Both the position numbers and the translations under genes were made by a program. The notes under the pieces are model-generated. The model was not told the origin of the DNA and did not search any database. It saw only the letters and a program-made list of their open reading frames with translations. DNA of 38,430 nt from a virus, in the IMG/VR virus record IMGVR_UViG_3300006733_000006, positions 1 to 38,430 of that record, one strand, 5' to 3'. Positions 1 through 38,430 of this stretch are shown piece by piece; position 1 is the first letter of the stretch; each line of letters begins with the position of its first letter.

Positions 1-123
1 CCGTGGCCATGCTCCATGGTGCCAGCGAGAGAGAAGTCCAGCTACTCTTGGGACATAGCACAGACCGGATGACGAAACGCTACACGGCCACCATAACCAG
101 TGAGAATGTGGTCGTCAGGCATA
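1..123. repeat. terminal direct repeat, left copy (circular junction)
   Basis: These 123 bases are identical to 38308-38430. The integrase frame that is open at the right end of the window continues in this copy to a stop at 159-161, so the duplication is best read as the overlap left when a circular genome was linearised by assembly. It is not a biological terminal repeat splitting a gene. The unique genome is then 38,307 bp. Confidence 0.9.
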
Positions 124-161
124 GCCAATTCTCACCAGTGGATAAGATGTACCTGAAATAA
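1..161 (+). CDS. int: tyrosine integrase, C-terminal part (continues from the right end of the window)
   Basis: This is the 3' end of the integrase that begins near 37575. The frame enters at base 3 and ends with TAA at 159-161. It encodes the last part of the catalytic domain, including the LLGHS segment (third conserved His) and the nucleophile tyrosine in RYTAT. After Tyr272 there are about 25 more residues, a normal tail length for this family. Read across the circular junction, the protein is 297 residues from the ATG at 37575. The gene is convergent with the degraded restriction gene that ends at 242. Confidence 0.9.
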   Translation, partial: VAMLHGASEREVQLLLGHSTDRMTKRYTATITSENVVVRHSQFSPVDKMYLK

Positions 162-184
162 AAAAGTCCCCCTCTCCTTTGAAG

Positions 185-240
185 GGCTTTGTATCATAAG
201 TGCCTTTTGTATCAAAAGTCAGGTGGTTGTATCAAAAGTG
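185..240. repeat. inverted-repeat block, left side of restriction-gene cassette
   Basis: This block holds three copies of a GTATCA-centred motif (near 191, 209 and 229). The middle one is the near-palindrome CTTTTG-TAT-CAAAAG. Two sequences recur in inverted orientation on the far side of the restriction gene: GGCTTTGTATCA (185-196 versus 928-939) and CTTTTGTATCAAAAGTC (204-220 versus 873-889). The block ends only a few bases from the stop codon of the gene at 242. It could be a terminal inverted repeat of a small mobile cassette or a cluster of protein-binding sites. Confidence 0.7.
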
Positions 241-241
241 C

Positions 242-865
242 TTAGAGTGAATTTAAGAAATCCTCAAGCAATAAAGCTGAAAAGACAGCAGCAGTGCCAT
301 ATTCAATTCTACGATACTGGTCTGAACCTGTTTCTATCCAATGAATACCGTCAAGCACAAAAATCTTATAGGCGTTTCCCGAACTATTTGTGGCTAAATT
401 CATACCATCGTCAAAAGCCCTGCCCTGATTCCCCCCAGTAGATGACAAGAACTTGGCTTCACCTACAATATATCTATTATTTGACTTCGCCACTATGTCT
501 GGTCTTTTTGATATGCCTACACCCATTACAGTATTGCAAAAATTCCTAGCATCTAGTTCCGATGCATCCAACATCACGACACCAGTGTGGGAAGCCCGAA
601 ATTCCATAAGGCTTACCCATCTAAAATTATTTCTTGCCCAATCCCTAAATTGGTTACCCCGCCTTGTATTTGCCTCTTTGGGTTGGGTTACTCCCGCTAC
701 TACTCCCTCGATACCCATAGAATATAGATTATCAGTTATCCTTTGAACTGTTACAGGGTTTCTTTGAATTGCGCCTCTGTCGGTTCGTAAGAAGGCTGTG
801 TAAGATTCTTTGCCATAATATCTGTGTCCTGATACAATCTATATACGAATTAGGGCTTGAACCAA
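242..865 (-). pseudogene. type II restriction endonuclease-like gene, broken by an in-frame amber codon
   Basis: The long minus-strand frame encodes a PD-(D/E)XK-type nuclease: a KRPDIVAK segment is followed about 12 residues later by GEAKF, giving the Asp, Glu and Lys of the catalytic triad (D74, E87, K89 if counted from the ATG at 718). The frame is open well upstream of that ATG, and the upstream part reads convincingly as protein (GKESYTAFLRTDRGAIQRN). It is interrupted by TAG at 839-841. In the same frame before the amber is LVQALIRI, which could begin at TTG 865 directly after AGAAGG. I therefore read it as a formerly about 207-residue enzyme inactivated by a nonsense change, or translated only from an internal start as a 158-residue fragment. 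No cognate methyltransferase lies beside it. The specificity is unknown. Confidence 0.65.
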
Positions 866-872
866 CCTTCTG

Positions 873-939
873 GACTTTTGATACAAAAGAGCCAGTTGTT
901 CCAAAAGTCCTCTCGAATGTGGGGTTTTGATACAAAGCC
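873..939. repeat. inverted-repeat block, right side of restriction-gene cassette
   Basis: This is the inverted partner of the block at 185-240. CTTTTGATACAAAAG lies at 875-889 and TTTTGATACAAAG at 925-937, with a degenerate copy (GTTGTTCCAAAAGTC) in the opposite orientation between them at about 896-909. The inner 17-mer and outer 12-mer are exact inverted matches to the left block. The inner repeat sits immediately upstream of the likely original start of the restriction gene. I see no target-site duplication outside the outer repeats. Confidence 0.7.
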
Positions 940-980
940 TCTTAAAACTCATTCTGGTGGCTCTGGCAGTATCTCTAGGC

Positions 981-1226
981 TTACGGCCGCCTTCCGTTCT
1001 GTAGTTTGAGGTAAGTAATCAGTTCGGTTATCGCCTTCGTATTATCTTCTCTGGTCTCCTGGTCTTTCTCCAGTAGAGCAGATAGCCTGTCTTCCGTGAA
1101 CTTCTTTGAATCGCGCCACATCTTCTCGGTCGCATTCCGATCCCGCCGGTACATCAGGAATATCAGGGTAGCGATAAGACCGCCGACTCCGCCAATTTGA
1201 GCAGCCAATTGAATTAAGTCTATCAT
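981..1226 (-). CDS. small membrane protein, BhlA/UviB holin-like
   Basis: The protein has 81 residues with one hydrophobic segment near the N-terminus (about residues 8-25, rich in Gly, Leu, Ile). A short positively charged stretch (YRRDR) follows, then a charged, probably coiled-coil tail. This one-TM-then-helix layout matches BhlA/UviB-type small phage holins or membrane anchors, though the family has little sequence signature. The start is supported by GAGGATG upstream. It is the last gene of the virion operon, a usual place for lysis genes, but no endolysin is found beside it. A tail-associated membrane protein is an alternative. Confidence 0.5.
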   Translation of the reverse strand: MIDLIQLAAQIGGVGGLIATLIFLMYRRDRNATEKMWRDSKKFTEDRLSALLEKDQETREDNTKAITELITYLKLQNGRRP

Positions 1227-1237
1227 TGCTTACATCC

Positions 1238-3502
1238 TCACAACTTTACAGCCTCCAAAGAGTAATGTAGTTCAGGTTTCCCGGTGCCCTCATCAAAGAC
1301 TTCTAATTCCTGAATGGCTCTTACCAGGACGGTATGCTCTGTACCAAACCTATCGCCCAAAGTGCAAACCTTATCCCTTAAACCATCTATGAAAGTCCTT
1401 ATGGCGTCATAGCTATAGCTCGGAGTTGCAACATGATTACCCTTGAGTAATAAGCCATTAGCACATCTAACCGTATGCCTGAATCGGGATACCGAAGGAA
1501 ATATGGTCAATGCCTTCAGGTTGTGGTACTTCAGCACCGGCGGTACAGTATCGCTATCCCCGACAAAATCAAACCTCAGATTCATCATGGTTTCTTCAAT
1601 ATTCGTAAATGCCTCTGTCTGCTCAGGACTGGTATCCAGTTTCTTGAGCAGGTCAAAGCTAGCACCATCATCAGTAGAGTAATAAGCGTTTATGTAGTTT
1701 GTGCCTGACAAATTTAGAGACCTTGTAAAAAGCTCCAGCCACCTTTTATCTACCGCATAGAGCAGGCTCATGTATCTCGGTGTCCAGAGTGAACCGGCAG
1801 TATGAAATTTATAACCACTGTCAGCAGTGGCATCTTTGGTTACCGGTAGATAAACCTTGTAAACACTCTCTCCCGTAGCAGTTGAACCAAGATATAAGTA
1901 TGGTCTACCCTCTACACTAGAGACAAAAGCTATGGCAACACCAGTCAGGTCAATGCTTCTTATCTCATGCCAAATCCACCTTGTCCTACCCGAGATATAC
2001 TCCCACCTACCTGCCAGGATAGCTAAATCATTAGCCCCTCGCTCAATGATTGCATAGACCCACTGCTCATCATGCGCCCTGGCGACACACTCATAGGCAT
2101 ACTGTGATATACCGGGGGCTGAATCGGAAGGTGTTACTTCTGTGAGCGTAGAGCCGTCTATTTCCCATTCCTGCTGATTACCCATCCTGAAGTAGAGACG
2201 GTTCCTGAAGACATCGCTGTTTTTACCCGCATCAGCATGAGCAATTGTGACTAAAGAGGGGAATGGTTGCACAATAGCGCCGGCACCATCTTCATAATAA
2301 GGTCCATCCTCTTTCAGGCAGTAAAGATAGCCAAGGTAAGACTCCATATCGTTGACATCATAGGCAGCCTCACCGACCAGGATTTCGGCAGCCCAGGGAC
2401 CAGCGATAGGATCAGTAGCCTTCCTAATCTTGTTGGGTAATTTTAGTTGCCATAAGTCAGTACCCACCTTGCAGAAACTATCCGCTTCACCATTATCCAG
2501 GGCAGTTTGGGTAAAGTCTTCGGCAGCATCCATGTACCAGTATTTATTGGCTGCTGCTACAGCGATGTAAAGGTAATCATCAATAAAGGCTACAATGTCG
2601 GTGATGACTTGTGGTAAAGTATGAACGTGCTCAAACTCATCACCCGCTCCATTTAGTTTGGAAATCATATCCCCAGATGCAAAGTATATCTCGCCATTAA
2701 AATTGGCGAATGCCACCGGGGTCGGATTGGGGAATGTTGTCACTGTTAATGTAGCGTCATCAAAGTAAACATCTATTGGGTTAGTACTCCGTATCCTCAA
2801 TCTTAGTCTGGTTGCGGCATCATCTAATGTCCTCGTAACTGTAAGCTGTTTCCATGCTATGGAGGCGTCAGAGGTGCTAGTAACACCGACTCCATCATCA
2901 ATTTGTATGTAGGAAGTTCCAACACCGACACACTTTATCCAGCACTTAAAAACAAATTCCCTGCCCCTATAAGCACTGTTCCACGTAATATCCTGATAAG
3001 CCGCCGAGGGGTCTGTGCTGCCGACATGCCATGAATAAGTACCGCCATGCTTATCTACGTTACTACGTTCCGCATCACCATATTCAGTTGTCCAATCCGA
3101 GTCCAGCTCAAAGTCAGCATTAACTATTGTGGGGGTAGTTTTGACGGGTATTGTAACTGAATCTATCTTCGGTCCCGGATAAGCCTTACCCTTACACCTC
3201 AAGTCTACATTCTGGCTTCTGAGATAGCGCAGTATTTGAAACGCCGCATCATCCTCAACCTCAAACTCCAATGCCCCCAAGCCACCGTGCATATACCGGT
3301 GAGAAATTACCTTGGATATATCTGGGCTCAGATTGGCATAAGAAATATCACCTGCTGCAAAGCTGTCAGGTAAGGCTCTCTCGTCATCCCGGCGCCAGAC
3401 CTTGGTCTTATTACGGTTTTGAGCCAGCATAAACCCCAATTTGGTTGCCCCAGGTTCGATGTAGTAAATGTCGTACTTATTAAGAAGACTATCTATAGCC
3501 AT
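1238..3502 (-). CDS. large tail protein with carbohydrate-binding-like insert and propeller-like core
   Basis: The protein has 754 residues. Residues about 126-254 (from VNADFELDSDW to the FDDATLTV strand) look like a CBM4/9-type jelly roll, with an aromatic-rich face and the usual ending before the next domain. Residues about 260-640 consist of short repeated beta-strand units (YLYIAVAAANKYWYMD, YLYCLKEDGPYYED and similar) that suggest a beta-propeller or hub. The C-terminal 90 residues form a separate conserved-looking domain. The stop-start overlap TAATG with the preceding gene indicates coupled translation. By position (distal tail gene) and architecture it is probably a nozzle, hub or receptor-binding protein; T7 gp12 is a structural analogy only. 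Confidence 0.6.
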   Translation of the reverse strand: MAIDSLLNKYDIYYIEPGATKLGFMLAQNRNKTKVWRRDDERALPDSFAAGDISYANLSPDISKVISHRYMHGGLGALEFEVEDDAAFQILRYLRSQNVDLRCKGKAYPGPKIDSVTIPVKTTPTIVNADFELDSDWTTEYGDAERSNVDKHGGTYSWHVGSTDPSAAYQDITWNSAYRGREFVFKCWIKCVGVGTSYIQIDDGVGVTSTSDASIAWKQLTVTRTLDDAATRLRLRIRSTNPIDVYFDDATLTVTTFPNPTPVAFANFNGEIYFASGDMISKLNGAGDEFEHVHTLPQVITDIVAFIDDYLYIAVAAANKYWYMDAAEDFTQTALDNGEADSFCKVGTDLWQLKLPNKIRKATDPIAGPWAAEILVGEAAYDVNDMESYLGYLYCLKEDGPYYEDGAGAIVQPFPSLVTIAHADAGKNSDVFRNRLYFRMGNQQEWEIDGSTLTEVTPSDSAPGISQYAYECVARAHDEQWVYAIIERGANDLAILAGRWEYISGRTRWIWHEIRSIDLTGVAIAFVSSVEGRPYLYLGSTATGESVYKVYLPVTKDATADSGYKFHTAGSLWTPRYMSLLYAVDKRWLELFTRSLNLSGTNYINAYYSTDDGASFDLLKKLDTSPEQTEAFTNIEETMMNLRFDFVGDSDTVPPVLKYHNLKALTIFPSVSRFRHTVRCANGLLLKGNHVATPSYSYDAIRTFIDGLRDKVCTLGDRFGTEHTVLVRAIQELEVFDEGTGKPELHYSLEAVKL

Positions 3503-4977
3503 TATTCACCCCAGTCAACATAAGCATTATGGTCAACATAAGCATTATGGTCAAATTGCTCTACCATCTTTGGCATCCACAAGTTTCGGTATGTCGTGTA
3601 GACTGCTTCCCTGTATTTATTCGCCAATGCCTGTAACCTGTCCGTGTCCCCGCTACTGATGTCATTGGCTTGCCGTGTATAAAATTGGTAAGCCGCCTCA
3701 CAATAAAGCAGCCTGACTCTTCTATCCTCTAAGGTTATGGTATCGGTCGGGTCGGAGACCTCCTCTAGTTTACCTTTCGCCTCTATAATCCAGGTCTGGT
3801 CATCCACCGAAATACTCTCGGGGAAGTATATCTGCCTGTCTCCAGCTAGACTCTCGATGATTTCCCATTCCAGTTGGCGGGACCGCCTGGATACGCTATC
3901 CGCTTTTAAGCCCACCCAGATTACCCGGGCATTGCCTATGGTGGCACCGAGATTAAAATACTTGCCGGACTTAGCCACCACCTTTGCGTTAGCCGCTGTA
4001 GTGTAGGCATTGGTCAGATTAGCTGTCATCGTGAGCTTGTTTGTGGCTGCTGCAATAGACAAAATGGTGGCATCTTCAGAGGCATCATCATCTACAACCG
4101 TAACCTCTTGCCCGACAAAGAACAAGGTGTCATCGGTGATTTCTACTTCAGCTTGTGCGGCGGCCGCATCATCAGCCAGGTCATCCTGCCCCAGACTCTC
4201 AAAGACTATCTTTTTATAGAGCTTGGGGTAGATAGAAAGCAGGGCGTCATTTAGAGCATCTATAATATCCTGAACATTGCACTTGTGGATTTGAAACTCA
4301 CTGTCAGCCAGTGGTACGGAGGAAAAATCAAAGTAAGGCACAACCTTTCCGGCGTATATCGTAAGTGGTAAATGCCGGTTGTAATCCAGCCTTTCCTCAT
4401 TGGCCAAGAGAAGAACTGAAGCCAAATCGGTGGCATCTGCCAAGCTAATCAAATTGAATGTGTCAGAAACTACATGTACCCCTGCCTGACTTCGATGAGC
4501 ATTAAAATCAGCCTTAATTTCATTGGCCAGAGTTAAAGCAGAAGCCAGGTCATCAGCATCAGCAGAGGCAACAGCGTTAGCGCCATCAGCTCCAACGTGG
4601 ATTGCGGCATCTGCAATGTGAATATTATAGTCTGCCTTTATCTCATTAAGCAATGTTTCTACGGAGCTTTGGTCAGTGGCTGTATCCGCAGTTACTACAT
4701 TGGCTGTGTCTGCTGTTTCGTGAATCGTAAGACTGTCACGAAGGAAGTCCTGTATCTGCCTGATGTCCTCTTGAGCCGCCCCCGAAGTAATGTAAATCCA
4801 GAAGTTATCATTGAAGTAATCATCTGGATATTTGGCTAACTGCATATCGTAAAGGGCGTTCACCAATCCATTTGAAGAAGCTATACCATCTTGCGGAGTC
4901 CGGGGAATTTCCATCAGCTTGGTGAAATTCCCGAATCCTTCAATTAGAACCGAAAGTGCTATCGTATTTTGAGCCAT
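3502..4977 (-). CDS. tail/adaptor-region virion protein with internal 45-residue repeats
   Basis: The protein has 491 residues. Residues about 85-205 contain three degenerate repeats built on LxNEIKADxNxH followed by HV-D-N-V and ADADDLAS. Such helical repeats are seen in many phage fibre and tail proteins. The middle (about 230-420) is beta-rich. The C-terminal 80 residues are helical (YCEAAYQFYTRQAND, ALANKYREAVYTTYRNLW) and could dock on another tail or portal-ring protein. The extreme C-terminus carries a duplicated DHNAYV, produced by an 18-bp tandem duplication at about 3513-3548. It overlaps the next gene by TAATG. The exact role is unknown; a tail or head-tail connector protein is inferred from the repeats and position. 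Confidence 0.55.
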   Translation of the reverse strand: MAQNTIALSVLIEGFGNFTKLMEIPRTPQDGIASSNGLVNALYDMQLAKYPDDYFNDNFWIYITSGAAQEDIRQIQDFLRDSLTIHETADTANVVTADTATDQSSVETLLNEIKADYNIHIADAAIHVGADGANAVASADADDLASALTLANEIKADFNAHRSQAGVHVVSDTFNLISLADATDLASVLLLANEERLDYNRHLPLTIYAGKVVPYFDFSSVPLADSEFQIHKCNVQDIIDALNDALLSIYPKLYKKIVFESLGQDDLADDAAAAQAEVEITDDTLFFVGQEVTVVDDDASEDATILSIAAATNKLTMTANLTNAYTTAANAKVVAKSGKYFNLGATIGNARVIWVGLKADSVSRRSRQLEWEIIESLAGDRQIYFPESISVDDQTWIIEAKGKLEEVSDPTDTITLEDRRVRLLYCEAAYQFYTRQANDISSGDTDRLQALANKYREAVYTTYRNLWMPKMVEQFDHNAYVDHNAYVDWGE

Positions 4978-4987
4978 AGTTTACTCC

Positions 4988-5209
4988 TTATATTTCTACT
5001 TCAGGTTCGCAGGGTAGCCCCTCATCATGCCGGCAAATATGGTAAGATGCCCTAACCGTCATCTCCTCGTTTACGTTGCCCTCATTGATTTTTGAGGCAA
5101 AGGACTTGAGCTTCTTGATATTCTTCTTTATCTCAGGCAAACTTGATTCCAATGCGCTGGGTATCGGTTCTTTCACCGCAAGGCAAATTCTGAAGAAGAT
5201 GTAACTCAT
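4988..5209 (-). CDS. small protein of unknown function in the tail region
   Basis: The protein has 73 residues beginning MSYIFFRICLAVKE. I chose the ATG at 5209 over the one at 5224 because its A is shared with the TAA stop of the LamG gene (TAATG), the coupling arrangement used repeatedly in this operon. The middle is a lysine-rich helix (EIKKNIKKLKSF). The C-terminus is acidic and has CRHDEGLPCEPE, whose two Cys and one His are too few for a clear zinc site. It is not recognised. Its place among tail genes suggests a minor virion or assembly factor. Confidence 0.55.
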   Translation of the reverse strand: MSYIFFRICLAVKEPIPSALESSLPEIKKNIKKLKSFASKINEGNVNEEMTVRASYHICRHDEGLPCEPEVEI

Positions 5210-5907
5210 TAACGATACCTCCATTTAGTAGCCAAATAAATATTCTGGACTTCGATAAGACTTACAACTCGATTATAAACCCATACCTCTCCGAAAGTAC
5301 CATTAGCAGGAATGTCACCCTCCTCTCTATCGCCGATTAGAAGAGATACTGTATTGTCTATTGTTAATCCCCCCAATGTATCCTCTGAGGAGGTACTTGC
5401 GAAAACTGCATCGTTTCTATATATAATTACACCAGCCGATGCTCCCCCACCATCATAGGTGAAACCGACTAACTGGAATACATCCTGGGTAATGGCAGCA
5501 TCAGAATCTACAACTATTCTTTTCCGTGCTATTACATTAGTATTGATAATGGAAGCGGTTAACTTGCCAGCATTAGTCTGTAGGAATGCGTACCCCCTAA
5601 AAACATTTGCCACAGTTATCTTGGTGACCAATGAACTCCATGCTGTAGTATCAGACGGCTTGAACCACATCAATATTGAGAACGGGGTATTATGCTCGAA
5701 ACTAAACTGAGCCTTGTCACCGCAGTCTATCTTGTCATCCCCATCAAAAGCCCTACCCTGAATTCCCCATGGAGCACCCGTAGCCGTACACAGATGCCCG
5801 TAAGCATCCTTTGACATAAAGGACGCGCCATCAAGCTTATAAAGTGGCAAATAGAGCACCAAACTAGGGTCATAGAAAAACCCCTTCGGGTTTGCTAGTC
5901 TTTTCAT
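5209..5907 (-). CDS. LamG/concanavalin-A-like lectin-domain virion protein
   Basis: The protein has 232 residues, nearly all one LamG-like jelly-roll domain: a YLPLYKLDGA opening strand, then GRAFDGDDKIDCGD, FSILMWFKPSD, a central block of strands, and the closing GTFGEVWVYNRVVSLIEVQNIY, which is the typical end of a LamG_3 domain. Such domains bind glycans and are common in phage tail-tip and decoration proteins. The start follows TAGAGGG. It lies 1 bp from the upstream virion gene and overlaps the following small gene. A host-surface binding role is inferred. The glycan is unknown. Confidence 0.75.
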   Translation of the reverse strand: MKRLANPKGFFYDPSLVLYLPLYKLDGASFMSKDAYGHLCTATGAPWGIQGRAFDGDDKIDCGDKAQFSFEHNTPFSILMWFKPSDTTAWSSLVTKITVANVFRGYAFLQTNAGKLTASIINTNVIARKRIVVDSDAAITQDVFQLVGFTYDGGGASAGVIIYRNDAVFASTSSEDTLGGLTIDNTVSLLIGDREEGDIPANGTFGEVWVYNRVVSLIEVQNIYLATKWRYR

Positions 5908-5908
5908 T

Positions 5909-6373
5909 CTAGTACCCTCTATAAATGACCTTCACATAGCTTGAGTTCTTGGTCTTGCCCTTTGCCGTCTCACCACCAGCCCCACCAGACTTAATCATCA
6001 GCCTTATCTCCAGTGGAAAAGCATTTAAGTTTTCCTGCGGTTCGACTCTGCCACTATAGGTGTATTCCTTCAAAGCGGAAGCATCGGCCGCATAGGTAAT
6101 CTCAGTATGCAAATCTACCCAGGTGCTACTTGATGTCTGACGTGCCTGCCACTTGAAAAGCACACTTTCCAAGGTACTACTCGATTGAATGGCGCAGGTC
6201 AAACCAAACTCGAACTCTTGAATCGCACCCCTGACCGGTGGATCAATCTTTACCTTCTCTACTTCTTCGTAATCATCGGTAGTTGTGGTAAGTAAATCAC
6301 TAAACTGCACCCCATCCGCTGTCAGACTACCCCTTGCAAACGGATGCTCAACGTGCTCAATAATCGACTCCAT
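5909..6373 (-). CDS. virion-region protein of unknown function
   Basis: The protein has 154 residues, starts after a strong AGGAGGT site, and is almost all beta-strand by eye (VRGAIQEFEFGLTCAIQSSSTLESVLFKWQAR). It has a glycine-rich loop near the C-terminus (KSGGAGGETAKGKTK) and ends in YVKVIYRGY. The length and beta content would suit a small jelly-roll tail or decoration protein. No family is recognised. It lies directly before the LamG gene and is likely co-translated with it. Confidence 0.55.
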   Translation of the reverse strand: MESIIEHVEHPFARGSLTADGVQFSDLLTTTTDDYEEVEKVKIDPPVRGAIQEFEFGLTCAIQSSSTLESVLFKWQARQTSSSTWVDLHTEITYAADASALKEYTYSGRVEPQENLNAFPLEIRLMIKSGGAGGETAKGKTKNSSYVKVIYRGY

Positions 6374-6425
6374 AATTTACCTCCTCCTTGATTCAATCTC
6401 GAGAAATGATGCCCGTGCGAAATCC

Positions 6426-6536
6426 TTATTCCAAGGCCTCGGTTATCTCTCTACGATACCATTCCATCCGTATCTCTTCCTCCACGTTGCAGAAGAGTTT
6501 ATCCAAGACCCTAATTAATTGCTGAATTATCCACAT
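6426..6536 (-). CDS. 36-residue small ORF with strong ribosome binding site
   Basis: A short frame (MWIIQQLIRVLDKLFCNVEE... ending EITEALE) sits in the gap between two virion genes. It is preceded by AGGGGGGAGTG ending directly at its ATG, which is the main reason to call it. The N-terminal half is amphipathic and hydrophobic, the C-terminal half acidic and helical. It could be a small membrane-active or chaperone-like peptide. The function is unknown. Confidence 0.45.
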   Translation of the reverse strand: MWIIQQLIRVLDKLFCNVEEEIRMEWYRREITEALE

Positions 6537-6563
6537 CACTCCCCCCTCTTAGGTCTCCTATCT

Positions 6564-7112
6564 TTACTCAATCAAGTTCAGTGCTTTGCTAAATTCCTTA
6601 TTATTTAAGGCTTCTTTCAAGGCTTGCTGTCTTTTATAAGTCGGCTCTTGTTTTTCTTCTTCAGTCAATATCCAGTTGGTCTCTGGATGCTTCCATGTGA
6701 ATATCCAGTCTGTCTCCATCCATTTCCTTAGCCAGTAATCAAAACGCTTAGATGCACTATCATCTATGTCATACTTTATAGCAAGGAAACTTAGCATACC
6801 ATCATACACATCGTGGCGACACCCAAAAGAACCAAAGGACGTATCATGTGCCAAGACATCATCTCGCAGGTCAATAATCAAGCGAGAATTATGTTTATTG
6901 ACATCTTTGTGCGTGGGGTGAGGTACTTTCTTCATCTTGTGGGCAATTTTTATGAGCTCTAGTCCTACCCCAATGAATTCAAAGAACGTAGCAGACCTGC
7001 CAATCCTACCAAACTCCTGGAGTAGTGCAAAGCTCCTTACTATTGGACGCAGGATTTCCTCAACCCAGAATTTTTGTATAGCTTTGGTGGTATATAAATT
7101 AGCAGCCGGCAT
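6564..7112 (-). CDS. HEPN-like protein inserted between capsid and tail genes (moron candidate)
   Basis: The protein has 182 residues and is all-helical by eye. Residues 83-89 read RDDVLAH, the R-x(4-6)-H motif of HEPN ribonuclease domains, in the usual setting at the start of a helix (NSRLIIDLRDDVLAHD). The context resembles AbiU2/AbiV-type HEPN proteins, where this motif forms the RNase site. It starts after a good GGAGG site and is separated from the capsid genes by a 12-bp perfect hairpin, so it may be expressed differently from the structural genes. A toxin, exclusion factor or anti-host RNase is an inference. A structural helical protein with a chance motif is the alternative. Confidence 0.5.
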   Translation of the reverse strand: MPAANLYTTKAIQKFWVEEILRPIVRSFALLQEFGRIGRSATFFEFIGVGLELIKIAHKMKKVPHPTHKDVNKHNSRLIIDLRDDVLAHDTSFGSFGCRHDVYDGMLSFLAIKYDIDDSASKRFDYWLRKWMETDWIFTWKHPETNWILTEEEKQEPTYKRQQALKEALNNKEFSKALNLIE

Positions 7113-7135
7113 AGAAACCTCCGAGTAGTATTGAC

Positions 7136-7169
7136 TAGGGCAGAGCCCTAAAATAAAGGCTCTGCCCTA
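7136..7169 (-). terminator. 12-bp perfect hairpin between decoration and HEPN-like genes
   Basis: TAGGGCAGAGCC (7136-7147) and GGCTCTGCCCTA (7158-7169) form a perfect 12-bp stem with a 10-base A-rich loop. It lies 23 bases before the HEPN-like start codon. There is no run of T after the stem on either strand, so it is more likely an RNA-stability, attenuation or processing element than a full intrinsic terminator. Confidence 0.55.
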
Positions 7170-7199
7170 CATATTTACCGTTGTCTAGCTTACCCTGTC

Positions 7200-7655
7200 T
7201 TAGCTTTCATTGTATCTGAAGCCGAAAACGAATACCTCTATTAAGCCAGCCGTGGTAAGTGTGCCACTCTGCTCTAGCTTCAGTTCTTTGCCAGCAGAAG
7301 TGTAGACCTTCCATGACCCGGTATGGCAAGCGGTTACTTTATCAACAAGGTATGCGCCTCGTTCTGCTCCAATATCCCCGTATACGGTATCAACGGCTGT
7401 ACCACAAAAAGCACCAGCCAGAATAAAGCCATTGTCATCATCATCGTCTCCGATTATGAGGTTAGATGCGGCGCCAGCACATGCTGTCTTGATTTTAGCA
7501 AGCACCATAGTGATGATAGTGCCTTCGGGTATGTTCCAGATATTTTTCGCTGTGTCAGCCGCTAGTTCTGGGGTTACCTCGAACACTTCAGCAAAGGGAT
7601 ACAGGATGCCATCAGGATTAAGCGTAGATAGCGGTGTTGCTGGTTGAGTAGTCAT
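7200..7655 (-). CDS. capsid decoration/head-associated protein (probable)
   Basis: The protein has 151 residues and lies directly after the major capsid gene, the usual slot for a decoration or stabilising protein. It is beta-rich and contains a run of five aspartates (GDDDDDNGF) that could bind divalent ions. It ends in an aromatic strand (IEVFVFGFRYNES). No N-terminal signal or TM segment is seen. The start has GGGAAGGAG upstream. The function is inferred from position, size and composition, and no family was recognised. Confidence 0.5.
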   Translation of the reverse strand: MTTQPATPLSTLNPDGILYPFAEVFEVTPELAADTAKNIWNIPEGTIITMVLAKIKTACAGAASNLIIGDDDDDNGFILAGAFCGTAVDTVYGDIGAERGAYLVDKVTACHTGSWKVYTSAGKELKLEQSGTLTTAGLIEVFVFGFRYNES

Positions 7656-7695
7656 CTTACGTTTTTCTCCTTCCCTCTTAGATTTTTACCTTTTA

Positions 7696-8634
7696 CTATG
7701 TGGCATCAAAGCCAATCAACGCCGCTACGCTGACGGAGCAGAATAGTGCCAGTGACGGATACCACTTGACTCGGGTCCGGGTAGCGTCCTTCGTCTCCAG
7801 GGAACCTATCGGTTCAACCACTATACCACCTGGTGATTGCAGACCGGCCAGAGCACCTTCACCCAGCCTTACGGCGTAGATAACAGACTCATCGCCGCCA
7901 GTGGTGGCAGATTCAACATTATCTACTCCGGAACCTGTAGTCAGATGGGTGTCAAGCTGCCAATCAGTCAGCCAGAATGGGATACCATTGTAGATAGTTA
8001 AGAAGTTGCCAAAGTTGTCCTTATCGTTTTCCAGCTCGAATCCCGCAGCCCGGGTGATGTCTTGAATCAGTCGCCTTGACCTCTTGGACATAATAAGAGC
8101 ATCGGGCTTGCCACCCTTCACGGCATCAATAACCTCGTCCAGCTTTGCTAGGGTAAGGGCAGCTCCACCGGCGGTGCCGATTGAAATAAGTTGGTCGCTG
8201 GCGGTGGTGAGGTCAATCATCTTTCTCAGTCCGTCAAATTGCTTCGGGTTTGTCGCTGAGTCGCCATAGAGGAACATCTCCTCAAACTTATGGCGTAGTG
8301 CCTTTGCCTTCAACTGAAGCACTGCTGCTTCCAAATCTTGCAGATTGGAGCGAGTCGCTTTCAGGAAGTTGTCAACATCGGCGTCTCCGCCCATAATCTT
8401 CAGAGATGCCGTTATCTGGGTGAAGGTCGGTGTGGACTCAACCCAGGTGTCGCCAACATCATAGAAATCAATGGTTGGCAGAGCAAGTTCCCGGTTAAAA
8501 GTCAGCCCGTTACCGACAATATCAATGAAAGGCAAATTCTGAAGAATAGGAGAATCTTTGATTATTTCCTCGATGACACCAACAAGCAAAACATCGTTTG
8601 ACAGCTTGCTTGCCTCTACTAAATTTGTAGCCAT
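7696..8634 (-). CDS. major capsid protein, HK97-fold type
   Basis: The protein has 312 residues. It has the look of the encapsulin/HK97-fold capsid family without a cleaved delta domain: an N-terminal region leading to ILQNLPFIDIVGNGLTFNRE, an E-loop-like strand region (WVESTPTFTQITASLKIMGGDADVD), a long spine helix (LEAAVLQLKAKALRHKFEEMFLYGD), then PDALIMSKRSRRLIQDI and a terminal GALAGLQSPGGIVVEPIGSLETKDATRTRVKWYPSLAL strand block. The gene follows the scaffold gene with AAGGAG before the ATG. It is the shell subunit of the virion. Confidence 0.85.
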   Translation of the reverse strand: MATNLVEASKLSNDVLLVGVIEEIIKDSPILQNLPFIDIVGNGLTFNRELALPTIDFYDVGDTWVESTPTFTQITASLKIMGGDADVDNFLKATRSNLQDLEAAVLQLKAKALRHKFEEMFLYGDSATNPKQFDGLRKMIDLTTASDQLISIGTAGGAALTLAKLDEVIDAVKGGKPDALIMSKRSRRLIQDITRAAGFELENDKDNFGNFLTIYNGIPFWLTDWQLDTHLTTGSGVDNVESATTGGDESVIYAVRLGEGALAGLQSPGGIVVEPIGSLETKDATRTRVKWYPSLALFCSVSVAALIGFDAT

Positions 8635-8654
8635 CGGATTGTCTCCTTATTAAA

Positions 8655-9416
8655 TTATTGATTTTCTCTGGCTTCTTGAAGACCTAACTTCATCTTGTCT
8701 CCGGGCTTCAACTCACGCCAGTCTTGAGCTGCCCCCGGTGTTGCTGTGATGATGGGGATTTTCCCATCCTTGTCTTTTTGAGCTTTCGCAGGGTCAGGCT
8801 CAGTGGTCTCTTCAGGTTTAGCAACCCGCATCGCTGAGACGGCTGTTTTAACAGCTATCTTGGTCAGCCTAAGAGCCTCATCGGGTTGACCTTTATCCCA
8901 GGCCTCTCTAGCTGTCTTCAATTCTTCACTTTGTGGGTTTAGACCAGCTATGTCGGCCTGATCCACGATTTCGGTATAAATTTTAGTGACCTTATCGTGG
9001 TATGCTTTTTGCGTTGCCTGAGATTCCCTAGCCTTCGTAATCCTTGTCTGCATTGCCTCATTGTCAACCGCGGTCTCACTCATAATGTCGGTAAGGAGAG
9101 TTAGAGTTTCTCCGTGTTGATTGATGCTACCCCGCATCTGCTCAATAGAATTTACAACACCCTGATAATCGGTCTTCTCAGCCTTGAGAGCGGTAAAGTC
9201 CTCTACAGTTCTTTCGTGTATGCCCTGTAGAGTCTTATATTTCTGCTCCCAATCCTCTGGTTTTGATTTGCCCTTACCTTCCTCTGTTTCAGGCTTTGCG
9301 CCTTTCGGTCCCTCTGGTTCTTCTACAACTGCGGGTGCTTGTTTGCCTTCAGTAACCTCAGCGGCGCCTTTCCCTTCTTCAGCCTTGGTCTTGGCTTCCT
9401 CTTCTGGGTCTGGCAT
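8655..9416 (-). CDS. capsid scaffolding protein
   Basis: The protein has 253 residues, very acidic and Lys/Glu-rich at the N-terminus (EEEAKTKAEEGKG...), with a long predicted coiled coil in the middle (about 60-150) and a basic C-terminal segment (ELKPGDKMKLGLQEA). This composition and the position immediately before the major capsid gene are typical of scaffold proteins, which drive shell assembly and then leave. No protease motif is visible, so the scaffold may exit intact. It starts after TAGGAGG and is the first gene after the terminator at 9437-9463, so transcription of scaffold and capsid may be set apart from the upstream genes. Confidence 0.75.
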   Translation of the reverse strand: MPDPEEEAKTKAEEGKGAAEVTEGKQAPAVVEEPEGPKGAKPETEEGKGKSKPEDWEQKYKTLQGIHERTVEDFTALKAEKTDYQGVVNSIEQMRGSINQHGETLTLLTDIMSETAVDNEAMQTRITKARESQATQKAYHDKVTKIYTEIVDQADIAGLNPQSEELKTAREAWDKGQPDEALRLTKIAVKTAVSAMRVAKPEETTEPDPAKAQKDKDGKIPIITATPGAAQDWRELKPGDKMKLGLQEARENQ

Positions 9417-9436
9417 GTAAAACCTCCTAAAAATTA

Positions 9437-9463
9437 AAATAAAAAAAGCCGTATTTCTACGGC
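9437..9463 (-). terminator. intrinsic terminator between Com-like and scaffold genes
   Basis: On the minus strand, GCCGTA-GAAA-TACGGC makes a 6-bp stem closed by a GAAA loop, followed immediately by TTTTTTTATTTTA. That is a textbook rho-independent terminator. A third TACGGC/GCCGTA copy at about 9483-9488 allows an alternative longer stem, which could work as an anti-terminator. It sits inside the virion operon and should lower transcription from the polyvalent gene into scaffold and capsid, or mark a second promoter just downstream. Confidence 0.8.
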
Positions 9464-9534
9464 GTCTAAGCGCACATAAAAATACGGCTTCTAAAGAGCA
9501 CTACTTATTCAATTATTAAGATGCTAGTTTCACC

Positions 9535-9723
9535 CTAGCAAATCTGTTTTACTTTGTCAAGTGCCACTAATTCATGGCTTTTATATGTCTTCGGCAGAGA
9601 GTCCGTCTCAAATATATTGAAATGATTGCAGCGTGTGCAGATAATCTCCAAATAGCCATTGAGTTTGACTGCCAGTTTCTTATTGCAGTTATCACACCTG
9701 AGCGTTCCATCAGATTCAATCAT
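9535..9723 (-). CDS. Com-like zinc-ribbon regulator
   Basis: The protein has 62 residues with two CxxC knuckles (CDNC at about 10-13 and CTRC at about 30-33), spaced with LEI before the second one as in Mu Com and its relatives. Com is a small zinc protein that binds RNA or DNA and activates translation of the mom modification gene. Relatives are common in phage head gene clusters. The start overlaps the end of the giant gene (ATGA), so translation is coupled. It is followed by a strong terminator. A regulatory or nucleic-acid-binding role is inferred from the family. Confidence 0.65.
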   Translation of the reverse strand: MIESDGTLRCDNCNKKLAVKLNGYLEIICTRCNHFNIFETDSLPKTYKSHELVALDKVKQIC

Positions 9724-12700
9724 TGCCTCTCTCGATTTACCCTACTTTTGATATTAAGTCTAACCCCACCAAGCGGGGGTGCCGTTGGTTGAGTTCTCAC
9801 GGCTGGCCTACCAGATGCCCCCCAGGCGCGCGGTGCTGGTGCCATTCTAGCCTCACCACCGGATAATCTGGGTAATATTATCGCGGGTATACCCCTTTGC
9901 TGTAGCAGCTCTAAAGCCAACCTTCTGGCTGCCGCGGTCTGCGGAACCGTTATCCTTCCCATTATCAATAGCCAAGCCTCAACGGTTGGATTGGCTCGCC
10001 TGTATTGCAATCTGGCCTTACCTTCAGGCTGGTCGTAATACTCATCTACAATGTCCCTACCCCTTGATTGTATTTCGGCCAATATTCTGGCCGCTGGCGG
10101 TAATTTCCTGAGCCACCTGTCCTTATTACGCAACACATATTGTCTGGTCCCGTCATCCAGCGAATCAAGAAATGACTTGGTTCTATCTTCGGTAGCATCC
10201 CAATTCGGCACGCCGGCAGTTACTACCGGATTATTACGAATGTCCCAATATCTTGAAAGAGCAGCGTCTTCAGGTGTCTCATATTTATCAAGCCACTTCC
10301 TAAAGTCTTCCGCTTGTCCAGGGTCGAGAAAGCCCTCTATGTAATTCATTGCCCACCGCTTACCTGTCATCACACGCCTTAAATATTCCTCTTGAGATAA
10401 GTAAGTCGGATAGTCAATTTGCCCGGATATGAGGCTTCTAGCTGCGTCCTCGATGCCGGCGTGATAAATCGCCTCAGCCTGCTTCTCGGTTGATTGCAGA
10501 GCTACCTCAAACTCATCGCCACGCTCCCATGTCATCTCATCTCTAGCCCTATCAGCCAGGACTTTATAATCGGTATGTTGCTCCTCAATTTTATCCTTCT
10601 GTTCTCTATTGAGTTTATCCCATCCCTTACTAAATTCCTTATTGGCATATTCGTCTCTCTTGTCTTTGGCTTTATTCCACTCGCTCTGAGGAAAGGCTCT
10701 CAGGCCCAGAAGTTCAGCACCCACCCGTTTATACTTCCCCTCCTCTTCACTCGGATGTCTGGTAATTAGATTAGCCATCGCAATAGTTAGAAGATACTGA
10801 GAAAAATTATGAAACCACTCACTAGGTTCGTCTAACTTTTTGCCAAGATAATCCCTACCCTCAATGATTTCACGGCCAAAGCCCACTAAAGGTGAAGTCC
10901 TGCTCATTACCCATTGCAGAAAGTCATTCTCTCGCCAGTTCAATGACAAGAGCTTTTCGGGGTCTTCCTCAGTGACCGCATTAACGGCTGCCAACATTCT
11001 AATCGTGGAATACCAGAAGCCGGGCAAGCCGATGGTACTATTGCCAATCTTAAAGGCCATAAAATCAGCCCCGTCACCGCCTAGAGACTTAGGCGCAGGA
11101 TTCAATCTGGGTTCCTGTCCTAACGCAACACAAAGCGATGTATAGCCCAGAAATCCGCCCGCAACCATACCCGCCATAGCTTTGCGAACTTCACTACCCG
11201 TCTTGGTGCCTCTGAATAAATCCCTCATTACCATTAAGTAAGCCCTGGTATATCTAGGGGCAAACAAAGTGGCACTCTCCAGAGCCCGCCTAGTGGCACT
11301 CACTCCTAGTTCTCTGGAAGACACTACCCCGGTAAGTTTATTAGCGAACTCACCCAATTCAGGAAGTTTATATCCTTCGGCTTCCCAAGCACCTCTAAGC
11401 CCCTTCCATATCTCACCCCTAGCTACCATGCCAGCCGTGCTAAAGCCGGCACCGGCTCGCCCATAAGTTTGCTTTATTAAGCTACCGAGAAAGGGACCTA
11501 CTAATGGTAATTGACGAGTCCTAGCCTCTAATGTGCCTGCCTGGATAAACTCGGCCTGCCTCTCCATGATAACGCCGAACTCAGCCATCGCTTTAGCCTC
11601 AGCAGGATTCTTCAGCACCCATTCGTCAGCATACTTGGGATTAGCCATTGTCTTTATCATTGCCCTAGTTGCTTTGACCCAGACAAAAGAGGGTTTACCC
11701 TGCGCCCATCGTGCTATATCATAGCCTAGCGGCAACATTCCCTGGATGAATGACCAGGACAAGTCTAATGCAGCCTTGATGGTAACGCCCATCCGGGCGA
11801 AACCAGAAGCTACTTGAAGCACAGAATTAACCCTTTGCGGTCCGTATATATCCATTATCTTTTCAGCCACGGCACGACCGGTCATCACAACTCTGCCTGT
11901 TTCATCCTTTATATCGGTGAATATCCTGTTTCGCCAAGCCGGTAAATCAACCCTGCCCTCCGTAAGAGTAGCGTGAGTGGCACGATATTTAGCAGCTTGC
12001 CAATCAGGTTTGAGTGTTCTAGCATCAGCCCTAAGCGCGATTAAACGCTCATTGATATTCTTCACAAGCCTGTCCATAGACAGTTCTGCTTCAAACTCAG
12101 AGACAAACGGCTCTACGGCTTTTCTTGTCTCCAATTCGGCAGCCCTAGCTTCAGGAGTTAGTGTCCGAATATAAGCGTCATACTCTAAGGTGCCCGGGGT
12201 TGGCTTCATTCCTTCCGGCAACGGCTCTCTAGGAGTTACCTCAACCGGCGGTCGCTTGGCTACTTTGGGGACTTCAGGCACGGCGGCTTTTTCAACGATT
12301 TGTGAAACTGCCGGTTTCAATACCGCAGATTTAGGCACAACCTCGCCTAAAATCGAACCTAGTATCTCTTCCCGCGCCATAGCAAACATACCAGGCATCA
12401 TCGCTTGTCCCGGTGGTGGCTGTGCCATCGCTTGATTAACATATTCCCGTATGAAATCCCTTATCTGAGTAGCTGACCTCGACCGCTTATTTAATTCCTT
12501 CATCAGCGCTTGCTGAATTGGTGAAGCCCCGCCCTCAAAAAGCGATGGTTGCATGAAGGCTTCAATGGGTAGATTATTAGCCTTTGCCCTGAGAAACCGA
12601 TCCGCAGCCTCAGCTATATCAAGCGAAATATGGTATTCGTCTTTGACAATTCCCCGCTGGATACCGCCAGCTAATTTAGCAAGGTCGCCGGCTACACCAG

Positions 12701-15419
12701 CCAATCCAGCTATCACCATCTTATTGGAAGGCAATACCGTTTCGATATTGAGTTCGGCTAACCTCAAGCCAAATCTGCCCGGAAAAGCCTTAGCCAGGAT
12801 TGCGTTAGATATTCTGCTAACCCCTGTCCGGCTCACACCACCTTGGGTAGTCAGAAATTGAGCCCTTTCTGTCTGTGGAACATTAGCCAAGAATTTCTTA
12901 ATGAAGTCACTATTGGCAAGGTCCATCAAGGCATCTTCTATTGTTTCCTTTCCCTCTATCTGCAATCTCTCCAATGCTGCCTCGGGAACTAATCTGGCGT
13001 CTGCGAAAGCCAACTCAACCGGACTCATTAAGGCACTGATGCTCTCATTCGCTCCTCTAGCGAAGGAGGCTCTATCAGCAACCTCAGTGATTCTCCGCCG
13101 AATCAGGACCGGGGATTTCATTGCTTTGATTGTCGCCGGGTCTAGACCATAAATATGAGCAGTGGCTTCCAATTGACCTCTATAGGCAGCGTAACGCTCG
13201 GGGCTACTTTCAATAGCCCTTCTGATGGCCATAATTCTGGCGTTACCACTCTCCACCACGCTGTCAGAGGCTACAAGCATCGAACCGCTATCCAGCCTGT
13301 GGGTATCAACCAATAGTGCTTCAGGGTCGAGGTCTCTACCCATTCTTTCTATCTGGTCTCTTGAGATAGCTCTTTCCCTGAGCCGGGGTTGTAGCTCTCT
13401 AGGGAATTGCGGATTGATGGTATAAGCCTCAGTATGAGATGCAATCAGAGTATCGGATTCTACTGCCTCAAACTTAAACTCATATTTGCTTCTCGGGTCG
13501 GCACCAACGGCTACTGTCTTGCCTGTGCCAACCTCACTGGCGACTCTAGTTTTAGAAACGGTTGCGGCTTCTACCTCAATGGCCAGGCGGCTTTGCAGAC
13601 TTGCCACCTCCCTATGTAAATCACTAAGCTCTTTGCCCCGCCTATCGCTCTGTGCCCTCAATACCATTTCCGCGTCCGGGCTTATCTTGCCCACACGGGC
13701 TAGAACAGTTTTAGATAATTTTGCTCCGCGTCCTGCTTGGTCTGCTATGCCCTGGACAAACTTCAAATCTGCTATGGCTTCAGTAATAGCTACTTTCTGT
13801 GCCTGCAAACCTTCATCCATTAGCTGACTTGGTATTTTACCAAGGTCATCAAGAATTGTCTTACCCCGTGCTGCTATCTCCATGTTATAGATTTCACGGA
13901 TGAAAGTATCCATTACCTCGTCTTGTGGAGCATACTGGAAACCAGCCTTGATACCACTCATCTGATTAGTGAATTTTTTAGGTCTCAATGAAGGCGTTAT
14001 AGTACCTGGCCTTTCGCCGGTGGCAAAAAGCCGTTTAGCGATGATTTCCACACCAGTCTTAGGGTCAACCTTGCCTATTACTCTTGTTGGTATAAAATTC
14101 GGGGTAACTTCAATACCGAATTCCCTCAGTTGCTCAACATAAGCTCCACCGTGTTCCACGGCCGCCTGAATAGCCCTTCTATAGTCTTCAGCGTAATGTT
14201 TAGCTTTCTGTCCTTGAATGGTAAGAGGCCAGTTATAGTTTTGAGGCTTCGACAAAACATCGGCTGCCGCCATACTACCACCCTGAACTTTAGGGGTGAG
14301 CCCCGGCAAAGCAACTAAATCATGGGTTAATTTTGTCCCCTTGATTTGAATTGACTTAATCCCGAGCAGGTCAGACATACTTCCGTAAGTCGTATTCATC
14401 CAGCCTACCGATGCTCTTAAAGAACTGTCTCTAACCTCCTCATCTACCAGCTTTACCCGATTGACCTCCTCAAATATCTGTTGCACATAGTTACCTTTCC
14501 TTAACCTTTCAGGATGGCGAATTCTGGTATCTATCAAGATTTCCTCAATAGGTCTCAAATCAGGCATCTGTATCTCTTTAGGTCGGAGTAATTTGGCGAC
14601 CACCTTGCCACCAATTTTAATAGGCGTTGTAATAATTTTGGCTGCACCCTTCTCCAGTAGCACATACGGCGTGAGAGCTTTTGCCCCCACTTTACCGACA
14701 GTTCCAAATTTACCAAGCATAGATGCTATTCTACCCATAGGTGGTAACAAGAACCAGGGAATAAGCTCTATACCGCCTCTTAAATATTTAGGAGCTTCCC
14801 ATTCCTCATAGGCTTTTCTGAATTCGCCACCGGGCATTAACTCTTTAATGAATTTCAGCGGGCTCTCAATAGGCAACTTGTCCTGCTCATATCCTTTCTC
14901 CAGCCACGCACGTTGAAACTCTGGCGTTTGGGATTCCCACCATGTTTTCTGCCACCCGGGAGTAGTTACCGCTATAGAAAAGGGTTTGGCTACGTATTCA
15001 TGGAATAATTCAAATGGCTTGAAAAGATAGCCTAGCCCCTGCACACCCCAGATACCTAATTGCTGGAAGGCTTGACCGTACTCTTCCCATGTAGTAGGCT
15101 GTCTTGGTGTAAATTGACCTGTAGTGGGGTCAATAGCGCCGATCTGGTCTTTACCCCGCCAAACAGTATTATCCGGTCTTATCCATGCCTCCGCTTGCTC
15201 ACCCGTAGGTGTCTCAAACATAAGCGGGCGGTTATAATCTATCGCACCCCCAGTTGTTGGTGCCCCAAGTGCGGTGGCAGTCGGTCTCTCAAATGGAGAA
15301 GGCACACGCATCATAGGCTCTCTCGCTGGAGCTGGTGCCGGTGTCGGCATTTCCTCTCTCAGCGTGAAGTGTCGTTTACCTACCCTTACCGTCCCAGGCT
15401 TTTCTCTTTCAGTTACCAT
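9720..15419 (-). CDS. giant polyvalent-type virion protein with ParB/DdrB-like region
   Basis: The protein has 1899 residues, the largest in the genome. It has a Pro-rich head (1-50) and a hydrophobic stretch at about 220-262. At about 640-770 there is a region resembling the DdrB-like ParB domain of polyvalent proteins (VDTHRLDSG followed by VVESGNARIMAIRRAI). A Pro-rich linker lies at about 1000-1080, a second hydrophobic glycine-rich segment at about 1405-1435, and a charged helical C-terminal third. Polyvalent proteins of this kind (described by Iyer, Burroughs and Aravind) are thought to enter the host with the DNA and blunt defence. The gene sits between the portal and scaffold genes, where internal or ejected virion proteins are often coded. 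The start has GAGGTAAGCAATG. A tape-measure protein is unlikely from position and composition. Confidence 0.65.
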   Translation of the reverse strand: MVTEREKPGTVRVGKRHFTLREEMPTPAPAPAREPMMRVPSPFERPTATALGAPTTGGAIDYNRPLMFETPTGEQAEAWIRPDNTVWRGKDQIGAIDPTTGQFTPRQPTTWEEYGQAFQQLGIWGVQGLGYLFKPFELFHEYVAKPFSIAVTTPGWQKTWWESQTPEFQRAWLEKGYEQDKLPIESPLKFIKELMPGGEFRKAYEEWEAPKYLRGGIELIPWFLLPPMGRIASMLGKFGTVGKVGAKALTPYVLLEKGAAKIITTPIKIGGKVVAKLLRPKEIQMPDLRPIEEILIDTRIRHPERLRKGNYVQQIFEEVNRVKLVDEEVRDSSLRASVGWMNTTYGSMSDLLGIKSIQIKGTKLTHDLVALPGLTPKVQGGSMAAADVLSKPQNYNWPLTIQGQKAKHYAEDYRRAIQAAVEHGGAYVEQLREFGIEVTPNFIPTRVIGKVDPKTGVEIIAKRLFATGERPGTITPSLRPKKFTNQMSGIKAGFQYAPQDEVMDTFIREIYNMEIAARGKTILDDLGKIPSQLMDEGLQAQKVAITEAIADLKFVQGIADQAGRGAKLSKTVLARVGKISPDAEMVLRAQSDRRGKELSDLHREVASLQSRLAIEVEAATVSKTRVASEVGTGKTVAVGADPRSKYEFKFEAVESDTLIASHTEAYTINPQFPRELQPRLRERAISRDQIERMGRDLDPEALLVDTHRLDSGSMLVASDSVVESGNARIMAIRRAIESSPERYAAYRGQLEATAHIYGLDPATIKAMKSPVLIRRRITEVADRASFARGANESISALMSPVELAFADARLVPEAALERLQIEGKETIEDALMDLANSDFIKKFLANVPQTERAQFLTTQGGVSRTGVSRISNAILAKAFPGRFGLRLAELNIETVLPSNKMVIAGLAGVAGDLAKLAGGIQRGIVKDEYHISLDIAEAADRFLRAKANNLPIEAFMQPSLFEGGASPIQQALMKELNKRSRSATQIRDFIREYVNQAMAQPPPGQAMMPGMFAMAREEILGSILGEVVPKSAVLKPAVSQIVEKAAVPEVPKVAKRPPVEVTPREPLPEGMKPTPGTLEYDAYIRTLTPEARAAELETRKAVEPFVSEFEAELSMDRLVKNINERLIALRADARTLKPDWQAAKYRATHATLTEGRVDLPAWRNRIFTDIKDETGRVVMTGRAVAEKIMDIYGPQRVNSVLQVASGFARMGVTIKAALDLSWSFIQGMLPLGYDIARWAQGKPSFVWVKATRAMIKTMANPKYADEWVLKNPAEAKAMAEFGVIMERQAEFIQAGTLEARTRQLPLVGPFLGSLIKQTYGRAGAGFSTAGMVARGEIWKGLRGAWEAEGYKLPELGEFANKLTGVVSSRELGVSATRRALESATLFAPRYTRAYLMVMRDLFRGTKTGSEVRKAMAGMVAGGFLGYTSLCVALGQEPRLNPAPKSLGGDGADFMAFKIGNSTIGLPGFWYSTIRMLAAVNAVTEEDPEKLLSLNWRENDFLQWVMSRTSPLVGFGREIIEGRDYLGKKLDEPSEWFHNFSQYLLTIAMANLITRHPSEEEGKYKRVGAELLGLRAFPQSEWNKAKDKRDEYANKEFSKGWDKLNREQKDKIEEQHTDYKVLADRARDEMTWERGDEFEVALQSTEKQAEAIYHAGIEDAARSLISGQIDYPTYLSQEEYLRRVMTGKRWAMNYIEGFLDPGQAEDFRKWLDKYETPEDAALSRYWDIRNNPVVTAGVPNWDATEDRTKSFLDSLDDGTRQYVLRNKDRWLRKLPPAARILAEIQSRGRDIVDEYYDQPEGKARLQYRRANPTVEAWLLIMGRITVPQTAAARRLALELLQQRGIPAIILPRLSGGEARMAPAPRAWGASGRPAVRTQPTAPPLGGVRLNIKSRVNRERQ

Positions 15420-15431
15420 TGCTTACCTCTA

Positions 15432-16679
15432 TTATCTCTGCACTGGTATTTCCCAACGACCGCGCGGTGCTCTCTCTCCAGAAAAGAATGGTCTTGATAG
15501 TGCCAGGTAATCATTCCAACTCAAGCCCTGTTCACTTAAATATAGAGCCATACGCTCCAGTACATCCTGCGGTATGCGTCCGAGATGCGCTGGAGATATA
15601 GGAGAAAGATACGGGTAAACATCAAGAACACTTACCCCGAATGGCGCCAGGTTGCCCCGTAAACCCTCAATATCAAACGGTTCAACCTCTGGCACGGGTG
15701 GACGCTCAACACGTGGGGGCTCCTCTAATTGCTTCTCGGCAAGGTCTGCTTGTTGCTCTGGAGTCAGACTGCGCCATGCCTCACTCCTCAATATGGAATG
15801 CATACGCTGTGATGGATAATCTTCATACAAACCAAAAAGTGCCGACAACTTTTCCTGATAGCTCAAAGCCGTATTATTCAAGATAGCCCTCTTTTTCTCG
15901 ATTAACTCCGGAGCACCATACTTTATGTCCTGCCCATACCGCATACCGGGTTCACCATAGAATCCAAAACCCTCCCGGTACAGGTCGCCGGCGTAAAACT
16001 CATTGCTTATCTCATCTCCGCCGCCTAGAAAGTATACCTCGGTAATCACTGCTTCAGGATTGGTTTTACTGAGCTCCATAACTTCGTCAAACGACAGGCG
16101 CTTACCATAATCATCAATAAAATATCCCGCCCTGCTCTCTCGCCTGGCCCAGTCCATTTGCTCTTCGGTCGTTTCTAGCCCAACCGGTATTTCGATTGGG
16201 GGCAAAAGTGAAAAAGTAGTAGCCAGTTCAGCTATAGCCTTCTCACGATACGGTTCCCCTCCGAGCCTAAACCTTTCTTCTGGGCTTAACCATCCACCAA
16301 CTGGCCGCCAACGCTTCACTTTTTCCAGCTCCTCTGGGGTTAGAGTGGCGAACTCCTCCGGTGTTACGTACCAAGCTCCAGTAGGCATCTCTTCTCCCCT
16401 TCCCCAGAACCTCTCTTCCTCCGTCAATGGTCGCCGAGGCCACTCTAGAGGTGGACGCCATTGACCACCCCAGATTCGTTCCTCTTTAGGTACTCCCCAG
16501 GCTCGTGGTACCAAGGCAAAAGGTCTCTTTTCGGTTACCCTGGCGCTGGCACCGAAATCAGGTGGTCTGAATGGCGGCTCCTTTCTCTCTTTGGGTGGTT
16601 CTTTCTCTTTAGGCGGTTTTTCATATCCGCCGGGACCTTTCCATCCACCCCAGATTCGTTCCTCTTTAGGTATTGGCAT
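15432..16679 (-). CDS. proline/tryptophan-rich protein of unknown function
   Basis: The protein has 415 residues. The N-terminal 130 residues are disordered-looking and very rich in Pro, Lys, Glu and Trp, with a recurring motif EERIWGG (near residues 6 and 65) and variants EEERFWGR and PEERFRLGG. The later part (about 140-415) is more ordered (IDDYGKRLSFDEVMELSKTNPEAVITEVYFLGGGDEIS) and ends with another helical stretch. No family is recognised. It lies between portal and polyvalent genes with a strong GGAGGTGG start site, so it may be an internal or ejected partner of the giant protein. Confidence 0.55.
   Translation of the reverse strand: MPIPKEERIWGGWKGPGGYEKPPKEKEPPKERKEPPFRPPDFGASARVTEKRPFALVPRAWGVPKEERIWGGQWRPPLEWPRRPLTEEERFWGRGEEMPTGAWYVTPEEFATLTPEELEKVKRWRPVGGWLSPEERFRLGGEPYREKAIAELATTFSLLPPIEIPVGLETTEEQMDWARRESRAGYFIDDYGKRLSFDEVMELSKTNPEAVITEVYFLGGGDEISNEFYAGDLYREGFGFYGEPGMRYGQDIKYGAPELIEKKRAILNNTALSYQEKLSALFGLYEDYPSQRMHSILRSEAWRSLTPEQQADLAEKQLEEPPRVERPPVPEVEPFDIEGLRGNLAPFGVSVLDVYPYLSPISPAHLGRIPQDVLERMALYLSEQGLSWNDYLALSRPFFSGERAPRGRWEIPVQR
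16465..16672. repeat. 28-bp direct repeat pair within the Pro/Trp-rich gene
   Basis: 16465-16492 and 16645-16672 are identical over 28 bases, 180 bp apart. They encode the two PKEERIWGG motifs. The identity at every wobble position points to recent duplication or gene conversion, not only amino-acid selection. Confidence 0.8.
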
Positions 16680-16680
16680 C

Positions 16681-16929
16681 TTACCACCTCCGGCCTCTCG
16701 TAAATTTATTGATATAGTCTACTACTATTTCTCTGCCGAATTGCGAGTATAACTTCTGCATCCCCATCTGTGTCGGGTCAGACGTTAGTTCTTCAATCGC
16801 CTGCTTGATTTTGGCATCAGGTATTGGTTCTTGCATTTCAAAGTCGGGTAGCATACCGGCTAAAGCATCAGCAGTATCGTCTATGTCCCGTTTGAGTAGA
16901 TTGCTTAATTCCTGGTTGTATGTTTTCAT
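16681..16929 (-). CDS. small helical protein after the portal gene
   Basis: The protein has 82 residues, charged and helical (NQELSNLLKRDIDDTADALAGMLPDF, KIKQAIEELTSD), with no membrane segment or metal motif. Its ATG overlaps the portal stop (TAATG), so the two are co-translated. It may be a portal-associated or head-completion factor. It is not recognised. Confidence 0.55.
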   Translation of the reverse strand: MKTYNQELSNLLKRDIDDTADALAGMLPDFEMQEPIPDAKIKQAIEELTSDPTQMGMQKLYSQFGREIVVDYINKFTRGRRW

Positions 16930-18653
16930 TATTTTTGACCTCTTAATGCCTTACCTCTACGCCCTATAGCGCCGGCAAGTATATCCTCTGGGAGCTCCGC
17001 TTCTGTCTCTCCACCTTGAGGTATGCCACTGGATGCAGCCTTTCTTTCCGCCCCGGCTTCACCCTCAGCCATAGCCTCAGCGACCGCCATCGCTTCTTCC
17101 TCACCCTCTTTAGCTCTAATCGCCTTAACCGCGGTCACTCGCTGTATTGCTGGATGACGTGAGAGTGATTCAGCGTCTATGCGTATCTTCTCTTTTCTGG
17201 CATTTTTAATCATCGAGTTGAGTTCCAGCTCTGTTTCAAGGGATATACTACCACCCTGACGTAATCTTTGAAGACCGACCGCCCTGTTCATGGCAGCTTC
17301 AGGCGTTGTAGCATCAAACTCTACGCTCACACGATAAGCCCCCTTACAATCATCCTGATTCATAGTCAAGGCGCTTTTCTCTCCCCATATCGGCACATCT
17401 TCTTTAACCACATCACGGATGAGCAACCGCACCAATTCCATCGCTCTGGCCCACAAAACCTGAAGGTTCTCAAGCGGGATACCGTATTGTAATCTGGCTT
17501 CGCCTATCATCAATGCCATCGGATAGCCCGCTTCTACGCCACTTGGCGCTTCCCCTCTAAGCACCTGGGGTTGTACCTTACCCAACATCATATCGTTTAG
17601 CCCTATGGATTGCATGATGCCGGCTGGAATGTTATTTGCAGCCCAAATAATCTTAGGCGGCTCACCTTCCCTGTCACCTCTATAGAGAACATCGCCTGGT
17701 TTCGGAACTAGCTTTTTGCCACCCTCCTCATAATCATCTGGAGTGCCCGGCAAATCATATATAGGGATTGAGGCAAAAGCGATAGCTTTATCAAGGTAGG
17801 CGTGATAGCGACACTGCTGTTTCAGTAGGTCAATGCTGTATTGGATTAAACCCACCGCCAAGCTCTCCGGTGAGTTATCGCCGTCACGATAACCGAGACC
17901 AGTGTAACAGTGGATATACGGCACAAGTCCATAGGTATTATCTACAATGCCATCCTTTAACAGTGGCACTCCATCAGCAAAATAAGCCATTTCTTTCGCT
18001 GTCCACCATTCGTCTATGACCACCGGACGATTATCAGCTATTGTCTTTTTCCAGTTCGGCCAGATACGCTTTACCTGCTCTGCAATCACGGTATATTGTT
18101 CCAGCATACTTACCGGTCGGCAATCAATATGGTCGGCACTGGGATAGCAATTCATAGGCTCACGGCACATTATTTTGAGAGGCATCCGCTCAAGCATGAG
18201 TTCTTTTCTTTTATCATCATCACCTGCAACCGCAGCACCAATGGCATTTTCATCCCAAACCACCTTAATAAATGCCTCACCTCTCGCCCCCAAATCCTTA
18301 GCGGAGTCCCTAACCGCATTAAGGGTCTGCCGCATATTCCACTGCAAGAGAGCATCGAAATATTCCCGCTGCTTCTCGGCCCGGTCTCGATAAGGATTGG
18401 TGTCACTAAACGGAACGACTTTGACTACAGGTGTCGAGAGAGGCAGGTGAGCCACAAAGGTATCCACTATTTGTCTGGCCGTGGGCAACTTGATTTTCCT
18501 GAACTCGGCATGTATCTCAATTTCATACTTCAGGTCAATGTATTTCTGTTGAAGTTTCTGATTAGTTCTCAATGTATTGAAACGAGAAATCCTGGGTCCC
18601 GCTTTGTTTTTAGCGCCTATCATTTCTTTGATTTCTTGCAAAGTCGTTGCCAT
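16929..18653 (-). CDS. portal protein
   Basis: The protein has 574 residues. Its length, position just after the large terminase and content fit a dodecameric portal: an N-terminal helical clip/wing region (LQQKYIDLKYEIEIHAEF), then RDSAKDLGARGEAFIKVVWDENA, the GYRDGDNSPESLAVGLIQYSIDLLKQQCRYHAY stretch typical of portal stems, and IPAGIMQSIGLNDMMLGKVQPQVLRGEAPSGVEAGYPMALMIGEARLQY, as in phages whose portals belong to the broad SPP1/HK97 group. The Glu/Ala-rich C-terminus is the usual flexible tail. The start has GAGAGGATTATG. It is the DNA gate of the head and docks the terminase. Confidence 0.75.
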   Translation of the reverse strand: MATTLQEIKEMIGAKNKAGPRISRFNTLRTNQKLQQKYIDLKYEIEIHAEFRKIKLPTARQIVDTFVAHLPLSTPVVKVVPFSDTNPYRDRAEKQREYFDALLQWNMRQTLNAVRDSAKDLGARGEAFIKVVWDENAIGAAVAGDDDKRKELMLERMPLKIMCREPMNCYPSADHIDCRPVSMLEQYTVIAEQVKRIWPNWKKTIADNRPVVIDEWWTAKEMAYFADGVPLLKDGIVDNTYGLVPYIHCYTGLGYRDGDNSPESLAVGLIQYSIDLLKQQCRYHAYLDKAIAFASIPIYDLPGTPDDYEEGGKKLVPKPGDVLYRGDREGEPPKIIWAANNIPAGIMQSIGLNDMMLGKVQPQVLRGEAPSGVEAGYPMALMIGEARLQYGIPLENLQVLWARAMELVRLLIRDVVKEDVPIWGEKSALTMNQDDCKGAYRVSVEFDATTPEAAMNRAVGLQRLRQGGSISLETELELNSMIKNARKEKIRIDAESLSRHPAIQRVTAVKAIRAKEGEEEAMAVAEAMAEGEAGAERKAASSGIPQGGETEAELPEDILAGAIGRRGKALRGQK

Positions 18654-18662
18654 AATCCTCTC

Positions 18663-20018
18663 CTAAATCCTTATGCTACTTACGCCTGGTCCAACCTGTC
18701 TTCCACCCAAACCATAACGAGAGACCACCAGATAGATTAAAGCCTTTGCCGAATGGCAATGCTTTTCATCAGGCTCCTCACTCAGCACATTGCCAGCCGT
18801 ATCCATCTTGCGTCTCCATACTCCGCCGCCATCTATATTTGAGGGTGGTTTACAGCCACCCAGTTCGCTAATCAAGCCCCGACAAGAGCTGTCAATATGC
18901 AGTTGTACTTCGTGGGTTATCGGATGCGGTATCATAAACTGCCTTAACTTGTTAACACCATCGTTTATGGGCTTAATGCGCCTACTATCGAGACGAATCC
19001 CGAAATACGGATCCGGGGGATGTGCCCATATATCCCACACCGGCTTCTGCCCATGATGCTGTTTCGCTCCTATATCTATAGCCCCGCCTTCAACGAGTTT
19101 GAAGAGGGGTTTTTTATTGGCGATGGCGATTATCTGCTCAGTACCCAAGAGCTGTTCATAGATTTCAGCACAGACGTAGATGTGATCGGCAATGAATTGC
19201 ACGAACAAAACGGCATAAACGCCCGGAAAGTAACCCGGGTCAATACCAACAGAAACCGGCATGTCCCAATTTATGGGGTAATGCCCGGTATGAAGAGTGG
19301 TCTTGAATTCGGGTAATACAATCCCTTTGGGTCTAATCGGCACCCCGCCATACCGTTCCATGAATCTCTCTTCACCGAGTATTTTTTCAGCTTTAAGTAT
19401 TTTGGGGTCCTGTCTGCCACCCGGGAATATCTTGCGATTGCTCCATGAGGGTAAGCTGAAGGAAGCCCCGCCATCAGTATTATCCGGTATCTGGTATTCC
19501 TTCCACTTATCGCTGTACCAATCCAGGGATGTTTCAAGGGTGCCGGTCGAGATTAAGAAGCCATCAAGTTGTGTTAATCTCTCAATACACCTCAAGAAGA
19601 TGTCATAACTCATCTGGGCTGCCTCGCACATCAGGATACCCCGCACCGCCTTGGCCGCAATCTTCTCCGGGTATTTAGCCGACTTGGTTTCAATCACTAT
19701 ATCGGGCTCAAGGGTTAGACGGCACTGGTCCCGGCTTGGAAAGTGGCAATGCTGGACGATACCCAGATTATGTGCCCAATCCACGATGTAACTGAACTCC
19801 TCACGGCACATCTCATAATCTGACCCGAGAAGCCAATATAGCTTCCCGTGTCCATAATCGCCAATTATCTCAGCTCCCCCAATCGTGCTTTTACCGGCGC
19901 GGATACCGCCCACGACCTCTTTTATCTTGGCTTCGCTATAATGGATTTTTGCCTGTGCTTCATCTGGCACATAGCCCATCTTCTTAAAAATCAGGGATTT
20001 AGCTTCCTGGCTTGGCAT
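18663..20018 (-). CDS. terL: terminase large subunit (packaging ATPase/nuclease)
   Basis: The protein has 451 residues. Walker A is GGIRAGKST at 37-45. A Walker B-like hydrophobic strand ends in MCEAAQM at about 130, and a motif III-like LISTGT follows at about 155-160. The C-terminal half is an RNase H-fold nuclease, with SVGIDPGYFP giving the first acidic residue, DIGAKQHHGQ in the middle and EKHCHSAKALIYLV near the end. It cuts concatemers and pumps DNA through the portal. It starts inside the end of the small-subunit gene (20-bp overlap) after GGAGGAGACAGT. Confidence 0.9.
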   Translation of the reverse strand: MPSQEAKSLIFKKMGYVPDEAQAKIHYSEAKIKEVVGGIRAGKSTIGGAEIIGDYGHGKLYWLLGSDYEMCREEFSYIVDWAHNLGIVQHCHFPSRDQCRLTLEPDIVIETKSAKYPEKIAAKAVRGILMCEAAQMSYDIFLRCIERLTQLDGFLISTGTLETSLDWYSDKWKEYQIPDNTDGGASFSLPSWSNRKIFPGGRQDPKILKAEKILGEERFMERYGGVPIRPKGIVLPEFKTTLHTGHYPINWDMPVSVGIDPGYFPGVYAVLFVQFIADHIYVCAEIYEQLLGTEQIIAIANKKPLFKLVEGGAIDIGAKQHHGQKPVWDIWAHPPDPYFGIRLDSRRIKPINDGVNKLRQFMIPHPITHEVQLHIDSSCRGLISELGGCKPPSNIDGGGVWRRKMDTAGNVLSEEPDEKHCHSAKALIYLVVSRYGLGGRQVGPGVSSIRI

Positions 20019-20490
20019 CTACTGTCTCCTCCACATCGCCACGACCATTACCGCCATCCTCCCCCGGGACGGATTTAACCTTTATTTCTAATTTGGCTAT
20101 TTCCTTTAACAAAGCCGCCGCCTCTTTAGGCGCCGTAGTAGGCATTTTCTCGCTTATGATACCGTCTACCTCGGCTAACAGCTTTAAGTATTCCTTATCT
20201 ATCCGCATGGCACTCAAAACAACGCTTGGATTGTCCTGATGTCCTGTCATTATTTCAGATGCCTTAACCCGCCCCAGGTCTATTTGAAGCCGTATCTTGT
20301 TGCGGAAGTATTCAGTTTCCCGTATGGTTTTAGGTTCAAGTTGTCTTTTAACCATCTTCAGGTCTGAACTCACCTCATTAAGTGTCATACCCATCTTCGT
20401 GGCTATTTCTTCCCTGTCATAGCCTGTGAGGAATAACTTGGCAACCTTCCCACGCCGTTCTTTCTTTTGTGTCTTGTTTAACTTGCTCAC
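19999..20490 (-). CDS. terS: terminase small subunit (probable)
   Basis: I take the GTG at 20490 as start: GAGAGGTGG precedes it and it overlaps the upstream stop as TAGTG. This gives 163 residues. The N-terminal part has a helix-turn-helix (KVAKLFLTGYDREEIATKMGMTLNEVSSDLKMVKRQLE), followed by long helices with PSVVLSAMRIDKEYLKLLAEVDGI, as in HTH-type small terminases that pick the packaging site and regulate the large subunit. It lies immediately upstream of terL. A general HTH regulator is the alternative. Confidence 0.7.
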   Translation of the reverse strand: MSKLNKTQKKERRGKVAKLFLTGYDREEIATKMGMTLNEVSSDLKMVKRQLEPKTIRETEYFRNKIRLQIDLGRVKASEIMTGHQDNPSVVLSAMRIDKEYLKLLAEVDGIISEKMPTTAPKEAAALLKEIAKLEIKVKSVPGEDGGNGRGDVEETVDAKPGS

Positions 20491-20783
20491 TAAACCACCT
20501 CTCGATAGAGGATACCGTCTATTCTCCGCATCAGTGGCGGTTTCCTGGTTGAGACCGGCACCATGCTGAAATAGTCCTCCAGGCTCATCACGACACAAAC
20601 CTCTTCCAGTTCGGCTTTTAAGACGGTCGGCCCCGTCAGGATTTCAGGCCACCTTTGAGCCGGGTAGCTATAAAAATCAACTGCCCTGACCTTTCTCAAA
20701 CCACCGAGACCCCTTTCCGCCTCGTTCCACCGCTGTCTCATTTTCTCTAACCTATCTTCCCTGGTTAATGGTTTCCCATGCAT
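20490..20783 (-). CDS. unknown small protein upstream of terminase
   Basis: The protein has 97 residues starting at MHGKPLTRED. I prefer this start because AAGGAGGT lies 8 bases upstream. The N-terminal half is a basic charged helix, the C-terminal half beta-rich and ends RRIDGILYREVV. It is not recognised. It is coupled to terS by the TAGTG overlap, so it is probably part of the packaging module. Confidence 0.55.
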   Translation of the reverse strand: MHGKPLTREDRLEKMRQRWNEAERGLGGLRKVRAVDFYSYPAQRWPEILTGPTVLKAELEEVCVVMSLEDYFSMVPVSTRKPPLMRRIDGILYREVV

Positions 20784-20796
20784 CTCTCTGACCTCC

Positions 20797-20979
20797 TTAT
20801 TTCTTGGGCACCTTGGCTGCGCCGGCGTGCCTTCTCGCATCTTCATGGCAGGCAGCCACCCTCCTGTCGTTGTCCCAGTCTGGATGTTCGTCCGCCAGCA
20901 TCGAGATACACGCCGAAATAGCTTTAGCGATTGCCGCTTTACTGCTCCTCCGATTCAACTTCGCGGTCGGTAATGGCAT
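20797..20979 (-). CDS. small protein with ISxCIS...AACHE motif, first gene of the virion operon
   Basis: The protein has 60 residues, mostly two helices, with ISACISMLADEHPDW followed by RRVAACHEDARRHAG. Short proteins with this CIS/hPDW/AxCH-A pattern recur in phage packaging and capsid operons, but I do not know their role. It is the promoter-proximal gene, about 60-70 bases after the predicted start of transcription near 21039. Confidence 0.6.
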   Translation of the reverse strand: MPLPTAKLNRRSSKAAIAKAISACISMLADEHPDWDNDRRVAACHEDARRHAGAAKVPKK

Positions 20980-21045
20980 ATCTCACCCCTATTTTACCTA
21001 TTTCTACTCTCACTTTACGCCTGATACACAACACTACCCCTCATA

Positions 21046-21074
21046 ACTACACATAAAATAACACCTTATGTCAA
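21046..21074 (-). promoter_or_regulatory. sigma70-like promoter of the virion operon
   Basis: On the minus strand TTGACA (21069-21074), a 17-base spacer and TGTAGT (21046-21051, 4 of 6 to TATAAT). Transcription would start near 21039, about 60 bases before the first gene of the packaging and structural operon at 20979. It is the only good match in the correct place. Confidence 0.55.
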
Positions 21075-21240
21075 CTACGATTTACCCCCACACTCATCGG
21101 GTCACCGTTGGGTTAGTTACTTCCCCCAGGACGCGCGTGCGGGGGCGTTTTCTAGGGATTTACTCACCCTGGGCCGGCTACGGGCGCTGGTTCATTACTA
21201 TTACCTCAGGCTCGTTGGTTCGCACAATACTTATTATGTT

Positions 21241-21277
21241 GACTACCTAGGCTCATAATGGCGACTATCTAGTCTCA
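21241..21277. repeat. palindromic direct-repeat pair, operator-like
   Basis: GACTACCTAGGCTCA at 21241-21255 and GACTATCTAGTCTCA at 21263-21277 are direct repeats 22 bp apart, about two helical turns. The second contains a perfect palindrome GACTA-TC-TAGTC, and the first is a one-base variant. This geometry suits cooperative binding of a dimeric regulator about 170 bp upstream of the virion promoter. Confidence 0.5.
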
Positions 21278-21561
21278 AGTCAGTTTCCATAATGACAATC
21301 TCGGCAGTTTTCACCTTCTTTTACATTGTGTCAGTGTAACCCTGGGTCCGCCTATCTCCTCATTGCCTAGCCAGTCGCTATGTCAAAGGATAGGTATAGC
21401 TCCTGGTTATCTGGTAGAGGTGGGAAAAGATACGGGACTGGTTAATATATAGAATAGGGAAAAATAAGTGGATTACTATATATATAAAGCAGTGGGAAAT
21501 ATCAACAAAGCACCGGCATAGCCAGTAATCAAAAAAAGGGGACTATATACTTAACTCAACC

Positions 21562-21647
21562 TTATATAGCAGCGCTCTTATATATATATGTGGCTCTACT
21601 CTATTATATAGCAGTTCTCTTATATATAGGACTCTTATATATATATA
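21562..21647. repeat. AT-rich direct repeats in the control region
   Basis: Two 25-base copies (21562-21586 and 21604-21628) share TTATATAGCAG followed by CTCTTATATATA and differ at only two bases. A third partial copy CTCTTATATATATA lies at 632-647 of the 21 kb block. The spacing is 42 bp, about four helical turns. They may be a DNA-unwinding element with iterons, or binding sites. Confidence 0.5.
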
Positions 21648-21749
21648 GTGGTGGCACTATAGCGATTCCTGGCGGTCGGTCGGTAGAGAACATGGTCCGG
21701 CAACCATGCCACCGGCCGGCCGCACAATAAAGGAGGAAAGACATAAAGA

Positions 21750-21774
21750 ACCGCGCTCTGGTCAGGAGCGCGGT
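21750..21774. terminator. GC-rich hairpin
   Basis: ACCGCGCTC (21750-21758) pairs perfectly with GAGCGCGGT (21766-21774) over 9 bp with a 7-base loop. On the minus strand it is followed by TTCTTTATGTCTTT, which would make a weak intrinsic terminator. No minus-strand gene ends nearby. It may insulate the two divergent operons or be part of an untranslated RNA. Confidence 0.4.
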
Positions 21775-21963
21775 CTGGTTAGAATTCAACCTAATAGTAA
21801 TATAGGAAGTGATATATACTGATTAAGGACGCCATGCTGCCCCTATTGTCAAGTATACAACAAGGCTAAAAATCTTGTCAAGCCCCCGGGCGCTGGCGAC
21901 ATGCAGGCACAAAGTAGCGCCATGGTTTCCCAGTCTCAAAATAAATATTGTCATCAGGCATGG

Positions 21964-22000
21964 GGGGTACTTGACATACACGGGGTACTTGTGTTACTAT
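21964..22000 (+). promoter_or_regulatory. promoter of the ArdC operon overlapped by a direct repeat
   Basis: TTGACA at 21971-21976, an 18-base spacer and TACTAT at 21995-22000 form a sigma70-like promoter, with a start near 22007 and the first ATG at 22030. The 10-mer GGGGTACTTG occurs twice, at 21964-21973 (entering the -35 box) and 21982-21991 (in the spacer), 18 bp apart. That is the arrangement expected of an operator for a repressor, possibly the ribbon-helix-helix protein of this operon. Confidence 0.55.
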
Positions 22001-22029
22001 GAGGCTACCAAGGAAAGGGGGGTAAACAA

Positions 22030-22392
22030 ATGCAGACAGAAAGGAAGGAACGAATTAAGGCACTCAGGGACAAACTGGCTAACCTGGGGCCGGAACAACG
22101 CCAGGCTATCATTGACCGGGGCATGATTGCCACAGTTGAAGGCCGGACGCTCAGCCTACACAATACTATTATGGTATATCTTCAGTGTAACGGCCGGGCG
22201 CCTTCAGTAGTGGGCGGTTTCAGGCAGTGGAAGGCAGCTGGTCGCCAGGTCCAGAGGGGAGAACACGGTTATATGATATGGTTCCCGGTCGGAGAGAAGG
22301 ACAAGGAGACCGGCGACATCATCACCGCGGATACATTCTATACCGGCACCGTGTTTGACATCAGCCAGACCGAAATTATAGAAGGGGCATAA
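22030..22392 (+). CDS. stand-alone ArdC N-terminal (ssDNA-binding) domain, anti-restriction type
   Basis: The protein has 120 residues. After a short helical N-terminus it matches the ArdC N-terminal domain: SLHNTIMVYLQCNGRAPSVVGGFRQWKAAGRQVQRGEHGYMIWFPV, then FYTGTVFDISQTE. ArdC proteins bind single-stranded DNA and protect incoming DNA from host restriction. Full-length ArdC adds a C-terminal metallopeptidase with HExxH, which is absent here, so only the DNA-binding half is coded. It is first in a four- or five-gene plus-strand operon after a strong AAGGAAAGGGGGG site. Protection of the DNA just after entry is the likely job. Confidence 0.75.
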   Translation: MQTERKERIKALRDKLANLGPEQRQAIIDRGMIATVEGRTLSLHNTIMVYLQCNGRAPSVVGGFRQWKAAGRQVQRGEHGYMIWFPVGEKDKETGDIITADTFYTGTVFDISQTEIIEGA

Positions 22393-22393
22393 T

Positions 22394-23188
22394 ATGGCCA
22401 GACAATCAAAATTTAGAGACGATGGCACCACAACCGATATACCCACCGCGCTAGGTGAGAACCCCCAACTAGAGAAGCAACTTGATTTACTCCAATATGG
22501 TAAAGACATCGAGAATCTAGCCAGGTGGAAGGAAGAGCCAGCCCGATCCGATAGAGAAAGGGGGGGAACATTGAACGATTACGAAGCAAGAAGGAAGGAG
22601 AAGGCGGACCGCTACCAAGAACTAGCAGAGAAGAACAGGACAGCCGCCAACCAGACACTAACCAGAGCCCGGGACATGGCCGAGGTGATACCATTCGGCC
22701 AGCCAATTCTAGTTGGCCACCACTCAGAGGGCAGGGATCGCCGTTATAGAGCACGCATTAATAACACATTTAACAAGGCATCGGAACTGAAAGAGAAGGC
22801 CGATTATTACGAGAGGAAAGCGGAGAACGCCACCAGCAACCATACCATATCTAGCGATGACCCGGAAGCTGTAGCCAAGTTAAAAGAAAAGATAGCCAAA
22901 GCCGAGGAATCCGGGGCCAAAAAGCGCCTGGCTCAGCTTGAGAGACACAGCACCGACACCACCACCGAGAGAGAAGCCGGGAATATACGCATCGTTGACA
23001 ATGTGGAAGATAACCGGCTTCAAATGTTTTTCCCTGATAAACCATCCGAGGATATAAGGCGACTGCTAAAGTCGCGGGGCTTCCGATGGTCCCCAACGTC
23101 CGGGGCATGGCAGCGCCACAGGTCCAACGGTGCCAACTACGAAGCGGAGTATATAATCGAGCAAATAAACAAGGGGGAGTTATCATAA
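22394..23188 (+). CDS. DUF3560-domain protein
   Basis: The protein has 264 residues. The central DUF3560 signature is clear: RDMAEVIPFGQPILVGHHSEGRDRRYRARINNTFNKASELKEKADYYERKAENA (about residues 95-150). The N-terminal part is highly charged. The C-terminal part has LQMFFPDKPSEDIRRLLKSRGFRWSPTSGAWQRH, which often accompanies DUF3560. Such proteins are typical of plasmids and phages and are often coded beside ArdC, as here, so a role in DNA establishment is inferred. It starts 1 base after ardC-N. Confidence 0.75.
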   Translation: MARQSKFRDDGTTTDIPTALGENPQLEKQLDLLQYGKDIENLARWKEEPARSDRERGGTLNDYEARRKEKADRYQELAEKNRTAANQTLTRARDMAEVIPFGQPILVGHHSEGRDRRYRARINNTFNKASELKEKADYYERKAENATSNHTISSDDPEAVAKLKEKIAKAEESGAKKRLAQLERHSTDTTTEREAGNIRIVDNVEDNRLQMFFPDKPSEDIRRLLKSRGFRWSPTSGAWQRHRSNGANYEAEYIIEQINKGELS

Positions 23189-23198
23189 TGGAAAGGAC

Positions 23199-23327
23199 AT
23201 GGACTACATCCTGGCTGCGGTAAACAAACCTACCTATGACGAGGAAAATAACAGTTTGCTAATACCCTTGGTGGCTCTGGGACCCGAAGGCGTAAACATG
23301 GAAGCGACAATAAAAGGAAGGAGTTAG
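23199..23327 (+). CDS. 42-residue small ORF in the ArdC operon
   Basis: A short frame, MDYILAAVNKPTYDEENNSLLIPLVALGPEGVNMEATIKGRS, starts 11 bases after the DUF3560 gene and is preceded by GGAAAGGAC. It has a compact beta-like pattern. No family is recognised. Its fit between two operon genes and normal composition support it as real. Confidence 0.45.
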   Translation: MDYILAAVNKPTYDEENNSLLIPLVALGPEGVNMEATIKGRS

Positions 23328-23332
23328 CTTAA

Positions 23333-23473
23333 ATGCCAGAGAAAATCGGTATCAGGATGAACCAGGACGTATATAGAAAGGCAAAAGCCCAGGCCGCCCT
23401 AGATGGTAAGCCGGTCGGCCAATGGATAACTGAGGCTATCGAAGCCCAATTAAAGAAACAGGCTCAGAAATGA
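23333..23473 (+). CDS. ribbon-helix-helix DNA-binding protein
   Basis: The protein has 46 residues. An N-terminal strand (EKIGIRMNQDVYRKAKAQAALDGKPVGQWITEAIEAQLKKQ) with two following helices is the CopG/Arc ribbon-helix-helix fold, where paired strands enter the major groove. It is likely the autoregulator of this operon. The GGGGTACTTG repeats at the promoter are the natural candidate operator. Confidence 0.65.
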   Translation: MPEKIGIRMNQDVYRKAKAQAALDGKPVGQWITEAIEAQLKKQAQK

Positions 23474-23501
23474 CGCACTAGAATCAATTTGTTTTATAAT
23501 G

Positions 23502-23648
23502 ATGAAACATGGCTACTCAATGGGTGAGGTTAGAGAAATCAGGCGTATACCGGCACAATGGACGGCCAAGGCCATATTCGCCCACATAGAGAGACACGGC
23601 GAGGCCGAGTATCCCGAAGGTTGGTACAGACACTATCTGGGCGATTAG
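23502..23648 (+). CDS. 48-residue small ORF ending the ArdC operon
   Basis: The frame MKHGYSMGEVREIRRIPAQWTAKAIFAHIERHGEAEYPEGWYRHYLGD reads as a plausible small protein with charged helices. GTTTTATAATG lies just upstream and may be a -10 box. The gene ends 3 bases before a hairpin terminator. The function is unknown. The second Met (MGEVRE) is an alternative start. Confidence 0.5.
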   Translation: MKHGYSMGEVREIRRIPAQWTAKAIFAHIERHGEAEYPEGWYRHYLGD

Positions 23649-23650
23649 AT

Positions 23651-23690
23651 AGCCAGCCAATAGTAGACCTACTTACGGCTGGCTTTCTTG
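23651..23690 (+). terminator. intrinsic terminator of the ArdC operon
   Basis: AGCCAGCC (23651-23658) pairs with GGCTGGCT (23677-23684), an 8-bp stem with an 18-base loop, followed by TTCTTGTGTT on the plus strand. It lies immediately after the last plus-strand gene, where a convergent minus-strand gene ends, so it separates the two operons. Confidence 0.6.
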
Positions 23691-24115
23691 TGTTGCTTCC
23701 ACTGTTTATAATCGCGCTTCTTAGGCCGTGGACCCGAGACATACCGCAATGCTCTCAGCCGGCAGTTTTCAATCTCCTCAAAGCTCTTACCTAAAGCCTG
23801 GGCAATATGTATCTCTATGGATACAACATCGCTGGACATTTCAGCTATCGTAGAAATTAGCTCCAGAAGCACACCCTCCAATCCGGCACTCTCAAGTCGT
23901 GAGTCTAATTCGGTGGCGATTTCAGTAGGAACAATGAAGCCTGCCTGGGCTTTAACCTTCCTCTTTGATATGGGTGAGTCTGTGTACCCGGATTCCGCAG
24001 GCTTTAGGGGATAAAAACCCGAGCGGAGCAGTGGGAGCAAGGGGATGAGCCAGATTATTTGGTCTGGAGTGAACTTTGTTATATCTCTGGGAGAGTACCA
24101 TGTGTCTTCAGGCAC
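23669..24115 (-). CDS. unknown protein, last gene of the early operon
   Basis: The protein has 148 residues. The GTG start at 24115 follows AAGGAGTG. The middle has a long helical pair (VPTEIATELDSRLESAGLEGVLLELISTIAEMSSDVVSIEIHIAQALGKSFEEI), and the C-terminus is very basic (PRPKKRDYKQWKQHKKASRK), as in small nucleic-acid-binding proteins. No family is recognised. It lies directly downstream of the fused methyltransferase and may serve with it. Confidence 0.5.
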   Translation of the reverse strand: MPEDTWYSPRDITKFTPDQIIWLIPLLPLLRSGFYPLKPAESGYTDSPISKRKVKAQAGFIVPTEIATELDSRLESAGLEGVLLELISTIAEMSSDVVSIEIHIAQALGKSFEEIENCRLRALRYVSGPRPKKRDYKQWKQHKKASRK

Positions 24116-24139
24116 TAGAACACTCCTTAACCTTCACCC

Positions 24140-25765
24140 TTACCGGATGTATGCTGGAAGAGTTCTCACAGTTGAGGGTGTATCGAACCACTTGCCATCA
24201 AGCAGGTCTTGGATTGTCCTAATTTGAAGTCGGTGGTAATCCCTTCCTTGATAATAGTAGACACCGCCATCAGCCGCTTCTTCCAGCATTCCTTTAGTTG
24301 GATTCTCCAAGCATATTAGTCCACCCATTTTAGCATCTTCTTCACGATGTACAACGCCACTTAAATCTCGCACAAAGGAAGGCGCTAATTTCCCACCCTT
24401 GACTGAGATAATCATATTCTTCAATCCTTCTTTTGTCTCAAAATGAATACGCCCATCAATGCCTCTATCACCGGAGAATTTTGCACTTGCAAAGCCCTGA
24501 GCAAATTCTACTGCCCAATGCTGAAACTGGCGGGGGTCACGGTCAAATAGGTCACGCGCAGCATCCACACTTTTCGGTACACCAGCCACAATGTAATCCT
24601 TACCTTCCTCAAGCCCGTAGCGTTTCAAGAGAACATCACGCACCAAGTGAACTGAAAGAATAGCTATATCACATCCAATCCACTTCCGGTTAAGCATGTG
24701 GGCGGCATAAATCGCTGTTCCACAGCCACAGAAGGGGTCAAACACAATATCACCTTCGTTAGTTGAAGCTGCTATAATTCTCCTCAAGAGTTCCAGGGGT
24801 TTCTGGGTAGGATAGCCTAGCCGCTCTTTGGCTTGTGATTGCACAGGTAATATGTCCGTCCAAACATCATCTATCGGAGTACCTTCTTGTTCGTCTAAAT
24901 AGCGCTTTAATGCTGGCACGCCTCCCGGTTTGCTCTGTATTATAAGTCCTTTTTCGTAAGCCGCCTGCATACGCTCTTTTGTCCAACGCCAAACACGTGT
25001 GACTCCAAGAAACTCATAAGTGAGGTTCGGTCTATTTTTATTTGGATTAGCTAAGTTGTCCAATCGATATTTACGCCCCGTCTCAGGTTCAACAAACCTG
25101 TAAAACTTCTTCACATAGGTTGGGTCGTGAACTGTGTATTGGGGATTCCATGTAAAGTTATCGCTCATACTGTACCGTAAAATCACATCGTGGTTTGAAG
25201 CCAGACGTGTAAATGCCAACCCCTTTGCGTTGGTTCTCTTCCAAACGATTTCATTTCGGAACTTCCCATGCCCGAACACACCATCCATAATAACTTTCAT
25301 ATAATGGCTAGCATGAGGGTCGCAATGTAGATAAATAGAGCCATGAGGATTCAGGATTAGTCGCATTTCAAAAAGGCGAATTGTCATATAGAGAAGATAG
25401 GCAAGGAGACGCGGCTGAGTATTTTTCAGTGCCTTAATCCATGCATCCCAAAATTTAGCAAGGTCTGGGTCAACCCCGTATTCCTCATAAACTACGGGCA
25501 TGCGATGCATCATATCTAGTTTTTCTGGGTCCATCTCCCATGCATCACAGAATGCCTCCTCCTGTTCTGGGACTGGTTGCCCAGTAAGCTGTCTGTAGAT
25601 GAGGTTATAGCTACGCTGGCTATTGAATGGAGGGTCTAAGTAAATGAGATTCACTGAGGCACGAGGGATGTTTTTCATAATGGTGAGGTTATCGCCATAG
25701 TAGAGGCGATTTGACCTTATCTGAGGTGGTATTTCAAGAGCCATCTTGTTGCTAGAAAATGTCAT
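24140..25765 (-). CDS. DNA methyltransferase fused to an Mrr-like nuclease domain
   Basis: The protein has 541 residues from the ATG at 25765, which overlaps the preceding stop as TAATG. The catalytic motif IV is DPPF at 44-47 and the AdoMet motif I is FDPFCGCGTA at about 340, so IV precedes I, as in beta-class N6-adenine or N4-cytosine enzymes. Residues about 395-541 form a second domain with FQHWAVEFAQGF, then GDRGIDGRI and IISVKGGK. This Asp...xVK pattern resembles Mrr/PD-(D/E)XK nuclease domains, although the usual Glu/Gln before xK is Ser here. A single-chain restriction-modification enzyme or a methylase with a DNA-binding relic are both possible. Confidence 0.75.
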   Translation of the reverse strand: MTFSSNKMALEIPPQIRSNRLYYGDNLTIMKNIPRASVNLIYLDPPFNSQRSYNLIYRQLTGQPVPEQEEAFCDAWEMDPEKLDMMHRMPVVYEEYGVDPDLAKFWDAWIKALKNTQPRLLAYLLYMTIRLFEMRLILNPHGSIYLHCDPHASHYMKVIMDGVFGHGKFRNEIVWKRTNAKGLAFTRLASNHDVILRYSMSDNFTWNPQYTVHDPTYVKKFYRFVEPETGRKYRLDNLANPNKNRPNLTYEFLGVTRVWRWTKERMQAAYEKGLIIQSKPGGVPALKRYLDEQEGTPIDDVWTDILPVQSQAKERLGYPTQKPLELLRRIIAASTNEGDIVFDPFCGCGTAIYAAHMLNRKWIGCDIAILSVHLVRDVLLKRYGLEEGKDYIVAGVPKSVDAARDLFDRDPRQFQHWAVEFAQGFASAKFSGDRGIDGRIHFETKEGLKNMIISVKGGKLAPSFVRDLSGVVHREEDAKMGGLICLENPTKGMLEEAADGGVYYYQGRDYHRLQIRTIQDLLDGKWFDTPSTVRTLPAYIR

Positions 25766-25899
25766 TACCAATCACCTCCTGTCGCCGACCACCTTTTGCT
25801 CATAGTGTCGGTAATTTCCACTACCCTTGGCAGGTCTTTACTGTCCACCAGTTTTTCACGCCAGCTTTTCCGAAGTTTGGCCATTGAACCGTACCCCAT
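25765..25899 (-). CDS. 44-residue fragment resembling the N-terminus of an MGMT-family protein
   Basis: The frame encodes MAKLRKSWREKLVDSKDLPRVVEITDTMSKRW (internal start at 25884), which I recognise as like the opening of MGMT/alkyltransferase-like proteins. It stops after SATGGDW, where the family would continue into its DNA-binding and cysteine region. The active-site PCHR part is absent. Its stop overlaps the methyltransferase ATG, so it now may act as a leader for coupled translation. A short functional protein or a remnant are both possible. Confidence 0.45.
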   Translation of the reverse strand: MGYGSMAKLRKSWREKLVDSKDLPRVVEITDTMSKRWSATGGDW

Positions 25900-25917
25900 T
25901 TCGAGGATAATCACCCG

Positions 25918-26142
25918 TTAGAATGAAATAACCTTATCACACTCCGCTGTAATGTCGTAAAGCTCCTTGAGCGTTGCCACGGTAAAGGTTTCCGGCGCCT
26001 GCAACTTGTGGATATCGAGGCAGGTGCCGCGATAATATCCCCGACCAGAACCTCTCTTTATTACTTCGCGGCTCTCAACCAGCCTTTCCCGAAGGAACTG
26101 CTGGTTAATACCGGGTAGTGTAAGTTGCTTTTTCTGGTTCAA
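25918..26142 (-). CDS. unknown small protein between two methyltransferases
   Basis: The protein has 74 residues. The start is a TTG at 26142 with GAGGAG upstream, and the gene begins 12 bases after the preceding methyltransferase. The N-terminus is basic (QQFLRERLVESREVIKRGSGRGYYRGTC), and the C-terminus resembles a short helical domain (ATLKELYDITAECDKVI). It is not recognised. The operon position suggests an accessory of the modification enzymes. Confidence 0.5.
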   Translation of the reverse strand: MNQKKQLTLPGINQQFLRERLVESREVIKRGSGRGYYRGTCLDIHKLQAPETFTVATLKELYDITAECDKVISF

Positions 26143-26154
26143 CTCAATAACTCC

Positions 26155-27594
26155 TCATAATAAAACCTGCTGCCGGCACCGCTCAACGGCAAGTTGACAA
26201 TATTCCTCAGATAACTCATAGCCTACCGCATACCGGTTAAGATTCTTCGCCACAGAGAGCGTAGTGCCGGCGCCCATTAGCGGGTCTAAGACTAAGCTCG
26301 GGACCCGAGAGGCATTACATTTACAGGTGGGTTGCCATCCGAGAGTTTCATTATAAGCATAGCCGTATTCCTTATAAATACGGGATAGGTCGGCGCCGTA
26401 AGGTCCAAGTTTATATTCCTCTGGCTTACTAGATGTTTGTTCGTGGTGTGAAGAATGTTTCCCCGTTGGTGGCCCGCCAATTCTCTCTGTAATCCGCTCA
26501 TAAGGCGCACCACACTTACTACAGCAACCGACTTCCGGAGTGGCCGCCTTAATACATGTCTCAGGTAGCTTCTCAGGGAATACGGCAAAATGGGCTTCAG
26601 GATAAGGCTGTGTTGGAAACTCCCATACTGAACGGATATTACGACCTAATGGATTAGCATATTGAGTACGGCCATCATGGAGCCCGCCTGTTGTCCTATT
26701 GCCATTATCCTTGAGTGACTTTGTTTTATGCTGTGAAACATCAGAATTATAAGTCCTATCTGGAAAAGTAAGTGGCACCCTCACCGCATCAGCATCCCAA
26801 TAATATCTCGCACTCTTGGTAAGCATTAAGATGTACTCATGGGATTCGGTTGGTCTGTCTGTAACTGATTCAGGCATAGGGTTTGGTTTACTCCAGATAA
26901 TATCTGACCTCACATACCAACCATCCGTCTGAGCAGCTATGGCTACCCTGAATGGTATTAGACACATATCCTTTGCCTTAATATATTTATGCTTACACAA
27001 ATCTTGCGGAGCGTCTTGGTCTTGGTAACAGTATTCCCTCTTTTGGAATGTTCTCCCTTCCGCCCTTCGCTGTTCTAGGTTGTGGTCCTTTCGTCCAGAT
27101 TGCCCCTTACCGCCCATATAACTATCCCCTATATTCCAGAACACCACACCGTCTTTCCTGAGTACACGCCTTATCTCACGAAGTATCTCAATGGTATGCT
27201 CAACGTACATCTCAGGTGTCGGTTCTAATCCATAAGCACCACGCCATGCACCACATAGGGAGCAGAAATTACTACCACCTATATTGCGGTTCTGTGTGGC
27301 TATACTTTGCAGTTTACCGGGGTGGCTATCATTACTCCTAAAACCCGCTCTCGGTATCTCATCTCCCCACTCATGCTCACAATCATTACCACCCCATATC
27401 AGGTCTTGGTCGCCAGCATATTTACGCAACCCCCAATATGGCGGGCTGGTAACTACACACTGGATTGATTCATCCGGTAACTCGGCCATGGACCGGCAAT
27501 CCTTGTTGTATATCTTTATGTGATTGTCCTGGTAAAAAGGATTCACCTCAGCACCTATACGTCCTCTTCTATTTTGCTCCTCTGTCATATTCAT
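26155..27594 (-). CDS. DNA methyltransferase, SPPY type (probably N4-cytosine)
   Basis: The protein has 479 residues from ATG 27594. Motif IV is SPPY at 50-53, typical of N4-cytosine methylases, and motif I (DPLMGAGTT) is near residue 440, the beta-class order. Two cysteine sets (CEHEW...CSLCGAW and CCSKCGAPY...CKC) look like zinc-binding inserts often seen in phage methylases of this group. The gene begins within the end of the ruvC-like gene (26-bp overlap). Host-mimicking methylation of phage DNA is the likely role. The target sequence is unknown. An upstream in-frame extension lacks family character. Confidence 0.8.
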   Translation of the reverse strand: MNMTEEQNRRGRIGAEVNPFYQDNHIKIYNKDCRSMAELPDESIQCVVTSPPYWGLRKYAGDQDLIWGGNDCEHEWGDEIPRAGFRSNDSHPGKLQSIATQNRNIGGSNFCSLCGAWRGAYGLEPTPEMYVEHTIEILREIRRVLRKDGVVFWNIGDSYMGGKGQSGRKDHNLEQRRAEGRTFQKREYCYQDQDAPQDLCKHKYIKAKDMCLIPFRVAIAAQTDGWYVRSDIIWSKPNPMPESVTDRPTESHEYILMLTKSARYYWDADAVRVPLTFPDRTYNSDVSQHKTKSLKDNGNRTTGGLHDGRTQYANPLGRNIRSVWEFPTQPYPEAHFAVFPEKLPETCIKAATPEVGCCSKCGAPYERITERIGGPPTGKHSSHHEQTSSKPEEYKLGPYGADLSRIYKEYGYAYNETLGWQPTCKCNASRVPSLVLDPLMGAGTTLSVAKNLNRYAVGYELSEEYCQLAVERCRQQVLL

Positions 27595-28021
27595 CCTTTG
27601 ACCATGCCCACAAAAGCAGGGCATCCGCCTGATCGTCATCCAAAATATCGACCTCCGGCCACCGCTTACGGGCGGCAGCCAGCATCGCATCTTTATTCGA
27701 GTTACCCTTACCCGTGGCAAATTTCTTGATGGTCCCGACCGGCACCCCCAGGTAGGGTATCTCTTTCAGTTCACAATGCTCCTGAAGTATAGCTACTATT
27801 CCACCATATACCTGAGCTGCATCAGTCCCTCTATGACCGCGGACTTCCTCATAGGTTACCAAATCAACGCCCTCGCAAGCCTTTATCAGATAATTCCTGA
27901 GCTTGACAAACCTCATGCCGCCGCCCTCATGCCGTCCTACAGATAAATCCCAAACGCCGGACTCAAACGGACTCAGCGCATAACCGCAGTGTGTACCTGG
28001 GTCAATCGCTAGAATCTTCAT
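27569..28021 (-). CDS. RuvC-like Holliday-junction resolvase
   Basis: The protein has 150 residues, a normal length. Acidic active-site residues are in place: D7 in LAIDPGT, E58/E59 in VTYEEVRG and the cluster DDDQADA at 128-134. The segment GVPVGTIKKFATGKGNSNKDAM is the RuvC-family loop before the final helix. It resolves four-way junctions and branched DNA formed during replication or RecT-type recombination, making DNA packageable. The start follows GCAGGAGG. It is coupled to the methylase that follows. Confidence 0.85.
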   Translation of the reverse strand: MKILAIDPGTHCGYALSPFESGVWDLSVGRHEGGGMRFVKLRNYLIKACEGVDLVTYEEVRGHRGTDAAQVYGGIVAILQEHCELKEIPYLGVPVGTIKKFATGKGNSNKDAMLAAARKRWPEVDILDDDQADALLLWAWSKDEYDRGAK

Positions 28022-28039
28022 TTTAGCCTCCTGCTGGTC

Positions 28040-28702
28040 TCATCCCTTATGATATTCCTTGCCTTTATTCAGCACGATTACACCAACCTCAGAGTCTCTA
28101 AAACGTCTCACTACCCGCTCCGGCAGCTCATCCTCATCTTTATTTGTTGCCACGACTGTGAAAAGGCGCTCTCGGTATCGGTAGTTTATAATGTCCTCCA
28201 GCTCTCCCCATTCCCACTCGCTACCCGGACTCCCCATGCCCACATCATCAAGAATCAGCCTCTCCCGGCGCCTGAATTGCTCAAAGATGTCATCATAAGA
28301 CGGAGACCCTAGGTCTACCCGATGCATACCCTTCTTGAACATTCGCATGGTATCAGACCATACCGTTACCGGGCACCTTATACCCTTCTTATAAAGCTCG
28401 ATTGACAACGCTTCTAATAGGTGCGTCTTGCCGTTTCCAACACCGCCGAAGATGAGCAACATCGGCTTGTGGTCATCCGAAGCCATAGCCTTGAAAGCCT
28501 CAAGCGCAGTCTCAGTACCCGGAACCTCGTCAAAGTTTTCAAAGGTATGCTCAAAACTGGACAGCCCCAGGGACCGGCGCAAGCCCTCTAATTTCTGCTC
28601 TCGCGTCTCCTCAACTTCCTCGGGCATTGTCTCTATGCTGCTCTGGTGAGATGTAGTCTTCCCTTCGCTTAAGCGCTCTAGGTCTTGGCTTATGTGCTCC
28701 AC
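28040..28702 (-). CDS. DnaC/IstB-type AAA+ helicase loader
   Basis: The protein has 220 residues from GTG 28702, chosen because AAGGAGG lies 5 bases upstream. Walker A is GGVGNGKTH at about 86-94 and Walker B LILDDVG at about 149-155. The rest matches the DnaC-like fold (VWSDTMRMFKKG before Walker B, VVATNKDEDELPERVVRRFRD, the sensor-1/sensor-2 region). It loads the host replicative helicase at the phage origin. No phage helicase or polymerase is coded, so it must act on host DnaB. It overlaps the end of the initiator-like gene. Confidence 0.85.
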   Translation of the reverse strand: MEHISQDLERLSEGKTTSHQSSIETMPEEVEETREQKLEGLRRSLGLSSFEHTFENFDEVPGTETALEAFKAMASDDHKPMLLIFGGVGNGKTHLLEALSIELYKKGIRCPVTVWSDTMRMFKKGMHRVDLGSPSYDDIFEQFRRRERLILDDVGMGSPGSEWEWGELEDIINYRYRERLFTVVATNKDEDELPERVVRRFRDSEVGVIVLNKGKEYHKG

Positions 28703-29459
28703 CTGGCCCTCCTTTTTCACTTAGATAATTCTGCTGGGCTATTTTCAATTCCAAGAACTTCTCCAGCCCACGCTTTAAGAAGTCTTTGAGTGTCCAACTA
28801 TATTTGAAGTAGTATTGGTCTCCCTTCAGAATCTCGGCATAATTCTTAATGGCCTGGGAAGTCTCCTCCTGTGAATGTTCCTTCAAGGCTCTACCAATAG
28901 CCCATTTAATATCATCAGTGAGTTTCTTATGGACAATAATCTTTTGCTCATTCCAGAGTGTGAAGATGACTATATATATAGTTTCCTTTAGTTTAGTTTC
29001 CTTTAGTTTAGTTTGTGGTATTTCTGTAGCAATTTCGGGGTTTCCGTTAGCAGTTTCACCGTTTTTCGGTACAGAAACGCCGATTTTTGGTCTTTGGGGG
29101 ACTCCACTCACTGTCCTACCATAGGCGTCTGCGATTCTATCAACGAACTTTTGGCACCAGATTATGCCATTCTGATAGAGCTCCGGGTCAATTGCATCCA
29201 GTAAACTCAGGGTATCAAGTATCACTTTGGCAGTTTCTGTATCCTTTATATGGGTTTTTGCTAGCAGAAACTCCCAGTCGGCAGGTTTGTTGAAGTCAAA
29301 ATAGTGCCCCGGGCTTTTGCCAAGTAGCTGTAGCAACTTAAACCAGAAAGCGTAGCCATCATTGCCATACTTGGACTGGATAATAGTCAGCGTCTTACTT
29401 TCGCTGGCATCAGTATCATGTGGGAAGTAATCAACCGTTTGTTTTTGCGGTCTAGCCAT
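28611..29459 (-). CDS. replication initiator-like protein (Lin1244/DUF4373 N-terminal type)
   Basis: The protein has 282 residues. The N-terminal domain reads VDYFPHDTDASESKTLTIIQSKYGNDGYAFWFKLLQLLGKSPGHYFDF, the Lin1244/Lin1753-like winged-helix domain of phage initiator and DnaD-like proteins. The C-terminal half has WTLKDFLKRGLEKFLE, often seen before a helicase-loader gene, as here. It likely binds the origin and recruits the loader. The middle is a low-complexity linker containing two KLKET repeats, coded by tandem DNA repeats. It starts after GAGGTGGGTAG. Confidence 0.75.
   Translation of the reverse strand: MARPQKQTVDYFPHDTDASESKTLTIIQSKYGNDGYAFWFKLLQLLGKSPGHYFDFNKPADWEFLLAKTHIKDTETAKVILDTLSLLDAIDPELYQNGIIWCQKFVDRIADAYGRTVSGVPQRPKIGVSVPKNGETANGNPEIATEIPQTKLKETKLKETIYIVIFTLWNEQKIIVHKKLTDDIKWAIGRALKEHSQEETSQAIKNYAEILKGDQYYFKYSWTLKDFLKRGLEKFLELKIAQQNYLSEKGGPGGAHKPRPRALKRREDYISPEQHRDNARGS
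28983..29018. repeat. 15-bp tandem repeats within the initiator gene, candidate origin
   Basis: TTTCCTTTAGTTTAG occurs twice in tandem (28983-28997, 28998-29012) and begins a third partial copy. An AT tract (CTATATATATAG) lies directly beside it. The repeats encode KLKET in the linker of the initiator. Lambda-like phages place iterons and an unwinding region inside the initiator gene, so this is a candidate origin. Low-complexity coding drift is the alternative. Confidence 0.45.
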
Positions 29460-29805
29460 CTACCCACCTCAGAGTCAGCTTATTTATTGGCTCTTCTAAT
29501 ACCCGGCTGCCGTGAGCCTTTAACAGCCAGGTCTCCATGTCAGATAATGAACTGAATCCGTCCGCCACCGCTTCGCCAGCGACTACACGCCGGCAGTTGC
29601 GAACTGAGCTGCATAACAGGCACCGTTGCTCTTTTTCAACAATCTCGGCAATGCCCAGAATTTCCCTGTCCCTGCTCCGCGGCTTGAAGACAACCTGCAC
29701 CAGCTCGCCCACTTCCCAGTCCCGGTCCCGCCGGCGTAAGCGAAAGGTGGTAAACTCAGGCTGCCTCAACTTAGGCCACTTCTTGCTGAATCCTAGTATT
29801 CTCAT
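29452..29805 (-). CDS. ASCH/PUA-like domain protein
   Basis: The protein has 117 residues. The sequence KLRQPEFTTFRLRRRDRDWEVGELVQVVFKPRSRDREILGIAEIV, followed by AVADGFSSLSDMETWLLKAHG, matches the ASCH-type beta-barrel pattern in which the GF-S-DMxxWL motif closes the domain. ASCH domains bind RNA or modified bases. In phages they are widespread and of unknown purpose. A CLLCSSVRNC insert may bind metal. It overlaps the initiator gene by 8 bases. Confidence 0.6.
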   Translation of the reverse strand: MRILGFSKKWPKLRQPEFTTFRLRRRDRDWEVGELVQVVFKPRSRDREILGIAEIVEKEQRCLLCSSVRNCRRVVAGEAVADGFSSLSDMETWLLKAHGSRVLEEPINKLTLRWVDG

Positions 29806-29807
29806 GG

Positions 29808-30035
29808 TTAAAAATATGCTCTTAGCAAATCTCCCTCATGTTCAACCTTAATTTCTCCCTGGTATTCTGATGTAAACGGCGGTGCAAACCAAAAGCGATG
29901 ACCATTCTCACAAGCTATATTTACAGCACCACCACCACTGGGTCCTTCAACAAAGTGGTTACTACCACACTTAGGGCATTCTCCGCTTTTAAGTTTTGCA
30001 TCTTCTTCCGGCGTTAATTTCTGGTCGTTCATCAT
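29808..30035 (-). CDS. small zinc-ribbon protein
   Basis: The protein has 75 residues with CPKCGSNHF and, about 20 residues later, CENGHRFWF, giving the four ligands of a zinc ribbon (C, C, C, H). It ends with a short beta region. The role is unknown. The start follows GGGAGG and the gene overlaps the end of the neighbouring methyltransferase by 47 bases. Confidence 0.6.
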   Translation of the reverse strand: MMNDQKLTPEEDAKLKSGECPKCGSNHFVEGPSGGGAVNIACENGHRFWFAPPFTSEYQGEIKVEHEGDLLRAYF

Positions 30036-31077
30036 TACCTCCCGTGAACTTTATTTGTCCTCCATCAATTCCATTAGTTACCTCGCTTAAATCAAACACG
30101 CTTTGACTACACCGTTTGGCAGCTATCTCACAATACTTGGGGGCGATTTCGATACCTATACACTTCCGCCCTAACTTCTTGGCACAATATGCGGTTGTCC
30201 CTGAACCAAGAAAGGGGTCAAGGATTAGGTCTCCTTCATCACTGCTATGTCTAATAATATTATTTATCAAATCTACTGGCTTTGGCGTGGCGTGGTCTAT
30301 CCTCTCCGCTATTTCGTAATCCCAAACTGAATGGTGAGTTTTCTGGTTGTTGAAGGTATAGCGTAAGTCCTCATATTCCCTGCGTAAGTCCTCATATTCC
30401 CTGCGTAAGTCCTCATATTCCCTGCGTATGAACTCATATTTGATTGGTAGCTTGCTTAATTCCTCGTATGTCTCAGGTGTAGGCATATCCCACTGGCTAG
30501 AACCCCACCTAAAGCAATGGTCTGCGGATTGCCCCGCAGTACAAATCAACTGCTTTTTTGTTAAGCCTAATGCCTCTTGATAATCCTTAAAATATTGCCT
30601 CAGGGTAGTAAAGTTATTCATATCTAGCTGAACGGTAGTCAATCCTGTCTCATCTTGGAATGTATAGAATAAAAGATACTCTGCCATCTGCTGGTAATTT
30701 CGTAGCCCATCAGGAACAACAAAGCCATCAAGAAATCCTTTATTATCCGCCTCTTCAAACCGCTTATTCCAGACGATAAACTGCTTAAATATAAACCTCG
30801 TATTTAGCTTAATCCAGCACATCAATTCGGCTATCGTGGGCATTTGGTTGTGAAAGCAATAGAAGCTACCGTTTTCAGCCAATCTGTCCTCTATGAGCCT
30901 TAACCACACGCCACTCCACTCAATGTAATTCGGTATCCTGTCCCATTCGGCTTTCTTAATGTTATACGGCGGGTCAGTCAGCACCAAGTCCACCTTCACA
31001 TCTAACTGCGGCAATATCTCCCTGCAATCACCGTGATATATAGTTACCCATTCATCTTGATAATATGGCTTCACCAC
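29989..31077 (-). CDS. DNA methyltransferase, DPPY type (probably N6-adenine)
   Basis: The protein has 362 residues. Motif IV is TDPPYN (DPPY at 35-38), typical of N6-adenine methylases, and motif I is LDPFLGSGTT at about 288-296, the beta-class order. Between them a linker holds three exact copies of the heptad REYEDLR (about 216-238), coded by a 21-bp tandem repeat. This may be a coiled-coil spacer that varies in copy number. The start is a GTG at 31077 after GGGAGTGA. The specificity is unknown. Protection from host restriction is the likely role. Confidence 0.8.
   Translation of the reverse strand: MVKPYYQDEWVTIYHGDCREILPQLDVKVDLVLTDPPYNIKKAEWDRIPNYIEWSGVWLRLIEDRLAENGSFYCFHNQMPTIAELMCWIKLNTRFIFKQFIVWNKRFEEADNKGFLDGFVVPDGLRNYQQMAEYLLFYTFQDETGLTTVQLDMNNFTTLRQYFKDYQEALGLTKKQLICTAGQSADHCFRWGSSQWDMPTPETYEELSKLPIKYEFIRREYEDLRREYEDLRREYEDLRYTFNNQKTHHSVWDYEIAERIDHATPKPVDLINNIIRHSSDEGDLILDPFLGSGTTAYCAKKLGRKCIGIEIAPKYCEIAAKRCSQSVFDLSEVTNGIDGGQIKFTGGNDERPEINAGRRCKT
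30361..30423. repeat. 21-bp tandem repeat, three copies, inside the DPPY methyltransferase
   Basis: Three perfect 21-bp units (30361-30381, 30382-30402, 30403-30423) are followed by a diverged fourth. Each unit encodes one REYEDLR heptad in frame, so gain or loss of a unit keeps the frame and changes only the linker length. Confidence 0.85.
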
Positions 31078-31120
31078 TCACTCCCTTAAAGTACATCGGT
31101 TCGCTCTCCATCTTTTATGT

Positions 31121-31900
31121 TTAACCGGGCATTTCTTGTCTTAAATGGTATCGTGTCGGAAAATCATCTATTATTTTGAAAAGGCTATTCTTGTGTTTTT
31201 TGAAACCAGCACAATAATTTTCAGCGAATAGCGGATTTAGGTTATTCTTCAGAAACACCGGTATTCCAGCCTGGTCCGCAGCTCTGACTACCTCCTCCAC
31301 CCACTCAATCTTCGGCTGGAGCGTCCACTTCCTGCCCCAGGGCATAGGTGTCAGCTCGGGATACTTTCTGGCCAGCTCCATTATTTTAGACTTCCTGCCA
31401 GTCAGAGCACCGATGATTGGCCAATTCAGCAAGGGAAGCATCGGCAATACTGCTGGGTTGATACGCTCTAATAGCGGTTCTAAGCTAATGTATTTGACCT
31501 TAGCGATCACTCTCTTTAGATAGTAGATTGCATCGTTGTACATCTGCCTATTGGTCGCCGTCACCCCGACCTGGCAGTTATCCGGGAACGGAGACCACTG
31601 AGGCAGCCTTTCAGGCTTCTTGGTCAGGAACAGGAAGGTGTGCTGGGGGAAGTCCTGGCACCGGTTCAGGATACGCTCCATCCAGTCGTCAAACAGGAAC
31701 AGCTCCATTGTGCTGCCGACAAATACCCTGACCGGCTTCTCGGGTAAAGTATTAAAGACGCTGGGGCAAAACCTAATCTCAGGATTCCACCCGAAGCGGT
31801 CGTACATTTCCCCCGCGTAGCAATAAGGGCAGGCCACTGGGCACTTGCCCTTAACGGGATTTAAGGTCCAGTCAGTCCACTCTATACCGCTTTGGCTCAC
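31121..31900 (-). CDS. radical-SAM-like phage protein, DUF5131 (Gp37/Gp68) family
   Basis: The protein has 259 residues. The N-terminus reads GIEWTDWTLNPVKGKCPVACPYCYAGEMYDRFG, with the CxxxCxxC cluster motif of radical SAM enzymes in the setting typical of the phage Gp37/Gp68 family. A conserved VGVTATNRQMYNDAIYYLKRV and ISLEPLLERI follow, then a C-terminal IPVFLKNNL. The reaction is unknown for this family. The start is a GTG at 31900 after GGAGGAAAG. It lies 28 bases from the 3' end of a tRNA-like gene on the same strand, so it may act on RNA. Confidence 0.7.
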   Translation of the reverse strand: MSQSGIEWTDWTLNPVKGKCPVACPYCYAGEMYDRFGWNPEIRFCPSVFNTLPEKPVRVFVGSTMELFLFDDWMERILNRCQDFPQHTFLFLTKKPERLPQWSPFPDNCQVGVTATNRQMYNDAIYYLKRVIAKVKYISLEPLLERINPAVLPMLPLLNWPIIGALTGRKSKIMELARKYPELTPMPWGRKWTLQPKIEWVEEVVRAADQAGIPVFLKNNLNPLFAENYCAGFKKHKNSLFKIIDDFPTRYHLRQEMPG

Positions 31901-31928
31901 TACTTCTTTCCTCCATGAGAACAGCCGT

Positions 31929-32000
31929 TAGCGGGTGAGGGAGTCGAACCCTCTCCTCCGGCTAATGGGGCCAGTGACTTAACCGTTTGTCCTACCCGCG
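31929..32000 (-). tRNA. tRNA-like gene with CAU anticodon loop
   Basis: Read on the minus strand, the sequence folds into a cloverleaf: acceptor CGCGGGT/ACCCGCT with a C1-U72 mismatch, a 3-bp D stem (GAC/GTC) around AAACGGTTAA, a 5-bp anticodon stem CTGGC/GCCGG with loop CCCATTA (anticodon CAT), a 4-base variable loop and a perfect T arm GAGGG-TTCGACT-CCCTC. Odd points are C in place of the usual U at position 33, A at position 8 and no encoded CCA. The CAU anticodon would read Met (or AUA if modified). A mismatched 1-72 pair is also seen in bacterial initiator tRNA. It could be a functional phage tRNA or a degraded one. Confidence 0.6.
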
Positions 32001-32014
32001 ACCAAACCAGCTAA

Positions 32015-32347
32015 TTATTCATCGTCAATCCTTTTTTTCCCTACCTTCCCTGCAAACTCTATCCAGTATTTATCTTGTGTAGGGTCAGAAGACATAGTAT
32101 AGGGAACATTAAACTCGGAAAACCATTTCGCAATTTCTATCATGATTTCCTGCTCAGACTTTTTAAAGTCTAAGTGACGAAATGATTGGTCCTTCTTCAG
32201 AAGAATCTCGCTCACTTCACGAGGCAGACCATAATTTTCAAGATTTTTCAATCCTTGGCGGTCTTCTAAAAGTCTCTCCAGTTCGGCGTCCTCCACGATG
32301 TTATCATCCATGTGGATTTGGGGCCTGGCTTTAGTTGTGGTTACCAT
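32015..32347 (-). CDS. unknown protein upstream of the tRNA-like gene
   Basis: The protein has 110 residues after a strong AAGGAGG site. It is acidic and helical at first (VEDAELERLLEDRQGLKNLENYGLPREVSEILL), then has a mixed domain (SEQEIMIEIAKWFSEFNVPYTMSSDPTQDKYWIEFAGKV). No motif is recognised. It lies between the recT-like gene and the tRNA-like gene in the early operon. Confidence 0.5.
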   Translation of the reverse strand: MVTTTKARPQIHMDDNIVEDAELERLLEDRQGLKNLENYGLPREVSEILLKKDQSFRHLDFKKSEQEIMIEIAKWFSEFNVPYTMSSDPTQDKYWIEFAGKVGKKRIDDE

Positions 32348-32416
32348 TTTGACCTCCTTGATATTTATTTCCTGTCAACTTTTTGGTCAATTTCTACCCG
32401 ACTTTTGACACCTTAA

Positions 32417-33694
32417 TTACCTGACTGCTGCAATCTTCCGATAGCACTCTGCCGGCGTGTCGCTAATTTCACTCTGGGAACTGAACCCTAACTCCTTAAG
32501 AACCTGGGCCGGCTGGAGCTTGAAGTTTTCATTACAGGCTTTATATAGGTCATTTATAGTCTTGATGGTATCCGGGTCGCGCTCCGGGTTCTCGTCCTTG
32601 GCTTCCTGCTCTGTCTCGGTTTCTGCCGTCGCCGCGGGTTGTGTCGGTGCCGCCGCTTTTTTCTTGTTCTCGTTGCACCAGCTACCATCATCGAGTTTAT
32701 GGGCATACCAGACCGAGCCACCCCTGGTCTTTTTCTCAAAGGGGCAGCCATGCTCTACGCACCAGTGCTCTTTTAAGTGGTCAGGTGGGTTCTGGGTGTC
32801 TATTGCTGGTGGGGGGACAGGCTTCTCATCAACCTCTTTGAATTCACCTTCAATAACAACCCCGGCTGCTTCCTCGGGCATGACCTCTATGCCCTCTGGC
32901 ATTTCGCCAGGGCGAAGCCGATCCAGGGCTTGAGATTCAGAGCGAATCGCTGCCATATTGAATTTCGTGTTACCCTTATCCATTCCTTTCGGGGTATCAG
33001 CCTTTGGCCAGAAACCATAACCGACTGCCTCAGCGCTGGTCTGCGGGTCCTTGACTTTAGTGATTACCCAGAGCTTGTCATTGTCAACCTCGCCGAAAGT
33101 AGCCATTTGCTCCTTTTCGGTCATCACCCGCGGTGTATTATCCACATAACTGTAGCTGCCCCGGCGTGAAGATAGCAGCCTCTTGGCTTTGATTCCCATT
33201 ACAGTGACCCAATCTTCCCCGATGACCTGGGTGTGGTCCCTGTTCCACTTCTTGAACATGATAAGAAATACGTGTTTCATAAGCGGATTGAGACCGTAGC
33301 TGGCACATAGCATGACCGCTCTGGAGACTTCTTCCACCGGAGCATCCGGGTAAACAGCCATAATTATCTCCCGCGCTTCCGGCTTCGTAAGCGAAACAAC
33401 TCCCATATACTTATCGAGTGCCCTAGTCTTTACTTCTCCATGTTCGTCTACCATGATTTCCCTCCTTGTTTTTATATTTAATGCACCTAATCCTTCTTGC
33501 TTATACCGGCTTGCCTCTCGCTCTATGCCCTCATGGTGTGTCCGGAGCCAGTCGTTACAGGCTAAAAATGCCTTGTGATTATCAAAGTCCATGAAGACAT
33601 TGAGCATCCCACCGCAGACCTTACACTGGTTGGTCTTGCGGAGCTTCTGTAAATCTTCTCTGGTTACCCGACCTTCCTCTTCGTATAATGGCAT
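32417..33694 (-). CDS. recT: RecT/Bet-type single-strand annealing protein with zinc-finger ends
   Basis: The protein has 425 residues. The core (about 90-270) is RecT-like: AREIIMAVYPDAPVEEVSRAVMLCASYGLNPLMKHVFLIMFKK, then DWVTVMGIKAKRLLSSRRGSYSYVD and GEVDNDKLWVITKVKDPQTSAEAVGYGFW, ending with NTKFNMAAIRSESQALDRL. An N-terminal CKVCGGM...ACNDW ribbon and a C-terminal HWCVEHGCPFEKK...WYAHKLDDGSWC finger flank the core, and the tail is disordered. It anneals complementary strands in phage recombination. The ATG overlaps the upstream stop (TGATG). No partner exonuclease is clearly seen. Confidence 0.8.
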   Translation of the reverse strand: MPLYEEEGRVTREDLQKLRKTNQCKVCGGMLNVFMDFDNHKAFLACNDWLRTHHEGIEREASRYKQEGLGALNIKTRREIMVDEHGEVKTRALDKYMGVVSLTKPEAREIIMAVYPDAPVEEVSRAVMLCASYGLNPLMKHVFLIMFKKWNRDHTQVIGEDWVTVMGIKAKRLLSSRRGSYSYVDNTPRVMTEKEQMATFGEVDNDKLWVITKVKDPQTSAEAVGYGFWPKADTPKGMDKGNTKFNMAAIRSESQALDRLRPGEMPEGIEVMPEEAAGVVIEGEFKEVDEKPVPPPAIDTQNPPDHLKEHWCVEHGCPFEKKTRGGSVWYAHKLDDGSWCNENKKKAAAPTQPAATAETETEQEAKDENPERDPDTIKTINDLYKACNENFKLQPAQVLKELGFSSQSEISDTPAECYRKIAAVR

Positions 33695-33951
33695 CAGTAC
33701 ACCTTTATGAGCCTAGTATGGATTTCGTAATACTTAATCTCCATCTCAAACTTTATGCGGTCCCATGCTGAGTAGTGAATCGCCTCACCATATCCCCAGG
33801 TTATCTGGTGACCACAACCCGGGCACTCAAGAAGGTCAGCAGCCGAGATACGGTATAGGCTGCCGTCTCCTTTGTGCTCCAGCACCCCGACCCCTGTTTG
33901 TTCGGTTTTATATTCCTTTCCGCATTTAGCGCAGCATGGTTTGTATGGCAT
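33694..33951 (-). CDS. small zinc-ribbon protein coupled to recT
   Basis: The protein has 85 residues with CCAKCGKEY near the N-terminus and CPGCGHQITWG about 35 residues on, a four-cysteine zinc ribbon. The rest is an aromatic, charged helix. It overlaps recT by TGATG. It may be an accessory nucleic-acid-binding factor. It is not recognised further. Confidence 0.6.
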   Translation of the reverse strand: MPYKPCCAKCGKEYKTEQTGVGVLEHKGDGSLYRISAADLLECPGCGHQITWGYGEAIHYSAWDRIKFEMEIKYYEIHTRLIKVY

Positions 33952-33953
33952 CT

Positions 33954-34667
33954 CTACCTCGCTCTCACGGCTATAATGGGCTCGTTGTAAAAGCGCACTC
34001 CCGCCACAGGCTTAGTATCGTGGTGTTTCTTGGCGATAGCGTTGAGCATCGCGCTATCTATCACCAGATATTCCCTCGGGACCGCCAGAATATCAACGAT
34101 TTCATATTTCCAGTGGTCAACCGTGCCGGCCGTACCCATGTCAGTTGAAGTTGCCTTTGCTACCTCCGGAGATACCTCAACAAGACCTACCGGCTCAGAC
34201 AATTCACCCTTGAGTCGCATTTCGGCCTCGGCTGCCTCTTGCCTTTTCCGGTTAATCTCTTCCTGCTCCCTGCGGATGCGGTCCTGCTCTTTCCGATAGT
34301 CGAGCATCTTGTCCCGCGTGATTTTATCTGCCCCCAGAATCGGTAGCATCAGGTATTCATAAGTATTTCGGATAGCCTCTGTCTGTGCCTTCAGTGGCTC
34401 CAGGTATTCTTTGCGCTTGCTCTCCATCGCCCTCTTGAGCTTGGCGATGGCACTGAGGTCATCGGTCGCCAGTTTATTATCCTCCGCCGTGGTGATGACC
34501 CTGGCCTCGGCATACTTCAGGATTTCAAGAGCCTCTCCGAAATATCCCCTCGCCTCAATGTCTTCCCCGGGTCTCAGAGCTAAGGCTGTCTCGGCCATAC
34601 ACTGAGAGCAACCATCCCTGAGTATGAATTCTCCGTGCTTCTTGCAGGTTCCTTTAGCGCCTTCCAT
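33954..34667 (-). CDS. coiled-coil phage protein of the recombination cluster
   Basis: The protein has 237 residues. It begins with a small Cys/His site (CKKHGEFILRDGCSQC). A long coiled coil follows (about 70-160: IAKLKRAMESKRKEYLEPLKAQTEAI, then IRREQEEINRKRQEAAEAEM). The C-terminal domain reads WKYEIVDILAVPREYLVIDSAMLNAIAKK and VAGVRFYNEPIIAVRAR, an ending found in many phage proteins coded next to recT/erf genes. The function is unknown. The position suggests DNA recombination or repair. Confidence 0.6.
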   Translation of the reverse strand: MEGAKGTCKKHGEFILRDGCSQCMAETALALRPGEDIEARGYFGEALEILKYAEARVITTAEDNKLATDDLSAIAKLKRAMESKRKEYLEPLKAQTEAIRNTYEYLMLPILGADKITRDKMLDYRKEQDRIRREQEEINRKRQEAAEAEMRLKGELSEPVGLVEVSPEVAKATSTDMGTAGTVDHWKYEIVDILAVPREYLVIDSAMLNAIAKKHHDTKPVAGVRFYNEPIIAVRAR

Positions 34668-34681
34668 AATTTACTCCTTTC

Positions 34682-35095
34682 CTAGTTCTGGCTGAGATTG
34701 GCAAGACGTAGTTTGGATTCCTGGAGTGCTACCCAATCTAGGATTGCGTGTCTGGTGATATACCAACTTTCACCCCAACCGGCCACCTTATCCCACTTGA
34801 AAGCCTGGTGAAAATTTCTGGATATTTCAGGGTCAGTGGTAGCATCCAGCAACAGAGCTAAAGCTAATTGAGCCGGCCCACTCCCGCCATAACCCCACTG
34901 GAAGCCGTCAGGTGAATGGTTCCAGAGTTTCTGGCTGGGACCTGGTGATAGCTCGGAAGGTTCGCCATCCGGCGTGAGCTTCTTGAACACGGTCTGAACA
35001 CCGCCGTCTGATATGCGATTAGCATAGTAAAGGGTCTCAGGATAGATTTGACAGGCATCACTACTGCGGTTTAGAATAGTGCTAGTTAAACTCAA
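34682..35095 (-). CDS. DUF6166-like phage protein
   Basis: The protein has 137 residues. GFQWGYGGSGPAQLALALLLDATTD, followed by FKWDKVAGWGESWYITRHAILDWV, is a pattern I associate with the DUF6166-type family of small phage and plasmid proteins. The start is a TTG at 35095 that overlaps the upstream TGA, with AAAGGGG before it. The role is unknown. Confidence 0.6.
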   Translation of the reverse strand: MSLTSTILNRSSDACQIYPETLYYANRISDGGVQTVFKKLTPDGEPSELSPGPSQKLWNHSPDGFQWGYGGSGPAQLALALLLDATTDPEISRNFHQAFKWDKVAGWGESWYITRHAILDWVALQESKLRLANLSQN

Positions 35096-35490
35096 CTTTT
35101 ACCCCTTTCCGGGGAGCTAGTAGCTACAAGACTGACTAGCTCCCCACTTTTATTTTGCAGTTTCCAAAGCTCCTTCAGCTCACTTAAATTATTAGGCAAC
35201 CGATTACCTCCTTTTAGTTGATATTGAGCCTGTGGAACTTGTTGCTGCCTAAGCTCTGATATGGTGGGTAGCCTCCCGGCTAGTCCACCACGCCGGCCAA
35301 TCTCCCTAAACCACTCTCGCCCATATCTGGCTAATGTTGCCTGTCCTCCTAAAGCCCCATATTCCTGCCAATCTGTATATGGCCGACAGCAGATTAGACA
35401 ATAAAGCCTGCCATCCTCGTCTTTAAGGATGAAGCTGCTACCACAATGCCGACACTTCGGCTTAGTTATTATTTTCCGGATGATGGACAT
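35092..35490 (-). CDS. zinc-ribbon protein with Gly-rich KGG-like motif
   Basis: The protein has 132 residues. An N-terminal ribbon (CRHCGSSFILKDEDGRLYCLIC) is followed by YGALGGQATLARYGREWFREIGRRGG, which resembles the glycine-rich GG..A..rYG..w...iGrrGG repeats of stress-type and phage DNA-binding proteins. The C-terminal part is helical and Gln-rich. A DNA-binding regulator is likely but not certain. Confidence 0.55.
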   Translation of the reverse strand: MSIIRKIITKPKCRHCGSSFILKDEDGRLYCLICCRPYTDWQEYGALGGQATLARYGREWFREIGRRGGLAGRLPTISELRQQQVPQAQYQLKGGNRLPNNLSELKELWKLQNKSGELVSLVATSSPERGKS

Positions 35491-36014
35491 GACAGCCTAT
35501 CTCTCTCCTTGTGGTACTTTGAGTGTTGCCCATGAGTCTTAAAAAGTCTTAGATTTTCTCTTCGGTTATCTTGCTTATCTTCAAGACTGCCCATAGGGTA
35601 TTTAGTTCCCCTGTGATGTACAGCTTCTTCAGGTTCCAAGAAGCGACCAATGGCTGCCTCCATTACCAACCGGTGCTCAAAAACATTACCGTGACTATCA
35701 GCATTTGGGTGACTAGGGCTATAGACGGTAATGTATCCATTCCTAACTTTGCGTGATTTGCGTTTCTTCAGAGCCTTATGGGATTGACTCATTCTCTGCC
35801 TTGTTTCTACGCTGGCTTTCTTCCCTGTGTTTAGTCTGCTTAGCTTTAGTTTTGTCCCTTCAGATAAATGCTTGCCTTTCAGGGCACATGAGAGGCAGAG
35901 CTTACTTCTAGGTTCTCCGTGAACTAAACGCACCCACCTTGTTCTGCCACAATCCTGGCAAGGTTCAAGGATTTCTATTTCGCTATTCCTATTCCGCCTA
36001 GTTGCAGTTGTCAT
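35469..36014 (-). CDS. HNH endonuclease with NUMOD3-like module (homing type)
   Basis: The protein has 181 residues from ATG 36014 (TAATG overlap with the previous gene). An N-terminal CQDCGRTRWVRLVHGEPRSKLCLSC ribbon is followed by the NUMOD3-type DNA-binding motif (LKLSRLNTGKKASVETRQRMSQSHK) and an HNH_3 domain: EHRLVMEAAIGRFLEPEEAVHHRG, then DNRRENLRLFKTHGQHSKYH. This is the layout of phage homing endonucleases. It may be a selfish gene in the operon. Confidence 0.75.
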   Translation of the reverse strand: MTTATRRNRNSEIEILEPCQDCGRTRWVRLVHGEPRSKLCLSCALKGKHLSEGTKLKLSRLNTGKKASVETRQRMSQSHKALKKRKSRKVRNGYITVYSPSHPNADSHGNVFEHRLVMEAAIGRFLEPEEAVHHRGTKYPMGSLEDKQDNRRENLRLFKTHGQHSKYHKERDRLSCPSSGK

Positions 36015-36208
36015 TACAGATCCGCACCGCATTGCTGATGCTTCCAGTAGTCCCGCATGTTCTCAGCTATTCTCTGATTCTCGCATTGGTGGAATTCTGT
36101 GATGCCCTTACCGAATTTATAGAGGATGCCGTTTACAAAGTCTCCTAGATATTCCCCACAATCCGGGCAGTAGGCTATCTTTGTTTTTGCTGTCGCCGGT
36201 GTTACCAT
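36014..36208 (-). CDS. small zinc-binding protein
   Basis: The protein has 64 residues with CPDCGEYLGDFVNG followed by FHQCENQ and a C-terminal CGADL, enough cysteines and histidine for a zinc site. Its stop overlaps the HNH start. The function is unknown. Confidence 0.5.
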   Translation of the reverse strand: MVTPATAKTKIAYCPDCGEYLGDFVNGILYKFGKGITEFHQCENQRIAENMRDYWKHQQCGADL

Positions 36209-36244
36209 AGTCTTTCTCCTTTCTGTCTAGATTTTGATTTGGTG

Positions 36245-36574
36245 CTATGGTTCGTTACTGTTTTGCCATATCTTCCTGGCTCTTAATACAACACCACTCC
36301 ACCAGGCCTTAAACCCACCTAATATGCCATCCTGTGAGGTCTGGTAGGCGTTTGTGGAGTCGCCGGGGTGGTTAGATAAATATTCCATGACGGCACTTCG
36401 TATTTCAGGGAAAGTCCCAGCCAAAGCACGGATAAATTTACCACCGGGCGGTCGGCGTCCGTTCTTAATCTTTGACCAAGTGGAAAGGTTGATACTCAGC
36501 ATTTTAGCAAGCTGGGTGTCAGTTAATCCTCTATGCTTCTGTAGATTTTTGATGTCTCTAATTAGGGGTAGCAT
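36245..36574 (-). CDS. XRE-type helix-turn-helix regulator (Cro-like)
   Basis: The protein has 109 residues from ATG 36574. The helix-turn-helix is LTDTQLAKMLSINLSTWSKIKNGRR, followed by RALAGTFPEI. It is the first gene after the strong leftward promoter and is divergent from the CI-like repressor, the position of Cro. An ATG at 36601 is in frame but lies at the predicted transcription start, so the later ATG, 14 bases after GGAGGG, is preferred. The C-terminal 50 residues have a Trp-rich helix (FKAWWSGVVLRARKIWQ) not typical of Cro. Confidence 0.75.
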   Translation of the reverse strand: MLPLIRDIKNLQKHRGLTDTQLAKMLSINLSTWSKIKNGRRPPGGKFIRALAGTFPEIRSAVMEYLSNHPGDSTNAYQTSQDGILGGFKAWWSGVVLRARKIWQNSNEP

Positions 36575-36604
36575 GGTTGTATTTATCTCCCTCCTATGCA
36601 TATA

Positions 36605-36632
36605 ATTATAACCGTTTTTGGCGTTTTGTCAA
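36605..36632 (-). promoter_or_regulatory. strong early leftward promoter
   Basis: On the minus strand, TTGACA (36627-36632), a 16-base spacer and a perfect TATAAT (36605-36610). Transcription would begin near 36598 and run through the Cro-like gene and the whole early operon. It is the best consensus promoter in the window. Confidence 0.75.
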
Positions 36633-36637
36633 GTGGT

Positions 36638-36657
36638 ATGGAGATATTTTTCTCCAT
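36638..36657. promoter_or_regulatory. operator-like palindrome between cro- and cI-like genes
   Basis: ATGGAGA (36638-36644) and TCTCCAT (36651-36657) are perfect 7-bp inverted arms with a 6-base AT spacer. It lies in the intergenic switch region, next to the -35 box of the leftward promoter, so binding of the CI- or Cro-like dimer is the natural reading. Confidence 0.6.
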
Positions 36658-36686
36658 CTTGAAAAAAATACTTTAGGGGGTGGATA

Positions 36687-37298
36687 ATGTTAAAAATGGG
36701 GAAAGAGACAGTAGGTCAAAAATTAAGGTTGTTGAGGGATAGTAAGGGTTTAAGCCAAAGACAGATGGCTATGCGCTGCGGTCTTGATAGGGGTTATATA
36801 AGTCAATTGGAATCCGGCAAAACTGAAAGCATCACATTGAGAACGGCAGAGACTTTGGCAAAAGGATTAGATATGCCTGCCACTGTCTTCTTTGATAAAG
36901 AGACCCCAGAGGATATTCTGGAGCGTCTCAGGTTAGCTCAACCGATAAGCATCCCGGTCTATACCAAGTTCCCCTTTCCCGGTGGGGAATTGACAGATCC
37001 CTTAGAATATGTGTATCGGGAAAGAAAAAACAATCCTTACAAGAATGTGGAGGGGTATTTAGTTAAAGGATATAGTCTTCAGCCAGATATTCAGGATGGC
37101 GATGTAATCATTGTTGAGCGGGATGGGCAGATAGACCCTGGTAATATCGTGGCTTGCTTATACCATAGCGGGCTGCATTTAGGACGTTTGAGGAAGATTG
37201 ATGGAAAAATGTATCTTGAAACCAATGAAAGAAGAATGAATTTTCAATGTTTTCAGTTTGCAGCTCCGGTCATTGAGGTAATAAGAAGGCTGAAGTAA
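36687..37298 (+). CDS. CI-like repressor: XRE helix-turn-helix plus S24-like domain
   Basis: The protein has 203 residues. The N-terminal HTH (LSQRQMAMRCGLDRGYISQLESGK) is followed by a linker and an S24/LexA-like C-terminal domain (EGYLVKGYSLQPDIQDGDVIIVERDGQIDPGNIVAC). The Ser of the dyad is at S130. The Lys, expected at the xKRL position (GLHLGRL), is Gly166, and no obvious Ala-Gly cleavage site lies in the linker. It may therefore be a repressor that cannot cut itself, using the domain only for dimerisation. AGGGGGTGG precedes the start. Confidence 0.8.
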   Translation: MLKMGKETVGQKLRLLRDSKGLSQRQMAMRCGLDRGYISQLESGKTESITLRTAETLAKGLDMPATVFFDKETPEDILERLRLAQPISIPVYTKFPFPGGELTDPLEYVYRERKNNPYKNVEGYLVKGYSLQPDIQDGDVIIVERDGQIDPGNIVACLYHSGLHLGRLRKIDGKMYLETNERRMNFQCFQFAAPVIEVIRRLK

Positions 37299-37313
37299 AG
37301 AGAAAGGGGGCAT

Positions 37314-37426
37314 GGCTGCCTCCTAACCGCAAAGGCTCGCTTTTAGCTTCTTTAGATGGGGTTCAGGTGGTCGCAGGTTCAAATCCTGTCACCCCGATTT
37401 TGAAGCTAAAAAGCGGTTAGGCAGCC
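37314..37426. other. attP: tRNA 3'-end identity segment inside a large inverted repeat
   Basis: A tRNA 3' half is recognisable in the + direction: T stem 37373-37377 and 37385-37389 around TTCAAAT, then CACCCCG (37390-37396) and discriminator A at 37397. No 5' half is present, so this is not a gene but the identity block of an attachment site for a tRNA gene. It lies in the loop of an inverted repeat: GGCTGCCT...TAACCGC...TTTTAGCTTC (37314-37350) pairs with GAAGCTAAAAAGCGGTTAGG and CAGCC (37402-37426). It lies directly before the integrase, as expected for attP. Confidence 0.7.
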
Positions 37427-37439
37427 GAAAAATATCGTG

Positions 37440-37569
37440 CTAGAACACATGAATTACCAAAAACCCCAGATACAAGTCGTATCTGGCCTAGAACACATGA
37501 ATGCTCAAAAAAGGGGTTCTCTTCCACTAGGTTCTCAGATAGGCTCGCTATCTGCTCTAGAACACATGA
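37440..37569 (+). repeat. three in-frame CTAGAACACATGA repeats upstream of the integrase
   Basis: CTAGAACACATGA occurs at 37440-37452, 37488-37500 and 37557-37569. The spacings are 48 and 69 bp, both multiples of three, and all are in the integrase frame, which stays open back to 37409. The second and third copies are each preceded, 2 bases upstream, by a perfect hairpin of the form CAGATA-N7-TATCTG, with loop sequence differing. Each repeat holds an ATG that would start the integrase. Confidence 0.8.
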
Positions 37570-37574
37570 TTGCC

Positions 37575-38430
37575 ATGGGAGACCTTAATGGCCAACTAAA
37601 AGCCTTCCTGCTTTCCTGTAAAGTGGATGAGCTGACACCAGCCACTCTAGCTGACTATGAGCAGAAGATTGGCGCTTTTGTCCGCCACTGCACTGAGATA
37701 AACATTAGTCAGCCTGGAGATGTCAATGTCAGCCATGTCCGTATGTTTCTACTGATACTCCAGGAGCGATGCAGCCCCCATTCGGTCCACGATTACTATG
37801 GCTGTGTCAAGCGATTCTTTAACTGGCTTGTCTCTGAGGGAGTTTTGCCGGCTAATCCAATGGCTAATATGCGCTCCCCCCGGGTGCCCAAAAAAATCAT
37901 CCGCCCCTTTACGGCTGAGCATATCAGGGATCTGCTGCTCCTGTGTGATGAGAGTAGATTTCTAGGAGTAAGAAACCGAGCCATCATCCTGACTTTTGTG
38001 GATACCGGTCTGAGGCTTTCCGAGCTGGCCGGCATCCAGTTGAAGGACATTGATTTTGACAGAGAGATGATTAAGGTCATGGGCAAGGGAGCCAAAGAGA
38101 GGGTCGTAGGCATTGGCAAGGGAGCACAGAAGGCGATACTCAGGTATCTATTGATAAGAAGAGACAATCATCCCTGTCTCTGGGTGACTGAGGAAGGCAG
38201 ACCGATGCAGGCCATGGGTATCCAGATAATGATTAGAAGGCTGGGGAAAAGAATTGGAATAGCAACGGTCAGGTGTTCGCCACATACTTTCAGACACACC
38301 TTCGGGACCGTGGCCATGCTCCATGGTGCCAGCGAGAGAGAAGTCCAGCTACTCTTGGGACATAGCACAGACCGGATGACGAAACGCTACACGGCCACCA
38401 TAACCAGTGAGAATGTGGTCGTCAGGCATA
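37575..38430 (+). CDS. int: tyrosine integrase (continues at base 1-161)
   Basis: From ATG 37575 the protein is 297 residues across the circular junction. The N-terminal core-binding domain (about 1-105) resembles XerC/D-type enzymes. Catalytic residues are R147 in TGLRLSELAG, a Lys in GKGAKERVV (171 or 174), H237 and R240 in HTFRHT, H263 in LLGHS and Y272 in RYTAT, all present. It integrates and excises the phage at attP, just upstream. The start is uncertain: ATGs at 37449, 37497 and 37566, inside the three repeats, are in frame and would add 42, 26 or 3 residues. No clear ribosome site precedes any of them. Confidence 0.9.
   Translation, partial: MGDLNGQLKAFLLSCKVDELTPATLADYEQKIGAFVRHCTEINISQPGDVNVSHVRMFLLILQERCSPHSVHDYYGCVKRFFNWLVSEGVLPANPMANMRSPRVPKKIIRPFTAEHIRDLLLLCDESRFLGVRNRAIILTFVDTGLRLSELAGIQLKDIDFDREMIKVMGKGAKERVVGIGKGAQKAILRYLLIRRDNHPCLWVTEEGRPMQAMGIQIMIRRLGKRIGIATVRCSPHTFRHTFGTVAMLHGASEREVQLLLGHSTDRMTKRYTATITSENVVVRH

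Follow-up and report, generated by a model that had tools for sequence, protein, structure and literature searches.

What do the repeats at the 5' end of this integrase gene encode: protein, DNA sites or an RNA control element? In the window (the whole 38,430-nt stretch analysed here), the 13-bp box CTAGAACACATGA occurs in three exact copies, all in the integrase frame (Table 1). The spacings, 48 nt between boxes 1 and 2 and 69 nt between boxes 2 and 3, are multiples of three, and every copy reads CTA GAA CAC ATG and supplies an in-frame ATG. The last two copies follow a perfect CAGATA-N7-TATCTG palindrome, with loops that differ at 7/7 bases. An earlier, sequence-only reading of the locus was accurate on all these points; it offered as explanations a multi-start translational control leader, an N-terminal extension with LEHM repeats, and integrase arm-type sites that also code.

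We judge it marginally probable that the coding 5' end of a tyrosine integrase here overlaps the right arm of attP, the boxes being putative protein-binding sites as well. The coding status of the repeats is well supported, and we infer the protein-binding role of the boxes, the identity of the binder and its effect on recombination or on int expression.

Integrase gene and attachment site

The end of the window record is a 123-bp direct repeat of its start, and contig L002 spans the junction of the two ends; the window is therefore a circularly closed phage genome. The phage is complete and temperate. Window positions 2071-15242 (13,172 bp) recur with 100% identity in a contig from a second metagenome (IMG/VR 3300009127_000123). 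The phage also carries a tRNA-Met gene (anticodon CAT; 31927-32001, minus strand).

The plus strand carries, in order, a CI-like repressor gene, the attachment site and the integrase gene. A second HTH gene is divergent from the repressor gene, and the palindrome ATGGAGATATTTTTCTCCAT at 36638-36657, between the two, is a candidate operator. The boxes and N7 palindromes were considered as CI operators and rejected, since the interval between these two genes contains no such palindrome and no good box.

Table 1. Features of the repressor-attP-integrase region in the window
Feature	Position	Strand	Remark
CI-like repressor (HTH_3 + S24)	36687..37298	+	same strand as attP and int, upstream of both
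Left inverted-repeat arm of attP core	37314..37350		pairs with 37402-37426 apart from indels
attP core, 42 nt	37356..37397	+	bacterial tRNA-Pro(GGG), anticodon loop to discriminator base
Right inverted-repeat arm	37402..37426		non-coding; 20 nt GAAGCTAAAAAGCGGTTAGG identical in L133
Integrase (XerC/D-like tyrosine recombinase)	37437..38430	+	from first in-frame start GTG
Integrase C-terminal end past circle junction	1..161	+	end at about 161; 123-bp terminal repeat
Repeat box 1, CTAGAACACATGA (LEHM)	37440..37452	+	exact copy; aligns with L133 box 1
Palindrome before box 2, CAGATA-CAAGTCG-TATCTG	37467..37485		
Repeat box 2, CTAGAACACATGA (LEHM)	37488..37500	+	exact copy
Palindrome before box 3, CAGATA-GGCTCGC-TATCTG	37536..37554		
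Repeat box 3, CTAGAACACATGA (LEHM)	37557..37569	+	exact copy; directly before core-binding domain

As in tRNA-type attachment sites, the attP core is identical to the 3' portion of a tRNA gene. Specifically, the 41-mer from 37357 is found exactly in three bacterial genomes, always inside a tRNA-Pro(GGG) gene, and ATGGGGT (37356-37362) is the 7-base anticodon loop of this tRNA and likely the crossover region. The core matches many phage records at about 90%, Giles among them; among the matches listed for the core, the rest of the region is unmatched beyond a few flanking bases. An inverted repeat with arms of about 25 nt flanks the core, its score being reached by none of 5000 shuffles, and a shorter form of it flanks the core of the relative L133 described below. 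These arms may be better candidates for true arm-type sites than the boxes, which lie just to the right of the core. On this map, the tRNA gene restored by integration would lie immediately upstream of int, and int would be parted from the repressor gene.

The integrase frame has a stop at 37407, is open from 37410 and has its first start, GTG, at 37437. The protein, 343 aa as read in L002, contains domains PF00589 and PF13495/PF02899 and aligns with tyrosine recombinases at the catalytic residues R150, K174, H240, R243, H266 and Y275. Homologous XerC/D-type integrases begin about where box 3 ends. The N-terminal extension measures 20-43 aa. In a predicted structure of low confidence (pLDDT 64.9, pTM 0.37), this extension is disordered except for a helix at residues 35-47, which contains the third LEHM; the first two units are in the disordered part. 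By Pfam, neither the window integrase nor that of L133 has a recognisable canonical N-terminal arm-binding domain, and the integrase is thus not an obvious binder of the boxes.

A single relative and the coding status of the repeats

Searched one protein at a time, the integrase, terminase and repressor led back only to the phage or to nothing of use, apart from one additional match to the repressor at 24%. Terminase and repressor found no close relative, unlike the major capsid protein (window 7696-8634), which has >240 relatives in IMG/VR, the best 80 mostly at 66-80% identity. The records of these best 80 of >240 yielded, besides the phage itself, a single integrase at 29%, and the integrases in 379 genomes of one phylum were at most 36% identical. 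A search of viral contigs for the tRNA core was no more informative, and Rfam gave nothing over its curated cut-off. A DNA-pattern search with the repeat found the phage itself and nine other contigs, unrelated by eye. An unrelated viral contig (L019) carries at 5540-5640 tandem units GCGCAAGATAGAACACNT, a different array with the common word TAGAACAC.

The sole relative found, L133 (IMGVR_UViG_3300011118_000016), was retrieved with a degenerate DNA pattern for the motif PHTFRHTFGT and is the basis of all between-phage comparison. Its integrase is 68-69% identical to that of the window. The repressor-attP-integrase order is the same: upstream is a related repressor gene, and the shared tRNA-Pro core carries a compensated change in the T-stem. 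The L133 integrase reads MVLEHITKQNYQIGNLSELEHIIALGDLDGQL; it has two LEHI units 48 nt apart, compared with three LEHM in the window. In the window, boxes 1 and 2 are the same distance apart, and the two phages align without gaps from the core to box 2. The window phage thus has one extra unit, of 69 nt. Both L133 boxes differ from all three window boxes by the same two changes (A6G and G12A), the second of which turns the repeat ATG into ATA. LEH is kept in every copy of both phages.

L133 bears directly on whether the repeats are translated. Its ATG 6518, upstream of both repeats, is the only ATG, GTG or TTG before the core-binding domain. Because no such codon follows, the L133 repeats must be translated, barring a very rare start. 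One could instead suppose that the window integrase starts at ATG 37566 or 37575, the repeats being attP sites only and the open frame across them a product of chance. Such a start would agree with where homologous XerC/D-type integrases begin, with the poor codon usage across the extension, which ranks at the 3.6th percentile of in-frame stretches, and with the Shine-Dalgarno sequence missing at every upstream start; indeed, it is missing at 5/5 possible int starts (37437-37575). We nevertheless consider this explanation improbable, since L133 has no usual start codon there and must read through its repeats, since the probability of finding the frame open and all three boxes in phase by chance is 0.026, and since the substitutions are of the coding type. 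Specifically, differences between the window and L133 fall on codon positions 1/2/3 as 1/2/7 in the third-unit region and as 6/5/11 in the first 22 codons. This third-position bias suggests selection on the extension at the protein level. Of the proposals in the earlier reading, the N-terminal extension with LEHM repeats is thus the one that the relative supports.

The same comparison argues against control at the RNA level, in which the hairpins and repeated starts would act as a translation leader, either multi-start or hairpin-regulated. The window mRNA can fold into two hairpins, and int lacks a Shine-Dalgarno sequence, whereas a clear one precedes nearly every other gene of the phage. But ATA replaces ATG in both L133 repeats, a Shine-Dalgarno sequence is missing at all in-frame starts in the window, and the L133 hairpin contains an A.C mismatch and is weak (-2.9 kcal/mol, against -10.3 and -7.6 in the window). 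RNA pairing is therefore not conserved. The idea that pairing is kept while sequence changes holds for a single pair: in the two palindromes compared, the six outer pairs are identical, and pair 7 (C-G vs G-C) is the sole compensatory change. Stem bases that are fixed around a free spacer suit an RNA hairpin less well than a double-stranded palindrome. On the strength of the ATA codons and the weak L133 hairpin, we reject the multi-start or hairpin-controlled leader and regard it as very improbable. Alignment with a related phage, proposed earlier as a check and here made with L133 alone, finds the LEH motif kept and the hairpin weakened by a mismatch.

A probable constraint beyond the protein

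Chance cannot account for three exact 13-mers inside 130 bp. Even at up to two mismatches the window has no other sites (shuffles average 0.86 such sites), and the exact box is found nowhere else in either phage. Likewise, the mismatch-free CAGATA-N7-TATCTG occurs at two sites only in the window, and none precedes box 1. The spacer of the palindrome has the length of the 7-base anticodon loop. As core-type Int sites, however, the palindromes were rejected, their arms (CAGATA/TATCTG) being unlike the core arms (CACCTGA/TCAGGTG) by eye.

How the units arose is suggested by copy 2, whose left side is like copy 3 and right side like copy 1, the mark of a tandem duplication. The earlier argument that covarying hairpins make a duplication less likely does not hold, given this mosaic, the mismatched L133 hairpin and the L133 array that is one unit shorter.

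A duplication alone might account for the repeats: an in-frame tandem duplication in the integrase extension, its DNA having no special role. Such an account would explain the smaller unit number of L133, the two-sided likeness of copy 2, the third-position bias and the alignment of the units at the protein level. It explains less well why unchanged blocks lie beside blocks without any match. Between window copies 2 and 3, 25/25 positions match in the box and palindrome arms and 0/9 between them, a pattern of two runs (P=5.5e-5). Against it as well are the Leu codon CTA in 4/5 boxes, a rare codon that makes up 12% of Leu codons, the identical GAA/GAG synonymous state of the boxes within each genome, and the disorder of the first two units in the low-confidence model. 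We therefore regard a purely coding role as rather unlikely.

The uniformity of the boxes within each genome is what would be expected if binding sites and their protein changed in step. It is not proof, as copying between units (recent homogenisation) could produce the same uniformity. In the third box-palindrome, 6/8 codons are identical between the phages against a background of 38%, a small excess. Of the proposal that integrase arm-type sites also code, the coding part thus stands in L133, and the DNA-site part is plausible from the nucleotide pattern.

The reading that we favour, a coding integrase end overlapping the attP arm, would have two sides. As protein, the repeats would be an N-terminal extension before the core-binding domain, built from a tandem unit of 16-23 residues (LEHM...QI..xS), to which an in-frame tandem duplication probably added one unit in the window phage relative to L133. 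As DNA, the 13-bp box, probably together with the palindrome, would be a putative protein-binding site in the right attP arm. Its putative binder, for which the integrase, a directionality factor and another phage regulator are candidates, might act in the integration/excision complex or in the control of int. The further proposal, that attP-arm sites are written in the first integrase codons and change in concert within each phage, is more tentative, and we hold it possible, if not probable.

If this reading is true, the same bases answer to DNA-binding specificity and to the N-terminal protein sequence, and a site gained by duplication automatically lengthens the protein. Attachment site and integrase would then be coupled, and co-evolution of site and protein would be testable by synonymous recoding. 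Otherwise, the locus holds an ordinary tRNA-Pro integrase whose N-terminal extension is repeated. Together with L133, the attP core and int give a usable description of the integration system of an uncultured phage group.

Comparison with known integration systems

Lambda-type arm sites are bound by an N-terminal arm-binding domain and lie on both sides of the core. Pfam finds no such domain in the window and L133 integrases, and the same sites do not recur across the core: the box is absent to the left of it in both phages, and a different inverted-repeat pair flanks it. We do not file the boxes as lambda-type arm sites because the arm-binding domain is lacking and the boxes lie on the int side only; by analogy, they may work like such sites, or serve a directionality factor or an int regulator. 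The attP regions of CrimD, Pixie, Giles and L5 (PMC3203893) are like the window in having a tRNA core beside int and short repeats near the core, and the tRNA-Pro core of Giles matches that of the window. In the arm-type sites of CrimD and Anaya, some positions are uniform within a genome and differ between related phages (PMC3203893). The window differs from CrimD, Pixie, Giles and L5 in that its boxes lie on the int side only, inside the 5' end of the int coding region, and in that its integrase has no recognised arm-binding domain.

In KplE1, attL overlaps the promoter of intS, and IntS and TorI repress int (PMC2951348). The window is arranged similarly: its tRNA core (37356-37397) and the int start (37437) share a strand, so that both point the same way, and the right arm of att runs into the start of int; binding there could therefore control int. 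Unlike in KplE1, the repeats come after the first start codon, inside the coding region. In phages with integration-dependent immunity of the BPs type (PMC4557955), repressor, attP and int adjoin as in the window. There, attP is inside the repressor gene, whereas the window core starts at 37356; attP follows the stop codon of the repressor gene (37298), and integration would therefore leave the repressor at full length. The arrangement is thus unusual but not a new kind; it is a variant of a known one.
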